Assembly (NCBI RefSeq): GCF_014323705.1
Contig: NZ_JABVEC010000017.1
Span: 1-64,000, forward strand
Source: Actinomadura alba
GTDB taxonomy: Bacteria > Actinomycetota > Actinomycetes > Streptosporangiales > Streptosporangiaceae
DNA: 64,000 nucleotides
Direction of reading: 5' to 3'
Shown: positions 1-64,000 of the stretch, piece by piece
How the letters are laid out: each line of letters begins with the position of its first letter
How positions within the stretch are numbered: the stretch's first letter is position 1
Notes under the pieces: generated by a model
Told to the model about the DNA's origin: nothing
Databases searched by the model: none
The model's input: only the letters and a program-made list of their open reading frames with translations
Made by a program: the position numbers and the translations under genes

Positions 1-77
1 GGCGTCCGCTGACCGGCGTCCATTGACCGGCGTCCGCTGACCGGCGTCCATTGACCGGCGTCCATTGACCGGCGTCC
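1..77. repeat. 14-bp tandem repeat, 5.5 copies
   Basis: Five complete copies of a 14-bp unit (ggcgtccNNtgacc, NN being gc or at) followed by a half copy. Bases 78-197 up to the desaturase stop hold nothing else I can recognise. The repeat lies downstream of the desaturase gene and is one of several short minisatellites between genes in this window. Confidence 0.95.
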
Positions 78-197
78 GGTGCGGCGCCCGTCCAGGGACG
101 GGAGCCGCACCGGACGTTCCACGGACACGGTCACCGGCCGGATCGCGTCATCACCCCGGCGCCGTCACCCCTCCCGCACGGCATCCCTCCCGCACGG

Positions 198-1223
198 TCA
201 CTCCGCGGGTGCGGCGCCGACGGCGCGCAGGTGCCGCAGCGAACGGGTGTAGGAGTCCAGCAGCCCGGCCTCCGTGTACGGCAGTCCGACCAGCTCGCAG
301 TGGTCGCGTACGAGCGGGCGCACCCGGCGCAGGTTGGGGCGCGGCATGCTCGGGAAGAGGTGATGCTCGATCTGGTAGTTGAGGCCGCCGAGCAGCCAGT
401 CGACGACCGGGCCGCCCCGGACGTTGCGCGAGGTGAGCACCTGCTTGCGCAGGTGGTCCCATTGCTCGTCCGGCCCGGGCATCGGCATTCCCTTGTGGTT
501 CGGCGCGAAGGCGCAGCCGAGATGCAGCCCGAACAGCCCCTGGTGCACGGCGATGAAGACGACGGCGTGCAGAGGCGACATCAGGGTGAACGCGAGGGTC
601 AGGTACCCGACGGCGTGCACCGCGAGCAGAGCGCCCTCGGCGGCCCGTACCCGGGGTGGCCGGCTCCGCAGCTCCATGACGCTGGTGACCTGCAGGCTCA
701 AGCCTTCGAGCAGCAGCATCGGGAAGAACAGCCGGTCCTGGTTGCGGGACATCCAGCGCAGCAGTCCCCTCCGTTCGCCCGCCTGCTCCGGCGTCCACAC
801 GAGCGCGCCCGCCGCGACGTCGGGGTCCTTGTCGGCATGGTTGGGGTTGGCGTGGTGGCGGTCGTGCTTGTCGACCCACCACCCGTGGCTCATCCCGAGC
901 ATCAGATTGCCCAGCAGGAACCCGAGCAGCCGGCTCGACCTGGCCGTCCGGGCGATCTGGTGGTGCCCGGCGTCGTGTCCTAGAAAGCCCGTACGGGTGG
1001 ACAGCAGCGCGGCGGGCACGGCCAGGGCGACCTGCCACCAGGAGTCGCCGATCAGGGCGAGGGCCACCCAGACGGCGGCGGTGGCCAGCACGTTCGCGGC
1101 GATGGAGAACGCGTAGTAGCCGGTGCGTCGATCCAGCAGCCCGCTGGCGCGGACCTGTTTCGCCAGCGGGCTGAAGTCGCTCCCGCCCTTTCGTCCGCGG
1201 GGTGGGGCGAGCGTTTCCGGCAT
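198..1223 (-). CDS. membrane fatty acid desaturase (acyl-CoA/acyl-lipid type)
   Basis: 341-residue membrane di-iron desaturase that introduces a double bond into a fatty acyl chain. Three histidine boxes are visible: HDAGHH (about residue 85), HDRHH (about residue 120) and the C-terminal QIEHHLFP (about residue 285). The Q-x-x-H-H third box is typical of front-end/acyl-lipid desaturases. Hydrophobic stretches flank the boxes. I chose the ATG at 1223 because a GGAGGA lies six bases upstream; a longer reading frame to 1295 has no such site. It stands alone and appears to be the last gene on this strand before the ABC exporter. Substrate and regiospecificity cannot be read from sequence. Confidence 0.92.
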   Translation of the reverse strand: MPETLAPPRGRKGGSDFSPLAKQVRASGLLDRRTGYYAFSIAANVLATAAVWVALALIGDSWWQVALAVPAALLSTRTGFLGHDAGHHQIARTARSSRLLGFLLGNLMLGMSHGWWVDKHDRHHANPNHADKDPDVAAGALVWTPEQAGERRGLLRWMSRNQDRLFFPMLLLEGLSLQVTSVMELRSRPPRVRAAEGALLAVHAVGYLTLAFTLMSPLHAVVFIAVHQGLFGLHLGCAFAPNHKGMPMPGPDEQWDHLRKQVLTSRNVRGGPVVDWLLGGLNYQIEHHLFPSMPRPNLRRVRPLVRDHCELVGLPYTEAGLLDSYTRSLRHLRAVGAAPAE

Positions 1224-1362
1224 GAAGAGTCCTCCGGCTTCGGGGTGGCAGGTGTGGCCCTGAACGTACGCGTCCGGGCCTCCCCGGGTCTCCACCCTGC
1301 GGAGCTAGATCGCAACTGGCTCGCAGGTCGCTTCCGCCGGCGGCTCTCGCAGGTCAGGATTC

Positions 1363-2193
1363 TCAAGCGTCGCGGCGGCGGAGCACCAGATAGCCGCCGA
1401 TGAGCGCGACCACGACCCACGCGACGAGGACGGCCAGGCCACCCCACGGGCCGTAGTCGCGGGCGAACCGGGGATCGTCCGGCGGTATCACCTGAGTGAT
1501 CACGAAGCCCGCCTGGTCCGGCAGGTACTGCAGGACCACCTTGACCTTGGGCACGTTCCCCAGCCCCTGCGAGCCGAGGAACAGCAGCGGCATCAGGATG
1601 CCGAGCGCGGCCGCCGAGCTGCGCAGCATCGCCGCCACCCCGATCGCGAACGCGCACATCAGCGTGAGGTACAGGCACGCGCCGACGGTCGCTCGGAGGG
1701 CGCCGCCGGCACCGAGTGAGACGCCGTACGGCCCGAACGCCGCCTGCGCGACGAAGAAGGTGACGAACGCGGTGACCAGTGCGCAGGCGAAGGCCGCCGA
1801 CGTGCCGGCGAGCACCTTGGCCCAGTACAGCGCCCCGCGACGGGGCACCACCGCCAGCGACGCGCGGATGGTTCCGCTGCCGTACTCCCCGCCCACCAGG
1901 AGGACACCGAACACGACGATGGCGAGCTGGCCCAGCGTGAGGCTGTAGAAGCCCCAGTGGACCGGGTCGAAGCTCCCCCGCCACTCCGCCGTCCCGTTCT
2001 CGAAACCGGACCGGAGGCCGCGCGCCACCAGCCAGCCGAGGCCGACGCTGACGAGGGGTGTCAGCAGCAGCGCCCAGACCGTGGACCGCACGGTGCGCAT
2101 CTTGATCCATTCGGCGTGCGACACCGCCGCCAGGGATGCAGCCAGGGACGTCCTGTTCAAGGTCGCCTTCTCCTCTCCTCGGGCCGGTGTCAT
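1363..2193 (-). CDS. ABC-2 type exporter permease (second subunit)
   Basis: 276-residue membrane protein with about six hydrophobic segments. It has the ABC-2 permease layout: a short basic N-terminus with an EWIKMRTVRST motif, a first helix, then a YGSGTIRASLAVVPRR motif. The paralogous gene just upstream carries almost the same motifs (EWTKLRSVPST, YSSGTIRASLAAVPRR), so the pair arose by duplication and may form a heterodimer. The ATG at 2193 overlaps the TGA of that gene (ATGA), which indicates translational coupling. It ends the ATPase-permease-permease operon. The exported substrate is unknown. Confidence 0.88.
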   Translation of the reverse strand: MTPARGEEKATLNRTSLAASLAAVSHAEWIKMRTVRSTVWALLLTPLVSVGLGWLVARGLRSGFENGTAEWRGSFDPVHWGFYSLTLGQLAIVVFGVLLVGGEYGSGTIRASLAVVPRRGALYWAKVLAGTSAAFACALVTAFVTFFVAQAAFGPYGVSLGAGGALRATVGACLYLTLMCAFAIGVAAMLRSSAAALGILMPLLFLGSQGLGNVPKVKVVLQYLPDQAGFVITQVIPPDDPRFARDYGPWGGLAVLVAWVVVALIGGYLVLRRRDA

Positions 2194-2966
2194 GCGTCGC
2201 GGCGGGACATCGAGACGTGGCCGCCCGCGACCGCGGCCGCGGTCCACAGCGACAGGACCAGCAGTCCGGTCCACGGCCCGAGGACCGTGTCCTCGCGGGG
2301 GACGAGCCGCAGGACGTGCCCACCGGCCGCGTCGGGCAGGAACTGCGCGACGGTCCGTACGCCGGGAATGTTGTTGAGGATCTCGGAGAGCATGAAGAAC
2401 AGCGGGACCAGCACGCCGAGCGCCGCCGCCGCGCTGCGCACCATCGCCGCCACCCCCATCGCGAACACCGAGAGCAGTGTCATGTACAGCACGGCGCCAC
2501 AGATCGCGCGTGGCACGCCCTCATCGGTCAGGGACGCGTTGTGCGTGCTCCCGATGGCGGCCTGGGCCGTGCCGAAGGTGATGAGAACGGTGACGAGCGA
2601 GACCAGGAAGGCCACCGCCGTCGCGGTGACGAGCTTGCCGCCGTAGAACAGGCCGCGCCGCGGCACCGCCGCGAGTGAGGCGCGGATGGTCCCGCTGGAG
2701 TACTCGCTCGTGACGGTGAGCACCCCGAAGACGACAAGCGCGATCATGCCGAGACGCAGGCCGTTGAAGCCGGAGCCGACGGGGTCGAAGGACGCCTTGC
2801 TCTCCGGCCTCAGATCGTCGTAGGCACCGCGGAGGACGAGCCCGAACGACAGGGCGATGCCGACGCTGACGGCGAAGGCCGGCAACAGCGTCCACAGGGT
2901 CGAGGGGACGCTCCGCAGCTTGGTCCATTCGGCGCCGAGGACCGCCCGCGCGGTCTCCGCGCTCAC
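2190..2966 (-). CDS. ABC-2 type exporter permease (first subunit)
   Basis: 258-residue membrane protein with about six predicted helices, paralogous to its downstream neighbour. It has the N-terminal EWTKLRSVPST motif near residue 12 and YSSGTIRASLAAVPRR near residue 90. The GTG start at 2966 overlaps the TGA of the ATPase gene (GTGA), and its own stop overlaps the next start, so all three subunits are coupled. Together with the ATPase it should form an exporter for a drug, lipid or peptide. A divergent two-component system suggests stress-induced expression; that is inference. Confidence 0.88.
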   Translation of the reverse strand: MSAETARAVLGAEWTKLRSVPSTLWTLLPAFAVSVGIALSFGLVLRGAYDDLRPESKASFDPVGSGFNGLRLGMIALVVFGVLTVTSEYSSGTIRASLAAVPRRGLFYGGKLVTATAVAFLVSLVTVLITFGTAQAAIGSTHNASLTDEGVPRAICGAVLYMTLLSVFAMGVAAMVRSAAAALGVLVPLFFMLSEILNNIPGVRTVAQFLPDAAGGHVLRLVPREDTVLGPWTGLLVLSLWTAAAVAGGHVSMSRRDA

Positions 2967-3874
2967 CTCTCCGCTCCGGCGCGGTGTTCCGTGGCCTCGG
3001 CGGTGAGGCGCATGAACGCCTCCTCGAGCGACGCCGACCAGGTGCTCACCTCGTGCACCGTCAGCCCGTTCGCTGCGGCCAGGTCGCCGACCCGGGCGGC
3101 GTCGGTCTCGAAGGCCTCCAGGAAGCCGTCGTCGGCCTGCCGCACCCGCGCGCCGGCGGCGGTGAGGACGTCGCGCATCCGCTCCGGCTCGGGCGTGCGG
3201 ATCCGCACGTGCGACCGGGAGTTGCGCTCGATGAACTCGGTCATGCCGAGGTCGGCCAGCACCCTGCCGCGCCCGATGACGACGAGATGATCGGCGGTCA
3301 GCGCCATCTCGCTCATCAGGTGGCTCGACACGAACACGGTGCGCCCCTCGGCCGCGAGGCTCTTCATGAGGCCGCGGATCCAGCGGACGCCCTCGGGGTC
3401 CAGCCCGTTCACCGGCTCGTCGAGGACGAGGATCCCGGGATCGCCGAGCAGTGCCGCCGCGATGCCCAGGCGCTGGCCCATGCCGAGCGAGAAGCCCTTC
3501 GCGCGCTTGCCGGCCACGCTCTGCAGGCCGACCAGCTCGATGACCTCCCGTACCCTGCTCTCCGGAATGCGGCCCGCCCGCGCGAGCCACCGCAGGTGGT
3601 CGCGTGCTCTGCGGCCGCCGTGCACCGAGCCGGCCTCCAGCAGCGATCCGACATGCCGTAGCGGATCCCGCAGGTCGCGGTAGCGCCCGCCGTTCACGCG
3701 GATCCGCCCGGACGTCGGTGCGTCCAGGTCCAGGATCATCCGCATGGTGGAGGACTTGCCCGCGCCGTTCGGCCCGAGGAAGCCGGTGACCCGGCCGGGC
3801 CGCACCGTGAAGGAGAGCCGGTCCACCGCCAGGGTCCGGCCATATCTCTTGCTGAGGTTCTCTACCTCGATCAT
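2963..3874 (-). CDS. ABC exporter ATP-binding protein
   Basis: 303-residue ATPase. Walker A GPNGAGKSS near residue 39, signature-like SLGMGQRLG near 135, Walker B ILVLDEPVNGLDPEG near 155 and an H-loop histidine in VSSHLMSEM are all present. The layout is that of DrrA/BcrA-type ATPases serving ABC-2 permeases, including a roughly 90-residue C-terminal extension. I chose the ATG at 3874 (MIEVENLSKRYG), where the conserved domain begins, over longer in-frame starts. It is first in the operon and divergent from the sensor kinase. The Q-loop and D-loop look intact, so it should be active. Confidence 0.92.
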   Translation of the reverse strand: MIEVENLSKRYGRTLAVDRLSFTVRPGRVTGFLGPNGAGKSSTMRMILDLDAPTSGRIRVNGGRYRDLRDPLRHVGSLLEAGSVHGGRRARDHLRWLARAGRIPESRVREVIELVGLQSVAGKRAKGFSLGMGQRLGIAAALLGDPGILVLDEPVNGLDPEGVRWIRGLMKSLAAEGRTVFVSSHLMSEMALTADHLVVIGRGRVLADLGMTEFIERNSRSHVRIRTPEPERMRDVLTAAGARVRQADDGFLEAFETDAARVGDLAAANGLTVHEVSTWSASLEEAFMRLTAEATEHRAGAER

Positions 3875-3965
3875 TCGCGACCACGCTTTCGAGATGCGAT
3901 ACCGATCGCGCTTCACGGTAGGAGTGCGCTGCGGGCGGTGGCTGTCCACGAAAGTCGACGATCGC

Positions 3966-3999
3966 GCCGACCAAAGATGACCGCCGACCAAAGATGACC
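3966..3999. promoter_or_regulatory. tandem 17-bp direct repeat in the ABC/two-component divergent promoter
   Basis: Two exact head-to-tail copies of a 17-bp unit beginning gccgaccaaagatga lie in the 156-bp spacer between the ABC operon and the histidine kinase gene. The second copy ends about 30 bases before the kinase start. Directly repeated sites in such a position are typical of response-regulator binding, so this is a candidate operator for the adjacent LuxR-type regulator. That role is inference. Confidence 0.6.
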
Positions 4000-4030
4000 A
4001 TCGCCCGCGTCCGCCCGTAGCCTGCTCATC

Positions 4031-5242
4031 ATGGGCCGACTCGTCGTCGCTGTGCTCGTGGTCGTCGTCGAAGTGACGTGGCTGCTGTCCTACCGCCCGG
4101 GCGTTCCCATCGCGGTGGTGCTCCTCTACGGTGCAGCCGTCGCCCTCGTGATGGCGGTCCGGTCACGGTTCCCCGCTCTCGGATTCGCCGCCGCGATGGC
4201 GCTGGCGACCGTGTCCGGGGGTTCGTACGCGGTCGTCGTCTGCGCCGCCTACGAGGCAGGGCACCGCATCGTCTCGCGCCGTGGCCTGGCGCTGGTCGGC
4301 GTCGGGTCGCTGGCCTGGCTGGGCGCACAAGTGCCGGCGGCCGGGCCGCGCAACACAATCGGCGCCCTCGTCGCCGCGTTGGTGGTGCTGGTGGCGCTGC
4401 CGTTCGTGGTCGGCCGCTACCTCGCCCAGCACCGGCGGCTGGTGGAAGCGCTCGACCGGCACAACCGGCAGTTGCGGTGGGAGCGGGAACTGCTCGCCGA
4501 GCGGGAGAGGCTGCGTGAGCGACTGCGGATCGCCAGGGACATGCACGACTCCCTCGGCCACCGGCTCGGCCTGGTGTCGGTCCAGGCGGCCGCGCTGGAG
4601 GTCACCGCCCTGCCGGATCCGCAGCGGGACGCCGTCGCGCGGCTGGCCGGCGCGGCCCGGGAGGCCATGGACGAAATGCACGAGCTGGTCGGTGCGCTCC
4701 GCCAGCCCGACGAGCGCGGCGAGGGCTCGCCGGGCGCCGAGGGCATCGGCGACGTGGTGGCCGAGTTCGCGGCCGCCGGAAGCCCGGTCGCCCTGCGGCA
4801 GCGCGGCGAGGCCCGCCCGTTGCCGGCCGCCGCGGGCCACGCCGCCTACCGTGTGGTCGAGGAGGGCCTGACCAACGCGGCCAAGCACGCACCGAAGGAG
4901 CCCGTCGAGGTGTCCGTGGAGTGGGAGCCCGACGCGTTGCTGCTGCGTGTCCGCAACGCCCTGCCGTCGGCGCCGCCCGTCACCGGGAGCCGTCCCGGGC
5001 ACGGGCTGACCGGGCTGGCCGAGAGGGTACGGCTCGCCGGCGGCCTGCTGCGCACCGACCGGTCCGCCACCGACTTCAGCGTCGTCGCCATGCTGCCCAC
5101 GGCGGGGGAAACGGCCGAGCGACCACCGGAGCCCGCGCGCTCCCCGACGGCGACGCGGATGCGGGCGGCCGCTCTCGTGCTCGCCGCCGCGGCACTGATC
5201 ATGCTGACCGGCCCCGCGGGCGCGTTCATGGGGGGATCATGA
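4031..5242 (+). CDS. two-component sensor histidine kinase (HisKA_3 type)
   Basis: 403-residue membrane sensor kinase. Four or five hydrophobic helices fill residues 1-130, followed by a linker coiled coil (about 135-165) and the HisKA_3 dimerisation domain with the phospho-acceptor in ARDMHDSLGHRL (His172). The ATPase domain has an N-box-like EGLTNAAKHAP and a GHGLTGLAERV G-box. It autophosphorylates and passes phosphate to the regulator encoded next; the genes overlap by ATGA. An extra hydrophobic segment at the very C-terminus (about 378-398) is unusual. Being divergent from the ABC operon, it probably controls that exporter. Confidence 0.93.
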   Translation: MGRLVVAVLVVVVEVTWLLSYRPGVPIAVVLLYGAAVALVMAVRSRFPALGFAAAMALATVSGGSYAVVVCAAYEAGHRIVSRRGLALVGVGSLAWLGAQVPAAGPRNTIGALVAALVVLVALPFVVGRYLAQHRRLVEALDRHNRQLRWERELLAERERLRERLRIARDMHDSLGHRLGLVSVQAAALEVTALPDPQRDAVARLAGAAREAMDEMHELVGALRQPDERGEGSPGAEGIGDVVAEFAAAGSPVALRQRGEARPLPAAAGHAAYRVVEEGLTNAAKHAPKEPVEVSVEWEPDALLLRVRNALPSAPPVTGSRPGHGLTGLAERVRLAGGLLRTDRSATDFSVVAMLPTAGETAERPPEPARSPTATRMRAAALVLAAAALIMLTGPAGAFMGGS

Positions 5243-5898
5243 GCCGGTCGATCCGTGTCCTGGTGGCCGACGACGAGCCGCTCATCACCGCCGGCGTCCG
5301 CACCGTGCTCGAGTCGGCGCCCGACATCGAGGTCGTCGCCGAGGTGGAGAACGGCCGGGACGCCGTGGAGCAGGCGATCCGGCACCGCGCCGACGTGGCG
5401 CTGATCGACATCAACATGCCGGTGATGGACGGGCTCACCGCCGCGGACCGGCTGCGACTGCGGTCACCGTCCGTACGGATCGTGGTGCTGACCGCCTTCG
5501 GCGATGAACCGAACGTGCTGCGCGCGCTGCAGAACGGCGCCGCCGGATTCGTACTCAAGAACTGCTCGCCCGGGGAGCTGATCCGGGCTGTACGGGCCGC
5601 CCACGGCGGCGACGCGTTCCTGTCCCCGGCGGTGACCCGGCAGGTGCTGGGCCTGCTCACCCCGGTGGAGGCCGGCCGGAGGCAGGAGGCCGCGCGGCGG
5701 CTGGAGTCCCTGACCGCCCGGGAGTCGGACGTGCTGCGGCTCGTGGCCGAGGGACTGTCGAACGCCGACATCGGCCGGCGGCTGCACATGAGCGAGACGA
5801 GCATCAAGACCTACATGACCAGGATCCTCGCCAAGCTCGGCTGCGCCAACCGGGTACAGGCGGCCCTGCTCGCCCGCGACGCCGCACCCCTGGGCTGA
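5239..5898 (+). CDS. LuxR/NarL-family response regulator
   Basis: 219-residue response regulator. The receiver domain (1-120) has the acidic pair in VADDE, the phospho-acceptor Asp in ALIDINMPVMDG and the conserved Lys in FVLKN. The C-terminal HTH (about 155-215) has LTARESDVLRLVAEGLSN and SIKTYMTRILAKLG, standard for the NarL/LuxR class, although KTYMTRI replaces the usual KTHV. The ATG overlaps the kinase stop codon. It likely binds the divergent promoter region at 3875-4030. Confidence 0.95.
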   Translation: MSRSIRVLVADDEPLITAGVRTVLESAPDIEVVAEVENGRDAVEQAIRHRADVALIDINMPVMDGLTAADRLRLRSPSVRIVVLTAFGDEPNVLRALQNGAAGFVLKNCSPGELIRAVRAAHGGDAFLSPAVTRQVLGLLTPVEAGRRQEAARRLESLTARESDVLRLVAEGLSNADIGRRLHMSETSIKTYMTRILAKLGCANRVQAALLARDAAPLG

Positions 5899-6088
5899 CC
5901 GGTCGTCCGCGGCCTGATCCGCAATCCTGAAACACATGTTCTCGTGCAACCGGCACATCGTCGAACATCTGTGCAGGCCGCCCGACCGCCGTCCACCAGC
6001 CGAGGAAGCGCACCCGGGTCAGCCGGTATTGAGCAAACTCATCAGACAGGTCTTGATCCATCCGTCAGGTTCACGGATCCTGGGGCGC

Positions 6089-7690
6089 GTGGCGCACCAT
6101 GCCGAACTCACCCTCGACCCCGCCTTCTCGGTCGGCGAGATCGACCGCCGGCTGTTCGGTTCCTTCGTGGAGCACCTGGGCCGGTGCGTGTACACCGGTG
6201 TCCACGAACCGGGCCACCCGGCCGCCGACGCCGACGGGTTCCGCGAGGACGTACTCGATCTCGTCCGTGAACTGGGGGTGAGCGTCGTCCGGTATCCGGG
6301 CGGCAACTTCGTCTCCGGCCACCGCTGGGAGGACGGCGTCGGGCCGCGCGAGCGCCGCCCGCGGCGCCTCGATCCGGCATGGCACTCGATCGAGACCAAC
6401 GCCTTCGGGCTCGGCGAGTTCATGGCGTGGACGCGCCGCGCGGGCGTCGAGCCCATGATGGCGATCAACCTCGGCACCCGCGGCATCGCCGAGGCCTGTG
6501 ACCTGCTCGAGTACGCCAACCATCCCGGCGGCACGCACTGGTCCGACCTGCGTGCCGAGCACGGCGCGAAGGAGCCGTACGGCATCGGCCTGTGGTGCCT
6601 CGGCAACGAGATGGACGGTCCCTGGCAGACGGGGCACAAGACCGCGCACGAGTACGGCCGGCTGGCGGCCGAAACCGCGCGGGCGATGCGGATGATCGAT
6701 CCTTCGGTGCGGCTGGTGGCCTGCGGCAGCTCGCACTCCGGCATGCCGACGTTCGGTACGTGGGAGGCGACCGTGCTGGAGCACGCCTACGACCTGGTCG
6801 ACTACATCTCCCTGCACGCCTACTACGAAGAGCGCGACGGCGACCCGGCGAGCTTCCTCGCCTCGGCCGTCGACATGGAGTCCTTCATCGAGAGCGTCGT
6901 CGCGACCTGCGACCACGTGCGCGCCGCCACCAAGGCCACGAAGCGGATCAACCTGTCGTTCGACGAGTGGAACGTCTGGTACGTGAGCCGCCGGGAGGAA
7001 GAGGGGCCGCCCACCGAGTGGGCCGAGGCACCGCGCCTGCTGGAGGACCGCTACAACGTCACCGACGCGGTCGTCGTGGGCAGCCTGCTCATCGCGCTGC
7101 TGCGGCACTGCGACCGGGTGTCGATCGCCTGCCAGGCGCAGCTGGTCAACGTGATCGCGCCGATCGTCGCCGAGCCGGGCGGCGCGGCCTGGCGGCAGAC
7201 GATCTTCCATCCGTTCGCGCAGGCGGCGCGGTACGGGCGCGGTGAGGTGCTGCGGGTGGAGCCGTCGTCGCCGGTCGTCAAGACCGCTCGATTCGGCGAG
7301 GTACCGGCGCTGCACGCCACCGCGACGCGCGACGAGGACGGCGCCGTGACACTGTTCGCCGTCAACCGCGACCTGGAGCGGCCCCTCGATCTCACGGCGA
7401 ACGTACGGGCGCTCGGCGCGTATCGGGTGGTCGGCCACCAGGTCCTTTCCGACGCCGACCGCCTCGCCCGCAACACCGCCGCCGAGCCGGACCGGGTACG
7501 GCCTCGCACTGTTACCGGCACTGCGATCGGCACTGCGATCGGCACCGCGACCGGCACCGCGATCGGCACCGCGATCGGCACCGCGACCGATACCGCGACC
7601 GGCGCCGTGGCCGAGGTCGGGCTGCTGCGGGCCAAGCTGCCCCCGGTGTCCTGGAACGTCATCCGCCTGGCCCCGACGACCGGCTACTGA
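6089..7690 (+). CDS. alpha-L-arabinofuranosidase, GH51
   Basis: About 533 residues, apparently cytoplasmic (no signal peptide). It hydrolyses terminal arabinofuranosyl residues of arabinoxylan or arabinan oligosaccharides. GH51 hallmarks are FGSFVEHLGRCVYTG, RYPGGNFVSG, the acid/base Glu in LGNEMDGP and the nucleophile Glu in SFDEWNVWY. I chose the GTG at 6089, which puts the conserved ELTLDPAFSVGEIDRRLFG at the N-terminus; the frame stays open to 5936. Near the C-terminus (codons around 7509-7605) a low-complexity stretch of alternating TGTAIG/TGTATG units interrupts the usual final beta-domain sequence. The polyol dehydrogenase gene follows 12 bp later. Confidence 0.93.
   Translation: MAHHAELTLDPAFSVGEIDRRLFGSFVEHLGRCVYTGVHEPGHPAADADGFREDVLDLVRELGVSVVRYPGGNFVSGHRWEDGVGPRERRPRRLDPAWHSIETNAFGLGEFMAWTRRAGVEPMMAINLGTRGIAEACDLLEYANHPGGTHWSDLRAEHGAKEPYGIGLWCLGNEMDGPWQTGHKTAHEYGRLAAETARAMRMIDPSVRLVACGSSHSGMPTFGTWEATVLEHAYDLVDYISLHAYYEERDGDPASFLASAVDMESFIESVVATCDHVRAATKATKRINLSFDEWNVWYVSRREEEGPPTEWAEAPRLLEDRYNVTDAVVVGSLLIALLRHCDRVSIACQAQLVNVIAPIVAEPGGAAWRQTIFHPFAQAARYGRGEVLRVEPSSPVVKTARFGEVPALHATATRDEDGAVTLFAVNRDLERPLDLTANVRALGAYRVVGHQVLSDADRLARNTAAEPDRVRPRTVTGTAIGTAIGTATGTAIGTAIGTATDTATGAVAEVGLLRAKLPPVSWNVIRLAPTTGY
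7509..7605 (+). repeat. 18-bp-type repeat coding for TGTAIG units inside the arabinofuranosidase gene
   Basis: Alternating copies of gcgatcggcac(c/t) and gcgaccggcacc encode a run of Thr/Gly/Ala/Ile hexapeptides. Frame is kept because each unit is a multiple of three. It looks like slippage expansion within a surface loop of the C-terminal beta domain. Confidence 0.85.
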
Positions 7691-7702
7691 GGAACCAGCG
7701 TC

Positions 7703-8707
7703 ATGAACCGTTCAATCCTGCTGGAGTCGCCCGGGTCGTGGCGACTGGTCACCACGGATGCGCCGGAGCCCGGCCCCGGCGAGGCGCTCGTGAAAGTGTC
7801 GGCGGCGGGCGTGTGCGGCAGCGACCGCGAGTTGCACGCGGGTACCCGGCCGGAGGGCTTCGCCGCCTATCCGGTGACGCCCGGCCACGAGTGGTCGGGG
7901 ACCGTGACGGCGGTCGGTGCCGGAACCGATCCCTCGCTGGTCGGATCCCCCGTCGTGGGCGAGGGCTACCGCGCCTGCCTGGCATGCGACAACTGCCGCA
8001 GAGGCGACACGAACCTGTGCACCGGCGGCTACGACGAGACCGGCTTCACCCGGCCCGGCGCGTTCGCCGACCACCTGCTGCTCCCCGCCAGGCTGCTGCA
8101 CGTCCTCGCCCCCGGCACCGACCTGCGCGCGGCCGCCCTGCTGGAGCCCGCCGCCGTTGTCGCCTCGGCCCTGCGCAAGGCAGCCCCTCGGCCCGGCGAC
8201 TCGGTGGCCGTCGTGGGCGCCGGCACCCTCGGGTTCCTCTCCCTGCAGTTGCTCGCGGCGTCCTCACCCGCCGAACTCACCGTCACCGACCCGCGAAGCG
8301 AACGCGAGCGGCCCGCGCTCGAGGCCGGAGCGACCGGTTTCCACCCGCCGGAGGCGGCCGAGCGACTGACCGGTCGCTTCGACGTCGTCGTCGAGACCGC
8401 AGGCGCCCCGGGCACCGCGCACACCGCGGTCGCACTCGCCCGCCGGGGCGGCCGCGTGGTCCTGACCGGAATCCCCGGCGACCCGGCCGACGCGATCCCG
8501 ACCTCGCTGATCGTCACGCGTGCCCTCACGCTGTCGAGCGTCTTCGGCGCGACCTCCGCCGACTGGACCTACGCGGTGCGCGCCTTCAACGCCGGCATCC
8601 TCGCCCCCGAGGCCCTCATCACCCATGACCTCCCCCTCGAGGACTACGAACGGGCCCTCAACCTCAGCGGCTCCCCCACCGCCGGCAAGGTCCTCCTCCA
8701 CCCCTGA
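7703..8707 (+). CDS. zinc-dependent alcohol/polyol dehydrogenase (MDR family)
   Basis: 334-residue medium-chain dehydrogenase that oxidises an alcohol or polyol with NAD(P). The catalytic zinc site is visible as GVCGSDRE and GHEWSG, the four-cysteine structural zinc lobe as CLACDNCRRGDTNLC (about 93-107) and the Rossmann glycine motif as VVGAGTLG. It is nearest in layout to threonine/sorbitol/arabitol dehydrogenases. A GAGGA sits 8-9 bases before the ATG and overlaps the arabinofuranosidase stop, so the two are cotranscribed. A role in pentose or pentitol catabolism is inferred from that pairing; the substrate is not determined. Confidence 0.88.
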   Translation: MNRSILLESPGSWRLVTTDAPEPGPGEALVKVSAAGVCGSDRELHAGTRPEGFAAYPVTPGHEWSGTVTAVGAGTDPSLVGSPVVGEGYRACLACDNCRRGDTNLCTGGYDETGFTRPGAFADHLLLPARLLHVLAPGTDLRAAALLEPAAVVASALRKAAPRPGDSVAVVGAGTLGFLSLQLLAASSPAELTVTDPRSERERPALEAGATGFHPPEAAERLTGRFDVVVETAGAPGTAHTAVALARRGGRVVLTGIPGDPADAIPTSLIVTRALTLSSVFGATSADWTYAVRAFNAGILAPEALITHDLPLEDYERALNLSGSPTAGKVLLHP

Positions 8708-8708
8708 C

Positions 8709-8945
8709 CAAGCGTCTTTGGCATGAGGCCGGGGTGTGGGAGAAGCTGCATGAGCTGCTGCTGGCCGAGCTGCATACCGCTGATCAGCTGGACTGGTCCA
8801 AGGCGGTAATCGACAGCTCGCATGTGCGGGCGATGAAGGGCGGCCCAAAACAGGAGCGAACCCGGTCGACCACGCCCGGCCGAGCTCCAAACACCACCTC
8901 ATCTGCGATGGGACCGACATTCTGCGGGTGCGCAGTCAAAGGGCC
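8709..8945 (+). pseudogene. IS5-family (IS427-like) transposase remnant
   Basis: Directly after the dehydrogenase stop the frame reads like the middle of an IS5-type transposase: HEAGVWEKLHELLLAEL, then the DDE-type LDWSKAVIDSSHVRA, then a GGP. After about 8850 the similarity (TGANPVDHARPSSKHHLI) continues in another frame, so there is a frameshift. N- and C-terminal parts are gone. The fragment starts two bases after the dehydrogenase stop, so the insertion or a later deletion has removed whatever followed that gene. Confidence 0.82.
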
Positions 8946-9033
8946 TTCTCATTGCGGATGGTGAATTCGATGTGGGCTCGAACGGGCCACGCCATCTCGG
9001 AGCGCACCAGGTCGACCGTGTGGCGGCGCCCGG

Positions 9034-9204
9034 AGGTCGCCATTCTGGCGCGAGCAACATGATCGAGCCCGTCCCCTCCCGTGATCATGCACTTATTCCG
9101 GCCAGAACGGTGGCCACCACCCTTCCGACCAAAGCGCCAGCGCGCAGATCAGCGGAAGGCTTAGCCCCGCTCATCTAGTTGTTCGCGCCAGAACGACGGC
9201 CACC
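9034..9204. repeat. intergenic inverted/direct repeat cluster
   Basis: The 320 bases between the transposase remnant and the next gene have no gene. They hold a 16-bp inverted repeat (9043-9058 against 9178-9193, 15 of 16 matching) and a related direct copy at 9092-9118 of the type ttattccggccagaacg..ggccacc. The block preceding it (gtgatcatgcacttattc, from about 9081) recurs in similar form near 43427, also beside an IS relic. Confidence 0.6.
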
Positions 9205-9268
9205 CTCTCAACCGGACCGCCGACCCGTGACGATCGTTGATCGACACCTGGGGATGGGCATCGTCGGT

Positions 9269-10213
9269 TCAGCCGGAGCGGAGGCGTTCGATTACCGGGG
9301 CGAATTCCGCCATGAACGGCTCGTGCACGGTGATGTAGGTGAAGCCGTATCGCTCCCGGTTCTCGCGCAGTTGCTCCGCGATCTGCTCTTCGGTGCCGAT
9401 GAGCAGGAGCGGGGTATCCAGGGCCTCTTCGACCGTGCAGAAGCTCAACTGCTCGGACACAAGGTGCTCGGCCACCGACCGGCGGTCGGGGGTCACGGCG
9501 ACCATCTGCACGAGCACGTTCGACTCCATCTCGTCGGCCCGTGGCCCCGCCTGCTCACGAACGAACCGGACTCGTTCGTCCATCTCGGCGGCGGTCGCCA
9601 GCCGGAAGGTCCCCGGCGGCCGGCCCTTGACCTGGATGGCGCCCGCATGGCCGACCGTGTCGGCGTGCCGGGCCGCCAGGCGCAGGACCGTGTCACCGGT
9701 CCCCCCGACGAGCAGGGGCGGTCCAGATCCGCCGAACCCCTTGCGCTGGACGGGCCTGAGCTCGGGCAGGTCGTACGCGTCCCGCAGCGGGGCGCGCTCC
9801 TCGTAGTCGGGACCGCCGAACAGCCTGCCGAGCTCCTCGATCGTGCGCTCCAGCCGATCCGCTCTGGCGGCGAAGGGCTCCCACTCGATCCCCGCCGCCT
9901 CGAACTCCCACCTCATGTGCCCGGAACCGAGCCCGAGCTCCAGCCGGCCATCGGTGAGGAGGTCCGCCGTCGCGACCTCGCGGGCGAGCAGGTGCGAGTT
10001 CCAGAAGCCGACGTTGAGCACCAGCGTCCCCACCCGCAGCCGCTCCGTCGCCTCGGCGGCCGCGATGAGGACCGGGAAGGGCGCCGGGGCGCCGAGGTGG
10101 TCGGGCGCCAGCGCGATGTCGTAACCCTGCGCCTCCGCCGTACGGCAGCGCTCGACGAATTGCCGCCGCGACCGGATGCCGAAGACGTTGAACCCGAATC
10201 GGAAGTCCGCCAT
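9269..10213 (-). CDS. LLM-class F420-dependent oxidoreductase
   Basis: 314-residue luciferase-like TIM-barrel protein. It begins MADFRFGFNVFG and contains LAPDHLGAPAPFPVLIAAAEAT, RVGTLVLNVGFWN and LELGLGSGHM, the pattern of mycobacterial/actinobacterial F420-dependent oxidoreductases of the MSMEG_2516 type. It would use reduced F420 (or FMN) on an unknown substrate in the cytoplasm. The ATG at 10213 is preceded by GGGAGAGG, and the family's first strand begins there. It is a single gene, divergent from the alpha/beta hydrolase. Confidence 0.9.
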   Translation of the reverse strand: MADFRFGFNVFGIRSRRQFVERCRTAEAQGYDIALAPDHLGAPAPFPVLIAAAEATERLRVGTLVLNVGFWNSHLLAREVATADLLTDGRLELGLGSGHMRWEFEAAGIEWEPFAARADRLERTIEELGRLFGGPDYEERAPLRDAYDLPELRPVQRKGFGGSGPPLLVGGTGDTVLRLAARHADTVGHAGAIQVKGRPPGTFRLATAAEMDERVRFVREQAGPRADEMESNVLVQMVAVTPDRRSVAEHLVSEQLSFCTVEEALDTPLLLIGTEEQIAEQLRENRERYGFTYITVHEPFMAEFAPVIERLRSG

Positions 10214-10445
10214 GCGGCCAGCCTCTCCCGCGAAGTGGCGCGTGATCCATACCGTACGCGCGCAGCGAAACCGCAGGGGCAGCCAACAAGGGACCGACAA
10301 GTAATTTCGTCCTGATAAGGACAGCAATCGGTGGCACAGTAGTTCGCCCGGTGAACGGCAGGTCGGCGGCGGCCCGCCTTCGCCGGACCACCGGCGAACA
10401 CGGCCGCCCGCACATGGACGACGATCAAGGGAAGAGTTGATCTCG

Positions 10446-11228
10446 ATGAACCACGTCAAATCCGCCGATGGCACGCCGATCGCCTTCGACCGTTCGGGCA
10501 GCGGGCCGGCGGTGGTCCTGGTCGGCGGCGGCTTCGCCGACCGGCACGACCCGATCTTCACGGCGCTGGCCGAGGCGCTCGCACCGCGCTTCACCGTGTT
10601 CAACTACGACCGGCGGGGCCGGGGCGACAGCGGCGACACGATGCCGTACGCGGTCCAGCGGGAGATCGAGGACCTCCGAGCCGTCATCGACGAGGCCGGC
10701 GGCCGGGCGGTGGTGTTCGGCGGATCCTCCGGCGGCGCCCTGGCCCTGGAGGCCGCGGCCGAAGGCGTGGCGATCAGCAGGCTCGCGGTGTTCGAGCCTC
10801 CGTACGTCACCGACGAAAGCCGTCCCCCGCTGCCGAGCGAGAAGGAGATCGGCTCGCTGGTCAAGGAGGGCCGCCGGGGCGACGCGGTCGAACTGTTCAT
10901 GACCAAGGGCGCCGACGTCCCGGCCGAGATGCTGGCCGGTCTCAGGGGCGAGCCGTTCTGGCCGGGAGTGGAGGCGGTGGCGCACACCCTCGCCTACGAA
11001 GCCGCGATCATGGACGGCGGGCGGATCCCCGCGCAACGGTTCGCCGCCATCGGCATCCCCATCCTTGTGCTGGCCGGCACCCAGACCTCCGCCCGCATGA
11101 GCGACGCCGCGCAGGCGGTCGCCGACGTCCTTCCCGACGCCCGGCTGCAGGCCCTGGAGGGCCAGGCGCACGGTCAGCTCGATCCAGCGGATCTCGCCTC
11201 CGCGCTCTCGGCGTTCTTCGCCGCCTGA
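10446..11228 (+). CDS. alpha/beta fold hydrolase
   Basis: 260-residue hydrolase with the classical fold: strand-turn VVLVGGGFADRHD (oxyanion region), nucleophile elbow FGGSSGGAL (Ser about residue 98) and the catalytic His in EGQAHGQLDP near the C-terminus. A GGAAGAG lies about nine bases before the ATG at 10446; a TTG at 10437 is less likely. There is no signal peptide. The substrate is not identifiable; relatives act as esterases or lactonases. Confidence 0.88.
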   Translation: MNHVKSADGTPIAFDRSGSGPAVVLVGGGFADRHDPIFTALAEALAPRFTVFNYDRRGRGDSGDTMPYAVQREIEDLRAVIDEAGGRAVVFGGSSGGALALEAAAEGVAISRLAVFEPPYVTDESRPPLPSEKEIGSLVKEGRRGDAVELFMTKGADVPAEMLAGLRGEPFWPGVEAVAHTLAYEAAIMDGGRIPAQRFAAIGIPILVLAGTQTSARMSDAAQAVADVLPDARLQALEGQAHGQLDPADLASALSAFFAA

Positions 11229-11330
11229 CGCCGGACCGCACCGACGCCGGACCGCACCGATGCCGGACCGCACTGACGCCGGACACCGCCGGCCGTTGAC
11301 CGCACCAATCCCGGACCGCACCGACGGCTG
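11228..11330. repeat. 16-bp degenerate tandem repeat between genes
   Basis: Several degenerate copies of gccggaccgcaccgac fill the spacer between the alpha/beta hydrolase and the SGNH esterase. Individual units vary at one to three bases, and one interruption (gacaccgccggccgttg) breaks the array. No hairpin of terminator type stands out. Confidence 0.8.
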
Positions 11331-11373
11331 GCCTATTTGTCCGGTTAACCAAGACGTACGGCAGAATCCCACC

Positions 11374-12150
11374 ATGACCTGGAAGCGGTACGTCGCCATC
11401 GGCGACTCGTTCACCGAAGGGCTCGGCGATCCGGATCCCGACTCCCCGGGCGGCTGGCGCGGGTGGGCCGACCGGGTGGCGGGCGCCCTCGCCGCCCGCG
11501 CCGAGGGCTTCGCCTACGCCAATCTGGCGGTCCGCGGCAGGCTGCTCGGGCAGATCATCGAGGGCCAGTTGCCGCAGGCGATCGCGCTCGGCCCCGATCT
11601 GGTGTCGGTCTCGGGCGGTGGGAACGATCTACTGCGCCCCGGGACCGACGTGGACGCCCTGGCCGAGCGGGCCGAGGACGCGGTGCGGCGGCTGCGCGAG
11701 ACCGGGGCCGACGTCGTGATGTTCACCGGTGTCGACCCGGTGGGCTCGCCGGTGATCCGGCGTACGCGCGGCCGGGTGGCGGTCTACAACGAGCACATCC
11801 GCGGCATCGCGGCACGGCACGGTGCGTACGTCGTCGACCAGTGGGCGATGACCGTGCTGCGCGACTGGCGCATGTGGAACGCCGACCGGCTGCACATGTC
11901 CCCGGCGGGACATCGCCGGGTGGCGCTCGCCACGCTGGAGGCCCTCGGCGTGCCGACCGGCGGCGACTGGCGCGAACCGCTCCCGCCGCTGCCCGAGCTG
12001 AGCCGGGGCGCGCGTCGGCTCGCGGACCTGCGCTGGGCCGGCGGTTTCCTGGTGCCGTGGGTCGGACGGCGGCTGCGCGGCCGCTCGTCCGGCGACGACG
12101 TCATCGCCAAGCGGATCGCCCTCGCGCCGCTGACCCTGCACGACGACTGA
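11374..12150 (+). CDS. SGNH/GDSL-type hydrolase
   Basis: 258-residue SGNH hydrolase (lipase/esterase or deacetylase). The four blocks are visible: GDSFTEG (Ser about residue 11), the block II glycine in NLAVRGR, SVSGGGNDLL (block III, Asn) and DRLHMSPAGHR (Asp and His). No signal peptide, so probably cytoplasmic. The ATG at 11374 has a usable but weak ribosome site; the N-terminus MTWKRYVAIGDSF fits the family exactly. It is followed by a stretch (12151-12343) with no gene that I can support before the convergent ABC operon. Confidence 0.92.
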   Translation: MTWKRYVAIGDSFTEGLGDPDPDSPGGWRGWADRVAGALAARAEGFAYANLAVRGRLLGQIIEGQLPQAIALGPDLVSVSGGGNDLLRPGTDVDALAERAEDAVRRLRETGADVVMFTGVDPVGSPVIRRTRGRVAVYNEHIRGIAARHGAYVVDQWAMTVLRDWRMWNADRLHMSPAGHRRVALATLEALGVPTGGDWREPLPPLPELSRGARRLADLRWAGGFLVPWVGRRLRGRSSGDDVIAKRIALAPLTLHDD

Positions 12151-12343
12151 CCCTGCACGACGACGTCTGAGGACGTACCGACCGGCCCGACGAGTGCCGG
12201 CACCGCTCGACGAGCCCCGACGCGTCCCGCGGGACGCCGCCCCGCGCACGCCGGCACGCGGCGAGGTCGGCCGGACCCGGCGCCGCCCACTGGACACGGC
12301 CCTGTGCGGGGCGACGACGCTCGGCGAGCGGCGAGCCCCGCGG

Positions 12344-13141
12344 TCAGCCGCCCCTGGCCGCGCGGTACTCCGCGACGACCAGGTCGGTCAGCTCCTGGAG
12401 CGAGGTGTCCGAGGTCGCCTTGTCGAAGGTGATCTCGCCGTGCTGCAGCAGGTTGACGCGGTCGCACACCTCCAGGACCTGAGCGTAGTTGTGCGCGATG
12501 ATGATGATCGAGACCTCGCCGCGCCGCTTCAGGTCGCGGACCAGGTCGAGGATGAGCGCGCCCTCCTTCGCGCCCATGGCGGCGAGCGGCTCGTCCAGCA
12601 ACAGGATCCTCGCGTCGGAGTAGACCGAGCGGGCGACCGCGATGGCCTGCCGCTGGCCGCCGGACAGCTTGGCCACCTCGACGTCGACCGAGGGAATGTT
12701 CACCCCCATGTCCCTGAGGTGCTCGGCGGCGACCCGGCGCATGGCGCGGTTGTTCAGCAGCCGGGTCGGCCGCACCTTCTCCCGGCCGAGGAACATGTTG
12801 TGGTAGACGGTCAGCTCGTTCACGAGCGCGAGGTCCTGGTAGACGGCGTCGATGCCGAGCGAGCGGGCGTGCTCGACCGATTTGAGGGTCACCTCGTCGC
12901 CGTTCAGCACGATCCGCCCCGAGTCGGGCCGGTGAAAACCGCAGAGGATCTTCAGCAGCGTGGACTTCCCCGCGCCGTTGTCGCCGATGAGCCCGAGCAC
13001 CTCGCCCCGCCGGAGCCGCAGGTTGACGTCGCGCAGGGCGGTCACGGCGCCGAACCGCTTGGCGACGTGCTCGACCGACAGCACCGTGGTCCCCGTCCCT
13101 CCATTGGTCCCCGTCCCTCCATGCGTCGTCGCCTTGGTCAT
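12344..13141 (-). CDS. sugar ABC importer ATP-binding protein (single domain, RbsA/FrcA type)
   Basis: 265-residue ATPase energising uptake of a sugar. Walker A GDNGAGKST, signature LSGGQRQAI, Walker B ILLLDEPLAAMG and the switch His in IIAHNYAQV are intact. It is one nucleotide-binding domain, not the fused pair of RbsA, so it would homodimerise as in FrcA-like systems. The N-terminal tail HGGTGTNGGTGTT is coded by an 18-bp tandem duplication. The ATG overlaps the stop of the permease gene (ATGA), and it is the last gene of the operon. Confidence 0.93.
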   Translation of the reverse strand: MTKATTHGGTGTNGGTGTTVLSVEHVAKRFGAVTALRDVNLRLRRGEVLGLIGDNGAGKSTLLKILCGFHRPDSGRIVLNGDEVTLKSVEHARSLGIDAVYQDLALVNELTVYHNMFLGREKVRPTRLLNNRAMRRVAAEHLRDMGVNIPSVDVEVAKLSGGQRQAIAVARSVYSDARILLLDEPLAAMGAKEGALILDLVRDLKRRGEVSIIIIAHNYAQVLEVCDRVNLLQHGEITFDKATSDTSLQELTDLVVAEYRAARGG

Positions 13142-14169
13142 CGTCCCGCCCTTCGCAACCTGGCCAGGTAGACGTTGGAGATCATCGAGATGAGGATCGC
13201 CGCGCCGAGGATCAGGTTGAACGGATTGGCGCTGATCCCGATGAGGTTGAAGCCGTTGCCGAGCACGGCGAGCACGAGCGCGCCGAGGAAGGCGCCGATG
13301 ACCGTGCCGGAGCCGCCGGCCAGCGCGGTGCCGCCGATGACGGCGGCGGCCACGGCGGTGAACATGATGCCCGTGCCGCCCGCGGTCGGGTCGATCGACT
13401 GCACCCGGAACGCCTCGAGGATGCCGGCGAACGCGCCCAGCACACTCGTGATCATGAAGTTGCCGATCTTGATCCGGCCGGCCCGGATGCCGGCCTCGCT
13501 CGCGCCGAGCGGGTTCCCGCCGACCGCGACGGTGTGCAGCCCCCAGCGCGTACGGGTGAGCACCACGTGGAAGAAGGCGACGATCAGCACCGCCCAGATC
13601 AGCTCGGCCCACGGGGCCCGGCCGAACCACCCCTCGATCCCCACGGCGGCCGGCGGGATCTCCGCCGGGTAGGCGTGCGAGGTGGTCAGCGTGATCCCAT
13701 TGACGACGAACAGCGTGCCGAGCGTCGTCACGAACGACGGCACCTTGAGGACGACGGTGACGAACCCGTTGACGAACCCGATCGCCGACGCCGCCAAAAG
13801 CGCGAGGGCGATGGCGGGGACCGGGAAGACGCCGTAGTAGTCGATGGCGTAGTGCACCAGGAACGGCGCGAGCGTGAACACCATGCCGACGGACAGGTCG
13901 ATCTCGCCGCTCACGAGCAGCAGGACCTGTCCCACCGCGATGATCGCCGCGGGCGCCAGCACCTGCGAGATGTTCACCAGGTTGTCGTTGGTCAGGAAGA
14001 CGTCACTGGCCGTACGGAAGTAGACGAACAGCGCGACCGCGACCAGCAGAATGCTCGCCTCACGGCGCCGCAGGAACGCCTCGGCGCCGGTCCGCAGGGG
14101 TCCGCGTGCGGGCGGGCCCGGCGACGGGGCGCGCGTCTCGCCGATCCGGTTGTCGATGGTCTCACTCAC
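13138..14169 (-). CDS. sugar ABC importer permease (RbsC/BPD_transp_2 family)
   Basis: About 343 residues with eight or more transmembrane helices. It has the RbsC-family pattern: VLLLVSGEIDLSVGMVF, LPPA-type loops, GNPLGASEAGIRAGRIK and a glycine-rich AVIGGTALAGGSGTVIGAFLG helix. It forms the membrane channel for a monosaccharide. I place the start at the GTG at 14169 (VSETIDNR), with AAGGAG upstream at a somewhat long distance; an ATG at 14226 is possible. It is coupled to the ATPase gene downstream and lies 60 bp after the binding-protein gene. Confidence 0.9.
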   Translation of the reverse strand: MSETIDNRIGETRAPSPGPPARGPLRTGAEAFLRRREASILLVAVALFVYFRTASDVFLTNDNLVNISQVLAPAAIIAVGQVLLLVSGEIDLSVGMVFTLAPFLVHYAIDYYGVFPVPAIALALLAASAIGFVNGFVTVVLKVPSFVTTLGTLFVVNGITLTTSHAYPAEIPPAAVGIEGWFGRAPWAELIWAVLIVAFFHVVLTRTRWGLHTVAVGGNPLGASEAGIRAGRIKIGNFMITSVLGAFAGILEAFRVQSIDPTAGGTGIMFTAVAAAVIGGTALAGGSGTVIGAFLGALVLAVLGNGFNLIGISANPFNLILGAAILISMISNVYLARLRRAGR

Positions 14170-14229
14170 GGGCGTGTCCCAGCTCCTTCCGGTGGGGGGA
14201 GGAACCGGCCGGGCCCCTCCCCTCATCGC

Positions 14230-15366
14230 TCAGCCGTGCGGAATGGCCCCGGACCGGCTGAGCACCTGCTGCCGGGTGCTCGACCCCTCGAACCGGGTCT
14301 TGGTGGCCAGGTAGGGGTCGACGTTGTCCTTGCCCACGAAGAGCAGGCCGGTGTTGGTGTCGGCCGGCGCCACCAGACCGCCGGACAGCTTGTAGAGCCA
14401 GAGCTGCAGCACCGGCAGGAAGCCCTGGAGGTACGGCTGCTGGTCGATGGTGAAGTCCAGGTCACCGGCCTTGATGGCGGTGAGCGTGGCCGGGTTCAGG
14501 TCGAAGCCTCCGGCGACCACTCCCTTGCTCTTGAGCCGGTACTTCGCCACGGTCTTGCCGACCGCCTCGGTCGACCCGGCGTCGACGGCGAAGATGCCCC
14601 TGAGCCCACTGTGCCCCTGGACGTAGGCGTCGATGGTGGACAGCTCCTTCGGCAGTTCCGCGCCGCTGGCGACGTCGGTGAAATCGATGGACTTGCCGGA
14701 GGCCTTGATGGCGTCCTTGGCGCCGTCGATGCGCGGCTGGATGTTCAGCTGCCCGGGGGTGGCGATGAAGCCGACCGCGTCGCCGCCGGTCATGAGCGAG
14801 GCGACGCGCTTGCCGAGCTCGTAGCCGGAGACGTACAGGTCCTGGCCGACGTACGCGAGCCGCGCGCTGCCCGGGTCGTCCCTGGTGCCGTCGGCGTTGT
14901 ACGACACGACGGGAATCCCCGCGTCGAGGGCCTTGCCGACCGGATCCCTGAACGCGTTCTTGTCGACCACCGCCGCCGCGATGCCGTCCGCCCTGGCCGA
15001 GACGGCGGTGTTCAGCGCGTTGACCATCTCGGGGACCTTGGCCGTCTCGGAGCCGGTCCACTGGAACTGGCAGCCGAGCAGCGCGCAGGCGTCCTGCGCG
15101 CCGTACTGCGTGGGGGTGAAGAAGGGATTGGTCGTCACGTGGTTGACGAACACGAATTTCCACTTGGGGGTGGCCGGGAAGTCACCGGGGCCGCCGGCCG
15201 CGGCCGGCGACTCCTTCTTGTTGCCGGAGGAGCAGGCCGCCAGCAGCGCCGACGCGGCCGCGGTGGCGCTCACCAGCCCGGCGCCGCTGAGCAGCCGCCG
15301 CCGCGCGACCCCGGTGATGCCCAGTGTGTCGACGGCCTGTTCGACCGTGGGATGGACGTCTTTCAC
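14230..15366 (-). CDS. sugar-binding lipoprotein of ABC importer (Peripla_BP_4)
   Basis: 378-residue exported solute-binding protein. The N-terminus has twin arginines (VARRRLLSGAGL), then a hydrophobic stretch and the lipobox LLAACSS (Cys about residue 45), so it may be a Tat-exported lipoprotein. The mature part has the type-I periplasmic fold: NHVTTNPFFTPTQYGAQDAC, DGIAAAVVDKNAF, GIPVVSYNAD, AVGFIATPGQ and GGFDLNPATL. It captures a sugar or polyol for the permease encoded next. It is first in the operon, which probably uses a promoter in 15367-15442. The IclR regulator nearby may control it. Confidence 0.9.
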   Translation of the reverse strand: MKDVHPTVEQAVDTLGITGVARRRLLSGAGLVSATAAASALLAACSSGNKKESPAAAGGPGDFPATPKWKFVFVNHVTTNPFFTPTQYGAQDACALLGCQFQWTGSETAKVPEMVNALNTAVSARADGIAAAVVDKNAFRDPVGKALDAGIPVVSYNADGTRDDPGSARLAYVGQDLYVSGYELGKRVASLMTGGDAVGFIATPGQLNIQPRIDGAKDAIKASGKSIDFTDVASGAELPKELSTIDAYVQGHSGLRGIFAVDAGSTEAVGKTVAKYRLKSKGVVAGGFDLNPATLTAIKAGDLDFTIDQQPYLQGFLPVLQLWLYKLSGGLVAPADTNTGLLFVGKDNVDPYLATKTRFEGSSTRQQVLSRSGAIPHG

Positions 15367-15442
15367 TCGTACCTCCCTGCGGATGGCGCGGTCACGAGGC
15401 CGGCGGGCCCGAGGCGGTGAGGCACCCGGCCCCGCCGGAGTG

Positions 15443-15532
15443 TCAGCGCGCCGAGAACTGGTAGACGGTGGTCGTCCGATAGGTCTGGCCCGGCCGGAGC
15501 ACGGTGGAGGGGAAGTTCGGGGAGTCGGGGAA
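15443..15532 (-). pseudogene. aldose 1-epimerase (galM) 3' relic
   Basis: About 29 codons match the conserved C-terminus of galactose mutarotase (FPDSPNFPSTVLRPGQ, then YRTTTVYQFS) and end in a proper TGA. Everything upstream of it, some 270-300 codons in the intact family, is missing; in its place lies a 15-bp tandem repeat. The gene therefore once sat between the U32-like gene and the sugar importer and has been deleted, leaving only its last exon-like scrap. Confidence 0.8.
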
Positions 15533-15582
15533 GTCGGTCGTGAGTCGGTCGGTCGTGAGTCGGTCGGTCGTGAACGGTTCGT
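15531..15582. repeat. 15-bp tandem repeat at the galM deletion edge
   Basis: About three copies of gtcggtcgtgagtcg, the last diverging into gaacgg. It borders the surviving scrap of the mutarotase gene and may mark the deletion joint. Confidence 0.8.
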
Positions 15583-15642
15583 GGAACGTGGCCCGGCGAC
15601 CCGTCGCGGACCCGTGTCCGGAACCGCGAGCGCGCATCCGGC

Positions 15643-16563
15643 CTATGGGCTGGCGACGGCCTCCCGGTAGTAGCGGTCCAGCATCGCCAGGCCGATCGCG
15701 GCGCGGCGTACGCGCTCGCGCGCCGTGGCGACGGCGAGCTCGCCGAGGTGCCCGCCGGAGGGATACAGGCCGGGAGCGTTGCGGACGGTGAACTTCAGAT
15801 GGACGGGCGCCGCGATCCGGACGAGATCGGGCACCTCGTAGTAGCGGACGACCCCGCCGAAGTCGTCCGCGCCCTCGACGTAGACGTCGAGCGGAACGTC
15901 CACGGCCCGCCTGATCGCCGCGACCTGCGCGAGCGACAGGTCCGTGGGCAGGTTGATGGTGGTGATGCCGAGGTCCTCCAGCAGCCGGGCCGTGGCGGGG
16001 TTGGCCGTGGGGAAGGAGATGGAGGCCTTGAACTCCAGATCCGGCGGCAGGTCACCGGTCCGCTGCATGCGGCCGAGCACCCAGAGCTGGCCGATGTCGC
16101 CGACGAGCACGCTGCGAACGCCGAGTTCGCACCCGCGCACGACGTCCTCGATGCCGTACACGAGCTGGTCGGCTCCGCGGAGCACGCCCGCCGCCACGCC
16201 GCCCGACGCGGCCGTGACCTGGACGCCGGTGTCCCAGGAGGCCCGCGGGCCGACGAACAGGCACACCTCCACGTCGTGCTCGCGCCCGAGCGCGACCATC
16301 TCGGCGATCTCCGCGTCGGTGAGGAGCATCATGCCGCTGCCCTGGCTGATCCGGTGGACCCGGATGTCGTGCTCCTTCGCGGCCCCCAGCACGGCCCGCA
16401 GCGGCTCGGGTCCCTCCACCGACGGGATCTCCACCCGGAACTGAGCCCCGTCGGGGAAGCGCTTGGCCGAGGCCGGCAGCTCCCCCAGATCGCGTTCGGG
16501 CAGGCCGAGCGAGGAGAGGTACCGCCGGGTGCTCGCCATCCCGTGCCGGCCGTCGAGGTCCAC
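15643..16563 (-). CDS. peptidase U32-like TIM-barrel protein
   Basis: About 306 residues. The core VRSVLVGDIGQLWVLGRMQ, ASISFPTANPATARLLEDLG, TTINLPTDLSLAQV and VPLDVYVEG follow the U32 peptidase pattern (a Gly-Asp-hGly strand, an Asn-containing loop, a position usually occupied by Leu-Ser-Arg-Glu, then hFVHG). Several catalytic-type residues differ (LPTDLSL for LSRELSL; YVEG for FVHG), so protease activity is doubtful. Two GTG codons follow an AGGAG; the second (16563) has the better spacing. Its place between a sugar importer and an IclR/SMP-30 pair suggests a role in a sugar-acid pathway, which is unproven. Confidence 0.7.
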   Translation of the reverse strand: MDLDGRHGMASTRRYLSSLGLPERDLGELPASAKRFPDGAQFRVEIPSVEGPEPLRAVLGAAKEHDIRVHRISQGSGMMLLTDAEIAEMVALGREHDVEVCLFVGPRASWDTGVQVTAASGGVAAGVLRGADQLVYGIEDVVRGCELGVRSVLVGDIGQLWVLGRMQRTGDLPPDLEFKASISFPTANPATARLLEDLGITTINLPTDLSLAQVAAIRRAVDVPLDVYVEGADDFGGVVRYYEVPDLVRIAAPVHLKFTVRNAPGLYPSGGHLGELAVATARERVRRAAIGLAMLDRYYREAVASP

Positions 16564-16574
16564 CACGCGCTCCT

Positions 16575-16599
16575 GTTCGATATTTCGAACTATGTTCGA
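16575..16599. promoter_or_regulatory. candidate IclR operator, three alternating GTTCGA hexamers
   Basis: GTTCGA, TCGAAC and GTTCGA occur in alternating orientation, separated by TATT and TAT, just upstream of the U32-like gene's ribosome site and in the spacer shared with the IclR gene. The first two make a 16-bp palindrome (16575-16590). IclR regulators commonly bind such palindromes in divergent promoters, so this is the best operator candidate here. Confidence 0.6.
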
Positions 16600-16693
16600 G
16601 AAGCCGCCTGCACATGGACGGTAAGCATCAAATGCGGCTCCGTCAACGGGTCATTTGTTAGAGTGCGTTCGGTATCTCGCACAAGGTCCGGCG

Positions 16694-16790
16694 AGCTGCC
16701 AGTCCAGCGAGATGCCAGTCCAGCGAGGTGCCGGTCAGACGCGATGCCTGTCCAACGCGATGCCGGTCCGACCGGTCAGACGAGGTGGCA
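16694..16790. repeat. 17-bp degenerate tandem repeat before the IclR gene
   Basis: Units of the form gatgccagtccagcgag, degenerating to gatgcctgtccaacgc and gatgccggtccgaccg, run up to the ribosome site of the IclR gene. They would fall within its 5' untranslated leader or promoter. Confidence 0.7.
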
Positions 16791-16793
16791 GTC

Positions 16794-17573
16794 ATGGGTC
16801 GCATGGTCCCCGCGGTCGGCCGAGCGCTCGACGTGCTCGAGCTCTTTCTGGATCGCCCCACCCTGTCCGCACCTGACATCACCGAACGGCTGGGACTGCC
16901 CCGTACGACCGTGCACGAGCTGGTCACCACGCTGGTGGAACGCTCCTACCTCGTCCCGGTGTCCGGCCAGCCGACCCGTTACCGGCTCGGCCTGCGGCTC
17001 TTCCAGCTCGGCAGCGTGTTCGCCGACCGGCTCGACCTCGCCGCCGAGGGTCGCGAGGCCGCCCTCAAGGTGGCGGCCGAATGCGACGAGACCGTCCAGG
17101 TCGCGGTGCTCGACGGAACCGACGTGGTCTACGTCGCCAAGGTGGACAGCACCCACCCGGTGCGCATGGTGTCGGCGGTCGGGCGGCGGCTGCCCGCGCA
17201 CTGCACCGGCCTGGGCAAGATGCTGCTCAGCGGCCTGGGCGCCGAGGCACTGGACGCCCGGTATCCGCGCGACCGGAAGCTCCCCGGCATGACGCCGAAC
17301 AGCATCACCTCGCCCGCGCGGCTGCGCTCCCATCTCGGCGAGGTGCGAGCGCGGGGTCTGGCCTATGACGACTGCGAGTCCAACGAGGCGGTCCATTGTG
17401 TGGCGGCGCCCGTCTACGACCACACCGGCGCTATGGTCGCGGCCATGAGCATCTCGGTACCGACACTTCGATGGAACGACGACCGGCGGCGGGAGTGGGG
17501 AGAGCTCGTGCGCGAAGGGGCCGCCGGCCTGTCCGCGCGGCTCGGTCACCGCGGCGGTGGGGACAGGGCATGA
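16794..17573 (+). CDS. IclR-family transcriptional regulator
   Basis: 259-residue regulator. The winged HTH (about 8-70) includes DITERLGLPRTTVHELVTTL. The effector domain has DVVYVAKVD, GRRLPAHCTGLGKMLLSGL and YDDCESNEAVHCVAAPVYDHTGAMVAAMSISVP split along the usual strands. The ATG at 16794 has GAGG upstream, and the stop overlaps the SMP-30 start (ATGA). It probably represses the divergent U32-like/sugar-uptake genes and its own operon in response to a sugar acid or lactone product; that is inferred from context. Confidence 0.93.
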   Translation: MGRMVPAVGRALDVLELFLDRPTLSAPDITERLGLPRTTVHELVTTLVERSYLVPVSGQPTRYRLGLRLFQLGSVFADRLDLAAEGREAALKVAAECDETVQVAVLDGTDVVYVAKVDSTHPVRMVSAVGRRLPAHCTGLGKMLLSGLGAEALDARYPRDRKLPGMTPNSITSPARLRSHLGEVRARGLAYDDCESNEAVHCVAAPVYDHTGAMVAAMSISVPTLRWNDDRRREWGELVREGAAGLSARLGHRGGGDRA

Positions 17574-18421
17574 GCGGCACCGAGGTCGAGGTCGCCGTCG
17601 CCGCCGGCGCGGAGCTCGCCGAGGGCCCTACCTGGGATCCCGCCACGGGCCGCCTGATCTGGGTCGACATCCTCGGCTGCATGATCCACACCTATGATCC
17701 GGGCACCGGCCAGGACGCCTCACGCGGCACCGACCAGCACGTCGGCGCCGCCAAGCCGCGCGAGGAGGGCGGGCTCGTGGTGAACCTGCGCGACGGCATC
17801 GGGCTGTACGAGCCCGAGGGGACCTTCCGGTGGCTGGCCGAGCTCGCCAGGGAGGGGGTCCGCGGCAACGACGCCGCCATCGCGCCCGACCGGTCGCTGT
17901 GGGCCGGCACGATGCGCTACGACCAGGTGCCCGGCGGAGGTGCGCTCTACCGCGTCGCCCCCGGCGGTGAGGTCACGACCATCCTCGACGACGTGACGAT
18001 CAGCAACGGGCTCGGGTGGAGCCCCGACGAACGGCTCATGTACTACATCGACACCCCGACCGGACGGGTGGACGTGTTCGACTACCACGGCGAGACGGTG
18101 ACGAACCGGCGACCCTTCACCCTCGCCGGCGAGGCCGCCGGCGACGGCCCCGGCCTGCCGGACGGGCTGACGGTGGACGCCGACGGGTGCGTCTGGGTGG
18201 CTCTCTACGGTGGCGGCCGCGTGCACCGCTACACGCCCTCGGGGCAGCTCGACCGGGTGATCGAGGCACCGGCGGCGAACACTACGGCGTGCGCCTTCGG
18301 AGGCCGTGACCTCACCGATCTCTACATCACGTCCGCCCGCTCGGACGAGCCGCTGAGCGGATCGGTGTTCGTGGTGCCGGACGCCGGGCAGGGACTGCCC
18401 TCCCCCGCCTACGCCGGATGA
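17570..18421 (+). CDS. SMP-30/gluconolactonase-family sugar lactonase
   Basis: 283-residue six-bladed beta-propeller of the SMP-30 family, which hydrolyses aldonolactones using a divalent metal. Metal and active-site regions are visible as ELAEGPTWDP (Glu ligand), RGNDAAIAPD (Asn), ISNGLGWSPDE (Asn) and GLPDGLTVDADG (Asp). Position 55-65 shows GAAKPREEGGL where relatives usually have P...G. The start overlaps the IclR stop, so the pair is one operon. With the dehydrogenase-type genes of the wider region it fits oxidative sugar catabolism (sugar to lactone to acid). Confidence 0.92.
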   Translation: MSGTEVEVAVAAGAELAEGPTWDPATGRLIWVDILGCMIHTYDPGTGQDASRGTDQHVGAAKPREEGGLVVNLRDGIGLYEPEGTFRWLAELAREGVRGNDAAIAPDRSLWAGTMRYDQVPGGGALYRVAPGGEVTTILDDVTISNGLGWSPDERLMYYIDTPTGRVDVFDYHGETVTNRRPFTLAGEAAGDGPGLPDGLTVDADGCVWVALYGGGRVHRYTPSGQLDRVIEAPAANTTACAFGGRDLTDLYITSARSDEPLSGSVFVVPDAGQGLPSPAYAG

Positions 18422-18500
18422 GCCCGGACACGCCGGATGAGCCGGATGAGACCGCCCGGACGCGCCGGATGAGCCCGGACACGCCGGATGAGACCGCCCC
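18408..18500. repeat. 14/26-bp tandem repeat overlapping the SMP-30 3' end
   Basis: Repeats of cgccggatgagcccgga with a shortened form gccggatgagacc extend from the last codons of the SMP-30 gene into the spacer. The stop codon lies within the first unit, so expansions here could alter the C-terminus. Confidence 0.8.
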
Positions 18501-18521
18501 CGACGACGCGCCGTCCGGTCG

Positions 18522-19205
18522 TCAGACGATCTCGACCTCGGCGTTGATCACGCCCCGGCGCGCCCCCAGCACCGCCTCGGCGGCGGTGACCAGCTGGGCG
18601 AGCCGGAACACCTCGGTGCGGTGGAACGGCGGCGCGCCGGTGCGCGCGACGACCAGTACCAGCTCACCGTCGGCGATCGGTGCGATGGTGTACTGCGTTC
18701 CGTCCTTGGCGGTGAAGGACCGCGGCCGGACCGGATTCACGTCGGGCACGTCGATGTCGCCGAATGCGCCGACGCTGGAGTGCAGGACGACCGCGTCGTC
18801 CGGCCGCCGTTCGCCGCCCTCGGCGGCGGGCCGCCCGGGACGCAGCAGCCCGGCCCAGTCGGCGCTGAGGATGGCGGGGACGGCGTCGGTCAAGATGACG
18901 AGCCCGCCGTCGGGGTTGGCCGCGAGCTGCCCGATCAGTGCCGCGTCCGGGAAGGCACCCTGCGGCTCGGCCGTCGGCCACACCCCGATGATCTCGACGC
19001 CGGGGATGGATGCGAGCCCGTCACAGAGCCGCTCGATGCCCGCCCCCGACGGCCAGGCCACCGTGAGGTCGTCGAGGGCCCGGCCGACGTCTCGCTCCAG
19101 GACGACCATCTGCACCACGTCGGCGCCGGCGGCGCCCAATGTTCTGGCGACCTTGCCCAGCGATCCCGGCCGGTCCGGTAGCCGAACGCGAACTCTCAGC
19201 AACAT
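18522..19205 (-). CDS. ACT-domain protein
   Basis: 227-residue cytoplasmic protein. The N-terminal 75 residues form an ACT domain (LLRVRVRLPDRPGSLGKVARTLGAAGADV, split here as DRPGSLGKVARTL followed by the second strand VVQMVVLERD). The remainder is a conserved actinobacterial region with no catalytic motif I recognise. Such proteins are thought to sense amino acids. The ATG at 19205 lies next to an AT-rich spacer. It is single and divergent from the GrpE/Hsp70 set; a link to that set is not shown. Confidence 0.8.
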   Translation of the reverse strand: MLLRVRVRLPDRPGSLGKVARTLGAAGADVVQMVVLERDVGRALDDLTVAWPSGAGIERLCDGLASIPGVEIIGVWPTAEPQGAFPDAALIGQLAANPDGGLVILTDAVPAILSADWAGLLRPGRPAAEGGERRPDDAVVLHSSVGAFGDIDVPDVNPVRPRSFTAKDGTQYTIAPIADGELVLVVARTGAPPFHRTEVFRLAQLVTAAEAVLGARRGVINAEVEIV

Positions 19206-19614
19206 TGTTTACCCCCGAAATAAGAAGGAATGGCGCGACTATGCTGCGTCATACATATTTCATATCTGTTGCCTGCTCGTATCATCGCTGAGAAACACGG
19301 CTCCCGCCACCCTGAACCACCCCCTGAGCTGCGGCGGACCGCCCAAGGCTGTTGCCGTCGCGGCAGCGGTTCAGCGAGCGGGCCGCCGTTGTCGATCACG
19401 ACCGAGCGGTCATGAACGGTGCCGATGCCCGCCGGTTCCGAGCCGTCGGCCGGCCGTCCGCCCGGCCTCTTCCGGCTCGGCACATTCGATCGATCGGTGG
19501 TCCGGTTCGGCTTTCCCACCAGGGCCCCCGCGGCACGGAACGGCCAAGAACACGGCCAAGAACATGGACAGAAAACCTTACGCCGAGCGTTACTGCTCGT
19601 TAGGGTTGCTGCCC
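19206..19614. other. 409-bp spacer between ACT gene and GrpE/Hsp70 set
   Basis: No gene is supported here. The left end is unusually AT-rich (ccgaaataagaaggaatgg, catacatatttcatat) and probably carries the ACT-gene promoter. Near the right end are two direct copies of cggccaagaaca (about 19541-19563) and a small hairpin CGAGC-6-GCTCG (19584-19599) just ahead of the GrpE-like gene. I saw no HAIR- or CIRCE-like heat-shock operator. Confidence 0.6.
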
Positions 19615-20202
19615 GTGTCGAGTGCACAGGATCCGCCTGCCGAAGAGGGGCCCGCCGACATCGACGGGGTCATGGCGGAGCTCGGCGAGATCGGCTCGGC
19701 GCTCGCCGAGCTCACCCGGATGGTCGGCCGCGACAGCGAGCGCGCCGCGCACCGCGAAGCGATCATCGACCGCTTGCACGAGGACAACCAACTGCTGCGC
19801 CGAGGCGAGCTGCAGGCCATGTACGAGCCGGTGCGCGCCGCCCTTTACCGCCTGCATGACATGACCAAGCGCGAGTCCGAGCGCTGGGCGGCGCCGGAGC
19901 CGCCCGATCCGGTCCACATCGCGCCGCTGCTGGCCGCCGTCACCGACGAGATCGCCGAGGCGCTCGCCCGCTCCGGCGTCGAGCGCTTCACCGTCGAGCC
20001 CGGCGACCTCTACGACCCCGCGCGGCACCGGCCGGTCGCGACCGAACCGGTCGACCGGCCCGAACTCGACGGCACCGTCGTCAGCGCCCGTACGGACGGT
20101 TTCACCCGTTGTGAACGGGTCGTACGGCGCGCCGAGGTCGTCGTCGCTCGGTTCAAGTCCGACGACCGTGAGAACATCTCGCCTGAACCCGACCCCGAGT
20201 AG
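19615..20202 (+). CDS. GrpE-like nucleotide exchange factor
   Basis: 195-residue protein. Residues 1-75 are acidic and coiled-coil forming (DIDGVMAELGEIGSALAEL, then REAIIDRLHEDNQLLRRGEL). The C-terminal part matches the GrpE beta domain: LDGTVVSARTDGFTRCERVVRRAEVVVAR. It should catalyse ADP release from the Hsp70 encoded nine bases downstream. I chose the GTG at 19615; an in-frame ATG at 19564 would add 17 residues that do not look conserved. The middle (ERWAAPEPPDPVHIAPLLAAVTDE region) differs from housekeeping GrpE, so this is a dedicated partner and not the general GrpE. Confidence 0.82.
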   Translation: MSSAQDPPAEEGPADIDGVMAELGEIGSALAELTRMVGRDSERAAHREAIIDRLHEDNQLLRRGELQAMYEPVRAALYRLHDMTKRESERWAAPEPPDPVHIAPLLAAVTDEIAEALARSGVERFTVEPGDLYDPARHRPVATEPVDRPELDGTVVSARTDGFTRCERVVRRAEVVVARFKSDDRENISPEPDPE

Positions 20203-20211
20203 GTGGAAAAG

Positions 20212-21795
20212 ATGGCTGTCTACGGGATCGACCTGGGCACGACGTACTCGTGCATCGCCTCCATCGACGAAGTCGGCCGCCCCACGGTCCTGCGCAACCT
20301 CGAGGGCACCGACACCACACCGTCCGTCGTCTACTTCGAGTCGGGCGACAACGTCGTCGTCGGCGCCGCGGCCAAGGACACCGCCGTACTCGAACCGGAC
20401 AACGTCGTCAGCCTGATCAAACGGGACATGGGCCGCGACCTCACCCGGCCGGTCCACGGCTTCGAGTACACCCCCGAGGAACTGTCGGCGTTCATCCTGC
20501 TCAAGCTGGCCACCGACGCACGCACCACCACCGGCGAGGACGCCCGTGACGTCGTCGTCACGGTCCCCGCCTACTTCGGCGCCGCCGAGCGCGACGCCAC
20601 CCGCAAGGCCGGCCGCATCGCCGGGCTGAACGTCATCGACATCATCTCCGAGCCGATCGCCGCCGCCATCACCTATGGCGTGCTCAACCCGGAGCAGGAC
20701 CGCACGATCCTCGTGTACGACCTCGGCGGCGGCACCTTCGACACCACGGTCATCGCACTCAAGGGCGGCCACATCGAGGTGGTCTGCACCGACGGCGACC
20801 ACGAGCTCGGCGGTGCCGACTGGGACGAGCGCCTGGTGGAGTACCTCGCCGAGCGCTTCCGAGCCGAGCACCCCGACGCGGGCGATCCGCTCGACGACAA
20901 GCAGACCGAGCAGCAGCTCCGCCGCGACGCCGAGGAGGCCAAGAAGGCGCTGACCTCCCGTACCCAGCACACCGTGCGGGTGATGCACGAGGGCCGGGTC
21001 GCCGCCGTCGAGGTCTCCAGGGAGAAGTTCGAGGAGATCACCAAGGACCTGCTGGACCGTACGGTGGAGATCACCGGCCGCACCCTCGCCACCGCGAGCG
21101 AGAAGGGCGTCTCCGACTACGACGACCTCGTGCTCGTCGGCGGGTCGACGAAGATGCCCGCGGTGGCCGCCCGGCTCGAGACCGAACTCGGCCTGCCGCC
21201 CAAGCTGCAGGACCCCGACCTCGCGGTGGCCAAGGGCGCCGCCCTCTACGCCTTCGAGGAGACGTTCCGCAGGCTTCTGCTGCAGGGCGCAGAGGAGCGG
21301 GCCGAGGAGATGGCCAGCCGGGCCGGGCTCTCCGCCGAGCAGCAGCGTCAGATCGCCAACCGCCAGATCAAGACGGTGGCCTCGCGCGCCTTCGGCATCG
21401 TGGTGCTCGACCGGGCCAACAACCTCGAGCAGGTCGCCCATCTGGTGCACGCCAACGACGAGCTGCCCGCGGCCCGCACCGAGGACTTCTTCACGGTCAA
21501 CGACGACCAGACCGCCGCCGACGTGCGGGTGATGGAACAGGCGGGTGCCGCCGAGTCGGCGGAGGTGACCGACAACACCGAGATCGCCACCGGGGTCATC
21601 AAGGTGCCGCCGGGCAAGAAGGCGGGCTGGCCCATCGAGGTCACGTTCGCGCTCGACGCCTCCGGCCTTCTGCACGTCACCGCAGTCGAGAAGGAGACCG
21701 GCGAGCGGCTCGAGCTGACGGTCGACGTGGGCGGCATGTCCGAAGAGGACGTCGAGCGCTCCCGCGCGGCCCTGTCCCGCGTCCAGGTGAGCTGA
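20212..21795 (+). CDS. short Hsp70-family ATPase chaperone
   Basis: 527-residue Hsp70. The ATPase domain is complete: phosphate-1 GIDLGTTYSCIA, connect-1, phosphate-2 VYDLGGGTFDTTVI and adenosine motif LVLVGGSTKMPAV. The substrate-binding beta-sandwich follows (FGIVVLDR to LLHVTAVEKETGERLELTV), but the sequence ends soon after, so the long helical lid of DnaK is missing. ATG at 20212 with AGGTGG five bases upstream. No DnaJ gene is present in the cluster. Together with the GrpE-like protein it forms a dedicated Hsp70 switch, presumably acting on the products of the next four genes. Confidence 0.92.
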   Translation: MAVYGIDLGTTYSCIASIDEVGRPTVLRNLEGTDTTPSVVYFESGDNVVVGAAAKDTAVLEPDNVVSLIKRDMGRDLTRPVHGFEYTPEELSAFILLKLATDARTTTGEDARDVVVTVPAYFGAAERDATRKAGRIAGLNVIDIISEPIAAAITYGVLNPEQDRTILVYDLGGGTFDTTVIALKGGHIEVVCTDGDHELGGADWDERLVEYLAERFRAEHPDAGDPLDDKQTEQQLRRDAEEAKKALTSRTQHTVRVMHEGRVAAVEVSREKFEEITKDLLDRTVEITGRTLATASEKGVSDYDDLVLVGGSTKMPAVAARLETELGLPPKLQDPDLAVAKGAALYAFEETFRRLLLQGAEERAEEMASRAGLSAEQQRQIANRQIKTVASRAFGIVVLDRANNLEQVAHLVHANDELPAARTEDFFTVNDDQTAADVRVMEQAGAAESAEVTDNTEIATGVIKVPPGKKAGWPIEVTFALDASGLLHVTAVEKETGERLELTVDVGGMSEEDVERSRAALSRVQVS

Positions 21796-21799
21796 GTCC

Positions 21800-22161
21800 A
21801 TGGCCTCGCTCCGCTCGGCGGTTCGCGGGCGCCTCGTCGCGCGGTCTTCCCTCGTCACGTGCTCGCTCGTACCTCGCTCCGCGCGCTCCTCAGTCCAGAC
21901 CGCGCGCGCCCGCTCAGAGCCCATGGCCTCGCTCCGCTCGGCGGTTCGCGGGCGCCTCGTCGCGCGGTCTTCCCTCGTCACGTGCTCGCTCGTACCTCGC
22001 TCCGCGCGCTCCTCAGTCCAGACCGCGCGCGCCCGCTCAGAGCCCATGGCCTCGCTCCGCTCGGCGGTTCGCGGGCGCCTCGTCGCGCGGTCTTCCCTCG
22101 TCACGTGCTCGCTCGTACCTCGCTCCGCGCGCTCCTCAGTCCAGACCGCGCGCGCCCGCTC
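21800..22161. repeat. 123-bp tandem repeat, three identical copies
   Basis: Three head-to-tail copies begin at 21800, 21923 and 22046. The first two are identical along their length and the third matches them until about 22161. The unit is 41 codons, so all six frames stay open or closed together, and apparent long reading frames across it are artefacts. It contains several short inverted elements (gcgcggtct/agaccgcgc; gagcgg/ccgctc). It fills almost the whole gap between the Hsp70 gene and the Fn3-like gene. Confidence 0.97.
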
Positions 22162-22190
22162 ACGGGGGCATATTCGATAAGGGGATCGGC

Positions 22191-24863
22191 CTGAACTTCG
22201 ACGACCACTACAAGCGGGAGGTCCTCGAACCGGCGCGCAACGCCGGGGACCAGCCGCCAGAGGATCTGCGGGTGCGCTACCAGCTGCGCGACCCGCTGTC
22301 CCCTCAGGACGTCGCGGCTCAGGTCAAGCTGGTGCGGCAGTGCTGGCGCCGGGCCCGCGGCCAGCTGAAGTACCGCAAGCTCATCGACCGGCTCGAAGCC
22401 GAGCACCGCGAGCTCGCGCCCGTCTTCGCGGCCGCCGAGCGCGGTGACGCCGGCCCGTTGCGCGCCCGGCTGCGCGGCGGCACGGAGCGCACGGAGCGCC
22501 GGCGGTCCGACGCGAGGGCACGCCTGCTCGACGCCGCCGGGCCGCTGCGGCTGCTGTCGCCGGGCGACCTGGAGGCCATCGCGCGGTCCAGCGGCTTCGC
22601 CCGCGCAGAGCTGGAGTCGTTCCTGACGACCGAACGCGTCGAGGTGCGCGAACCCGACCCGCTCCCGGCGTCCGCGCCGTACCAGGGTTATCTCAAGGCG
22701 CGCGAGTCCCTCGCCGTGCTGGGTCACCGGCATCTCGCCGACTTCCTGTTCGGCGCGCGGCTCACCGGTCCGATGCGGGTGATGGGCGGTTTCCAGGCGC
22801 CCGGAGTGCGGCTGGACGCATCGGTGGTGGCGTCCGTGTCCGCCGACTGGGCCCGGCGGCCGAGGGACACCAGCTCCACCAACGCCGAGACGGTACTGGC
22901 TGCGCTGCGCTCGGCCCTCGGCGGCGACACCGGCGACGGCGCGCGACTGGCCGAACTGGTCCGGTACGACCTCGTGGACCGGCTGCGGGAACGGCACCGG
23001 CAGCGCGCCTCCGAACGGGCGCTTCTTCGGTACGCCGTCGACGGCCTCGGCATCGAGCCGGGTGAGGCCAGGCGCCTGGTCTTCGCCGTGCTGAGAGAGA
23101 GCGGCCCGGCGGGCGGCCTGGCCGGGCGGCTGCGTGAGCTGCTCGACGCCGGCGCGGTGCACGCCGCGGCCCTGCTCGCCGACTCGGCCCTCCCCGCCGC
23201 GGGCGAGGCCGAACGGGCCGGTGCGCAGAGCGCGGCACGGCGGGAGGCCGAGAGCGCCGAGGTACTCGCGGCCGAGGCGCGTGAGCGGCTCTCCACCGCC
23301 GTCAGGCTGCGCGATGAGGCCGTGGAATGCCCCGACCCGGACCGGGCGTGGCGGCTGCTCGCCGACGCCCTGCATCTGGTCCGCGACCTGCCCGGTGCGG
23401 AAGATCACCAGCGACGGCTTCCGCCGCGGCCGGTCGCGGAGGCCGCCGCCACCGTCGACGCCGGTGGCACGGCCGTGCGCCTGAGCTGGAGCGAGTCACC
23501 GTCGAAGGTGGGTGACATCGGCTACCGCGTCGTACGCCGGCGCGGCCGGCCACCGCGCGACTCGGCGGACGGCGAGATCATCGCGAGCAGCGGCACGGGC
23601 GCCTACGACGGCCGCCCGCCGGTCAACGTGCCGCTCTTCTACGCGATCATCGCCCGGCGGGGCGACACGGCCGCGGCCCCCGCGGTGGCCGGTCCCGTCC
23701 TGGTACGGCCGGAACCGGCCGAGGTGGAGCTCGTGGCCGGCGACGGGGTCGTCACGGGCCGGTGGCGGTGCCCGCCCGCGGCCGCCCGGGTGCTCGTCAC
23801 CCGCGACGAGGCCTCGGTGGACCTGCCGAGGGTGGTGGTCCGGGCCGACCGTGAGGGCTTCCGCGACGCGGTCAGGAACGGGACGACCTACCACTATCGC
23901 GTGGCCGCCGTCTATCTCGACGAGTCCGGCCGTGAGGTGACGACCCCGGGTGTACGGGTGTCCGCCAGCCCGAGTGCGCCGCCCGAGCCCGTGGCCGGGT
24001 TCACGCTGGAGCCCGATCCGGGCGAGGCCGGCCGGCTGCTCCTGGGCTTCGACCCGCCCCGGCGCGGCACCACCGAGTTCGTCCTGCTCGCCGGTCCGCC
24101 GCCCTGGCCGCACGGCACCGTCGTGCCGCTGGCCGAGGTGCGCCGGGCGGGCCGGGCCGTACCGGCGACGCCGACCGCGAACGGGCTCGCGGTACGTCCC
24201 GGCGCGAGCGGGGTGCTGCTCGCCGTCACCGTCTCGGGCGAGGCGGCCGCGGTCGGGACTCACCGCCGGCACGTGAACCTGCCGCCGCCGAGCAATGTCG
24301 TCGCGCGGCGCCACGGGGCGACGGTGCACGTCGGTTTCGACTGGCCGCCCGACGTCGCCGAGGTCGAGCTCACCTACCAGGTGGGCGGCTCCGATCCACG
24401 CCGAACTCTGATCACCCGGGCCGCCTACGAGGCGCAGGGAGGGGTGCGGCTGGCCGCGCCCGAGACCCGGCAGGTCGACGTACTCGTGGCCTCGAGTGGC
24501 ATGGGCGGCGAGGCCCGCGTCGTCGGCGCGCCGGTACCCGTGATGGTGTCCCCGCGATCCCTCGTGGACTACGACCTGCGCCTGACCGGGCCGCCCTGGC
24601 GCCGCACCCTCGTGGTGGCGCTCCGGTCCGAGGAGCCGGTGCGCGTCCCGCGCCTGCTGCTCGTGCTGCGCGAGGGCCGCGTGATGCCACAGCACCCGGG
24701 CGACGGAGATACCGTCGCGTCCTGGGACGAACTGGAGGTTCCGGTGGAGCTGTCGTTGCCGCATCCCCGGCGGGCCGGGTCGTTCTGGCTGCGCTGCTTC
24801 GCCGCCGATGATGAGATCGAGCTGAGCGACCCACCGGTCCGCCGCCTCCAGATGAAGGGCTGA
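22191..24863 (+). CDS. large protein with Fn3-like domains, component of the Hsp70/GTPase set
   Basis: About 890 residues. The N-terminal half (1-415) is alpha-helical and charged, rich in Arg/Glu/Ala (ERAGAQSAARREAESAEVLA), with no enzyme motif. The second half holds three or four beta-sandwich repeats of fibronectin-III type, e.g. GTAVRLSWSESPSKVGDIGYR, RVLVTRDEASVDLP and TTYHYRVAAVYLDESG. There is no signal peptide or membrane segment, so it is cytosolic and probably a scaffold. The best start is a CTG at 22191 with AAGGGGA upstream (NFDDHYKREVLEPAR follows); a GTG at 22272 also has a GAGGA. Its stop is 2 bp from the GTPase gene. Confidence 0.75.
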   Translation: MNFDDHYKREVLEPARNAGDQPPEDLRVRYQLRDPLSPQDVAAQVKLVRQCWRRARGQLKYRKLIDRLEAEHRELAPVFAAAERGDAGPLRARLRGGTERTERRRSDARARLLDAAGPLRLLSPGDLEAIARSSGFARAELESFLTTERVEVREPDPLPASAPYQGYLKARESLAVLGHRHLADFLFGARLTGPMRVMGGFQAPGVRLDASVVASVSADWARRPRDTSSTNAETVLAALRSALGGDTGDGARLAELVRYDLVDRLRERHRQRASERALLRYAVDGLGIEPGEARRLVFAVLRESGPAGGLAGRLRELLDAGAVHAAALLADSALPAAGEAERAGAQSAARREAESAEVLAAEARERLSTAVRLRDEAVECPDPDRAWRLLADALHLVRDLPGAEDHQRRLPPRPVAEAAATVDAGGTAVRLSWSESPSKVGDIGYRVVRRRGRPPRDSADGEIIASSGTGAYDGRPPVNVPLFYAIIARRGDTAAAPAVAGPVLVRPEPAEVELVAGDGVVTGRWRCPPAAARVLVTRDEASVDLPRVVVRADREGFRDAVRNGTTYHYRVAAVYLDESGREVTTPGVRVSASPSAPPEPVAGFTLEPDPGEAGRLLLGFDPPRRGTTEFVLLAGPPPWPHGTVVPLAEVRRAGRAVPATPTANGLAVRPGASGVLLAVTVSGEAAAVGTHRRHVNLPPPSNVVARRHGATVHVGFDWPPDVAEVELTYQVGGSDPRRTLITRAAYEAQGGVRLAAPETRQVDVLVASSGMGGEARVVGAPVPVMVSPRSLVDYDLRLTGPPWRRTLVVALRSEEPVRVPRLLLVLREGRVMPQHPGDGDTVASWDELEVPVELSLPHPRRAGSFWLRCFAADDEIELSDPPVRRLQMKG

Positions 24864-24865
24864 GG

Positions 24866-26086
24866 ATGCGCGCGATCACCTGTCCGTACTGCTTCGCGGC
24901 GGTGCCCGCCCAGCGGATCGAGTTCCGCTGCCTCGGGCGGGCGGGTCGCGGGCCGGGCTGCGAGCCGGTGCTCGACCGCAGGCTCGCCGACTACACCGGG
25001 TCGGCCGCGGCCGCCTCGCTCCCACCGGTGTTCTCCGCGTCCGGCCGACGGGGCCGGGCCGCCTGCCCGGCCTGCGGTAAGCCCACCGGACGGCGGGTGT
25101 GCCCGGAGTGCCACAACCCCCTGCCGTCGGCCTACTGCGACACCCCGGGCCGGATCGTCGCGCTCGTCGGGGCCAAGAACGCGGGCAAGAGCACCTACAT
25201 CGCGGTGCTGCTGCACGAGCTGATGAACCGGATCGGCACCGAGCTCGACACCTCGCTGGTGGCCTGCGACGACCGCACCATCGACCGCTACAAGCGGGAC
25301 TTCGCGCGGCCACTGTACGACGAGCGGCGGCTGCTGCCGACCACCGCCAGCGCGGCGACGACGCCGCGCGAGCCACTGGTCTACCTCCTCACCCGGACGC
25401 GGCGCCCCCGCTTCGGACGGCTGAACCTCGGCGGCGGCAACGACGCGCTCACGCTGGTACTGTTCGACACCGCAGGCGAGGACCTGCGCAGCCGCGACGT
25501 GCGCGACCTGCACCTGCGCTATCTCGAGGCGGCCGACGCCGTCATCTTCCTCGTCGATCCGCTGGAGCTGCCCGGTGCCCGGGCGGCCCTGGTCGGCGGG
25601 GCACTGCCGGTCACCGCCGACGATCCCGACAGCGAGCCGATCAACGTGATCGCCCGGGTCACCGAGGCGCTCCAGGCGCGTCGTTCGGGCGACCGGCTGC
25701 GGATCCCGGTCGCGGTCGCCCTCACCAAGATCGACGCGCTGCAGCCCTCCTTCGCCCGCCAGTCGGCGCTGCACCGCTCCCGGCAGAGCCAGGGCGCCCT
25801 CGACCTCGACGACCGCGAGGCGGTCGACGAGCAGGTCCGGGCGCTGCTGCACGAGTGGCAGGCCGGACAGCTCGACCGCTACCTGCGCCAGCACTACCTG
25901 GAGTACGGGTTCTTCGGGCTGTCCGCGCTGGGGGGCATGCCGGGCGACGGCCGGGTCGGCGCGGGCGGCGTGCAGCCCTATCGGGCGGAGGATCCGCTGC
26001 TGTGGCTGCTGCACCGGTTCGGGATGCTCGACGGCGTCCGCGGCGCGGCGGCGAGCCCCTGGCCGGCGGCCGGAAGGAACGCGTGA
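24866..26086 (+). CDS. zinc-ribbon GTPase, soluble (double-GTPase family type)
   Basis: 406-residue protein. Residues 1-90 carry cysteine pairs of zinc-ribbon type (CPYC, CPAC, CPEC). A P-loop GTPase domain follows: G1 GAKNAGKST (about 101-109), G3 DTAGED (about 200) and G4 TKID (about 287), then an SALGG segment that may be G5. The NKxD-type TKID supports GTP over ATP. From memory it resembles the Pfam family named DO-GTPase2; I could not check this. No membrane helix is seen, unlike the paralogue at the end of the set. Gene spacing of 2-3 bp on both sides indicates cotranslation and a shared function. Confidence 0.82.
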   Translation: MRAITCPYCFAAVPAQRIEFRCLGRAGRGPGCEPVLDRRLADYTGSAAAASLPPVFSASGRRGRAACPACGKPTGRRVCPECHNPLPSAYCDTPGRIVALVGAKNAGKSTYIAVLLHELMNRIGTELDTSLVACDDRTIDRYKRDFARPLYDERRLLPTTASAATTPREPLVYLLTRTRRPRFGRLNLGGGNDALTLVLFDTAGEDLRSRDVRDLHLRYLEAADAVIFLVDPLELPGARAALVGGALPVTADDPDSEPINVIARVTEALQARRSGDRLRIPVAVALTKIDALQPSFARQSALHRSRQSQGALDLDDREAVDEQVRALLHEWQAGQLDRYLRQHYLEYGFFGLSALGGMPGDGRVGAGGVQPYRAEDPLLWLLHRFGMLDGVRGAAASPWPAAGRNA

Positions 26087-26089
26087 GCC

Positions 26090-28603
26090 GTGGCCTGGCA
26101 GCTGCACTACACCTCCGCGAAGTCCGGCCCGGACGGCCGGGCCGGCTTCCAGTTCGTCGCGGAGACCCCGGGGCTGCCGCCGGGCCTGCGCACCGCCGTG
26201 TCACCGCTCATGGTCTACCGGCCGCCACCGCACGCCCCGCTCTCCCCGAGCACCGACGAGCTGGCGCGGTTCCCGGTGGGGCTGGCCTACGACCGGCTGG
26301 ACGAGCGGCCCGTGCTGGTCCGGTGCCGCTACCTCGGCCGGGACTACTCCGGGCGGTACGGCAACTTCTTCGCGCACGCGGTGGTGGCCGACACCGCTGA
26401 GCTCGAGGGGCTGCGCCCGATGGAGCTCTGGCACGCCCCGCTGTGGGACGACGCCCCCGCGAGCGGGCTACTCCCGGCCCTCGACGAGCTCTCCCCCGGT
26501 GACGGCTTCGAACCCGACGCGCTCGCCGACTGGCTGGCCGACCAGTGGGACGTCGCGTCGACCTATGACCTGCTGGCCCGGCTGATCGACGCCGTCACCA
26601 CCGTCCTCGGGCGCGACCATGGCCGGATCATACTGGTCGCCGACGACACCGAGCTCATCGCGCGGTGGATCGCGGTCGTCTCGTACTCCCTGCCGGTGCC
26701 CGCCGCCGCGCTGATGTCGTTCATCACCTACAGCGCCGATCCGGGGGTGGCGCCGCAGCGCGTCGTCGGCACCACGCCCGATGTGTGGGAGACGACCCGC
26801 CACGACGGCCCCGTCTTCTTCGTCGACGCCCCGCACGCCATGGGCGGCCGCGTCGAGTACCACCGCGACACGGACCACCGCCTCGAGGACCACCGCGACG
26901 CGGGCGACCGCGCCGCACCGGCCGGCGAGTCACCGCGCGCCGCCCGGGGCCGCTACGCGCGGACGGCCGCGCAGTGCTGGCGCGATCTCAACTTCGCGGG
27001 GCTGGACGCGATGGGCGAGCTCGCCGACGCCGCGCTCCGCTCCAAGATCACGGCCCCGCTCGACGTCGTGCTCGACCGGGCCGCGGCACTGCTCGCGCTG
27101 TGCCAGGGCGACGAGACGGTGACGCCGGGCGAGGAGGCCGAGGCCGCCACGCTGCTGAGCCGGCACGGCGCCGACGTGCCCGGATGGGTCTGGCGCGACC
27201 TCACGCCGACGCTCCCCGGCATGGGCTTCGACCTGGCCGTTGCGATCATGAACTGGGCGGTGCAGGATCCGCACCTCGCCGAGCGATGCGCGGCCCGCTG
27301 TGTCGTGCTGGCGCTTCGCGACCCCGCCCTGCGCTCCCGGCTGCCCGACCTCACCCTGCCGGAACCCGCCCGCGACCGGCTCACCCCCATCGTCGAGGAG
27401 GCGCTGCTCACGGCACCCGACCTCACCGAGGTCGCGCTGATCGCCGGGCTGCTGGAGCGCGTCGGAGCCGACGTGCCCGGCCCCGGTGTCGAAGCGGCCG
27501 CCGTCGGATGCGCCCGGCGCGGCACCGCCGACCTGACCGCCGCCGTACGCCTCGTGCCCATGGCGGTGCGCGAGCCGCTCATCGCGGGCGCGCTCGCCGG
27601 GCTCGCCGCGACCGACGAGAGCACCCGTGCCGCGGTGCTCACCGACGCCGCCTGTGATCTGCTGTACGCGCGGAAGGCCCCGCGCCCGGCCAGGGCCCCG
27701 GTCGCGGACGCCGACACGACCCCGGACGCGCACACGGACGCGGCCCCGGCGGCGGATCCGGTCCCCGGCCCCGCACCGGCACCGCCGTGGCTGCCGGGAG
27801 CCGTCGCGCTGGACGTGCTGCGATCGGTCGGGCGGCGGCGCAGGGAACGGCGGATCGAGGTCACGCGGGTCCTGCTCGAACTCGCCGAACCCCGGTCAGC
27901 GGTCGAGGACGTACTGCACGCCGTGTGGGCCGAGCCGCCCACCGCCCGTGAGTGCCTCGCGGTCATCGACTCTTTCGGCGCCGCGCTCCCCCACTTCCGC
28001 TGCCTGTACGACCTGCCGTCGCGGGTGTTCACCCGGCTGGCCGAGAGCGGAGACGACCTCGACGCGCCGGACACCCTCGACCTCGCCCGGCGTACGCGCG
28101 AGGCGCTGACCGCCGACGACCGCCCGGCCGCCGACGCGGCCCTCGTCCAGGCCTATGCCTCGGCGGTGCGGGCCGGCGATGCCGCGGCGGCCGCCCTCGG
28201 GCTCGCCGACATCGACGTGGTGACCGGGGCGTCCACGCCGCTGACCGACTGCGTCGTCCGCTGCGCGGCGCAGCGCCTCGCGCTGCGAGCGCCACGGTTC
28301 CGCGCGGCGGTGCTGGCCGAGGCGCCCGCACCGGCCCGCGACCGGCTGGTGGCCGAGTGGACCGCCGGCAAGCACAGCAAGGCCGCGCGCAACGAGCTCA
28401 TGGAGGTCGCGATCCGGCTGCGCCGCCTCAGCGTGTTCCCCGAGGCGCTCGAGGCGTGGGCGGCCGGGCAGGCCGCCGGCCGGCTGTCGTATCTCCAGCT
28501 CGACGCCTGCTTCCGCCACGACCGCGACCTGCGGGCCGGGCTCAGGGAACTGCGCAGCCGGACTCTGGCGGCGCAGACCCGGCGTCAGCGGCGCGGGAGG
28601 TGA
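26090..28603 (+). CDS. GTPase-associated protein 1 (GAP1)-like
   Basis: 837-residue cytosolic protein. The N-terminus (QLHYTSAKSGPDGRAGFQFV, then GRYGNFFAHAVV about residue 90) matches what I recall as the GAP1-N2 domain, which is found only beside such GTPases. The middle (about 160-260, with GRIILVADDTELIARWIAVV) and the helical C-terminal half (about 400-830, ARM/HEAT-like leucine-rich helices) correspond to the GAP1-M and GAP1-C regions. An Ala/Pro/Asp linker lies near residue 550. No catalytic motif is visible. The GTG start follows GGAAGGA. It probably bridges or regulates the flanking GTPases; its biochemical role is unknown. Confidence 0.78.
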   Translation: MAWQLHYTSAKSGPDGRAGFQFVAETPGLPPGLRTAVSPLMVYRPPPHAPLSPSTDELARFPVGLAYDRLDERPVLVRCRYLGRDYSGRYGNFFAHAVVADTAELEGLRPMELWHAPLWDDAPASGLLPALDELSPGDGFEPDALADWLADQWDVASTYDLLARLIDAVTTVLGRDHGRIILVADDTELIARWIAVVSYSLPVPAAALMSFITYSADPGVAPQRVVGTTPDVWETTRHDGPVFFVDAPHAMGGRVEYHRDTDHRLEDHRDAGDRAAPAGESPRAARGRYARTAAQCWRDLNFAGLDAMGELADAALRSKITAPLDVVLDRAAALLALCQGDETVTPGEEAEAATLLSRHGADVPGWVWRDLTPTLPGMGFDLAVAIMNWAVQDPHLAERCAARCVVLALRDPALRSRLPDLTLPEPARDRLTPIVEEALLTAPDLTEVALIAGLLERVGADVPGPGVEAAAVGCARRGTADLTAAVRLVPMAVREPLIAGALAGLAATDESTRAAVLTDAACDLLYARKAPRPARAPVADADTTPDAHTDAAPAADPVPGPAPAPPWLPGAVALDVLRSVGRRRRERRIEVTRVLLELAEPRSAVEDVLHAVWAEPPTARECLAVIDSFGAALPHFRCLYDLPSRVFTRLAESGDDLDAPDTLDLARRTREALTADDRPAADAALVQAYASAVRAGDAAAAALGLADIDVVTGASTPLTDCVVRCAAQRLALRAPRFRAAVLAEAPAPARDRLVAEWTAGKHSKAARNELMEVAIRLRRLSVFPEALEAWAAGQAAGRLSYLQLDACFRHDRDLRAGLRELRSRTLAAQTRRQRRGR

Positions 28604-28606
28604 CGA

Positions 28607-30373
28607 GTGCAGGCCGTCTTCGTCGCGCTGCTGGTGGTCGTGTGGCTGGGTGCCATGTGGGTCGGGTTCGTGTTCGTCTTCCCTGTCGTGTTCTCCGTCT
28701 CGCTCGTCGCGGCCGCCGCGTGCGCGATCGGCTACTACTACGTGTACGCCTGCCGGGCCCTGGTGCCCGCCCCGGCCAAGGGCCTCGCACCGGTCGCGCC
28801 GCCCGGCTCGGCCCGTTCGCAGGGCGCCCCGGTGCCCGATCCGGCCTACCGGCACTACCTGCTGGCGCAGGTCTGGCGGGACCTGTGGGCGATCACCCGC
28901 GGCATCATGCCCAAGATCACTATGACCGCCACCGTCGCGCTCACGACCACCACGAGAACGCTCGTGTCGGGGATCTGGGGCTTCTTCACCTTCCCGCTCT
29001 GGCTGGCGATCTGCTCGGGCATCGTGCTCGCCGCCGTCCCGGCCGCTCTGCTCGGCGCGCTGCTCACCCTGCTGTACGCGGCGGTGGTGGCGGTCGGGCT
29101 GGCCGGATGGCTCGTCTGCGTGCTGGTGCTCGGCATCGTCGAACGGGTGTTCATGGCGTACGGGCGGATCCTGCAGACCTGTCCCCACCCGTTCTGCTAC
29201 GAGAAGGTCGCCCTGCCGGTGTACGAGTGCCCGGCCTGCGGCGAGCGGCATCGCAGGCTCGCCCCGAACTCCTTCGGCGCGGTCAGGCACGTGTGCCGGT
29301 GCGGCGCCCGGCTGCCGACCACCATCCCGCTCGGCCGGTTCCGGCTCACGGCCTACTGCCCCCACTGCAACGGGCGGCTGCCGGAGCGGATCGGCCGGGT
29401 GCGGGTCGAGCCACTGCCCTTCGTCGGCGGCCCGGCCGCGGGCAAGACCACGTTCATGTTCCTGGCGATCCGCGCGCTGCACGCTCGCGCCCGGGCCGCG
29501 CACGGCACCGTGACCTTCGTCGAGCGGCGGCACGCCCAGGCCTACGCCGGAGCGGTACAGGAGTTCCAACGCGGAGGGCGGCTGGCCAAGACCGGTCCGG
29601 AGCTGCCTCTCGCCACGATGGTCGACGTCGACCTGCCCGGCGCCGGCCACCGGATCCTCTACCTGTTCGACCCGGCCGGTGAGCACTTCACCGGTGCCAC
29701 CCTGGTCGAGTCGCTGCGCTATCTCGACCACGGCGAGGCACTGCTGTTCGTGATGGACCCGTTCGCGCTTCCGCAGGTGCGGCGGACCCTGACCGGCGAT
29801 GAGAACGAACTGGTCGAGCAGGCGGTCGCCTCGTCCGACGAGGATCCCGCCGACACCCTGCAGCGCGTGCTCAACGAGCTGCGATCGCGGCGCGACCGGG
29901 GCCGCCAGAAGCGCGTCGCGGTGGTCGTCACCAAGACCGACCTGCTGGCCCACACCATCGTCGGGCGCCACCTGGAGCACCCGGAGTCGGGTGCCGCGGT
30001 CCGCGACTGGCTGGAGGGCCTCGGGCTCGGCAACTCCATCCGGGCCCTCGACCAGCTCGCCGCCGAAGTGCGCTACTTCGGCTCGGGCCTGACGACCGAA
30101 CCGGCCCTGGTCGCCGAACTGCTCGGCTGGGTCACCGGGCTGCCGGTCGGCGACGGCATCGCGGCTCCGGCGGATACCGACCCCGAACTGCCGGGGCCCG
30201 AACTGCCGGGCACCGCCCCGCTGCGCGCGCCGTGGGAGGCCCGCGGCCGCGACGCCGCACTGGTGCCCGCGAGCTACCAGGCCGGCCGCTGGGCCATCCT
30301 CGCCGGCATGTCGGTCCTCACCATCGCCACCCTGGTGAGCACGGCCGCCTACGCCCTACCGCTGATCCGCTGA
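28607..30373 (+). CDS. membrane-anchored zinc-ribbon GTPase (double-GTPase family type)
   Basis: 588-residue membrane GTPase. Two hydrophobic helices at the N-terminus (about 3-48) and two more near 125-180 are followed by cytosolic zinc ribbons (CPHPFC, CPAC, CRC, CPHC; about 187-262). The GTPase domain has G1 GGPAAGKTT (about 273), G3 DPAGE (about 354) and G4 TKTD (about 442). A final helix lies at about 563-585. GGGAGG sits six bases before the GTG. It is paralogous to the soluble GTPase two genes upstream but tethered to the membrane. It probably marks the site where the complex assembles or acts. It ends the operon. Confidence 0.82.
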   Translation: MQAVFVALLVVVWLGAMWVGFVFVFPVVFSVSLVAAAACAIGYYYVYACRALVPAPAKGLAPVAPPGSARSQGAPVPDPAYRHYLLAQVWRDLWAITRGIMPKITMTATVALTTTTRTLVSGIWGFFTFPLWLAICSGIVLAAVPAALLGALLTLLYAAVVAVGLAGWLVCVLVLGIVERVFMAYGRILQTCPHPFCYEKVALPVYECPACGERHRRLAPNSFGAVRHVCRCGARLPTTIPLGRFRLTAYCPHCNGRLPERIGRVRVEPLPFVGGPAAGKTTFMFLAIRALHARARAAHGTVTFVERRHAQAYAGAVQEFQRGGRLAKTGPELPLATMVDVDLPGAGHRILYLFDPAGEHFTGATLVESLRYLDHGEALLFVMDPFALPQVRRTLTGDENELVEQAVASSDEDPADTLQRVLNELRSRRDRGRQKRVAVVVTKTDLLAHTIVGRHLEHPESGAAVRDWLEGLGLGNSIRALDQLAAEVRYFGSGLTTEPALVAELLGWVTGLPVGDGIAAPADTDPELPGPELPGTAPLRAPWEARGRDAALVPASYQAGRWAILAGMSVLTIATLVSTAAYALPLIR

Positions 30374-30420
30374 TCCCGCCAGATCGTCCGGAGCGTCCGG
30401 TGCGCCGGTGGCCGCCCGGC

Positions 30421-30444
30421 GGGGCCGGGACCTCGTGCGGCCCC
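30421..30444. terminator. possible hairpin after the GTPase operon
   Basis: GGGGCC and GGCCCC are separated by 12 bases in the 106-bp spacer between the membrane GTPase and the convergent beta-propeller gene. It has no T-run, as usual for actinomycete terminators. Support is weak because the stem is only 6 bp. Confidence 0.35.
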
Positions 30445-30479
30445 TGGACCCGCCGCGTCGGCGCGTGGCGGTCAACGCA

Positions 30480-31694
30480 CTAGCCGACGTCCTCCGCATG
30501 GCGTGCGATCATCGGGTACGGGCCGGCGGTAGAGCCGACGACCCAGGTGTCCCCGCCGGGGACGGCCGCGACGCCATTGATCATCCCCTCGCCCTCATGG
30601 GGCACGGGATGGTTCACCCACCGGTCCCCCGCCCACCGCAGCACGTACATCTCGTAGGTGGGCGCGGTGGGAGAGAAGGTGTCGCCGACCGCCCACCCCC
30701 GCCCGCCACTCTTGCTCATGTCATACAGCTCACCCGGCCCGTCCGGCACCGGCGAGGTCGTCCAGCGGAGCCCGTTCCAGTGCAGGATCATCGGGCGCCG
30801 GATCTGCTCGCGGTCGGGTGCCGTCTTACTCCAGCCGACGACCCACGCGTCGTCACGCGCCGTTATCCGCACCTCCTCAGGGCGCAGGGTCCACTGGCCC
30901 GTCTCGGGCTCGGGCACGCGCTCCCATAAGGTGCCGTCCCAGTGGAGGAGCAGGAGCCGGTCGGGGCGAGCGTCGTCGCCGTACACGGTGCCGACGACCC
31001 AGACGTCGTTCGCACCGCGTGCGGCGACGGAGCTGAGATGATGGGAGTCCTCGATGGCCGGCAGGGTGAGAAGCCGCCAGTTCCGGCCGTTCCAGCGCTG
31101 GACGAACCCTTTTTCGACTTCAGTCAGAACGTCGTAGGTGTTGCCGACGAGCCAGGCCTCCTCGGGGCCAGTGGTGTGGAGGTCGTTGACCGAGGCCTGT
31201 TCTCCCGGAACCTCGGCGTGAGCGGTGTTCTTCCAGCTCCGGCCGTCCCACCTCAGCAGGCCGCAGTCGCCCAGCGCCCACATGTCGTTCGCGCCCGCGG
31301 CGGAAAGATCGTTGATCCGCCCGACATTGGGCACCGCGACCTGGTTCCAGGCGATCCCGTTCCAGCGCAGCATCAGTGAGGGGAAGTCCGCCGTGATCGT
31401 GTCGCACAGGTCGTCCGCGGCCCGGGCACCGGGAGCGTCAGGGGACATAGACGCCCCATTGATCTTGACGTGGAAACCACCCACCCAGGCGTCGCTTCGG
31501 CCGGTAGCGACGACGGCGGTCAGGTTCGCGCTGCCCTGGACCGGCACGTCGTGATGCCGCCACCCGGAGGCCGGAGCGGCTCCGGCCTCCGGCGCGCCGT
31601 CGGCGGACGCACCACCGGCAGAGGCGGTCGCTCCGGCCACCGCCATGAGCAGCAGGGCCCCCAGCCTGGTCGACTTCGATGTCAGGTGACGCAC
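30480..31694 (-). CDS. secreted beta-propeller-like repeat protein
   Basis: 404-residue exported protein. The signal peptide covers about 1-32 (TRLGALLLMAVAGATASAGGASA). The rest consists of six or seven repeats, each with an LxxVAARGANDVWVVG-type strand and an LLHWDGTLWERV-type strand, the pattern of Kelch/galactose-oxidase-like propellers. No catalytic residues are evident. I chose the GTG at 31694 with GGAGG seven bases upstream. It is convergent with the GTPase operon and unlikely to be part of it. It may bind carbohydrate or cell-wall material. Confidence 0.8.
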   Translation of the reverse strand: MRHLTSKSTRLGALLLMAVAGATASAGGASADGAPEAGAAPASGWRHHDVPVQGSANLTAVVATGRSDAWVGGFHVKINGASMSPDAPGARAADDLCDTITADFPSLMLRWNGIAWNQVAVPNVGRINDLSAAGANDMWALGDCGLLRWDGRSWKNTAHAEVPGEQASVNDLHTTGPEEAWLVGNTYDVLTEVEKGFVQRWNGRNWRLLTLPAIEDSHHLSSVAARGANDVWVVGTVYGDDARPDRLLLLHWDGTLWERVPEPETGQWTLRPEEVRITARDDAWVVGWSKTAPDREQIRRPMILHWNGLRWTTSPVPDGPGELYDMSKSGGRGWAVGDTFSPTAPTYEMYVLRWAGDRWVNHPVPHEGEGMINGVAAVPGGDTWVVGSTAGPYPMIARHAEDVG

Positions 31695-31972
31695 GTCGGT
31701 ACCTCCGCTGATCGTTCGACAGGTCACCCTTTATCGCCACATGCCGTCGATCGAGTTCTCGCCGCATGGTCGCCGCATGGTCGCCGCACCCTCAGGCGGG
31801 CCCTCACACGGGTGGTCGTGACGCCGTGCCGGTGCGCGCCTTATCGACCTGTGGTTCTTCGGGCGCAATTGGCATGAGTTGAGCGGACGCCGCAGGCCCA
31901 CCCCGCTCGGTGCGGGCGGCGCAGAAGCCGGGTCCGGGAGATCCGGTGACGTACTGGTACTAACCTGCCCGC

Positions 31973-32719
31973 ATGCAGACTGGGATCACCGCCGATGACG
32001 TGGTGACGTTGTGGCGGCCTACCGGCCAGGCGGAGCTCGATCTCGTCGCCGCGTCGCAGTGGCGGGCGTGGCCGCCACGCCTGCCCGACCAGCCGATCTT
32101 CTACCCGGTGCTCAACCGGTGGTACGCCACGAAGATCGCTCGTGACTGGAACGTCCCCTCCGGCGGAGTCGGCTACGTCACGCGGTTCACCGTTCGCCGC
32201 GAGTTCCTCGACCGCTACGAAGTCCAGCAGGTGGGCGGGCGTGACGTGCTGGAGTACTGGATCCCGGCCGAGGATCTCGACGACTTCAACGCGAACATCG
32301 TCGGCGCGATCGTTCAGGAGGCCCACTACCGGGCCCCTGTGCCCGACGAGGAGTTCGCCGTCGCTGCCGAGACGCTCGGCCGCCCGTTGCCGGACGCCTG
32401 GCGGGCCTATCTGCAGAGCAGATCGTGGCTCTACCGCGGCTTCCTGCCGTCGGGCTGTTTCGTCTCCCTCAACACGCCACGGGAGATGCTCGAACTGCAC
32501 GACGCGTGGGAGCACGGCACCGAGGCCCATCCCGGCATCGCGATCATCGGCGGCGACGGCTCCAGAGAACAGTTCGCCCTCGACCTGCGCCAGGACCCCT
32601 CCCCGGTGCTGATGGTCGACATCACCAGCGACGGCTGGGACCCGGCGATACGGCAGGCCGACGACGTCGGCGTGTTCATCGAACGCATCGAATCCGGCAC
32701 GTTCGATCTCACCTGGTAG
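31973..32719 (+). CDS. two-domain protein: ADP-ribosylation/crystallin-J1-named N-terminus plus SUKH-like C-terminus
   Basis: 248-residue cytosolic protein. Residues 1-115 (TLWRPTGQAELDLVAASQWR, WPPRLPDQPIFYPV, GVGYVTRFTVRREFLDRY) belong to an actinobacterial family that databases label ADP-ribosylation/crystallin J1, though I see no catalytic site. Residues about 128-245 look like a SMI1/KNR4 (SUKH) domain (LPDAWRAYL, then IIGGDGSREQFALDLR). SUKH domains are often immunity proteins against contact-dependent toxins. It is a lone gene close to the Hsp70/GTPase set but on the far side of the propeller gene. The role is inferred only. Confidence 0.68.
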   Translation: MQTGITADDVVTLWRPTGQAELDLVAASQWRAWPPRLPDQPIFYPVLNRWYATKIARDWNVPSGGVGYVTRFTVRREFLDRYEVQQVGGRDVLEYWIPAEDLDDFNANIVGAIVQEAHYRAPVPDEEFAVAAETLGRPLPDAWRAYLQSRSWLYRGFLPSGCFVSLNTPREMLELHDAWEHGTEAHPGIAIIGGDGSREQFALDLRQDPSPVLMVDITSDGWDPAIRQADDVGVFIERIESGTFDLTW

Positions 32720-32738
32720 GGAGGCGCATCAGGCCGCG

Positions 32739-32761
32739 GGCCCGGTTCTCACCTCCGGGCC
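32739..32761. terminator. hairpin between convergent genes
   Basis: GGCCCGG and CCGGGCC are separated by nine bases, 20 bases after the SUKH-gene stop. It could serve both the SUKH gene and the convergent LamG gene. Confidence 0.5.
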
Positions 32762-32835
32762 GCCTTGCCCGGCCTGTGCCCGACCGGGCCGCCGACCCGC
32801 TCGTCATGCCGCCGTGTCATCGCCGTGATCCGGTG

Positions 32836-33822
32836 TCATCGCCGGTGATACTGCAGCCACACCTCCCGGGGCGTCACGACCCGGTCGAGGAACATCAGGC
32901 CGTCGAGGCGGCAGTCGCACGGGTTCGCCTCGCGGGTGTTCTGGGGAAAGCTTCCACCGATCTTGATGCCTCTGGGGTCGGTGGCCGATGCGAGATCCGG
33001 TTCCGGCGGACCCGAGACGGCCCAGGGATCCCTGGGGAGCACGTAGGACCCGGCGAGTGACCGCCCGTTCTTGTAGAGCCTCATGACACCGTCGTCGAAG
33101 TCGAACGTCGCCGCCAGGAACACCCAGGTGTTCAGCGGCAGCACGCTCTGCCAGTCTTCGTTCGCGGCGAAGGTCTGGGAACTGCCCCCGTCGACGCGCC
33201 GCCCGAGGGCGACCACGCGGAGCTCTCCCGAAACGCTGATCACTTCGAGCAGGGCCCGTACGTCGTGACCTTGTGAGTCGCCACTGAGGACGCCCGCCAG
33301 CCCGACCGCGTTGTAGCGGTCGGCCGGATCGGGCGTGCCCGAGTTCAGGCCGGGGTTCGGACCGGTCATCTTGAACCAGCCCATGATGGTGGCGCCTTCG
33401 ACGCCGTTGAAGGCGTGCAGAGTGCTGACGCCGGTTGCCGAATAGACGCCGGCCTTCCAGTCGTCGTTGCCGGCGGTGTCCGAGTTGACCTGCCCGACCT
33501 GTAGCGAATGACCTCTGCCCGGGTGAGCTCCGTCCCGTACCCGCATCGAGGCCCCGCCGTTGACGAGGTCGATGGTCGTGCCCGACAGGCCCTGGTCCCG
33601 CTCTCGCGCCGGATCTCCCGGGACCGGATGTTCGAAGTCGTAGTGGGCGACCAGGTTCCGCCGCAGGCTGGGCAGCACCTTCGGATCGCCCCACGCGGGC
33701 GAGCGCGCCGCGCCGGCGGGTCTCTTCTCGATGTCGGCGTCAGCCCGGCCCTCCCCGGCCGCCGCCGTGAGCGACCCGCACAGCAGCGCGGTCATGAGGA
33801 CGGCGGACAGGCGTTCTCTCAT
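32836..33822 (-). CDS. secreted LamG/concanavalin-like domain protein
   Basis: 328-residue exported protein. A signal peptide at 1-28 (MTALLCGSLTAAAGEGRA) is followed by one jelly-roll domain: LVAHYDFEHP, ATIMGWFKMTG, LNTWVFLAATFD, MRLYKNGRSLAG and CDCRLDGLMFLDRVVTPREV, the typical LamG-like/Laminin_G_3 strand order. A Cys pair near the C-terminus could form a disulfide. It follows the PQQ sugar dehydrogenase gene on the same strand, separated by a hairpin. A carbohydrate-binding role is inferred. Confidence 0.82.
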   Translation of the reverse strand: MRERLSAVLMTALLCGSLTAAAGEGRADADIEKRPAGAARSPAWGDPKVLPSLRRNLVAHYDFEHPVPGDPARERDQGLSGTTIDLVNGGASMRVRDGAHPGRGHSLQVGQVNSDTAGNDDWKAGVYSATGVSTLHAFNGVEGATIMGWFKMTGPNPGLNSGTPDPADRYNAVGLAGVLSGDSQGHDVRALLEVISVSGELRVVALGRRVDGGSSQTFAANEDWQSVLPLNTWVFLAATFDFDDGVMRLYKNGRSLAGSYVLPRDPWAVSGPPEPDLASATDPRGIKIGGSFPQNTREANPCDCRLDGLMFLDRVVTPREVWLQYHRR

Positions 33823-33844
33823 CTCTCCTCCATGCGCGTCCGGT

Positions 33845-33879
33845 TCCCGGCGGCCACGGAAGGCCCGTGGCCGCCGGGA
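33845..33879 (-). terminator. strong hairpin between sugar dehydrogenase and LamG genes
   Basis: A 15-bp perfect stem (TCCCGGCGGCCACGG paired with its complement) with a 5-base loop lies between the two same-strand genes. It may attenuate transcription, so that the LamG gene is expressed less than the dehydrogenase, or end the first transcript. Confidence 0.7.
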
Positions 33880-33917
33880 GGGTGGGGGTTTTCCGCCGCG
33901 GTCACCACACCGAGCGG

Positions 33918-35990
33918 TCAGTCGTCCACCCGGGTTCCCCTGACCTCGAGGTCACGGAGCCTTCCGATGTTGTCGAACGACCCGAAGCCGACCCGGCCGG
34001 ACGTGAACGTGGTGTCAACGGCCGTCATCAGGGGGGTCTTCGAGTCATCGACGTACACCGCGATCTCTCCCGTGTCGGCGCAGTGCACCACACGGACGTC
34101 ATGCCACTCGGTGTCGGTGATGGCCGGTACGGCACCCCGCGATTGGACGGCGTCCCACTGGTCCTCGATCCGCACCCGGTCGGCGTTGTCGACGACGAAG
34201 ATCCCGTTGTGCGGGTAGATCGTGTTGTCCGTCGACAAATGGGCGTAGTAGAACTGCGTGTCGGACCGGTACCCGAACACGATGATCACATCGCGGTTGG
34301 TGATCTCGACCGGGGTGTCGATCCGGACCTTGGCGTCGATCCGGGCCGAGCCGAACTCCGGTCCCGCCGTCAGCACCGCGTACTCGAAGGGACGACGGGG
34401 GCCGGGACGTGCCGCTCCGGGCTCGGTCATGATCACTTGGTCGCCTGAGAACCGCCACTTCGACGGGGTCACCGGGGCCCAGTTCCTCTCGCCCGCCGTG
34501 TTCGACACCCGGGTGCGGCCGACGTCGCAGCCCGCGAAGCGGCGCGTGCCCGTGACCTTCCAGATCTTGCCGTTCGCCTTCGAGATCAGGTAGAGCTCAC
34601 CGGCCCGGTCCCGGCCGAAGCGGAGGTCGATCCGCTGGTCGCCGGCCAGGTCCCGCATCGTCACCCGCTCGCCCGTCTTGTCGAAGAGCATGAGCTGGTG
34701 GATCGGGGCACGCTCCCGGCCGCGACGCATCTCGCGCTCGTTCGTGTAGAAGACGCGGCCGTTGACCAGGTCGCCGAAGATGTACTTGCCGTACAGCTCG
34801 GGCAGCTCGCGGCCGCGGTAGACGTAGCCGCCGGAGATCGCGCGTCCGACATCACCCGAGCAGGACCAGTCGGGCGGCGGGTCGTGGTCGTAGGCGGCCA
34901 CCGGGTAGTCATAGCCGTACTTCGCGTCGTCCGCGGGCAGTGAGTGAAGGTAGCAGCGGTCGGTCTTGTCGAAGACGAACGCCCCCTCCCGTTCCGGCCA
35001 GCCGAGATTGTCGCCGGCCCGCAGGTCGTAGACGGCCTCGATGGCGTGCTCGCCGATGTGCCCGAGGAACATCCGGTGCTCGCCGCCGGTGTCCCAGCTG
35101 AACCGGTGCGGGTCGCGCATGCCGTACGCGTAGATCTCGCCGATGGCGCCCGGCTTGCCGACCAGCGGGTTCGTGGCCGGGATCCCGTACTTTCCGTTGG
35201 CGCTGTTCGTGCCGCGCGGGTCGATCCGGAGGATCTTGCCCTGCGGGATCGCGAGGTCCAGCGGATCGTCGTTGCCCGCGGCCGCGCCTCGGCCACCGTC
35301 ACCCGCCGCGATGTAGAGCAGCCCGTACTCCTGGTCGCCGGGCTCGGCGTTCGGGTTGAAGCCGATCTCCTGGATGCCGTGGACCTGGCCGCCGAACCCG
35401 AGGCGGAGGATCTCGCGGCGGGTTCCCTGGAAGGTGCCCGCCGACGGGTCGTCGGCCGTCCACTCGGTCACGACACCGTGGTAGACGGTGTTCGGCTGGG
35501 GCGTCAGGTCGGGGGTCTCGGTCGTGCTCGACGCCAGTTCAGTGTGGACGGTGTAGAACCTGCCGGACCGCTTGAAATCGGGGGCAAAGGCCACGATGCC
35601 GAATCCCTGGCCGAGGCCGCGGCCGGAGAAGAACTGCGGGGCGAAGGTCGCGCCGACGTCGAGGTACACGTGCGGCTGCCCATGCTCGACCAGGTACATC
35701 TTGCCGTTGAGGTCGGGTACGTACATGCGCCCCGAACCGTCCGGCACCTCGCCGATGAAGTTGATCCGGGCCTGCCGCATCAGCCTCGGGTCGACCGGTG
35801 GCGGAATCGGTTCGGACTTCGGGAACGACGCGTACTCTTCGACGACCAGCCCGAGGCCCGACGTGATCGGGCGTTCCGGGATCGGATCGGTGATCGGCTG
35901 GTCATCGGCCTGCGCGGGGGTCGGCGGCACCGCCAACAGGGCCGCGAGAAGAGCCGCGATCGTCAGCAGACACCATCTGAGCTTGATCAT
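33918..35990 (-). CDS. secreted PQQ-type sugar dehydrogenase with C-terminal lectin-like domain
   Basis: 690-residue exported protein. A signal peptide (residues 1-28) precedes a six-bladed glucose/sorbosone dehydrogenase propeller (about 45-480): GGQVHGIQEIGFNPNAEPGD, LLYIAAGDGGRG, GKILRIDP, YGMRDPHRFSWD, GDNLGWPEREG and SGGYVYRGRELPELYGKYIFGD-type strands. Residues about 490-690 form a concanavalin-like jelly roll (FEYAVLTAGPEFG, DTEWHDVRVVHC, GRVGFGSFDN). It would oxidise an aldose outside the cell if PQQ is supplied; no PQQ synthesis genes occur here. A LacI-type operator lies just upstream of the gene. Confidence 0.87.
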   Translation of the reverse strand: MIKLRWCLLTIAALLAALLAVPPTPAQADDQPITDPIPERPITSGLGLVVEEYASFPKSEPIPPPVDPRLMRQARINFIGEVPDGSGRMYVPDLNGKMYLVEHGQPHVYLDVGATFAPQFFSGRGLGQGFGIVAFAPDFKRSGRFYTVHTELASSTTETPDLTPQPNTVYHGVVTEWTADDPSAGTFQGTRREILRLGFGGQVHGIQEIGFNPNAEPGDQEYGLLYIAAGDGGRGAAAGNDDPLDLAIPQGKILRIDPRGTNSANGKYGIPATNPLVGKPGAIGEIYAYGMRDPHRFSWDTGGEHRMFLGHIGEHAIEAVYDLRAGDNLGWPEREGAFVFDKTDRCYLHSLPADDAKYGYDYPVAAYDHDPPPDWSCSGDVGRAISGGYVYRGRELPELYGKYIFGDLVNGRVFYTNEREMRRGRERAPIHQLMLFDKTGERVTMRDLAGDQRIDLRFGRDRAGELYLISKANGKIWKVTGTRRFAGCDVGRTRVSNTAGERNWAPVTPSKWRFSGDQVIMTEPGAARPGPRRPFEYAVLTAGPEFGSARIDAKVRIDTPVEITNRDVIIVFGYRSDTQFYYAHLSTDNTIYPHNGIFVVDNADRVRIEDQWDAVQSRGAVPAITDTEWHDVRVVHCADTGEIAVYVDDSKTPLMTAVDTTFTSGRVGFGSFDNIGRLRDLEVRGTRVDD

Positions 35991-36014
35991 CCTGCCACCC
36001 AGGTCAGTTGATCG

Positions 36015-36026
36015 GAAAGCGCTTTC
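36015..36026. promoter_or_regulatory. LacI-type operator palindrome
   Basis: GAAAGCGCTTTC is a perfect 12-bp palindrome with the central CG of LacI/GalR-family operators (extended GGAAAGCGCTTTCT). It lies 25 bases upstream of the sugar dehydrogenase start, where it would block transcription. A second half-like element (aaccgcttccc) follows at 36030-36040. Its regulator may be encoded elsewhere. Confidence 0.72.
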
Positions 36027-36143
36027 TGTAACCGCTTCCCGAAGGTAGATCAGCCTCGAAGTGGCGTCAAGCAGGAAATTCAGGAGGCACGACCCGCGTT
36101 CCGCACTCCCGCCGGTCCCCCGCCGTTGATCACGCCGGGTGTC

Positions 36144-36899
36144 TCAACCCCGGCCGATGAAGGGCATTTTCGTGGCGGTGATGGTCATGAACTGGACGTT
36201 CGCCTCCAGCGGCAGGCCGGCCATGTAAAGCACCGCCCGCGCGACGTGCTCGGCGTCGAAGGTCGGTTCGGGCAGCACGCTTCCGTCGGCCTGAACGGCT
36301 CCGCGCGCTATGCCCGCGGTCATCTCGGTGGCGGCGTTGCCGATGTCGATCTGGCCGCAGGCGATGTCGTACGCGCGGCCGTCGAGTGAGATCGACTTCG
36401 TCAGGCCGGTCATCGCGTGCTTGGTCGCGGTGTAGGCCACGCTGTTCGGGCGGGGCACGTGCGCGGAGATCGAGCCGTTGTTGATGATCCGGCCGCCGCG
36501 CGGGCTCTGGGCCTTCATCATCCGTACGGCCTGCTGCGCGCAGAGCAGCGCGCCGGTGAGGTTGGTGGCCACGGCGCGTTGCCAGTCGTCGTGGGAGATC
36601 TCGTCGACCGAAGCGGCGGGGCCGAACACGCCGGCGTTGTTGACGAGCAGGTCGAGGCGTCCCCATTCCGATCGGACCGCGTCGAACAGCGCGGCCACGG
36701 ATTCGGGCACGCCCACGTCGGTCGGCACCGGCAGCGCCGACGCGCCGGCCGGCCCGGCCTCGGCTGCGGTCTCCTGCAACGCACGCAGCCGTCGCCCCGC
36801 CAGCGCGACCCGGTACCCGGCCTCGAGCAGCGCTCGGGCGATGTGGCGGCCGAGCCCAGAGCCGGCGCCGGTGACCACCGCGACACGACCTGTGGTCAT
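36144..36899 (-). CDS. short-chain dehydrogenase/reductase (SDR)
   Basis: 251-residue NAD(P)-dependent oxidoreductase. Classical SDR signatures are [12 protein letters not shown] (cofactor), NNAG, the Ser in [10 protein letters not shown] and the Tyr/Lys pair YTATK. The NGSIS form with a preceding IINN is typical of one actinobacterial subgroup. An ATG at 36899 has GGAG six bases upstream, while an adjacent ATG at 36905 abuts the ribosome site. It is convergent in direction with nothing; the sugar dehydrogenase promoter lies 120 bp beyond its stop. Substrate unknown. Confidence 0.92.
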
Positions 36900-36922
36900 C
36901 GTCATCTCCTCGTCGTCGTAGT

Positions 36923-36961
36923 CATGATCGTGGTCGTGATCGTGATCGTGATCGTGATCGT
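36923..36961. repeat. 6-bp microsatellite (gtgatc)n
   Basis: Four exact gtgatc units (36936-36959) follow degenerate ones, about 35 bases upstream of the SDR start. Length variation here could alter SDR promoter spacing. Confidence 0.9.
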
Positions 36962-37062
36962 CAGGGAACCCTACGTGCGCGGCCGGCGCGGAAACGGGTC
37001 CCGCGATCACCCGGTTATCAACCATCCAGCAACGAACCCAAACGATGCATGCATTTTCGACA

Positions 37063-37088
37063 GGTCGCTCTCTAGCGGGGAAGCGACC
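37063..37088 (+). promoter_or_regulatory. hairpin in the M6 protease upstream region
   Basis: GGTCGCT and AGCGACC enclose a 12-base loop (ctctagcgggga). The spacer of 354 bp between SDR and protease genes otherwise holds the microsatellite and a long region (37090-37253) without recognisable signals. It may be a leader structure or an upstream terminator. It does not match any riboswitch consensus I know. Confidence 0.4.
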
Positions 37089-37253
37089 CCACAAGAGATC
37101 ATCTACTCCCGGAACCGCTTGGAACGACCCCTTCGACACCTTCGACGACGACCCCGGCCGGTGCCGACAGCGCGGCGGCGCGACTGGCTCCTCGCTCCTG
37201 CCGCCACAGGACGAGGCGGTACGACCCTGATCCACGGAAGAAGGACCCCTCCC

Positions 37254-39371
37254 ATGGGTAATCCCGTCAAGTTCGCCGGCGCGCGCCTGAGGCGCGCCGC
37301 GGGCATGTTGAGCGTACGGAAGGCATGGTGGGCGATCCCCGCCACCGCCGTACTGGTGCTGTCGACGACGGCCACCGCCGCGAGCGCGGCTCCGGCGAAG
37401 CCACCGGAGCCCACCGAGAACCCCTGGCAGATGCGGCACTGGCCGCGTACCCAGCCCTGGCAGCAGGGCCAGGCGATGCGCACGTTCGCCGCGACCGCGC
37501 CCACGCCGATCGATCCGCAGAACTACGAGCTGCCGGACACGATGACGTGGGACGACTACAAGGCCGTGCCGGAGACGTCGTGGAACGACCCGGCGCGGAA
37601 GGGTTCGATCAAGAACTTCAAGGGCGCGCTGGTCACCGTCGACTACTCGAACGAGCCGTTCATCGTGACGCAGCCCGAGAACTCCACGATCTACGGCAAC
37701 CCGTCGGCCATCGGCGACGTCCCCCGCGACGAGGTGCCGAAGTTCTATCAGGACTTCCTCAACACCCCGAACGAGCTCAACCGCGGCCACACTCTGCACG
37801 AGTACTGGATGGAGGACTCCGGCGGTCGCTACGGCGTCGACCTGACCGCGTTCGGCGCCTATCGCATGCCGGCCAAGAGCCACGAGTACGGCATCGAGGC
37901 GCAAATGCAGGGCGGCCAGGGCTGCCCGGCGGGCGACACCTGCAACCGCAACTTCCGCACCGACGCCCGGGCGGCGTGGCTCGCCGACGTCGGGGAGGAG
38001 GTCGCGGCGCAGTACGACTTCGTGTTCTTCCTCAGCGCCGGCCAGGACGAGTCGTCCACCTGGCAGGAGTTCGGGGAGATGAAGTTCGACACCCCGCAGG
38101 ACGTCACCGACGAGTGGGGACCGCCGGACTCGGCGCTGACCAACTGGAACCGCACCCGCTACGTGCCCTGGACCTCGTGGCGGTCCTCGGCCACCATCTG
38201 GCCGAACGCCAGCGCCGGCAGCTCGATCCAGGCGGAGAGCAGCGGGATGAGCGTCTACGCCCACGAGTTCAGCCACATCCTCGGGATCGGCGACAACTAC
38301 AACAACCCGTACTCGGTGCCGGCCCGGCGCGACTACTCCGGGCCGTGGGAGATGCTGAGCCGCGGTACGTTCAACGGCCCCGGCGGCCCGCACAGCCGGT
38401 GGATCGTGCCGGGCACCGCCGGCAGTTCGATGGGCGCCCAGCACATGCTCCGCAACAAGATGAAGCTGGGCATCGTCGATCCGGCGAACGTCCTCAGCCT
38501 GTCCCGTGACGCGCTGAGCGGCTCGGGCGTCGTGGTCGCCAAGGTCAAGGCCCGCACCGCGCAGCCCGGCAAGGGCGAGCTGGCCGGGGTCAACCTGACC
38601 ATGGGCGAGGACAAGAGCCCGAAATGTGACACGTCGGCCGATCCGATGTGCGACGGCGGCGGCTACGACAACTACACCGTCGAGGTCGTCGACCGGATGG
38701 GCTTCGACTCCTTCACCCCGGACAGCGGCGTGCTGCTGGCCAAGACGAAGAATCGCGACTCGGCCCCGTTCATCTGGACCATCGACGCCCACCCCGAGGA
38801 CATCGACAAGGTCGACTTCGTCAAGCCGAACGGCACTCCGCAGAAGATGACGATCGGTGACTACCGGCAGCTCTCCGACGCGCTGTTCCACGTCGGCGCC
38901 GACTCCGGCAGCCAGTACGAGTACGTGGACGAGGCCAACCGGCTGCACTTCTACGTACTCGACCTCAAGCGCGACAAGACGGGGATCCTCTCGTACACGG
39001 TCGCGATCCGGTCGCTGGACGGCGCCGGCACGCAACGTCGGGGCGTGCGGCTGCTGCCGGGCGTCGGCGTGGCCGCGCCCCAGCAGGGCTGGGCGAAGTG
39101 CACGCTGCCGCTGCGCAACACCGGTACGGCCGGTACCGCGCCGTACAGCGACAGCGACGTCTACCGGCTGACGGCCAGCTCGTCGGGCCAGGGCTGGTCG
39201 GCGTGGCTGCCGAACGATCTCGCCACGGCGAAGGCCGGGCAGCAGGCGAGCGTGCAGGTGTACGCCAAGCGCGACTCGGGCGGCGCGAAGGTCGGCAAGG
39301 TCACGCTGACCGCCACCTCCGAGAGCGACCCGACCAAGAAGTCGACGGCGAACTGCACGGTCATCGGCTGA
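37254..39371 (+). CDS. secreted M6-type metalloprotease
   Basis: 705-residue exported protein. A long N-terminus with [24 protein letters not shown] forms the signal peptide, cleaved near ASAAPA (about residue 45). The zinc site [11 protein letters not shown] (HExxH plus a following Asp) near residue 340 and [13 protein letters not shown] before it fit the M6/immune-inhibitor-A-like family. The C-terminal 130 residues ([20 protein letters not shown], then a CTLPLRN to NCTVIG beta domain) resemble an immunoglobulin-like secretion or binding module. GAAGAAGGA precedes the ATG. A probable propeptide covers residues 46-90. Confidence 0.88.
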
Positions 39372-39383
39372 CCCACTAGATCC

Positions 39384-39423
39384 GTGATCTCGCGACCGGC
39401 GGCGCCGCCGGTCGCGAGATCAC
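39384..39423. terminator. 40-bp perfect palindrome, bidirectional terminator
   Basis: A 20-bp stem without mismatch (GTGATCTCGCGACCGGCGGC and its complement) lies exactly between the convergent protease and MarR genes. As a transcript it forms a very stable hairpin in both directions. Confidence 0.9.
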
Positions 39424-39428
39424 CTTCT

Positions 39429-39848
39429 TCAATGGGGCAGCGCGGCGACGAAGCGGGTGAGCAGCCGGGCGAACTCGGCCCGCTCGGCATCGGTCCAGCC
39501 GGTCATCGCCTCGGCGAACACCTCGCGGCGGGTGCCGTGCGCCCGTTCGACGGCGGCCCGTCCCGCGTCGGTCATGAGCAGCACCGAACGCCGCCCGTCG
39601 GCCTGGTCGGCCGCGCGCCTGACCAGGCCGGCCGCGACGGCGGCGGCGACCAGCCTGCTCGCCCTCGGCTGGTCGACGCCCAGCGCCTGTGCGACCGACG
39701 ACACCGTCACGGGTGACCCGCTCGCCTCGATCACATCGAGCACGTCGAAGCCCTGGCCGGACAGACCGTGCAGCCGGGCGAGCGCCCGCCGGCTCTGCCT
39801 GCGCCGGACCGCGACCATGGCCCGTTCGATCGCCTCGACGTCGTTCAT
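39429..39848 (-). CDS. MarR-family transcriptional regulator
   Basis: 139-residue winged-helix regulator. The DNA-binding region has PVTVSSVAQALGVDQPRASRL (recognition helix) and the wing VRRAADQADGRRSVLLMT. Flanking helices make the dimer. The ATG at 39848 is chosen, although further ATGs occur at 39856 and 39863; ribosome sites are weak for all. It is divergent from a second winged-helix gene, and both starts flank a shared palindrome. It probably represses its neighbour and itself; the ligand is unknown. Confidence 0.88.
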   Translation of the reverse strand: MNDVEAIERAMVAVRRRQSRRALARLHGLSGQGFDVLDVIEASGSPVTVSSVAQALGVDQPRASRLVAAAVAAGLVRRAADQADGRRSVLLMTDAGRAAVERAHGTRREVFAEAMTGWTDAERAEFARLLTRFVAALPH

Positions 39849-39858
39849 GCGCTCATGG

Positions 39859-39878
39859 TACATGTCTAAGAACATGTA
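39859..39878. promoter_or_regulatory. MarR operator palindrome
   Basis: TACATGT and ACATGTA are separated by six bases (ctaaga) in the 55-bp spacer between the two divergent regulator genes. Position and symmetry fit a MarR dimer site covering both promoters. The longer in-frame MarR starts would fall inside it, which supports the shorter start. Confidence 0.7.
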
Positions 39879-39903
39879 TTTGTCAGAGCGCAAGGAGATG
39901 TAC

Positions 39904-40317
39904 ATGCGACGACCGATCGGGTACTGGTGCAAGCGGCTGGATCGGCTCATCGAGGAGGCCTTCGACCGGGCGTTCGGTGCGGCGGGCGTGTCGCGCCGCC
40001 AGTGGCAGACGCTCAACGTGCTCGGCCACGGCCCCGCCGGTGACGATGCCCTCGCTGAGGCCCTGCGGCCGTTCTGGGACGGCGGCGACGTGCCGATGAC
40101 CGGCGTCATCGCCGACCTGCGCGGCAGGGGCTGGATCGAGCGGGACCCGGCCGGGCGCCACGGCCTCACCCCGGGCGGCCGGGCCGCTCACGCGAGGATC
40201 GCCGAGGCCGTCGCCGGGATCCGGGCGACGGTCGCCCAGGGCGTGACCGACGAGGAGTACCGCGTCACCATGGACGTGCTGCGGCGGATGACCGAGAACC
40301 TGGAGCACGTCTGCTAA
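39904..40317 (+). CDS. MarR-like winged-helix protein
   Basis: 137-residue protein with YWCKRLDRLIEEAFDRAFG, SRRQWQTLNVLG and IADLRGRGWIERDPAGRHGLTP, the MarR-like wHTH with its wing. AGGAG lies six bases before the ATG at 39904; the ATG at 39898 adjoins it. It is likely the target of the divergent MarR gene and itself a regulator. Such proteins are often encoded next to the oxidoreductase they control; here an aldo/keto reductase follows. Confidence 0.82.
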   Translation: MRRPIGYWCKRLDRLIEEAFDRAFGAAGVSRRQWQTLNVLGHGPAGDDALAEALRPFWDGGDVPMTGVIADLRGRGWIERDPAGRHGLTPGGRAAHARIAEAVAGIRATVAQGVTDEEYRVTMDVLRRMTENLEHVC

Positions 40318-40434
40318 GCGACCTCGGCAACGAGCGTCCGGCCGGCGACCGAGCCACGCTGACCGATAGCCGCGGGCACGGGCGGTGTACGCCCGGTGCC
40401 CGCCGGCGAGGCCGTCGGTGGCAGACTCGCACCC

Positions 40435-41472
40435 ATGACCTATGTCGCCGCCGATGACCGCTATGACCGTCTTCCTTACCGCCGTTCCGGACGCAGCGGG
40501 CTCAAGCTGCCGACCGTGTCGCTGGGCCTGTGGCACAACTTCGGGGACGACCGCCCGCTGGACACCCAACGGGCCATCCTGCGGCGAGCGTTCGATCTCG
40601 GCATCACGCACTTCGACCTCGCGAACAACTACGGCCCGCCGTTCGGCTCCGCCGAGACCAACTTCAGCCGGCTGTTCCGCGACGACTTCACGCCCTACCG
40701 CGACGAGCTGATCATCTCGACGAAGGCCGGGTACGACATGTGGCCCGGCCCGTACGGCGAGTGGGGGTCGCGCAAGTACCTGCTCGCCAGCCTGGACCAG
40801 TCGCTGGGCCGGATGGGCCTGGACTACGTCGACATCTTCTACAGCCACCGCTTCGACCCCGACACCCCGCTCGAAGAGACGATGGGCGCGCTCGACACGG
40901 CCGTACGGTCCGGCAAGGCGCTGTACGCGGGCATCTCGTCGTACTCACCCGAGGACACCGCGCGGGCCGCCGCGATCCTGCGCGACCTCGGCACGCCGCT
41001 GCTGATCCACCAGCCGTCGTACTCGATGCTCAACCGCTGGATCGAGGGCGGCCTGCTCGACACGCTCGAACAGGAGGGCGTCGGCTGCATCGCCTTCTCG
41101 CCGCTGGCGCAGGGCATGCTGACCGACAAGTACCTGAACGGCGTCCCGGAGGGCTCACGGGCCAGTCAGGGCAAGTCGCTGTCGCCGGACCTGCTCACCG
41201 ACGAGGCCATCAAGCACGTACGGGCGCTCAACGAGCTCGCCGCTCAGCGCGGCCAGTCACTGGCGCAGATGGCCCTCGCGTGGGCGCTGCGCGACGAGCG
41301 GGTCACCTCGGTGCTGATCGGCGCGAGCAGCGTCGCGCAGCTCGAGAACAGCGTCGCCAGCGTGGACCGGCTCGGCTTCAGCGCCGACGAGCTCGCGGCG
41401 ATCGACCGTGACGCGGTCGAGGCCGGGATCAACATCTGGGCCGCCTCCAGCGAACCGGATGCGCGCGCCTGA
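40435..41472 (+). CDS. aldo/keto reductase (YghZ/L-glyceraldehyde-3-phosphate reductase type)
   Basis: 345-residue NADPH-dependent TIM-barrel reductase. The N-terminus YRRSGRSGLKLPTVSLGLWHNFGDD, in two pieces, and the tetrad Asp/Tyr (FDLANNYGPP), Lys (STKAGYDMWPGPYGEWGS) and His (FYSHRFD) fit the YghZ subgroup, which detoxifies aldehydes such as methylglyoxal. The cofactor loop is SVLIGASSVAQLENSV. It is a single gene, 117 bp after the winged-helix gene. Confidence 0.92.
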   Translation: MTYVAADDRYDRLPYRRSGRSGLKLPTVSLGLWHNFGDDRPLDTQRAILRRAFDLGITHFDLANNYGPPFGSAETNFSRLFRDDFTPYRDELIISTKAGYDMWPGPYGEWGSRKYLLASLDQSLGRMGLDYVDIFYSHRFDPDTPLEETMGALDTAVRSGKALYAGISSYSPEDTARAAAILRDLGTPLLIHQPSYSMLNRWIEGGLLDTLEQEGVGCIAFSPLAQGMLTDKYLNGVPEGSRASQGKSLSPDLLTDEAIKHVRALNELAAQRGQSLAQMALAWALRDERVTSVLIGASSVAQLENSVASVDRLGFSADELAAIDRDAVEAGINIWAASSEPDARA

Positions 41473-41538
41473 CCCGCGTACGGGCCCGTCACGTCACGTG
41501 CCCCCGTTCCTCCGGCCGGAGGACGGGGGTACGTCCGT

Positions 41539-41574
41539 TTCGGCGAGTTCGGCGAGTTCGGCGAGTTCGGCGAG
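41539..41574. repeat. 9-bp tandem repeat, four copies
   Basis: Four exact copies of ttcggcgag lie immediately before the DUF397 stop codon, in the spacer after the aldo/keto reductase gene. Confidence 0.95.
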
Positions 41575-41577
41575 GCG

Positions 41578-41769
41578 TCAAAGCGCCAGGTCACCGGCTT
41601 TGATCCGCGTGAGCAGCCCGCCGAACGCCTCGACCGAGAGCAGCAGGTGCCCGGCCTCCGGGCTCTTGCTGTCACGGACGCCGATGACACCGGAGATCTG
41701 GCCGACCTCGACGCACTCGCCACCGGACGTGTTGCTTCGGCTGCTCTTGCGCCACACCACGCCGTTCAT
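41578..41769 (-). CDS. DUF397 protein
   Basis: 63-residue protein with the family pattern VVWRKSSRSNTSGGECVEV and VRDSKSPEAG. DUF397 proteins are very abundant in filamentous actinomycetes and pair with an XRE/DUF5753 regulator, as here (ATGA overlap with the upstream gene). In the well-studied bldB/abaA-like pairs they influence development or secondary metabolism. Whether this copy works is doubtful because its partner is truncated. Confidence 0.9.
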   Translation of the reverse strand: MNGVVWRKSSRSNTSGGECVEVGQISGVIGVRDSKSPEAGHLLLSVEAFGGLLTRIKAGDLAL

Positions 41770-42158
41770 CGCATGGCCTCCACGGCTCGTCTGATCAGGT
41801 CACGGGACAGGTTCACGGGAAGCGCCTCTTGTCCAATGCGCTCGTACCTTAATAGGAAGGATCGCATCTCTGGGGCGGAGGGTACCAATCGCCCGCCACC
41901 GGGAGCTTCTACATATCCAACGTCACCCGTGTCCACGCTCAGGACCATGAACGCCCCATCCAAACCCGGGTGCGCGCCCGCGGCCTTCGGGACGACGCGA
42001 ATGACGATGTTCGGTGACTCCGAGGCCTCTAGCAGTCGCTTGAGCTGAGCGCGCATCACTTCCGGCCCACCCACGGGAATTTCCAGGAGCCCTTCGAAGA
42101 GCAGGACGAACAGCTGAGGCGGATCGTCGTCGGCATCGCCGCCGCTCTCATCCGCCAC
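41766..42158 (-). pseudogene. truncated DUF5753 regulator (HTH domain lost)
   Basis: 130 residues corresponding to the C-terminal half of a DUF5753 regulator (DDPPQLFVLLFEGLLEIPVGG, then ESPNIVIRVVPKAAGAHPG and GRLVPSAPEMRSFL). Intact members are about 270-290 residues with an N-terminal XRE-type helix-turn-helix. No such domain is encoded upstream; the frame opens at a GTG/ATG just before DESGGDADDDPPQ. The gene is therefore a remnant, although an in-frame start could still yield a peptide. Confidence 0.78.
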
Positions 42159-42263
42159 GCCGACTCACCAGATCAGACGACGTCTAAATAAGGACGGCGG
42201 ATCATGGACATAAAAGAATGTCGGCTATGCCGTCGCCGCCCGCCTTGGCCCCTGGCATCGTCG

Positions 42264-42944
42264 TCAAAGGGGGCGAATCGTACCACCGATCTGGTCCACC
42301 TCTGGCAGCATCTCGCCTCGTCTGGTCCCGATGGTGACCGCACAGGCGACGTCGCCGGGCATCAGGATCCGAAACTGCACGGCATCGATCGATCCCTTGG
42401 AGCTCTCGAGCGTATAGCTCGCCTTGACCGCCGGTCGTCCCCCAATGACGACGTCGTCCGCCTGGACATTCTGCCCGCCGATACGGGCCAGCTGTATTTT
42501 GGTGATATTTCCGAACGCTTCAGCGGGTGCGCCGTCATTGGGCACACAAAGGCCGCTGATATTTTTAGTGAACCCGCTCTCGATACTGTGCGTATCGATG
42601 ATGAACAGCATCTTTTTGCCTTTTAGTTCGGCCGCACCCTTCTCCACGATGGCGACCTCGGAGGGGGTTCCCTGGAACTTTTGTTTGAGCTGTTCAGCCA
42701 CGTTTGCGCTGTTGACATCGATGTCCGTCCAGCCTCTCGGTACTCCGATGGACAGGCCGATGGTCCGGTTGTCGATCCTGTGCCATCCGGTGGGCAGTGT
42801 CGACGAGAGCCGCGATACCGCAGGTGAGGCGCTTACCGATTCCGAGGAAGAGGCACCCTGGGGGTTCGCCGAACAGCTGACGGTCAGAGTCGTTACCACT
42901 ACCAGAAGGCCGGCTACCGCAGGTCGACGCCTCAGGACCAACAC
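42264..42944 (-). CDS. hypothetical lipoprotein
   Basis: 226-residue exported protein. A short signal peptide leads to the lipobox TLTVSC (Cys about 24), followed by a Ser-rich linker. The mature part (WHRIDNRTIGLSIGVPRGWTD) resembles the LpqN/DUF1795-like alpha-beta fold seen in actinobacterial surface lipoproteins, but I cannot assign a function. GTG start at 42944. The base composition is visibly lower in GC than the neighbours. An IS5-type remnant ends nine bases upstream, so its own promoter was probably replaced. Confidence 0.75.
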   Translation of the reverse strand: MLVLRRRPAVAGLLVVVTTLTVSCSANPQGASSSESVSASPAVSRLSSTLPTGWHRIDNRTIGLSIGVPRGWTDIDVNSANVAEQLKQKFQGTPSEVAIVEKGAAELKGKKMLFIIDTHSIESGFTKNISGLCVPNDGAPAEAFGNITKIQLARIGGQNVQADDVVIGGRPAVKASYTLESSKGSIDAVQFRILMPGDVACAVTIGTRRGEMLPEVDQIGGTIRPL

Positions 42945-42952
42945 CCCACTCT

Positions 42953-43324
42953 TTAGTTACAAGCCGCACGATGACGGCGCTCACGCCCTGTGCGGACCGG
43001 CGCCTGCCGGAGATGCATCCTACTCCCGCTCGACTCCACCACCCAGCGATGACGGTGGCCCAGCCGTTGCGAGCGGATCGGCGGGATGCCTTGCACCAGT
43101 GACTGCAGCGCAAGCTTGTCGTGGGTGTTGGCAGCCGAGATCCCGATAGACAGTGGCAGACCGGCCCGGCCGGTGAGCAAGTGGATCTTCGACCCGTTCT
43201 TGCCGCGGTCGACAGGATTCGGTCCCGTCAGCTCCCCCCCTGTGGCGGCGCGGACGCTAACCGAATCTATGGCGCACCGCGACCAGTCCAGCTCGCCGGC
43301 CGCCCCCCGCTCGTCCAGCATCAC
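42953..43324 (-). pseudogene. IS5-family transposase remnant
   Basis: A 123-codon open frame with LDWSRCAIDSVSVRA (first catalytic Asp), GPNPVDRGKNGSKIHLL and ANTHDKLALQSLVQGIPPI, then an abrupt jump to HRHRWVVE, the motif near the last catalytic Glu. The residues that normally lie between (DKGYD etc.) are missing, and the tail RTGRERRHRAACN is out of frame. The N-terminus is also absent. This is a different IS5-type copy from the one at 8709. Confidence 0.85.
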
Positions 43325-43354
43325 CCTGTGCAGGAGACGACGTCTTATTCACCT

Positions 43355-43471
43355 CCGCACCGCCAAGCGGTCACCACACCCGAGCCCCCGGTCGGCCGAG
43401 GCCGGCAGGTGGACCCACCTCCCGCCGTGATCATGCAGTTGTTCGCCGGGCCGCACCGCCAAGCGGTCACC
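43355..43471. repeat. 21-bp direct repeat in IS-relic flank
   Basis: ccgcaccgccaagcggtcacc occurs at 43355-43375 and 43451-43471. Between them lies ccgtgatcatgcagttgttc (about 43425), which resembles the sequence near 9079. Bases 43325-43610 contain no gene that I can support. Confidence 0.85.
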
Positions 43472-43610
43472 GCTCCCGAAGCCCCGCCATGCGTCCGCTC
43501 GCCGCGGCATGGGCGGTCGCCCCAACTGCCATTGACCGTGCCGGGGTGATCGCTTACGTTCCTCGTACCGACCGGTCGGTACGCGCCGGCGGACACAGGA
43601 GGGGAGCCCC

Positions 43611-44960
43611 ATGCGCCCACGTTCCGTCCTGCACCGCCTCGGCCTCGTCTCGGCCGCGACCGCACTCGCCGTCGCGCTCGGTTCGGCCGCGCCCGCCGGC
43701 GCCGAGTCCTCGCCGGGGGACGGCCCGCTGCCCGGTTACACGATCGACAATCCGCCGCTCACCCCGGCCATCGTGCGCGGCGAGCCGACCCGGGTGATGC
43801 AGGGCGTGCACCGACACGCGGCCTACGATATCGAGGTGCCGCCGAAATGGAACGGCGAGCTGGTGATGTGGGCGCACGGATACCGTGGCACCGGCACAGT
43901 TCTCACGGTGGACACACCCGGGTACGGGCTGCGCCAGAAGCTGCTCGACCAGGGGTACGCGTGGGCGGCGTCGTCGTACTACGCCAACGGCTACGACGTG
44001 CGCGCCGGCGTGCTCGGTACCCGGGACCTGGCGCTGCTGTTCCGCGACCGCGTCCGTAAGCCGCGCCGCACGTTCATCGCCGGCGTCTCGATGGGCGGGC
44101 ACGTCATCGGCCGCTCGCTGGAGGAGTATCCGGGCTTCTACGCCGGGGGCCTGCCGATGTGCGGAGTGCTCGGCGACCACGCGCTGTTCGACTTCCTGCT
44201 CGACTACAACCTCGTGGCCCAGGACCTTGCGGACGTCGACGCCCACCCGCCGGCCGCCGACTACCTGACGAACGCGGTGCCGAGGATCCAGCGGGCGCTC
44301 GGTCTCGACGGGCTGCGGCCCGGCGGCCCGGACACCACCAACGACCGGGGCAAGCAGCTGCGCGCCATCACGATCAACCGCAGCGGCGGGGAGCGGCCCG
44401 GAGCGGTCGCGGCCTTCTCGGTGTGGAAGGACTTCCTGTTCTCCCTCGGTACCCCGCCCACCGGCGACTCGCTGCCGGAGGATCCGGGCAAGGTGGCGAC
44501 CAACCTGCTCACCCGCTATTCGCCCGACTCGCCGGTGCGGGTCAACCGTACGGTGGAGCGGGTGGCGCCCGAGTCCCTTCGGGACCGGCTCTCCCCTGGC
44601 CTGTCCGAGGTGCCGCAGATCTTCGGCGTGCCGAGTGCCCCGGTGCTGAGCCTGCACGGCCTCGGCGACCTGTTCGTGCCGTTCTCGATGGAGCAGGCTT
44701 ACCGGTCCGACGCGGCCCGGCACGGCCGGAGCGGGCTGGTCGTCCAGCGGGCGATCCGGACCGCCGATCACTGCGAGTTCTCCGCCGCCGAGGCCGGCGC
44801 CGCCTGGGACGATCTGCGGTCCTGGGTCCAGCGGGGCGCCCGGCCGGCCGGCGACGACGTGCGCAGTCCCTCGGCGGCCGACTACGGCTGCCGGTTCAGC
44901 GACCGTGCGGCCTACTCCGCCGGAACGGGCACCCGCCGCCTGTACAGCGCCTGCCCCTGA
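43611..44960 (+). CDS. secreted alpha/beta hydrolase
   Basis: 449-residue exported hydrolase. The signal peptide (1-31, LGLVSAATALAVALGSAAPAGA) is followed by a hydrolase core: WNGELVMWAHGYRG (oxyanion strand), the nucleophile elbow GVSMGGHV (Ser about residue 161), the Asp in LSLHGLGDLFVPFS and the His in RTADHCEFS. A helical cap of about 150 residues sits between nucleophile and acid. AGGAGGGGAG precedes the ATG. Single gene. It resembles secreted esterases with tannase-like or lipase-like architecture; substrate undefined. Confidence 0.88.
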   Translation: MRPRSVLHRLGLVSAATALAVALGSAAPAGAESSPGDGPLPGYTIDNPPLTPAIVRGEPTRVMQGVHRHAAYDIEVPPKWNGELVMWAHGYRGTGTVLTVDTPGYGLRQKLLDQGYAWAASSYYANGYDVRAGVLGTRDLALLFRDRVRKPRRTFIAGVSMGGHVIGRSLEEYPGFYAGGLPMCGVLGDHALFDFLLDYNLVAQDLADVDAHPPAADYLTNAVPRIQRALGLDGLRPGGPDTTNDRGKQLRAITINRSGGERPGAVAAFSVWKDFLFSLGTPPTGDSLPEDPGKVATNLLTRYSPDSPVRVNRTVERVAPESLRDRLSPGLSEVPQIFGVPSAPVLSLHGLGDLFVPFSMEQAYRSDAARHGRSGLVVQRAIRTADHCEFSAAEAGAAWDDLRSWVQRGARPAGDDVRSPSAADYGCRFSDRAAYSAGTGTRRLYSACP

Positions 44961-44974
44961 CGGTTCCGGCGGCG

Positions 44975-44993
44975 GGGCGGCCGGGCGCCGCCC
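44975..44993. terminator. hairpin between convergent hydrolase and ROK genes
   Basis: GGGCGGC and GCCGCCC with a 5-base loop lie in the 42-bp gap between the two stops. It can act in both directions. Confidence 0.65.
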
Positions 44994-45002
44994 GGGCCCT
45001 GG

Positions 45003-46259
45003 TCAGCCCGGCAGCCGCGACAGGCCCAGGCCCGGACGGCCGTCCACCACGGGCGCCCGGGACGGCCCGGTGGGGACGCCGCCGCGGTCGAGGAGCCGCG
45101 CCAGGGGAAGGGTGGCCGCGCCGACCGCGACCGCCTCCGGGCCCAGGTGGCACAGCTCGATGGAGGTCTGCGCGAACGGCCGGCGCAGCGCGTACTCCGC
45201 CGCCGCGGCCCGGACCCGCCCAAGGATGCGGCCGCCGAGCATCAGGCCCGCCCAGCCGCCGATGATGATCTTCTCGGGGTTGAAGAGGTTGATCAGGTCG
45301 GCGATCCCCGCGCCCAGATACGTCGCGGTCTCCTCGAGCACGTCGCGAGCGGCCGGCGCGGGGTCGGCGAGCACGCGGGCGAGCGCCGACTCCTCGTCGG
45401 CGTCCTCGGCCCGAGCCCCGCCGGCGGCGTGATACCGCCTGAGGACCGCACCGGCGCCCACGTACGCCTCGAGGCAGCCACGGGCACCGCAGCGGCACCT
45501 CGCGCCGCCGACCTGGGCCGTGGTGTGGCCCCACTCGCCGGCGCTGCCGGTCGCACCCCGGTAGGGCGTACCGTCCGTGACCACGCACGCTCCGACGCCG
45601 GAGCCGATCAGCGCCACGACGGCGCTGCGGCAGCCGCGCCCGGCACCGAACCACATCTCCGCCTGGCCGAGCGCGGTGGCGCCGTTCTCGACGAAGAGCG
45701 GCAGGTCGGTGCACTCGGCCAGCATCTGCTCCAGCGGCACCGCGTCCCAGCCGATGGTCTGGCTGTGGACGACGGCCTCGGGAGTGCGCTCCACGACGCC
45801 GGGCACGCCCACGCCGATGCCGATGATGCCGGGACCGTCCCCCGCCTCGGCGATGACCGTGCGCAGGCCGGCCCGGATGTGCCCGACGACGGCCTGGACG
45901 TCGTGCCCGCCGTCGCCCAGCGGCAGGTCGGCCTTGGCCAGCCGGCTCAGGTGCAGGTCGAACAGCTCGACGATGACGCGGGTCTCCCCCACGTCCACGC
46001 CCACGAGCCGGCCGTAGTCGCGGGCGGACCTGAGGAGCACCCGGGGCCGGCCGCCGTCGGACTCGACCGTGCCCGCCTCGACGACGAGACCGCCCTCGAT
46101 GAGCTCGGCGACGACATTGCTGACCGACGCCGCGCTCAGGCCGGTGCGCCGGCTCAGCTCCTGCCGGCTCAGCGGGCCGTCGAAATAGAGGCTGCGCAGA
46201 AGCACCGACCGGTTGCCCCGTCGCAGGTCACGCACGGTGCGTTTGGTGCCCTCAGGCAT
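45003..46259 (-). CDS. ROK-family transcriptional repressor
   Basis: 418-residue regulator. The N-terminal winged HTH (about 20-75: LSRQELSRRTGLSAASVSNVV) is followed by the ROK sugar-kinase-like domain with GVDVGETRVIVELFD, GIGVGVPGVVE and the zinc motif CRCGARGCLEAY. The kinase-type ENGATALGQAE is present. It is divergent from the sugar ABC/GH1 operon and very likely controls it by binding the palindrome at 46345. The inducer would be the imported sugar or its phosphate. Confidence 0.92.
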   Translation of the reverse strand: MPEGTKRTVRDLRRGNRSVLLRSLYFDGPLSRQELSRRTGLSAASVSNVVAELIEGGLVVEAGTVESDGGRPRVLLRSARDYGRLVGVDVGETRVIVELFDLHLSRLAKADLPLGDGGHDVQAVVGHIRAGLRTVIAEAGDGPGIIGIGVGVPGVVERTPEAVVHSQTIGWDAVPLEQMLAECTDLPLFVENGATALGQAEMWFGAGRGCRSAVVALIGSGVGACVVTDGTPYRGATGSAGEWGHTTAQVGGARCRCGARGCLEAYVGAGAVLRRYHAAGGARAEDADEESALARVLADPAPAARDVLEETATYLGAGIADLINLFNPEKIIIGGWAGLMLGGRILGRVRAAAAEYALRRPFAQTSIELCHLGPEAVAVGAATLPLARLLDRGGVPTGPSRAPVVDGRPGLGLSRLPG

Positions 46260-46344
46260 TTGCGGCCCCTTCCCGCCGGCACTCTGGCCGCACGGTCCCC
46301 GATAGAGATGGCAGGTCTTGACGGCCCATCATCCCACTGCTTAG

Positions 46345-46369
46345 ATCACGCCATGAATTAAGGCGTGAT
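46345..46369. promoter_or_regulatory. ROK-type operator, 8-bp inverted repeat
   Basis: ATCACGCC and GGCGTGAT are perfect inverted arms around an A/T-rich 9-bp centre (atgaattaa). It lies 33 bases before the binding-protein gene and 86 bases before the divergent ROK gene. An AT-rich centre between GC-rich arms matches known NagC/Mlc-type sites in outline. Confidence 0.75.
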
Positions 46370-46401
46370 TCTACTTCCTCTGACCGCGGAGGGCAGAGCA
46401 C

Positions 46402-47736
46402 ATGCACACCCACCCCCTCTCCAGACTCCGCCGGACCTGGGCGGCGACGGCCGCCCTCATCGCCCTCGCGACCGCGTCGGCTGCCTGCGGCGGCGGTACG
46501 CCCACGGGCGGCGCGAACGACGCGCCGAAGACGCTCACCTACTGGGCGAGCAACCAGGGCGCGACCCTCGAGTTCGACAAGGAGGTGCTGACCCCGGAGC
46601 TGGCCAAGTTCGAGCAGCAGACCGGCATCAAGGTGAAGCTCGAGGTCGTCCCCTGGACCGACCTGCTCAACCGCATCCTCGCGGCCACCACGTCGGGCCA
46701 GGGACCGGACGTGCTGAACATCGGCAACACCTGGTCGGCGTCGTTGCAGGCCACCGGCGGGCTGGTGCAGTTCGACACCAAGACGATGGACGCGGTCGGC
46801 GGCAAGGCCCGGTTCCTGCCGTCCGCGCTCGCCTCCGCCGGCGCTCCCGGCAAGGACCCCACGGCCGTCCCGCTCTACTCCCTGGCGTACGGGCTGTACT
46901 ACAACAAGAAGCACTTCGCCGACGCCGGAATCGACAAGCCGCCGGCCACCTGGGAAGAGCTGATCGAGGACGGCAAGAAGCTCACCAAGGGCGACCGGCA
47001 CGGTCTCGCGATCGAGGGCGCGAGCATCCCGGAGAACTCCCACCACGCGTTCGTCTTCGGCCAGCAGTACGGCGCCGACTTCTTCGACGCCGCGGGCAAG
47101 CCGCAGTTCGACACGCCGCAAGCGGTGACCGCGGTCAAGGCGTACGTCGACCTGATGGCCCGCGACAAGATCGCCGCACCCGGCAACGCCGAGTACTCGG
47201 CGAACCAGTCGCTGAAGGACTTCGCCACCGGCAAGGCGTCGATGCTGATGTGGCAGTCGGCCGCGACCTCGCTGGCCAATCTCGGCATGAAGCCCGACGA
47301 GTGGGGCGTCGTGCCCGTTCCGCTGCCGGCCCAGCCTCCGCCCGGCGGCAAGAAGGTCACCTCCCTGGTCGCCGGCATCAACATCGCGATCTTCAAGTCC
47401 ACCCGCAACCGTGACGGCGCGCTGAAGTTCGTGAAGTTCATGACCAGCGACGAGGAGCAGAAGACCCTCAACAAGACCTACAAGTCGCTGCCGCCGGTGC
47501 TCCCGGCGCAGCAGGACCCGGCCTTCTCCACGCCCGACCAGCAGACCTTCAAGCAGATCCTCGCGAGCAGCGCCGCTCCGCTGCCGATGGTGCCGCAGGA
47601 GAGCCAGTTCGAAACGCTGGTCGGCGGGGCCCTGAAGGACCTGTTCGCGGACGCGGCCGCCGGGCGGCCCATCACCGAGGAGCGGGTGAAGTCGAAGCTG
47701 ACCGCGGCGCAGCAGCGGATGGGCCAGGGCGGGTGA
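46402..47736 (+). CDS. sugar-binding lipoprotein (extracellular solute-binding family 1)
   Basis: 444-residue binding lipoprotein. Signal peptide and lipobox TASAACGGG (Cys about residue 31). The mature part has the family-1 fold: LTYWASNQGATLEFD, VKLEVVPWTDLLNRILAATTSGQGPDVLNIGNTWSASL (in parts), YSLAYGLYYNKKHFADAGI and RDGALKFVKFMTSDEEQK. It captures a disaccharide or oligosaccharide. ATG at 46402 with GGAGGG upstream. First gene of the operon with two permeases and GH1 beta-glucosidase; no ATPase is encoded, so it must use a shared MsiK-like ATPase elsewhere. Confidence 0.92.
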   Translation: MHTHPLSRLRRTWAATAALIALATASAACGGGTPTGGANDAPKTLTYWASNQGATLEFDKEVLTPELAKFEQQTGIKVKLEVVPWTDLLNRILAATTSGQGPDVLNIGNTWSASLQATGGLVQFDTKTMDAVGGKARFLPSALASAGAPGKDPTAVPLYSLAYGLYYNKKHFADAGIDKPPATWEELIEDGKKLTKGDRHGLAIEGASIPENSHHAFVFGQQYGADFFDAAGKPQFDTPQAVTAVKAYVDLMARDKIAAPGNAEYSANQSLKDFATGKASMLMWQSAATSLANLGMKPDEWGVVPVPLPAQPPPGGKKVTSLVAGINIAIFKSTRNRDGALKFVKFMTSDEEQKTLNKTYKSLPPVLPAQQDPAFSTPDQQTFKQILASSAAPLPMVPQESQFETLVGGALKDLFADAAAGRPITEERVKSKLTAAQQRMGQGG

Positions 47737-48755
47737 CCCAGCGGACGGCCGGCACCGGCGTGCGGCGACCGGACGTCGCGATGGCCGGGGGGCGGGGCGG
47801 GGCGCCGAAGGGCGCCCGCCCCGGCCGCCCGCGGCGCCGGGTGTCCGGCCGGCTGCGCCGCGGCGTGCTCCCCTACCTGCTGTTGCTGCCGGCGCTGTGC
47901 TTCGAGCTGCTCGTACATCTGGCGCCGATGATCGTCGGCGCCGTGATGAGCCTGCGCGAGCTGACCCTGTTCTTCATCCGCGACTGGTCCGGCGCACCGT
48001 GGGTAGGCCTGCGCAACTACCAGGTGGCGGTCGACTTCGACGCTCCCCTGGGCCGGGCGCTGCTGCAGTCGTTCCTGGTCACCGTGGCGTTCACGGTGCT
48101 CGCCGTGGGCCTGTCCTGGCTGCTCGGGACGGTGGCGGCCATCTTCATGCAGGACCGGTTCCGGGGCCGGGGCACGCTGCGCGCGATCTTCCTGGTGCCG
48201 TACGCCCTGCCCGTCTACGCCGCCGTGATGACCTGGGCGTTCATGTTCCAGCGGGACACCGGGATGGTGAACGATCTGCTGGTCGACCAGTTGCACCTGC
48301 TCGACGAGCGGCCGTTCTGGCTCATCGGCGGCAACAGCTTCTGGGCGCTGCTGACCGTGGTGGTGTGGCGCTCGTGGCCGTTCGCCTTCCTGATCCTGAT
48401 GGCGGGTCTGCAGGCGGTGCCGCGCGAACTGTACGAGGCGGCCGCGATCGACGGCGCGGGCGTCTGGCGGCAGGTCCGCCGGATCACCCTGCCGTCGCTG
48501 CGCCCGATCAACCAGGTTCTCGTGCTGGTGCTGTTCCTGTGGACCTTCAACGACTTCACCACGCCGTTCGTCCTGTTCGGCAAGTCGGCGCCGGCGAGCG
48601 CCGACCTGATCTCCATTCACATCTACCAGTCGTCGTTCGTCACGTGGGACTTCGGCGCGGGCTCCGCGATGTCGGTGCTGCTCCTGCTGTTCCTGCTGGT
48701 CGTGACCGCCGGCTACCTGGTGGTCACCTCGAGGAGGAGGACGGCCGATGCGTAG
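47733..48755 (+). CDS. sugar ABC importer permease (MalF type)
   Basis: 340-residue permease with six or more transmembrane helices after a basic, Gly/Arg-rich N-terminus of about 40 residues. The cytoplasmic EAA loop is EAAAIDGAGVWRQVRRITLP. Its GTG start overlaps the stop of the binding-protein gene (GTGA), and its own 3' end overlaps the next permease by 8 bp, so translation is coupled. It pairs with that next permease to form the channel. Confidence 0.93.
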   Translation: MTQRTAGTGVRRPDVAMAGGRGGAPKGARPGRPRRRVSGRLRRGVLPYLLLLPALCFELLVHLAPMIVGAVMSLRELTLFFIRDWSGAPWVGLRNYQVAVDFDAPLGRALLQSFLVTVAFTVLAVGLSWLLGTVAAIFMQDRFRGRGTLRAIFLVPYALPVYAAVMTWAFMFQRDTGMVNDLLVDQLHLLDERPFWLIGGNSFWALLTVVVWRSWPFAFLILMAGLQAVPRELYEAAAIDGAGVWRQVRRITLPSLRPINQVLVLVLFLWTFNDFTTPFVLFGKSAPASADLISIHIYQSSFVTWDFGAGSAMSVLLLLFLLVVTAGYLVVTSRRRTADA

Positions 48756-49605
48756 GCGTTCCCCGATGGCGCCGCCGGCCTGGTTCGTCTGGCTGCGGAG
48801 GGTCACGCTGACGGTGCTGACGGTCTTCACCGTCACCCCGGTCTACGTCATGCTCAGCTCCTCGCTGAAGCCGCTGCGCGACGTACAGGGATCGTTCCAA
48901 TGGATCCCGTCGGTGTTCACGCTGCGGCCGTACGTCGACATCTGGCACACGGTGCCGCTGGCGCGCTACTTCGTCAACAGCCTCATCGTGGCCACCAGCG
49001 CCACGGTGCTGTCGGTGGTGATCGCGATCTTCGCGGCCTACGCCCTCAGCAGGTACCGCTTCCCCGGCCGGCGGGTGTTCTCGGTGACCGTGCTGTCGAC
49101 GCAGATGTTCCCCGGGATCCTGTTCCTGCTGCCGCTTTTCCTGATCTTCGTCAACATCGGCAACGCCACGGGCATCGCGCTGTACGGCAGCCGCGGCGCG
49201 CTCATCCTGACCTATCTGACCTTCTCCCTGCCCTTCTCGATCTGGATGCTCGTCGGCTACCTCGACTCGATCCCGCGGGAGCTCGACGAGGCGGCCCGGG
49301 TCGACGGATGCGGGCCGATCGGGGCACTGCTGCGGGTCATCGTCCCCGCCGCCGTGCCGGGGATCGTGGCGGTCACCGTCTACGCCTTCATGACCGCCTG
49401 GGGCGAGACCCTCTTCGCCTCCGTGATGACCAACGACTCCACCCGTACCCTCGCCGTCGGGCTGCAGGGCTACTCCACGCAGAACGAGGTCTTCTGGAAC
49501 CAGGTGATGGCGGCGTCGCTGGTCGTCAGCGTCCCGGTCGTCGCGGGCTTCCTTCTGCTCCAGCGCTATCTCGTGACCGGCCTCACCGCCGGCGCCGTCA
49601 AGTGA
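48748..49605 (+). CDS. sugar ABC importer permease (MalG type)
   Basis: 285-residue permease with six transmembrane helices. The EAA loop reads DEAARVDGCGPIGALLRVIVP. The start overlaps the previous gene by 8 bp. It forms the heterodimeric channel with the MalF-type subunit, and GH1 follows 48 bp later. Confidence 0.93.
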   Translation: MRRRSPMAPPAWFVWLRRVTLTVLTVFTVTPVYVMLSSSLKPLRDVQGSFQWIPSVFTLRPYVDIWHTVPLARYFVNSLIVATSATVLSVVIAIFAAYALSRYRFPGRRVFSVTVLSTQMFPGILFLLPLFLIFVNIGNATGIALYGSRGALILTYLTFSLPFSIWMLVGYLDSIPRELDEAARVDGCGPIGALLRVIVPAAVPGIVAVTVYAFMTAWGETLFASVMTNDSTRTLAVGLQGYSTQNEVFWNQVMAASLVVSVPVVAGFLLLQRYLVTGLTAGAVK

Positions 49606-49653
49606 TCCGGCCGCGCGATCCCCGGCCGCATGACCGAAACTGTGAGGACACCT

Positions 49654-51060
49654 GTGCCCATGCATGAACCAACGGCTTTCGGCACGGCTTTCGGCACGGC
49701 CTTCGGCCCGGACTTCGTCTGGGGAGCGGCGACCTCCGCGTACCAGATCGAGGGCGCCGTGTCGGAGGACGGGCGCTCACCGTCGATCTGGGACACCTTC
49801 AGCCGCGTCCCGGGCGCGGTGGACGGCGGCGACACCGGCGACATCGCCTGCGACCATTACCACCGCTGGCCCGAGGACATCGGCGTGATGCGTGAGCTCG
49901 GCCTGGGCGCCTACCGCTTCTCCATCGCATGGCCGAGGGTGCTGCCGCAGGGCGGCGGCCCCGTCAACCCGGCCGGCCTCGCCTTCTACGACCGGCTGGT
50001 CGACGGGCTGCTCGAGGCGGGCATCACCCCGTACCCGACCCTGTACCACTGGGACCTCCCCCAGGTGCTCCAGGACCGCGGCGGCTGGCCCGAGCGCGAC
50101 ACCGCCGAGCGCTTCGCGGAGTACGCGGCGGTCGTCTCGGCCGCCCTCGGCGACCGGATCACCCAGTGGACCACCCTCAACGAGCCGCTCTGCTCGGCGT
50201 GGATCGGCCATCTCGACGGCGACATGGCACCCGGCTGGAAGGACCTGACCGCCGCGGTGCGCGCCTCGTGCCACCTGCACCTCGCCCACGGCCTCGGCGT
50301 GCAGGCGATCCGCGCCAACGTGCCCGGAGCCGAGGTCGGCCTCGTCAACATCCACTCACCGTGCGACCCGGCCTCGGACCGCGACGAGGACGTCGCCGCC
50401 GCCCGCCGCGCCGACGGTCACCTCAACCGCTGGTGGCTCGACCCGATCCACGGCCGCGGCTACCCGCAGGACATGATCGAGCTGTACGGCGTGGACCTGC
50501 CGCTTCGCGACGGCGACCTGCGGACCATCGCCGAGCCGCTGGACTGGCTCGGCGTGAACTACTACTTCCGCCAGGTCCTCACGGCCGACCCGGAGGGTCC
50601 GGCGCCGTACGCCCGCCAGATCGACCCGCCCGGCGCGTCGCACACCGCGATGGGCTGGGAGGTGAGCCCGGACGGCCTGGAACGGATGCTGGTCCGCGTG
50701 GCCGAGGACTACGCGCCGCAGCGCATCCTCGTCACCGAGAACGGCGCGGCGTACGCCGACACCGTCACGCCCGAGGGCGCGGTCCACGACGCCGAGCGCA
50801 CCGCCTACCTGGAGACCCACCTGGAGGCGTGCGCCCGCGCCGCGCGCCGGGGCGTCCCGCTGGACGGTTACTTCGCCTGGTCGCTGCTCGACAACTTCGA
50901 GTGGGCCTACGGCTACGACAAGCGCTTCGGCCTGGTGCACGTCGACTACACCACGCAGGCCCGCACCATGAAGGACAGCGGGCGCCGCTACGCCGAGATC
51001 ATCCGGGCGCACCGCCAGGCGGTCGCCGATCGGGGGACGGTGCCCTCCGTACCCTCATGA
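49654..51060 (+). CDS. beta-glucosidase, GH1
   Basis: About 468 residues, cytoplasmic, hydrolysing imported beta-glucosides such as cellobiose. GH1 features are [15 protein letters not shown], the acid/base Glu in [10 protein letters not shown] (about residue 175), NYYFRQVL, the nucleophile Glu in [11 protein letters not shown] (about residue 365) and [13 protein letters not shown] prefer the GTG at 49654 because GAGGA lies five bases upstream; an ATG at 49630 is also in frame. The N-terminus contains a small [10 protein letters not shown] repeat coded by 12-bp units. It is the fourth gene of the ROK-controlled operon. Confidence 0.94.
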
Positions 51061-51068
51061 CCGGTGCT

Positions 51069-51132
51069 CCTTCGTGACGCCGTGCCTTCGTGACGCCGTG
51101 CCTTCGTGACGCCGTGCCTTCGTGACGCCGTG
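51069..51132. repeat. 16-bp tandem repeat, four copies
   Basis: Four exact copies of ccttcgtgacgccgtg plus a decayed fifth lie between the beta-glucosidase stop and the oxidoreductase gene. Confidence 0.95.
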
Positions 51133-51182
51133 CCTTCATGCCTGATGACGTCCATCTCCGGAAACGCCATACGATCTCGCCC

Positions 51183-52202
51183 ATGACCGACACACCAATC
51201 CGCTGGGGCATCCTCGGTACGGGCGGGATCGCCCGGGTCTTCACCGAGGACCTGCTCCTGCTGCCCGACCACGAGGTCGTCGCCGTGGGATCCCGTGCCG
51301 CGCACACCGCCGAGGCGTTCGCCGAACGTCACGGCATACCGCGCGCGCACGGGTCGTACGAGGACCTCGCCGCCGACGACCAGGTCGACGTCGTCTACGT
51401 CGCGACGCCGCACTCCGGCCACTACCCGGCCGCGCTGACCTGCCTGGAGGCCGGCCGGGCCGTACTGGTGGAGAAGCCGTTCACCACCGGAGCGGCGGAC
51501 GCCGAGCGGCTCATCGCGGTGGCCGGCGAGCGCGGGCTGTTCGCCATGGAGGCGATGTGGACCCGGTTCAATCCGCTCATCACCCGGTTGCGGACGCTGG
51601 TCGCCGAAGGCGCCATCGGTGAGATCACCTCCATTTACGCCGACTTCTCGTTCGCCTCGGTCTTCGACCCGGCGCACCGGCTGTGGGCGCCGGAACTGGC
51701 CGGCGGCGCGCTGCTCGACCTCGGGATCTATCCGGTGTCGTTCGCGTGGATGCTGCTCGGCCCGCCGGACACGGTGCAGGCGACCGCGGCCACCGCGCCG
51801 ACCGGTGTGGACTCCAACACGGGCGTGCTGCTCGGATATGCCTCCGGGGCGGTCGCCCTCCTGCACTGCGGGCTCATGTCCGACACACCGCGCACCGCCA
51901 CGGTGACCGGCACCAGGGGCCGGATCGAGGTAGGCGCGCCGTTCTTCCGGCCCACGTCCATGACACTTCACCGCAGGGACGCCGAGCCCGAGACCTTCAC
52001 GGCCGAGCTCGACGGCCACGGCTATACCTACCAGGCCGCCGAGGTGGCCCGCTGCCTGCGCGCCGGGGAGCTGGAGTCGCCGGCCATGCCGCTCACCGAG
52101 ACGCTCGCCATCATCGGCACCCTGGACACGATCGCCGCCCGGCTGGACCGCTCCGAGGCGGCGCGGGTGCCCGGCGTCGACGTGGCCGGGTCGGCGAGCT
52201 GA
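51183..52202 (+). CDS. Gfo/Idh/MocA-family oxidoreductase
   Basis: 339-residue NAD(P)-dependent sugar or polyol dehydrogenase. The N-terminal Rossmann fold is WGILGTGGIARVF, and the second signature VLVEKPFTTGAADAERL carries the catalytic-type EKP Lys. The C-terminal beta sheet has AGGALLDLGIYPVSFAWMLLG with conserved GG..LD.G. It may oxidise or epimerise the sugar released by the beta-glucosidase; the order of genes is consistent but no substrate is shown. ATG at 51183, 122 bp after GH1. Confidence 0.9.
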   Translation: MTDTPIRWGILGTGGIARVFTEDLLLLPDHEVVAVGSRAAHTAEAFAERHGIPRAHGSYEDLAADDQVDVVYVATPHSGHYPAALTCLEAGRAVLVEKPFTTGAADAERLIAVAGERGLFAMEAMWTRFNPLITRLRTLVAEGAIGEITSIYADFSFASVFDPAHRLWAPELAGGALLDLGIYPVSFAWMLLGPPDTVQATAATAPTGVDSNTGVLLGYASGAVALLHCGLMSDTPRTATVTGTRGRIEVGAPFFRPTSMTLHRRDAEPETFTAELDGHGYTYQAAEVARCLRAGELESPAMPLTETLAIIGTLDTIAARLDRSEAARVPGVDVAGSAS

Positions 52203-52280
52203 ATCGGTTAAGCGGCAATCCTTGTGATCGCTTGAAACATCACGGTCGCGGGACCCGGCGGCCTCGTGATTCGGCGCCGG

Positions 52281-53303
52281 TCACGCTCCGCCGGGGCGGA
52301 TCGGCGCCGTGCTCGCCCGCGGCACCAGCACGGGGGTCGCGTTGCACGCACCGGCCACCTCTTCGCCCGCCACGAGGTCGAGCAGCCGGCGGGCCACGTG
52401 GGCGCCGTAGGCCGGGACGTCCAGGCTGACCGCGGTCAGCGGCGGGTGCACCAGGCGGCAGAGGACGGAGTCGTCCCAGGCCACGATCGACAGCCGGCCG
52501 GGTACCGGGACGCCCATCTCGGCGGCGACCGACAGCCCGGCGACGGCCATGATGTCGTTGTCGTACACGATCGCGCTGGGCGGCTCGGCCGAGGCGAGCA
52601 GCGAGCGGGTGGCCTGCGCGCCCTCTTCCCCGGTGTAGTCGGTGCCGACGACGACGGGCGTCACGCCGAGCTCACCGGCCACCGCCTCGAACGCCGTGGT
52701 GCGCACGAGCGTGTGACGCAACCCGGACAGCCCGGCGACCCGGGCGATGCGGTGGTGACCGAGCGCGGCGAGGTACTCGACGACCGAGCGCACCGCCGCC
52801 GCCTCGTCGTTCCACACCCCCGGCAACCCGCTCAGCCCGTCCGGGCCGCCGATGACGACGGCGGGCATGCCGAGATCGCGCAGAAGTTCGGCCCGCGCGT
52901 CGTCGACGTGCAGGTCGACCAGGAAGACCCCGTCGACCCGGCGTCCGGCCCACCAGCGCCGGTAGGTGGCGAGCTGCGCCGAGCGGTCCTCGGTGACCTG
53001 CAGCAGCAGCGCCACCTCGCGGGCGGCGAGCTCGCCCTCGATGCCGGAGATGAGCTGCATGAAGAAGGGCTCGATCCCGAGGGTCCGAGCCGGCCGGTCG
53101 ACCACCAGGCCGAGCGCGCCGGCCCGGCCGTCGGCCAGCGCACGGGCGGCGCTGCTCGGCTGCCACCCGACTTCGGCGGCGATCGCGAGGATCCGGCCGC
53201 GGGTGGTCTCGGACACTCCGGGCCGGCCGTTGAGCGCGAACGACACGGCGCTCTTGGTCACGCCGGCCCGAAGGGCGATGTCCGCGATGGTGGGCCGCTT
53301 CAC
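52281..53303 (-). CDS. LacI-family transcriptional repressor
   Basis: 340-residue repressor. The headpiece is TIADIALRAGVTKSAVSFALNG (about 5-26), with a hinge helix PSSAARALADGRAG. The effector domain is of the periplasmic-binding type (LGLVVDRPARTLG, VDGVFLVDL, SIVAWDDSVLCRLVHPPLTAV). GTG at 53303 with AGGAGG five bases upstream. Convergent with the oxidoreductase gene. It is a second local regulator next to the beta-glucoside locus and may act on it, on the palindrome at 53325, or elsewhere. Confidence 0.92.
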   Translation of the reverse strand: MKRPTIADIALRAGVTKSAVSFALNGRPGVSETTRGRILAIAAEVGWQPSSAARALADGRAGALGLVVDRPARTLGIEPFFMQLISGIEGELAAREVALLLQVTEDRSAQLATYRRWWAGRRVDGVFLVDLHVDDARAELLRDLGMPAVVIGGPDGLSGLPGVWNDEAAAVRSVVEYLAALGHHRIARVAGLSGLRHTLVRTTAFEAVAGELGVTPVVVGTDYTGEEGAQATRSLLASAEPPSAIVYDNDIMAVAGLSVAAEMGVPVPGRLSIVAWDDSVLCRLVHPPLTAVSLDVPAYGAHVARRLLDLVAGEEVAGACNATPVLVPRASTAPIRPGGA

Positions 53304-53324
53304 CGCTACCTCCTGGCCGCGCTC

Positions 53325-53332
53325 AACCGGTT
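53325..53332. promoter_or_regulatory. LacI-type operator upstream of the LacI gene
   Basis: AACCGGTT (extended CAACCGGTTTTG) is a palindrome with central CG, 22 bases upstream of the LacI gene start. It suggests autoregulation. Confidence 0.55.
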
Positions 53333-53490
53333 TTGCGGCGCTCCACAGGCTATCCCTCGGCGAATTCCCGGCGGGGACGCGGACCTCCGGCCGCCGGCGC
53401 ACGGCCGGCGCGTGATTGATCAGGACCATACGGCCGCGCTCAGATGCGCGCCACCGGCCTCACCACTCGACCAGCAGCAGGATCGCGGTG

Positions 53491-55011
53491 TCAGGGCCCT
53501 ACGCGGTAGACCCTGACCATGCCGTCACGAGTCGCGTACACCTCTCGCCAGCCCGTCCCCGGCCGAGGAGGATCACCCCAGGTCAGGCGGGCGTACTTGC
53601 GGCAGGAGCCGCACACCCGGCCATGGTCTACGTCGTAGAACAGGACGAGGTCCCCGGGCGCCGGAGCGGCCGCCCCGGGAGCGGCACGGGCGACCTGCGC
53701 GCGCCAGGCGAGACCGCCGAACGGCCCCTCCCGGTAGACGGCCAGGGTCTTGCCCGTGTGGGTGTCCGTCCACACCCTCGGCACGCCGTCCCCGTGCCGC
53801 GCCATCCAGGACCGGAACGCCTCCAGCTGGGTGTCACCACCTGCCCGCGTGCCCGGCCCCGCCCACCAGCCGCGCATCGCGGTGCCCGCCGCGGGCACCG
53901 CGACGGCGAGCAGGAGGACCACGGGCAGGGCCAACGCGACGCTTCGCACGCGGGGCCGGTCCCGCGCCCGGTGCAGGACGGCGAGGGCGGCCAGCCAGAC
54001 CAGCCCGAGGCCGCCGAGAACGAACGCCGGGAAGACCGGGAACCAGTACCGGATGAGCTGCAGCCTCAGCTTGGGGGCGGCCGGATCGGCGATCCCGCCG
54101 AGCAGGGTCAGCGGAATCCACAGCAGCGCGAACCACGCGACGGGGACGGCGAACCTGCGCGGTCGCAGCAGGCCGCCGAGCACCGTCAGCCCGAGCAGCA
54201 GCACCAGCCAGCCGCCCTCCGGATAGTCGTTGAGGGTCGTGGGCAGCCGGAGCAGGTAGACGTGCCGCGGCTTGTCCTGGAAGGTGTCGGCGATCTGGGG
54301 CGTCGTGGGACCCGACCCGTGTCCGGTGACGGAGCGCAGCCGGGTCAGCGGATCTCCGTACATCGCCCAGCACAGGAGCGTCTCGGCGAGCACGAGCGCG
54401 ATGACCGGCGCGGCCGCCCACAGCAGCCCCCGCCATCGCACCCGGCGGAAGACGAGCACCGCCACCAGCGGCCAGAGGAAGACGATGAACTCGCGTACGA
54501 GGTAGGACCAGCCGAGCAGGACGCCGAGGAGCAGCAGCATCCACGGCGTCGCCGGCAGCAGGTTTCGCCGGATCGCCACGGCCACGGCCAGCGCGATGGT
54601 GAACAGTCCGGCGGCGAGCACGTCCGGCAGCAGATCGGTGGAGTCGTAGGCGACCGGTGTCGACGCGAGCACCACGACGGCGGCGGCGGCGCCGACCGGT
54701 CGCGCGAACAACAGGCTGCCGAGCGCGTACGTGCCGAGCAGCAGCGAGAGCGCCGCCAGCAGAGGTACGACGTGGTACGCGGCCTGGGAGTATCCGAAGA
54801 CCGCGATCGCCAGGCGCGTCGGCACGATCAGGCCGAATCGGGTGACCTGGTGTATCGCGGCGGCGTCGGGGAGCGGCTGCGGGAACCGCGCCGCGGCCGT
54901 CAGGTAGTTCAGCTGGTCGGAGGGGTAGGGCAGGCGCAGATGCGCCAGCATGACCACAAGGCACCCGAGCGCCAGCGCCGCCCCGATGCCCAAGTCTCTC
55001 CGTTGCACCAA
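53491..55011 (-). CDS. GT-C-fold membrane glycosyltransferase (GT39-like)
   Basis: 506-residue integral membrane protein with 10-12 helices. The first luminal loop has RLPYPSDQLNYLTAAARFP, whose Asp resembles the catalytic Asp of GT-C transferases such as ArnT/GT39, which use polyprenyl-phosphate sugars. A roughly 120-residue extracytoplasmic C-terminal domain has CGSCRKYARLTWGD with a CxxC. The start is TTG at 55011 or GTG at 55008; neither has a strong ribosome site. It lies 33 bp after the CoA-transferase gene on the same strand, but functional linkage is not evident. The target (lipid, protein or polysaccharide) is unknown. Confidence 0.72.
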   Translation of the reverse strand: MVQRRDLGIGAALALGCLVVMLAHLRLPYPSDQLNYLTAAARFPQPLPDAAAIHQVTRFGLIVPTRLAIAVFGYSQAAYHVVPLLAALSLLLGTYALGSLLFARPVGAAAAVVVLASTPVAYDSTDLLPDVLAAGLFTIALAVAVAIRRNLLPATPWMLLLLGVLLGWSYLVREFIVFLWPLVAVLVFRRVRWRGLLWAAAPVIALVLAETLLCWAMYGDPLTRLRSVTGHGSGPTTPQIADTFQDKPRHVYLLRLPTTLNDYPEGGWLVLLLGLTVLGGLLRPRRFAVPVAWFALLWIPLTLLGGIADPAAPKLRLQLIRYWFPVFPAFVLGGLGLVWLAALAVLHRARDRPRVRSVALALPVVLLLAVAVPAAGTAMRGWWAGPGTRAGGDTQLEAFRSWMARHGDGVPRVWTDTHTGKTLAVYREGPFGGLAWRAQVARAAPGAAAPAPGDLVLFYDVDHGRVCGSCRKYARLTWGDPPRPGTGWREVYATRDGMVRVYRVGP

Positions 55012-55043
55012 GCGCCGTCGTGCGGGCCCGGCGGACGGCTCGC

Positions 55044-56225
55044 TTATGCCACCACCCCGTCCGCCCGCAGCGCGGCGATCTCGCCGGTGTCCAGGCCGAT
55101 CCCGGCGAGCACGTCATCGGTGTCGGCGCCGAGGGCCGGGGCGAGCGCGGCGCCGCGGCCGGCACCGGAGGCCGCGCCGGAGGCCGCCACGGAATCGATG
55201 GGCGAGCCGGGGACCGGAAGGCGTCCGATGCCGGGCTGGTCGAGCTCGGCCATCAGCGGGTTGCCGGCCGCCGCTCGGGCGGCCTCGGTGAAGGTCCGGT
55301 ACGGCGACCAGAGCACCGAGCTGCCGGCGAGCGCCTTCGCCACCTCGTCGAGACCACGCGCGGCGAACCAGGGTTCGATGAGGGCGGCGATGGCCTCGCG
55401 GTGGCGATAGCGGTCGGCGTCGGCGGCGAAGTCCGCGCCGAGCAGCCGTTCCAGTTCGGCGAACACCTCGGTCAGCCCGGTCACCGCGCCCAGGTCCGCG
55501 AAGTGCCGCGCGGTCAGCGTCACGAGCATCACCCGCCCGCCGTCAGAAGTGGCGAAGTCGCGGGCGAATCCGCCATAGAGGTGGTTGCCGATCCTCGGCC
55601 GGTCGGCGCCGCCCACGACCGCCTCACCGAGATGGCCCAGATTGCCGGCCATCGCCAGCGCCACGTCGGCGAGCGGCACCCGCATCGCCCGCCCCTCACC
55701 GGTGCGCGCCCGGTGCCGCTCGGCGGCGAGGATGCCGACGGCCGCGTAGAGCCCGCAGGCGATGTCCCAGGCTGGCACCACGTTGTTGACCGGGCCGGTG
55801 TGGGTCTGCGGCCCGGTGACGAGGGGGAAGCCCGTCTCGGCGTTGACGGTGTAGTCGACCGCGGGGCGGCCGTCGTGATGGCCCTCGATGCGCAGATGGA
55901 TCAGGTCGGGACGCGCCCCCGCCAGTTCCTCGTGGGACGGCCGGCGGGCGTTGGTGAGGACGATCCCGGTATCGGCGGCGAGCGCTCCGACGATCTCGCG
56001 TCCCCGCGGGGAACGGAGGTCGACGGTGATGGACCGCTTGCCCTTGTTCAGCCCCGCCCAGTACAGGCTGGCGCCCGACGGGGCCAGCGGCCACCGCCGT
56101 ACATCCGGGGCGCCCCCGATCGGGTCGACCCGGATCACCTCGGCGCCGAGCTGGGCGAGTGTCATGCCACCGAGCGGCGCGGCGACGAAGCTGGAGATCT
56201 CCAGGATCCGGAGGCCGCCGAGCAT
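55044..56225 (-). CDS. CaiB/BaiF (class III) CoA-transferase
   Basis: 393-residue CoA-transferase. LRILEISSFVAAPLGGMTLAQLGAEVIRVDPIGG in parts, LNKGKRSITVDLRSPRGREI and AWDIACGLYAAVGILAAERHR are typical. The catalytic Asp of the family falls in the VDYTVNAETG region. It transfers CoA between acyl-CoA and a carboxylic acid. The C-terminus contains an Ala/Gly-rich stretch (SVAASGAASGAGRG). Its ATG overlaps the TGA of the thiolase gene (TGATG), so the two are coupled and probably act in one degradative pathway. Confidence 0.9.
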   Translation of the reverse strand: MLGGLRILEISSFVAAPLGGMTLAQLGAEVIRVDPIGGAPDVRRWPLAPSGASLYWAGLNKGKRSITVDLRSPRGREIVGALAADTGIVLTNARRPSHEELAGARPDLIHLRIEGHHDGRPAVDYTVNAETGFPLVTGPQTHTGPVNNVVPAWDIACGLYAAVGILAAERHRARTGEGRAMRVPLADVALAMAGNLGHLGEAVVGGADRPRIGNHLYGGFARDFATSDGGRVMLVTLTARHFADLGAVTGLTEVFAELERLLGADFAADADRYRHREAIAALIEPWFAARGLDEVAKALAGSSVLWSPYRTFTEAARAAAGNPLMAELDQPGIGRLPVPGSPIDSVAASGAASGAGRGAALAPALGADTDDVLAGIGLDTGEIAALRADGVVA

Positions 56226-57424
56226 CAGGTGACCCGCTCGAACACCGCGGCCATGCCCTGACCACCTCCGATGCACATGGTCTCCAGACCGTAGCGGGCC
56301 TCGCGCCGGTCCATCTCGTGCAGAAGGGTGGCGAGGATCCGCGCGCCGGTCGCGCCGACCGGGTGGCCGAGCGAGATCCCGGAGCCGTTGACGTTGAGCC
56401 GGTCGAGATCGGTCAGCCCCCACTCGCGGGTGACGCCGAGGACCTGGGCGGCGAAGGCCTCGTTGAGCTCGATGAGGTCCATGTCGTCGAGGGTGAGCCC
56501 GGCGCGCCGCAGCGCGGCGGCGGTGGCGGGAACGGGACCGAGACCCATCAGCTCCGGCGCGACGCCCGCGACGGCCCATGACACGAGCCGGGCCCGTACT
56601 TCGAGCCCCAGCCGGTCGGCGTTCTCCGCGGTCGTCACCAGGCACACCGCCGCGCCGTCGTTCTGCCCGCTGGAGTTCCCGGCGGTGACGGTCGACTCCG
56701 CGTCCTGTGCAAGGCGCACGGGCCGCAGCTTGGCGAGCTTCTCCACGGACGTGTCGGCCCGGGGATGCTCGTCGGTGTCGACGACGACCGTCTCCTTCCG
56801 CCCGCGGACCTCCACGGGGACGAGTTCGGCGGCGAAGCGCCCTTCACGCTGGGCGGCGACGGCCCGCTGGTGCGACCGCACGGCGAAGGCGTCCTGCTCC
56901 TCACGGGGGATGCCGTGCTTGCGGCGTACGTTCTCGGCCGTCTCGAGCATCCCACCCGGCACCGGGTGGAGCTCGCCGCCGGCAGTCACGCGCGCCCGGT
57001 CCAGCCGGTCGGCCAGTTTGATCTCCACACCGGGGCGGTCCCACCGCAGGCCGGTGGCGTAGTACTCCACCTGGCTCATGCTCTCGACACCGCCCGCGAT
57101 GACCGTGTCGCCGGCGCCGCTCTGAACCTGCAGCACAGCGTCGATCACCGCCTGCAGACCCGAACCGCAGCGCCGGTCGACCTGCCGGCCGGCCGTCTCG
57201 ACCGGCAGCCCCGCGTCGAGCGCGGCCACCCGGCCGATGGCCGGAGCCTCGCCGTTGGGGTTGCAGTTGCCGAGGATCACGTCGTCGACGCGGTCGGCGC
57301 CGGTGCGCTTGAGCAACTCCGTGATGACGGTGGCTGCGAGTCGCTGCGGCGGCACGTCGCGAAGTGACCCGCCGAACCGGCCGACCGGCGTACGGACCGG
57401 AGAGCAGACAACGACCTCACGCAT
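56225..57424 (-). CDS. acetyl-CoA acyltransferase (thiolase)
   Basis: 399-residue thiolase that cleaves 3-ketoacyl-CoA (or forms it). The nucleophilic Cys is in RRCGSGLQAV (about residue 88), the HPVGATGA His near 350 and the second Cys in ETMCIGGGQGMA near 380. The NEAFAAQV motif is intact. GGAGG sits six bases before the ATG. It starts the two-gene unit with the CoA-transferase. Function is probably the final step of a fatty acid or aromatic/sterol side-chain degradation. Confidence 0.93.
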   Translation of the reverse strand: MREVVVCSPVRTPVGRFGGSLRDVPPQRLAATVITELLKRTGADRVDDVILGNCNPNGEAPAIGRVAALDAGLPVETAGRQVDRRCGSGLQAVIDAVLQVQSGAGDTVIAGGVESMSQVEYYATGLRWDRPGVEIKLADRLDRARVTAGGELHPVPGGMLETAENVRRKHGIPREEQDAFAVRSHQRAVAAQREGRFAAELVPVEVRGRKETVVVDTDEHPRADTSVEKLAKLRPVRLAQDAESTVTAGNSSGQNDGAAVCLVTTAENADRLGLEVRARLVSWAVAGVAPELMGLGPVPATAAALRRAGLTLDDMDLIELNEAFAAQVLGVTREWGLTDLDRLNVNGSGISLGHPVGATGARILATLLHEMDRREARYGLETMCIGGGQGMAAVFERVT

Positions 57425-57581
57425 GACGAACCTCCAGGCGACCACCGATCCGGATGCCAGTCTGCCGCACGGCTCGGCACCGGTTATCCACAGATCGCCT
57501 GAAGGGACTGATGTCACAGAACCGGCCGCGATTACCGTCCGGAATCGGATGCACACAGCCCCCCGAGGGAGGAGACTCCTC

Positions 57582-58034
57582 ATGGCAACGACCGAAGACC
57601 GCGTGACGACCCTGGAGGGACGCATGAACGTGCTGGAGACCTGGGCCGGGCCCGGCCAGATCGAAGCGCTCGCCGCCGGGTTAACCGAGGTACGCGCCAA
57701 TGTTCGCACCGTCATCAGAACCCAGGAGCGCCACACCCGCCAGCTCGCCGATCTCACCTCGGACGTCTCCGGGCTGAAGACCGACGTCGCCGAGCTCAAG
57801 ACGGACATGGCCCAGGTCAAGGCCGACGTCGCCGAGCTGAAGGCCGACATGGCCCAGGTCAAGGCCGACGTCGCCGAACTGAAGGCCGACATGGCCCAGG
57901 TCAAGGCCGACGTCGCCGAGCTGAAGGCCGACATGGCCCAGGTCAAGGCCGATGTCGCCGACCTGACCACCACACTGAAGATGATCGTCGACCACCTCGG
58001 GATCACCGGGGCCCCGGTCGGCCAGACCGGGTAA
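57582..58034 (+). CDS. coiled-coil protein with 14-residue repeats
   Basis: 150-residue acidic/basic alpha-helical protein without signal peptide. Residues 75-130 are four copies of DMAQVKADVAELKA, exact at the DNA level (42-bp units starting at 57804, 57846, 57888 and 57930). The repeats are two heptads long, giving a continuous coiled coil with hydrophobic positions M/V/V/L. GGAGGA lies eight bases before the ATG. It has no recognised function and might be a homo-oligomeric scaffold. It is convergent with the siderophore-binding protein gene. Confidence 0.8.
   Translation: MATTEDRVTTLEGRMNVLETWAGPGQIEALAAGLTEVRANVRTVIRTQERHTRQLADLTSDVSGLKTDVAELKTDMAQVKADVAELKADMAQVKADVAELKADMAQVKADVAELKADMAQVKADVADLTTTLKMIVDHLGITGAPVGQTG
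57804..57971 (+). repeat. 42-bp tandem repeat, four copies, in coiled-coil gene
   Basis: Copies begin at 57804, 57846, 57888 and 57930; they differ only by a few synonymous changes (gaactg/gagctg; gatgtc/gacgtc). The number of units sets the length of the coiled coil. Confidence 0.95.
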
Positions 58035-58043
58035 CCCGGTAAG

Positions 58044-58075
58044 CGGCCGCCGCCCGACCGGGAGGGCGGCGGCCG
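58044..58075. terminator. 12-bp-stem hairpin between convergent genes
   Basis: CGGCCGCCGCCC and GGGCGGCGGCCG pair perfectly around an 8-base loop, right after the coiled-coil gene stop and before the siderophore-binding gene stop. Bidirectional. Confidence 0.85.
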
Positions 58076-58084
58076 TCCCCGGCC

Positions 58085-59092
<1,008 letters not shown>

Positions 59093-59129
59093 CTAGCATT
59101 CCTCCGCAGTTAGGTAAAACTAACTTCAA

Positions 59130-59148
59130 TTAGGTTAGGTATACCTAA
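59130..59148. promoter_or_regulatory. DtxR/IdeR-type iron box
   Basis: ttaggttaggtatacctaa matches the 19-bp iron-box consensus of actinobacterial DtxR-family repressors (TTAGGTTAGGCTNACCTAA) at nearly every position. It lies 38 bases upstream of the lipoprotein start and 56 bases upstream of the first permease. A partial second copy (ttaggtaaaactaac) is at 59110-59124. Confidence 0.92.
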
Positions 59149-59203
59149 GCACACGAATCGGTCAACACGGGCCCGAGGGGTGATCAATGGAAGAGGGCGG
59201 GAC

Positions 59204-60223
59204 ATGACGGCGGTGCCGCTCGGCGCACTGCGCCGGCACCGGCTGTTGATCCTCCTCGGGCTCGCGCTCCTGACGATGGGCGTGACCGTGGCGAGCATCT
59301 CGATCGGTGCGATGCGGATCCCGCTGCCCGGTGTCTGGAGCGCGCTCGTCCACCCGACCGGTACCGAGCAGGACGACGTGGTGCGCTCGCTGCGGCTGCC
59401 CCGGACCGCGTTCGGGCTGCTCGCCGGGACGGCGCTCGGGATGGCCGGGGCGCTCGTCCAGGGACACACCCGAAACCCGCTCGCCGATCCCGGCCTGCTG
59501 GGCGTCACCCAGGGTGCGGCGTTCGCCATGGTGCTCAGCATCTTCACGCTGGGCGTGACGGACCTGCGGGTGTACATCTGGTTCGGTTTCGCCGGGGCGC
59601 TGGTCGCGAGTGTGGCGGTCTTCACCCTCGGGTCGGTGGGCGGCGGCGGAGCCACTCCGATCACGCTCGCGCTCGCCGGGGCGGCCGTGAGCACGCTGCT
59701 GCACGGCCTGATCTCCGGCCTCGTCCTGCTCGACCAGCAGGCCCTGAACGTCTACCGGTTCTGGCAGGCGGGCGCCATCGCGGGCCGTGACGCGCGGCTG
59801 CTCCCGCAGGTGCTGCCGTTCGTACTGCTCGGCCTGTTCCTGGCGCTGGCCAACGCGCCCGGCCTCAACGTGCTGTCGCTGGGCGAGGACGTGGCCCGCT
59901 CACTGGGCCGGCGGGTGGGGCCGACCAGGGCGCTCGGCATCGCGTCGATCACCCTGCTGACCGGGTCGGCGGTGGCGGTCTGCGGTGCGCTGGCCTTCGT
60001 CGGCCTGATCGTCCCGCACGTCGCGCGGGCGTTGTCCGGTCCGGACCACCGGTGGCTGCTGCCGTACTCAGGTCTGCTGGGCGCGATCCTGCTGCTCGGC
60101 GCCGACATCGCCGGCCGCATCGTGGCCCGGCCCGGTGAACTGGAGGTGGGCATCATGCTGGCCCTGATCGGGGGTCCGTTCTTCATCGCGCTGGTGCGCC
60201 GCCGCAAGCCGGTGCGCCTGTGA
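59204..60223 (+). CDS. iron-siderophore ABC permease (FecCD family, first subunit)
   Basis: 339-residue permease with about ten transmembrane helices. Family motifs are RLPRTAFGLLAGTALGMAGALVQGHTRNPLADPGLLGVTQGA (in pieces), NVLSLGEDVARSLGRRVG and FVGLIVPHVARAL. ATG at 59204 with a GAGGGCGGG upstream. Its stop overlaps the GTG of the second permease (GTGA). Forms the heterodimeric channel for ferric siderophores. Confidence 0.93.
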   Translation: MTAVPLGALRRHRLLILLGLALLTMGVTVASISIGAMRIPLPGVWSALVHPTGTEQDDVVRSLRLPRTAFGLLAGTALGMAGALVQGHTRNPLADPGLLGVTQGAAFAMVLSIFTLGVTDLRVYIWFGFAGALVASVAVFTLGSVGGGGATPITLALAGAAVSTLLHGLISGLVLLDQQALNVYRFWQAGAIAGRDARLLPQVLPFVLLGLFLALANAPGLNVLSLGEDVARSLGRRVGPTRALGIASITLLTGSAVAVCGALAFVGLIVPHVARALSGPDHRWLLPYSGLLGAILLLGADIAGRIVARPGELEVGIMLALIGGPFFIALVRRRKPVRL

Positions 60224-61317
60224 GATCGCCCATACCGCGCACCGCGCCGGCCGGCTCCGTCCGTACGGGTGGCGTCTCGCTGACCGTACGGGTCGCACGC
60301 GTCTCGTTCCGGGTCCGGCCCCGCCCGATCACCGTGGCACTGGCCGGGCTCGGCCTGCTCGCGCTGCTGATGGCGCTCAGCGTGGGCCGCGGCGACTTCC
60401 CGATCGGGGTCGGCGACGTGTTCCGCACGCTGCTCGGCGGCGAGGAGAACCGGTTCGTCGTCATGGAGCTGCGGCTGCCCCGCGCTCTGACGGGTGCGCT
60501 GGTCGGCGCGGCGCTCGGCCTGTCGGGCGCGATCGCGCAGGCGGTCGCCCGCAATCCCCTGGCCAGCCCGGACGTCCTCGGCGTCACCTCGGGAGCGAGC
60601 GTGGCCGTGGTCCTGGTGATGATCACAGGCGGCGGGTACGGCGGGGTGAGCGGCCTGATCGCCACGCTCGGCGTGCCGTTCGCCGGGCTCGCCGGCGGCC
60701 TGGTCGCCGGCATCGGCGTCTATCTGCTGGCCTGGCGGCACGGGCTGGACGGCTACCGCCTCGTGCTCGTCGGCATCGGCGTGACGAGCATCGCCGCGAA
60801 CGTGAAGTGGTGGCTGCTCACCATCGGGGACGTCGACCAGGCGTCCCGCGCCATGGTCTGGATCACCGGCAGCCTCAACGGGCGCGGCTGGGAGCACGTC
60901 CGCCCGGTGGCCCTCGCGCTGATGCTGCTGATCCCGCTGACCCTGCTCGGCGCCCACAAACTCGAGGCACTCCGGCTCGGTGACGACTCCGCGCGCGGAC
61001 TCGGGCTGCGGGTCGACCTGGCCCGTTCCCTTCTCGTGCTCGCGGCCGTCGCGCTGGCCGCGGTGGCCACCGCCTCGGCGGGGCCGGTGGAGTTCGTCGC
61101 GCTGGCCGCCCCGCAGATCGCACTGCGGCTGTGCGGATCCACCCGGCCGCCGCTGGTCGGCTCCCTGGTGGTCGGCGCCGTTCTCACCGTCGGCGCGGAT
61201 CTGATCGCCCGCACCGCCTTCGGCGGCGTGGAACTGCCGGTCGGCGTGGTCACGGCGGTCCTCGGCGCACCCTTCCTCATCTATCTGCTCGTCCGGTCCC
61301 GGCGGAAGGCGACCTAG
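60220..61317 (+). CDS. iron-siderophore ABC permease (FecCD family, second subunit)
   Basis: 365-residue permease with about ten helices and a roughly 35-residue charged N-terminal extension. Motifs are [39 protein letters not shown] and [16 protein letters not shown]. It couples with the first permease by a GTGA overlap and with the ATPase gene by a one-base overlap of its TAG (shared G with GTG). In other members the penultimate VGLxxPH region is conserved; here it reads VALAAPQ, with Gln in place of His. Confidence 0.92.
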
Positions 61318-62132
61318 TGGCTTCATTGACCGCGCGCGACCTGCGGCTCGGGTACGGCGACCGGATCGTCGTCGACGGGCTGTCCCTCGACCTCGGCGAC
61401 GCCGGGGTCACGGCGATCATCGGGCCGAACGGCTGCGGCAAGTCGACGCTGCTGCGCGCCCTCGGACGGCTGCTCAAACCCCACGCAGGCCGGGTACTGC
61501 TGGACGGGGACGACATCGCGAAGGTGCCGACCCGCGAGGTGGCCAAGCGGCTGGCCATCCTGCCGCAGGCACCGCAGGCACCCGAGGGACTGACCGTCGC
61601 CGACCTCGTGACCCGTGGCCGTCACCCCCACCAGTCGTGGTACCGCCAGTGGTCGTCCTCCGACGAGGGCGCGGTGGCCGACGCGCTGGCCAAGACCGGG
61701 CTGCTCGAGCTGGCCGACCGGCCCCTCGACGAGCTGTCCGGCGGGCAGCGGCAGCGCGCCTGGATCTCCATGGCGCTCGCCCAGGACACCGGCCTGCTGC
61801 TGCTCGACGAGCCCACCACGTTCCTCGACCTGGCCCACCAGATCGAGGTGCTGGAGCTGATCCGCCGGCTGCATGCCGACCACGGCCGTACGGTCGTCAT
61901 GGTGCTGCACGACCTCAACCTGGCGGCGCGCTACGCGGACCGGCTCGTCGCCATGCGCGACGGCCGGGTCGCCGCCTCAGGAGCACCCGCCGAGGTGCTC
62001 ACCGTGGAACTGCTCGCCGAGGTGTTCGGCCTGGACGCCAAGATCATCACAGATCCGGTCTCGGGCGGCCCCCTGGTCGTCCCCCTCGGCGGCGCGCGGT
62101 CCGCGACGGCCCGGCCGCCGGACGGCTCCTAG
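61317..62132 (+). CDS. iron-siderophore ABC ATP-binding protein
   Basis: 271-residue ATPase. Walker [10 protein letters not shown], signature LSGGQRQRA, Walker [16 protein letters not shown] and the switch His in [12 protein letters not shown] are intact. GTG start shares a G with the TAG of the permease. It completes the FecBCDE-type importer. The stop overlaps, on the opposite strand, the last codon of the convergent hydrolase (both stops are within four bases). Confidence 0.94.
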
Positions 62133-62806
62133 CGCTCGGCCCGGTAGGCCTCCAGGCGGTCGGCGAGCTCGGCCGGGCGGGCGAGCATCGGCATGTGGCC
62201 GGTGGCGATCTCGTCGGGGATGATGCCCAGGCGTTCACGCACGACGCGGCGCATGAACTCGGCCGGGAAGAAGCGGTCGTCGCCGCAGAGCAGGAATCTC
62301 GTCGGCACATCGGGCCACGCCTTGAGCGGCCACGGCTTGACGAACGGCGTGCCGGACTGATCCCGCTCGGCCCGTGTCGCCTCGGCCACGAGGTCCGGCG
62401 GGACGTCGTGGTAGTAGACGTCTGACGGGTCGTCCGAAGCCGGACCGCCGTGTTCGGCCTGTTCGCGCTTCGCCTGCTCGTAGCCGGTGTTGGCCCACCA
62501 GTCACCCGGCGGCTCGCCCGGCGACGGGATCATCGCCTGCAACAGCACCAGCAGGTCGACCGGCATCCTGTCGCAGACCAGCGGACCGGTGAAACCGCCG
62601 AGCGAGTGGGCCACCAGGACGAGGTCGGTACGGTCGCCGATGGCGTCGACGACCGCGTCGGCGTACTCGGCCAGCCCGGCCGAGTCGTCCGCGCAGGGCA
62701 GATCCACCGCCACTACGTCATGGCCTCGCTCACGCAGCTCGGCGCTCAGGGGGCGCCAGTACTCCGGGCCGCTCGCGGCACCGGGAATCAGGACATATGT
62801 GGCCAT
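62129..62806 (-). CDS. alpha/beta hydrolase (small EstA/HNL-like type)
   Basis: 225-residue hydrolase. [19 protein letters not shown] (oxyanion strand), the nucleophile elbow [10 protein letters not shown] (Ser about residue 75), the Asp in [10 protein letters not shown] and the His in [12 protein letters not shown] complete the triad. This pattern occurs in plant-type esterases/hydroxynitrile lyases and their bacterial relatives. It lies 2 bp after the PPOX-type gene on the same strand, so they are one operon. Function unknown. Confidence 0.9.
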
Positions 62807-62808
62807 CG

Positions 62809-63423
62809 TCAGACGACCTCCCTCTCACTCTCGTCCCTGTCACTGTCGCTTCCGGGACCGTCGTTTCCGTGACTTTCGTTCGGTGACCCGCCCCGGCCGC
62901 GCTGCTGGAACTCCTCGACGCCGACGCCTCCGGGCAGGCGGGTCTGGAAGTCGAGGACCCCCACCCAGGTCGGACGCACGGCGATGCGCGCCATCCTCGT
63001 GCCCGGGTGGTCGACCTCGGCGAGGTTGGCGGCACCCTGTTCGGGGCCGGCGTAACGATGCTGGGCCAGCGCGTACTCCGGCACGATCCCCTCCACATCG
63101 GTGACCGAGGCCCGGCCGCGGATGAGGAGCACCTCCGGCGGTGTGGTCGCCTTGTCGATGGTGATGGCGACATCGGGTTTGGCCCGCAGAGCGGCGATCT
63201 TACGTGCCCCCTCGAAGGTGGACAGGACGATCTCGGTGCCGGTCCAGTGGAACAACATCGGGAACACCCGTGGCGTGCCGTCCGCAGCGACGTACGCCAC
63301 GCGCGCCAGCTCGGTCGAGGCGAGCAGACGGGTGGCCACGTCACTTTTCAGCAGGCCGATGTCACCTTGCCGCAGCGCCATCGGATCGCGGGGAACTTCA
63401 GTCTTCACCGGTCCACTCCTCAT
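62809..63423 (-). CDS. PPOX-fold flavin/F420-binding protein
   Basis: About 204 residues of the pyridoxamine 5'-phosphate oxidase fold (split barrel): RVAYVAADGTPRVFPMLFHW, EIVLSTFEGARKIAAL, VLLIRGRASV and ALAQHRYAG. Such proteins in actinomycetes bind FMN or F420 and reduce or oxidise varied substrates. The C-terminal 35 residues are low-complexity (Gly/Asp/Ser/Glu). Two adjacent ATGs occur (63426, 63423); the second has AGGAG at six bases. It is divergent from the HxlR-type regulator, which probably controls this operon. Confidence 0.85.
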   Translation of the reverse strand: MRSGPVKTEVPRDPMALRQGDIGLLKSDVATRLLASTELARVAYVAADGTPRVFPMLFHWTGTEIVLSTFEGARKIAALRAKPDVAITIDKATTPPEVLLIRGRASVTDVEGIVPEYALAQHRYAGPEQGAANLAEVDHPGTRMARIAVRPTWVGVLDFQTRLPGGVGVEEFQQRGRGGSPNESHGNDGPGSDSDRDESEREVV

Positions 63424-63428
63424 CATGA

Positions 63429-63445
63429 ACTCCTAATGTAGGAGT
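63429..63445. promoter_or_regulatory. HxlR operator palindrome
   Basis: ACTCCTA-atg-TAGGAGT, a perfect 7-bp inverted repeat, overlaps the ribosome site of the PPOX gene and lies 61 bases before the divergent HxlR-type gene. HxlR regulators bind such short palindromes, so it is a good operator candidate. Confidence 0.65.
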
Positions 63446-63506
63446 GAGTACATCACATATGGGAGTCACCGGTGCGGGGATAAGAGTGATCGAATATGCT
63501 CTGGGC

Positions 63507-64000
63507 ATGCCCGGCAGGCGAAGCTACAACGACCCGTGCGGCATCGCACGGGGCCTCAATCTGGTCGGTGAGCGCTGGGCCCTCCTGGTGGTGCGCGAGC
63601 TGCTGCTGGGCCCGAAGCGGTTCACCGACCTGCATCGCGGTCTGCCCACCGCGAGTCAGAACGTGCTGTCCCAGCGTCTGCGTGAACTGGAGCAGGACGG
63701 GGTGATACGGCGCCGCAAGCTCGGGCCGCCCGTCGGCACGTGGGTGTACGAGCTGACCGAGTGGGGTTACGACCTCGAACCCGTCCTGGCCCATCTCGGC
63801 CGGTGGGGCAGCCGTGCTCCGGTGACCTCCACCGCGGAGTCCAGCGCCGATTCGCTGATCCTGGCCATGAGGGATCTGTTCGTCTCGCACCTCGCCGAAG
63901 GCATGCGAGGGAGTTACGAGCTGCGGCTCGGCGACGACCGCTTCCGCGCCGAGGTCGCGGACGGCCGGATCGAGCTGATCCGCGGCAGCGCCGAGCGGCC
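63507..64000 (+). CDS. HxlR-type winged-helix regulator (3' end outside window)
   Basis: The first 164 codons run to the edge of the window. The N-terminus (NDPCGIARGLNLVGERWALLVVREL, in parts) carries the HxlR signature Cys, followed by LPTASQNVLSQRLRELEQDGVIRR (recognition region) and a PVGTWVYELTEWG wing. After residue 115 a second region begins (LILAMRDLFVSHLAEGMRG), consistent with the C-terminal SCP2-like domain seen in some HxlR proteins. It would control the divergent PPOX/hydrolase operon, possibly by a redox or aldehyde signal. Confidence 0.9.
   Translation, partial: MPGRRSYNDPCGIARGLNLVGERWALLVVRELLLGPKRFTDLHRGLPTASQNVLSQRLRELEQDGVIRRRKLGPPVGTWVYELTEWGYDLEPVLAHLGRWGSRAPVTSTAESSADSLILAMRDLFVSHLAEGMRGSYELRLGDDRFRAEVADGRIELIRGSAER

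What the first reader, a model, noticed from the sequence alone, without database searches (positions are those of the whole stretch)
19615..30373. Six-gene GrpE/Hsp70/Fn3/GTPase/GAP1/GTPase system
A dedicated GrpE-like factor and short Hsp70 are followed by a large Fn3-like scaffold, a soluble zinc-ribbon GTPase, a GAP1-like protein and a membrane zinc-ribbon GTPase. The last four genes are 2-3 bp apart. From memory, GAP1 and double-GTPase domains were proposed by comparative genomics as parts of NTP-dependent conflict systems, but I know of no demonstrated activity. Inference: the Hsp70 pair remodels the GTPase complex, and the membrane GTPase decides where it acts.
Basis: partly seen in the sequence, partly recalled or inferred. 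Interest (0 to 1): 0.9.

Follow-up and report, generated by a model that had tools for sequence, protein, structure and literature searches.

The report
Chaperone-coupled GTPase operon, J-protein-free Hsp70
A six-gene operon in a soil actinomycete joins a small dedicated Hsp70 chaperone to two GTP-binding switch proteins; the operon type was already predicted in 2020, but its Hsp70 turns out to have lost the site where J-proteins act and always sits beside an undescribed helper domain, which may be a new way to drive an Hsp70.

Summary
Six genes (GrpE, short Hsp70, FN3 scaffold, soluble DO-GTPase2, GAP1-N2/M protein, membrane DO-GTPase2) lie where stated and match those families. The same order and strand recurs in 75 of 100 neighbourhoods fetched. 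It is not a new system: Kaur et al. 2020 (PMC7159879) describe this HSP70/GrpE theme of GAP1-N2 systems. No activity is demonstrated, here or in the papers I searched. What looks new is inside it. (1) The Hsp70 keeps its ATPase residues but has no lid. The arginine that J-domains engage (DnaK R167) is Asp, Asn or Gly in every relative examined, and the linker region is 41-70 residues (23-33 in Hsp70s with a J-protein gene nearby). (2) The scaffold starts with a conserved helical domain that matches no J-domain and no Pfam family; wherever this Hsp70 was examined, that domain is encoded next door. (3) Chaperone and GTPase modules separate: Hsp70-scaffold pairs occur in genomes without GAP1-N2, and GTPase-scaffold sets without Hsp70. 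(4) The Hsp70 is in 65/65 species of one genus, under purifying selection, often at a conserved site, without an effector gene. That fits core envelope-proximal stress signalling better than a patchy phage-defence island. The mechanism remains inference.

The parts
19615..20202 (+). GrpE-like nucleotide exchange factor, 195 aa (C-terminal beta domain recognisable; divergent N-terminus)
   Evidence: PF01025 2.9e-10 over aa 108-178; all NCBIfam GrpE equivalogs far below cut-off
20212..21795 (+). short Hsp70 (ATG 20212 preferred to GTG 20203): intact ATPase motifs, DnaK-R167 position = Asp, 50 residues in the linker region, SBD-beta present, no lid
   Evidence: PF00012 2.4e-109; residue counts and linker lengths
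21794..22162 (.). three head-to-tail 123-bp copies of a dispersed intergenic repeat between genes 2 and 3
   Evidence: TRF; 40 matches listed in the own genome
22191..24863 (+). scaffold, 890 aa: conserved N-terminal helical domain (aa 1-85), further helical/TPR-like region to about aa 405, Fn3-like beta domains to the end; probable CTG start
   Evidence: AF2 mean pLDDT 93.4 for the first 419 aa; alignments; Fn3 evidence
24866..26086 (+). soluble DO-GTPase2 with N-terminal zinc-ribbon cysteines, G1 GAKNAGKST, G3 DTAGE, G4 TKID
   Evidence: PF19993 2.9e-13; motif conservation
26090..28603 (+). GAP1 protein: GAP1-N2 (aa 2-133), GAP1-M (148-238), ~540-aa C-terminal alpha-solenoid, the fastest-evolving part
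   Evidence: PF20013 4.4e-42, PF20014 2e-20; AF2 pLDDT 90.8; Foldseek best hits are alpha-solenoids, E about 0.01; dN/dS
28607..30373 (+). membrane DO-GTPase2: hydrophobic N-terminal segments, CxxC pairs, GTPase domain, C-terminal TM
   Evidence: PF19993 5.9e-20; hydropathy and motifs
18522..19205 (-). divergent ACT-domain gene; not part of the system, marks the conserved upstream border
   Evidence: PF01842 2.7e-6; homologue in 35 of 69 A-type neighbourhoods

Best explanation
A member of the GAP1-N2 double-GTPase systems, HSP70/GrpE theme, acting most likely as an envelope-proximal, NTP-gated stress or quality-control relay rather than a classical phage-defence island. Proposed working: the scaffold is the hub. 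Its N-terminal domain holds the short Hsp70, whose ATP cycle is reset by the dedicated GrpE and does not use a J-protein; its TPR/Fn3 part samples a target. The two zinc-ribbon GTPases, one soluble and one in the membrane, form the switch, and GAP1 binds them through its N/M domains while its solenoid reads out partner proteins. Shown: families, gene order, conservation, Hsp70 sequence changes, module separability, selection pattern. Inferred: every physical contact, the role of the N-domain, the signal and the output.
For: Families. Same order and strand in 75/100 neighbourhoods; pairwise distances of the six proteins correlate at r=0.76-0.95 over 64 loci. ATPase and GTPase motifs are essentially invariant, so NTP cycling is probably kept. 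Hsp70: R167 position is D in 70/70 A-type, N or D in 15/15 B-type, D/N/G in the 23 further N-domain-linked loci examined; 14/14 Hsp70s with a J-protein gene nearby (HMM hit, or annotated J protein/HscB) keep R and have 23-33 residues in the linker region versus 41-70. Scaffold: no DnaJ Pfam hit in 69 members at E<=1, hhalign against J-domains 0.5% probability with 100% for the control. Core-like: Hsp70 in 65/65 species of g291, GAP1-N2 in 62/65, ACT gene next door in 35/69 loci, dN/dS 0.05-0.13 for Hsp70 and at most 0.51 for GAP1-C in six pairs. Membrane GTPase.
Against: No experiment. The N-domain persists in Nocardiopsis-like loci whose genomes show no such Hsp70 (L126, L129, L132), so it cannot be only an Hsp70 partner. 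The N-domain-linked Hsp70s are one clade (support 0.74), so R167 loss in many loci is largely one event; the archaeal Haloplanus plasmid Hsp70 (D at this position, 94-residue linker region, GrpE next door, no J found) is a single possible independent case. J-proteins that could act in trans exist in the genome, and R167H/R167A DnaK variants can work with altered J-domains (PMC7289447, PMC13012618). Kaur et al. say the FNIII protein is typically fused to DnaJ or TPR; I could not read their supplement, so their 'DnaJ' may be this domain or other members. Patchy occurrence outside the family (8/396 phylum genomes) is compatible with a conflict role.
Confidence: 0.4

Rival explanations
1. Anti-invader conflict system as proposed by Kaur et al.: FNIII part senses the invader, DO-GTPases set a threshold, Hsp70 and partners form assemblies that contain or kill.
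For: Published comparative-genomics argument with association to multicellular habit (PMC7159879); patchy outside the family; variable companions in other themes.
Against: Near-universal in genus g291 (65/65 by Hsp70) and in every listed g288, g239, g253 and g299 genome; conserved flanking gene in half the loci; no effector gene attached; FN3 half does not consistently evolve faster than the N half, GAP1-C is fastest, all dN/dS below 1; only weak chance-level PADLOC hits.
Confidence: 0.3
2. Polar growth, sporulation or cell-wall machinery of filamentous actinomycetes: a cytoskeleton-like GTPase assembly at the membrane whose build-up is chaperoned.
For: Membrane GTPase; sister themes carry tubulins and wall-binding domains, and the systems associate with multicellular habit (PMC7159879).
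Against: No link to cell-division or wall genes in the window and no downstream gene conserved across all the genera; absent from more than half the genomes of the same family.
Confidence: 0.2
3. Canonical DnaK-type assistance: host DnaJ proteins in trans drive the short Hsp70, which folds the GTPases; the R167 change is a neutral or compensated oddity.
For: Own genome has DnaJ-domain genes; dedicated GrpE retained; compensated R167 variants are known (PMC13012618).
Against: R167, linker and lid all changed and kept so in every clade member examined; Hsp70 very strongly conserved (81% mean identity); no J-domain gene seen next to any N-domain locus of the class survey.
Confidence: 0.1

Closest known systems
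[quoted passage not shown] 2020, eLife, PMC7159879)
   Same: HSP70 + GrpE + FNIII protein + zinc-ribbon DO-GTPase + GAP1-N2/M + TM DO-GTPase; actinobacteria; about 14% of GAP1-N2 neighbourhoods in that paper
   Different: Scaffold here has no detectable J-domain; FN3 half not hypervariable, GAP1-C is; chaperone and GTPase modules separable; vertically kept in whole genera
DnaK-DnaJ-GrpE chaperone machine
   Same: Hsp70 with conserved ATPase motifs plus dedicated GrpE
   Different: R167 to D/N/G, expanded linker region, no lid, no J-protein gene in the operon
Short Hsp70-GrpE-(J+TPR) plasmid locus of Rhodococcus pseudokoreensis (L160)
   Same: Short Hsp70, GrpE and TPR protein side by side
   Different: Keeps R167, an LDV-type linker and a DnaJ domain; no scaffold N-domain, GTPase or GAP1
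Hsp70-scaffold pairs of Tsukamurella, Nocardia farcinica and family f90 (L158, L159, L195-L208, L210-L214)
   Same: Same Hsp70 clade and same scaffold N-domain, adjacent; GrpE often beside them
   Different: No DO-GTPase or GAP1 seen in these loci; 15 of 25 such genomes have no GAP1-N2 at all

Membership tests
GAP1-N2 DO-GTPase system | GAP1-N2 and GAP1-M domains in one protein | tested here: met
   4.4e-42 and 2e-20, both above gathering
GAP1-N2 DO-GTPase system | One or two DO-GTPases with N-terminal zinc ribbons and Walker B Glu (DxxGE) | tested here: met
   PF19993 above gathering for both; DTAGE / DPAGE and CxxC conserved
[quoted passage not shown]
   Simple hydropathy gives three N-terminal peaks and one C-terminal; reading the sequence by eye suggests four plus one
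GAP1-N2 DO-GTPase system | FNIII-repeat protein in the operon | tested here: met
   Fn3-like PDB hits E=0.0013 and PF00041 in 4/28 homologues; weak for the window protein itself
GAP1-N2 system, HSP70 theme | HSP70 and GrpE genes present | tested here: met
   75/100 neighbourhoods
GAP1-N2 system, HSP70 theme | FNIII protein fused to DnaJ domain or TPR ('typically') | tested here: inconclusive
   No DnaJ in 69 members at E<=1, hhalign 0.5%; weak TPR-like matches around aa 320-395
Conflict (anti-invader) system | Variable effector component | tested here: not met
   No effector fused or encoded after gene 6; no downstream gene conserved across all the genera
Conflict (anti-invader) system | Protection against phage | not testable with these tools
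   No experiment found in the papers searched
Canonical J-dependent Hsp70 | Arg at DnaK R167 position | tested here: not met
   Asp in window; D/N/G in the whole clade
Canonical J-dependent Hsp70 | Short conserved DVLLLDV-type interdomain linker | tested here: not met
   50 residues in the window versus 23 in own DnaKs
Canonical J-dependent Hsp70 | ATPase residues (phosphate loops, K70, E171, D194/T199) | tested here: met
   invariant in 70 sequences

The most novel reading that the evidence does not exclude
The scaffold's N-terminal domain is a new, non-J class of Hsp70 co-chaperone that drives a lidless Hsp70 clade which has lost the J-docking arginine and linker, and that plugs this Hsp70 either into a membrane GTPase switch or into GTPase-free modules across actinomycetes.
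Probability: 0.3. Interest if true: 0.85.

Novelty: new variant of a known kind. Interest (0 to 1): 0.52.

Why it matters
J-domain proteins are described as obligatory partners of Hsp70s. An Hsp70 clade with an intact ATPase site, its own GrpE, no J-docking arginine and a fixed non-J neighbour would be a natural test of how else the Hsp70 cycle can be driven. It would also give a tractable handle on DO-GTPase/GAP1 systems, which have a published prediction but, in the papers searched here, no biochemistry; and it shows which parts (scaffold as hub, chaperone and GTPase modules as plug-ins) to test separately.

Tried and rejected
J-domain in the scaffold N-terminus: rejected by Pfam on 69 members, HPD inspection and hhalign with a positive control. 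PDB fold match for the scaffold N-terminal 419 aa: none at E<0.001, so no fold name is offered. PDB sequence matches for GAP1: none credible. GAP1-C fold search: only generic alpha-solenoids, TM below 0.3, so no functional analogy is claimed. Hypervariable FN3 sensor: tested by identity profile and dN/dS, not seen in this clade. D481, the third member of the R167 ion-pair network: mixed in both groups, dropped. GAP1 on plasmids: none. Promoters and terminators: none found by consensus; Rfam: none; tRNA: none.
Full report
What is there. Six ORFs on the + strand at 19615-30373 match GrpE, HSP70, nothing (scaffold), DO-GTPase2, GAP1-N2 + GAP1-M, and DO-GTPase2. NCBIfam names none of them above cut-off, and PADLOC-DB gives only weak, chance-level matches. 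The own genome has one GAP1-N2 gene and three housekeeping DnaKs besides this Hsp70. The Fn3 label for gene 3 rests on its C-terminal half: Fn3-like PDB chains at E=0.0013 and PF00041 in 4 of 28 homologues. The start of gene 3 is upstream of GTG 22272, because conserved residues (Y7, V11, D25) lie before it; CTG 22191, preceded by AGGGG, is the position where homologues have ATG or GTG. Genes 2 and 3 are separated by three tandem copies of a 123-bp repeat that is dispersed in the genome.

Is it recurrent? GAP1-N2 occurs in 153 of 343 genomes of the same family and in 8 of 396 of the phylum sample. I fetched 100 GAP1-N2 neighbourhoods, 96 from the family and 4 from the phylum sample. 75 hold all six genes, every one on one strand and in the same order; several of the rest are cut by contig ends. 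A profile of the Hsp70 interdomain region, which canonical DnaKs lack, finds 136 of 343 family genomes; 131 of these also have GAP1-N2, and four of the five exceptions are drafts of 570-970 contigs, the fifth a weak match. In genus g291 the Hsp70 is in 65 of 65 species. Two subtypes exist (A, like the window, and B with Hsp70 scores around 500), sometimes in one genome. Pairwise protein distances of the six genes correlate at r=0.76-0.95 over 64 loci. A divergent ACT-domain gene borders the operon in 35 of 69 A-type loci from several genera: a fixed site, hence mostly vertical descent in that group.

Selection. Mean identity to the window over about 70 orthologues: Hsp70 81%, GTPase 1 70%, GTPase 2 58%, scaffold 55%, GrpE 50%, GAP1 41%; the C-terminal 550 residues of GAP1 are the most variable part. 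In six close pairs dN/dS is 0.05-0.13 for Hsp70, 0.17-0.37 for the scaffold and 0.27-0.51 for GAP1-C; the FN3 half is not consistently faster than the N half. So in this clade the fast part is the GAP1 solenoid, not the FNIII part that Kaur et al. call rapidly evolving.

The Hsp70. Phosphate loops and the K70, E171 and D194/T199 equivalents are invariant in 70 A-type sequences (one contig counted twice). The protein stops after SBD-beta, without the helical lid. At the position of DnaK R167, four residues before E171, it has Asp in 70/70 A-type and Asn or Asp in 15/15 B-type sequences. The NBD-SBD connection is 50 residues in the window and 41-70 in the clade, against 23-25 in the canonical J-partnered Hsp70s I checked and 33 in one short Hsp70 (L160). 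R167 is the arginine that the Asp of the J-domain HPD motif engages; DnaK R167A is non-functional unless DnaJ carries D35N, and simulations with R167D were used to study NBD-SBD contact (PMC7289447, PMC13012618). Controls: own DnaKs keep R and DVLLLDV; 14 of 14 Hsp70s with a J-protein gene close by (by HMM, or annotated J protein or HscB) keep R.

The scaffold. AF2 predicts its first 419 residues as almost entirely helical with mean pLDDT 93.4, but Foldseek finds no PDB match at E<0.001. The first 85 residues hold a motif YxxxVLxPAxxxG..P.DLxxRY...W[RKQ]. No member of 69 matches DnaJ in Pfam even at E<=1 among the families listed; hhalign against J-domains gives 0.5% with a 100% control. My J-domain profile held only four sequences, so this is a modest test on its own. 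Weak TPR-like matches lie near residues 320-395, which agrees with the 'or TPR' in Kaur et al.

Separable modules. A profile of the N-domain finds 51 of 395 genomes of the class, mostly in families f1 and f90. In all 20 loci read from f90, f4 and f109, an Hsp70 of the same clade is adjacent and lacks the arginine (D, N or G); the same holds for Tsukamurella, N. farcinica and one locus from another family of the class (L161). Only two of these 23 (L209 and L161) carry GTPases and GAP1. 15 of 25 such genomes have no GAP1-N2 at all. Conversely, Nocardiopsis-like loci (L126, L129, L132; the genus name is my inference) keep the scaffold N-domain, GTPases and a GAP1-N2 protein but have no such Hsp70 in the locus or genome. 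The scaffold is therefore the common hub and the two NTPase modules plug into it. The natural contrast is the Rhodococcus pseudokoreensis plasmid: short Hsp70 with R167, an LDV-type linker and an adjacent J-TPR protein. A tree puts all N-domain-linked Hsp70s in one clade (support 0.74), so R167 loss there counts as one event; a Haloplanus plasmid Hsp70 with D and a 94-residue linker region beside a GrpE gene lies elsewhere in the tree and may be a second.

GAP1. AF2 (pLDDT 90.8) gives alpha-beta N and M domains and a long alpha-solenoid; Foldseek's best hits are adaptins, beta-catenin and importins at E about 0.01 and TM below 0.3, which supports only the class 'alpha-solenoid'.

Known or new. 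Kaur et al. 2020 describe the HSP70/GrpE theme as about 14% of GAP1-N2 neighbourhoods, with FNIII proteins typically fused to DnaJ or TPR. The window is a member of that predicted kind. In the papers searched, no experiment on DO-GTPase/GAP1 systems was found. The parts I did not find described are the R167/linker change, the non-J N-domain and its constant pairing with this Hsp70, and the separability of the modules. I could not read the paper's supplement, so part of this may be recorded there.

Verdict. Confirmed observation; known kind; a new variant with a testable mechanistic question at its core. Function remains inference.

Noticed in passing
window 21794-22162: Three tandem 123-bp copies of a GC-rich dispersed repeat between hsp70 and the scaffold gene; the own-genome search lists 37 further full or partial matches.
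   Followed up: partly
window 22191-22272: Scaffold gene has no ATG/GTG/TTG start that covers its conserved N-terminus; a CTG start is the best candidate, possibly linked to the repeat array just upstream.
   Followed up: partly
L200, L205: In family f90 a GrpE-Hsp70-scaffold locus without GTPases lies next to a DUF475/TerC gene (L205) or a C-C bond lyase gene (L200), families I recall from Ter stress clusters.
   Followed up: no
L195: A second f90 Hsp70-scaffold pair sits beside polynucleotide phosphorylase and an M16 peptidase, a housekeeping context.
   Followed up: no
L227: Haloarchaeal plasmid Hsp70 with Asp at the R167 position and a 94-residue linker region, next to GrpE, a vWA protein and an AAA ATPase.
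   Followed up: partly
L162 9240-11030, L163 8784-10559: A second Hsp70 of the same family lies some 10-15 kb from B-type operons in two genomes.
   Followed up: no
L126, L129, L132: Nocardiopsis-like systems without Hsp70 have an SGNH/acyltransferase-3 gene upstream of an oversized scaffold.
   Followed up: no

Follow-up and report, generated by a model that had tools for sequence, protein, structure and literature searches.

Paired soluble and membrane-type DO-GTPases flank a GAP1 protein in a conserved operon of the HSP70/GrpE theme in Actinomadura alba

The window, a 64,000-nucleotide stretch of Actinomadura alba (contig NZ_JABVEC010000017.1), contains a six-gene operon on the forward strand that encodes, in this order, a GrpE-like protein, an HSP70-like protein, an FN3-like protein, a soluble DO-GTPase, a GAP1 protein and a membrane DO-GTPase (Table 1), the last four genes being separated by 2, 3 and 3 nt. 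Both GTPases matched Pfam DO-GTPase2 above the cut-off (5.9e-20 for the membrane and 2.9e-13 for the soluble protein), and GAP1 matched GAP1-N2 (1.1e-42) and GAP1-M (2e-20). The two DO-GTPase2 matches and the one GAP1-N2 match found in the genome (93.5% complete) at E≤0.001 all lie within the operon, with no further ones elsewhere. The HSP70-like protein stayed below the cut-offs of both the DnaK and the HscA models. Comparison of starts placed that of the GrpE-like gene at TTG 19606, as in relative L129, with ATG 19564 also possible. Among the operon proteins that were scanned, Pfam revealed no recognisable effector domain, and PADLOC returned weak matches only (best E 0.0017). DO-GTPase2 and GAP1-N2 were also matched above cut-off in the control genome of Corynebacterium glutamicum. 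Positions 31973-32719, downstream of the operon, gave a weak SUKH-type (SMI1_KNR4) match under the Pfam cut-off.

Table 1. Coordinates of the operon genes and of the motifs discussed in the text
Feature	Position	Strand	Basis or remark
GrpE-like nucleotide exchange factor	19606..20202	+	Pfam GrpE 7.5e-10 (translation of 19300-20202)
HSP70-like protein, 530 aa	20203..21795	+	Pfam HSP70 2.4e-109
FN3-like component	22272..24863	+	Position in operon; homologous ORFs in relatives
Soluble DO-GTPase2, 406 aa, N-terminal zinc ligands	24866..26086	+	Pfam, motifs, hydropathy, alignment
G1 GAKNAGKS, soluble GTPase	25169-25192	+	
G3 DTAGE, soluble GTPase	25466-25480	+	
G4 TKID, soluble GTPase	25724-25735	+	
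GAP1: GAP1-N2 aa 1-133, GAP1-M aa 148-238, helical solenoid about aa 288-837	26090..28603	+	
GAP1 loop G83-x-D85-x-S-G88-R89-x-G91-N92, candidate arginine finger	26336..26365	+	R89 codon 26354-26356
Membrane DO-GTPase2, 588 aa, GTG start	28607..30373	+	Pfam, hydropathy, alignment, AlphaFold, structure search
Zinc ribbons, membrane GTPase	aa 191-260		
G domain, membrane GTPase	about aa 265-513		
G1 GGPAAGKT, membrane GTPase	29426..29449	+	
G3 DPAGE, membrane GTPase	29669..29683	+	
G4 TKTD, membrane GTPase	29930..29941	+	

A preliminary description of the locus had taken the two GTPases for paralogues that share zinc ribbons and G1/G3/G4 motifs. Besides the common Pfam family, BLASTP (26% identity, E 1e-11) and profile-profile comparison (99.9%, E 1.1e-35) confirmed the relationship, and all three motifs were located in each sequence. 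The zinc ligands of the membrane GTPase (C192, C197, C208, C211, C230, C232, C251 and C254) are invariant among 23 aligned membrane-type proteins, and seven of the eight zinc cysteines of the soluble GTPase (C6, C9, C22, C32, C67, C70, C79 and C82) are invariant or 90% conserved among 25 proteins, the exception being C67. The G3 motif indeed reads DPAGE in the membrane GTPase and DTAGE in the soluble one, both having the G3 (Walker B) glutamate of the GAP1-N2 system.

Hydropathy analysis (KD≥1.6) identified five segments in the membrane GTPase (residues 4-22, 25-43, 138-156, 160-178 and 563-581) and no hydrophobic segment in the soluble GTPase, in agreement with the earlier claim that N-terminal, internal and C-terminal membrane helices are confined to the second GTPase. 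On the GES scale the third segment fell at 123-141, and the P-loop strand was scored too. The segments previously called internal precede the zinc ribbons, so that the layout is four segments before the ribbons and one at the C-terminus. The AlphaFold model (mean pLDDT 76.3, pTM 0.60) has helices at these segments but displays residues 2-52 as one helix, in which two helices are likely merged. The loop 46-122 carries 8 Lys/Arg versus 2 Asp/Glu and the turns 23-24 and 142-155 are uncharged, a pattern that fits two hairpins with the zinc ribbons and the G domain in the cytoplasm, plus one C-terminal helix. Structure comparison of the G domain retrieved Rag/Ras GTPases (Z 11.8-13.2), with RagA-like 8yl2 on top (Z 13.2, 174 aligned, rmsd 3.3) and Ras-family rows, from Z 12.6 down, tied with it. 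Rag/Gtr GTPases have a roadblock domain after the G domain; here the AlphaFold model has, after the G domain, no more than a linker of low confidence and a single helix (aa 555-587).

To place the pair among its relatives, GAP1-N2 was searched in genomes of the same class and family, giving matches in 50/394 and 125/297 genomes, respectively. A first set of 68 regions, each of at most 20 kb, was fetched and contained, together with the window, 102 DO-GTPase ORFs, of which 100 were used after excluding two fragments of a split soluble gene in L120 from counts and tree. A named set of near relatives comprised 80 loci kept of 100 found (78/80 from Streptosporangiales); because the unnamed and named sets share genomes, distinct sequences were counted. 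In the tree of the 100 G domains, 49 membrane-type and 51 soluble-type copies, labelled by profile score, are split by one branch (SH-aLRT 98, in an unrooted tree made by a quick method with SH-aLRT only and with several long branches flagged). Labelling by hydrophobic segments instead requires two changes, due to L121, a mechanically called ORF of 970 aa, probably over-extended. With its single split, the tree does not support several independent duplications of the GTPase. At least one N-terminal segment was found in all 49 membrane-type ORFs and none in 50 of the 51 soluble-type ORFs, L121 again being the exception, and a C-terminal segment is present in 14/49 membrane copies, which are all 14 members of one clade. 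Pairwise distances of soluble and membrane partners (39 pairs) are correlated with r 0.93, compared with at most 0.20 in 2000 shuffles, a correlation that linkage and shared ancestry alone suffice to produce. As to phage carriage, 16 stretches in viral contigs matched the search pattern, none encoding a relative.

The same sampling bears on DPAGE, which had been put forward as a mark of the functional split. The G3 proline occurs in 27/49 membrane and 0/51 soluble copies of the first set and in 80/80 membrane-type and 0/72 soluble-type near relatives of the named set, and the G3 glutamate is kept in 44/49 membrane and 50/51 soluble copies. G3 in the membrane clade thus comes in several variants, DPAGE among them, and the glutamate persists in most; we rejected it as a functional switch and regard the proline as a lineage trait.

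ORFs were called mechanically and many N-termini are over-extended; ordered by stop codon, the genes are arranged uniformly. The order soluble GTPase, GAP1, membrane GTPase was found in 72/72 named loci with all three genes on the contig. Among the remaining eight of the 80, L148 carries GAP1 plus a membrane gene that starts about 2.3 kb from the upstream end of the contig, and seven have the membrane gene alone, starting at most about 1.03 kb from that end. The membrane ORF follows the GAP1 end within 262 nt in 72/73 cases and after 1,218 nt in one, negative distances being due to over-extended ORFs. In the first set, with regions of at most 20 kb, nine (L091, L098, L100, L101, L105, L107, L109, L110 and L128) encode a soluble-type GTPase and GAP1 without a membrane type, and L097 encodes a membrane type and no soluble type, which indicates that the pair is not obligatory. 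Five of the 68 regions (L099, L102, L103, L104 and L106) join GAP1-N2 and a membrane-type G domain, with a G3 of DPDGD or DPDGR that has lost the glutamate, in a single protein; such fusions support contact between GAP1 and the GTPase, and fusions in these GTPase systems are also mentioned by Kaur et al. 2020 (PMC7159879). The idea that the fusions lack a soluble partner had to be qualified, as each of the five genomes has, at another site, a further DO-GTPase-like ORF (364-377 aa), which scores slightly better as soluble type and has no GAP1-N2 or FN3 match near it in the fetched stretch. Tree and gene order together show that the proposed division into a membrane and a soluble GTPase with GAP1 encoded between them is real and conserved, and the further proposal that GAP1 bridges the two fits the five fusions.

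The division itself is a rediscovery, since Kaur et al. 2020 (PMC7159879) had reported it: they named these proteins 'double-GTPases' because 38% of the systems hold two paralogues, described four N-terminal helices and one C-terminal helix in one of the pair, and proposed a role in conflict with invaders. The window operon shares with their GAP1-N2/HSP70-theme system the paired DO-GTPases, the zinc ribbons, the helices in one partner (five segments here, the first two merged by AlphaFold), GAP1-N2, GAP1-M, HSP70, GrpE and a protein at the FNIII place. It differs in having neither a Pfam-detected FN3 nor a recognised effector domain, and the C-terminal helix is here restricted to one membrane clade. 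What is added is the one-branch split of the paralogues, the constant order and DPAGE as a lineage variant. The window adds one further example of a system known since 2020; what makes it useful is mainly the constancy of its parts and their order. The GTPase pair and GAP1 probably form the switch module in a DO-GTPase system of the GAP1-N2 type and the HSP70/GrpE theme. The two GTPases, one soluble and one anchored in the membrane, stem from an old duplication and would pair as a heterodimer at the cytoplasmic membrane face, GAP1 would dock on the G domains and control the nucleotide state of both, and the HSP70, GrpE and FN3-like genes would supply a chaperone arm.

How GAP1 might act was approached from its predicted structure. 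The AlphaFold model (41 sequences, pLDDT 89.8) shows an alpha/beta N-terminus followed by a helical solenoid (residues 288-837); Pfam GAP1-C was not listed for the whole window protein (E≤0.1) and was listed in 14/50 relatives cut to about 346 aa. Within residues 1-100 the strand order is EE-H-EEE, which is the topology of a longin domain. In VIA-align, the first four rows were TagF (9t0n, Z 8.0, 227 aligned, rmsd 5.0), DENND1A-Rab35 (6ekk, Z 7.8, 246 aligned, rmsd 5.0), DENND1B-Rab35 (3tw8, Z 7.7, 240 aligned, rmsd 5.3) and DENND10 (8p0v, Z 7.4, 254 aligned, rmsd 6.3), the only ones among the best 50 to start at model residue 1, with the caveat that Z below 8 can reflect a common arrangement and that the list hardly tests residues before 344. 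Chains of FLCN complexes (6nzd, 6ulg and 8dhb) aligned to model residues 105-356 with Z 5.8, 5.7 and 5.3, and a designed helical protein scored Z 7.4 on the solenoid. Foldseek gave no match at E≤0.001, and its best 50 rows included neither DENN nor TagF. Pfam scans of 50 GAP1 members to E 10 found no DENN, FLCN or TagF_N, and a PDB search with GAP1 returned one match, which was meaningless. A relation to TagF by sequence was not supported either, the hhalign probability of 0.1 being at the level of two control pairs (0.1 and 0.3); the TagF_N profile had no match in the genome and none in the controls.

The most conserved arginine of GAP1, R89, lies between model strands 73-84 and 90-100, numbered beta4 and beta5. 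It is present in 135/137 proteins with a residue there (129/131 distinct sequences), the next best being R78 (109/138), and six of the twenty most conserved columns among 140 aligned GAP1 proteins (83, 85, 88, 89, 91 and 92) fall in this loop. R89 is lost in 3/8 GAP1 loci without a DO-GTPase match (L092, L108 and L125) and in 0/58 that have such a match (Fisher 0.0012, excluding L113, which its contig truncates). This test was post hoc, the three losses and 7/8 GTPase-less loci carry a single genus code (g36), and the contig of L092 measures only 6.6 kb. For DENN GAPs of the Avl9 type, a catalytic arginine has been predicted in the beta4-beta5 loop of the longin subdomain (preprint PMC12803157), Arg147 in the longin domain of SMCR8 is seen in the ARF1 active site (PMC8213707), and Arg164 in a longin loop of FLCN is named as catalytic (PMC7464330).

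Two readings of GAP1 were weighed. It may be a scaffold only, its solenoid holding both GTPases and an effector and R89 being structural, a possibility that we rate somewhat short of even: the long solenoid, the fusions and the effectors described by Kaur et al. (PMC7159879) at the GAP1 C-terminus speak for it, while the position of the most conserved arginine in a hairpin loop between strands is left unexplained. The other reading, which would sharpen rather than oppose the switch module, is that a longin and a cDENN-like part make up residues 1 to about 330 and that the candidate R89 enters the G site of one or both DO-GTPases, speeding hydrolysis as longin/DENN GAPs do on Rag and Arf. The VIA-align rows from residue 1, the near-invariance of R89 at the site predicted for the Avl9 type and its losses in loci without a DO-GTPase point this way. 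On the other side stand Z values at a level open to unrelated folds as well, the lack of sequence support in the searches above and the clustering of the three losses within one genus code. The G3 residue here is Glu, where Ras-like substrates have Gln. In addition, the beta4-beta5 site was stated for the Avl9 type, and the multimeric FLCN/SMCR8 complexes are built differently (preprint PMC12803157). The longin/DENN-like N-terminus is therefore only weakly suggested by the model, R89 counts as a beta4-beta5 arginine only if the longin fold holds, and the proposal that GAP1 accelerates hydrolysis appears tentative; should it be true, GAP1 would, with the same reserve, switch the GTPases off.

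Taken in full, the longin/DENN-like reading would make GAP1 a bacterial arginine-finger GAP on the GTPase pair, a counterpart of FLCN-FNIP on Rag with TagF as a distant relative and R89 as the catalytic residue, which is conceivable though on balance doubtful. In FLCN-FNIP/Rag and C9orf72-SMCR8/Arf, longin-DENN proteins, to which GAP1 has a weak fold match, act on small GTPases, the catalytic arginine is in the longin part, and the Rag pair is paralogous as the DO-GTPases are. However, no sequence relation was detected, GAP1 is a single chain with a large solenoid, and, unlike Rag and Arf, the DO-GTPases have a Glu in G3 and, in one of the two, their own membrane segments. Other paired related GTPases with one partner at the membrane, the SRP receptor and the Toc GTPases, belong to other families with other partners. 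To our knowledge, DENN-type GTPase regulators are confined to eukaryotes, and no prokaryotic one turned up in the literature searched. A longin/DENN reading of GAP1 was likewise not found in that literature, which covered few subscription papers, and in Kaur et al. 2020 (PMC7159879) the main text never mentions TagF, longin or DENN. 'GAP1' has so far been a name for 'GTPase-associated protein'; if the longin/DENN reading is true, a large orphan family gains a mechanism testable by one point mutant and DENN-type regulators are no longer eukaryote-only. TagF of type VI secretion, the top structural row for GAP1 residues 1-315, has an invariant D-x-x-G-R in 13 aligned sequences and differs from GAP1 in that no profile match and no solenoid were seen. 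In plasmid loci, tagF directly follows tssM in 10/10 annotated cases of 12 fetched (L221, L222 and L224-L231); tssM is annotated as a membrane subunit, so that tagF, like GAP1, is encoded beside a membrane protein gene.

Whatever the action of GAP1, the operon might be a housekeeping module of envelope or stress functions and not a conflict system, which we consider possible, if rather less than even in likelihood. Its full six-gene order in 58/80 named loci, with the core in 72, would suit such a role, as would the finding that some psp operons, which are linked to membrane stress, include a DO-GTPase (PMC11237479). Its patchy occurrence in the family and class genomes searched argues against it, and of the four downstream genes two recurred only in L129 and the other two nowhere among the 80 loci (some of them truncated), which indicates that the genomic setting is not fixed.

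A further reading, in which the soluble partner is the enzyme and the membrane GTPase an anchor with weak catalysis, is unlikely. The faster divergence of the membrane G domains (median pairwise-distance ratio 1.62, 39 pairs), a G4 Lys replaced by Arg in 9/49 membrane versus 0/51 soluble copies ([ST]KxD in 40/49 and 51/51, first set only) and loss of the G3 Glu in 5/49 versus 1/51 might suggest it, but few events are involved, the five Glu losses being the five GAP1 fusions of one clade and eight of the nine G4 Arg cases belonging to one clade, and G1, G3 Glu and G4 are intact in the window protein and its clade.

The FN3-like protein and its surroundings were inspected separately. A homologue follows the HSP70 gene in all 67 named loci with both called on the forward strand; the window protein had no Pfam match, and a scan that included 15 relatives gave no fn3 match and one weak TPR match. 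The conserved N-terminus runs upstream of the called GTG 22272 with no stop between, so the true start probably lies upstream, CTG 22191, preceded by AAGGGG, being a candidate. Between the HSP70 and FN3 genes, positions 21794-22162 consist of three tandem 123-bp copies, 99% alike. Rfam gave one match below gathering score around this repeat, and the unit folds no better than shuffles. The unit recurs as a dispersed repeat on both strands of the genome (95 candidates, 40 scored matches), in places as short arrays, and single or double copies occur in four other loci (L063, L167, L172 and L180).
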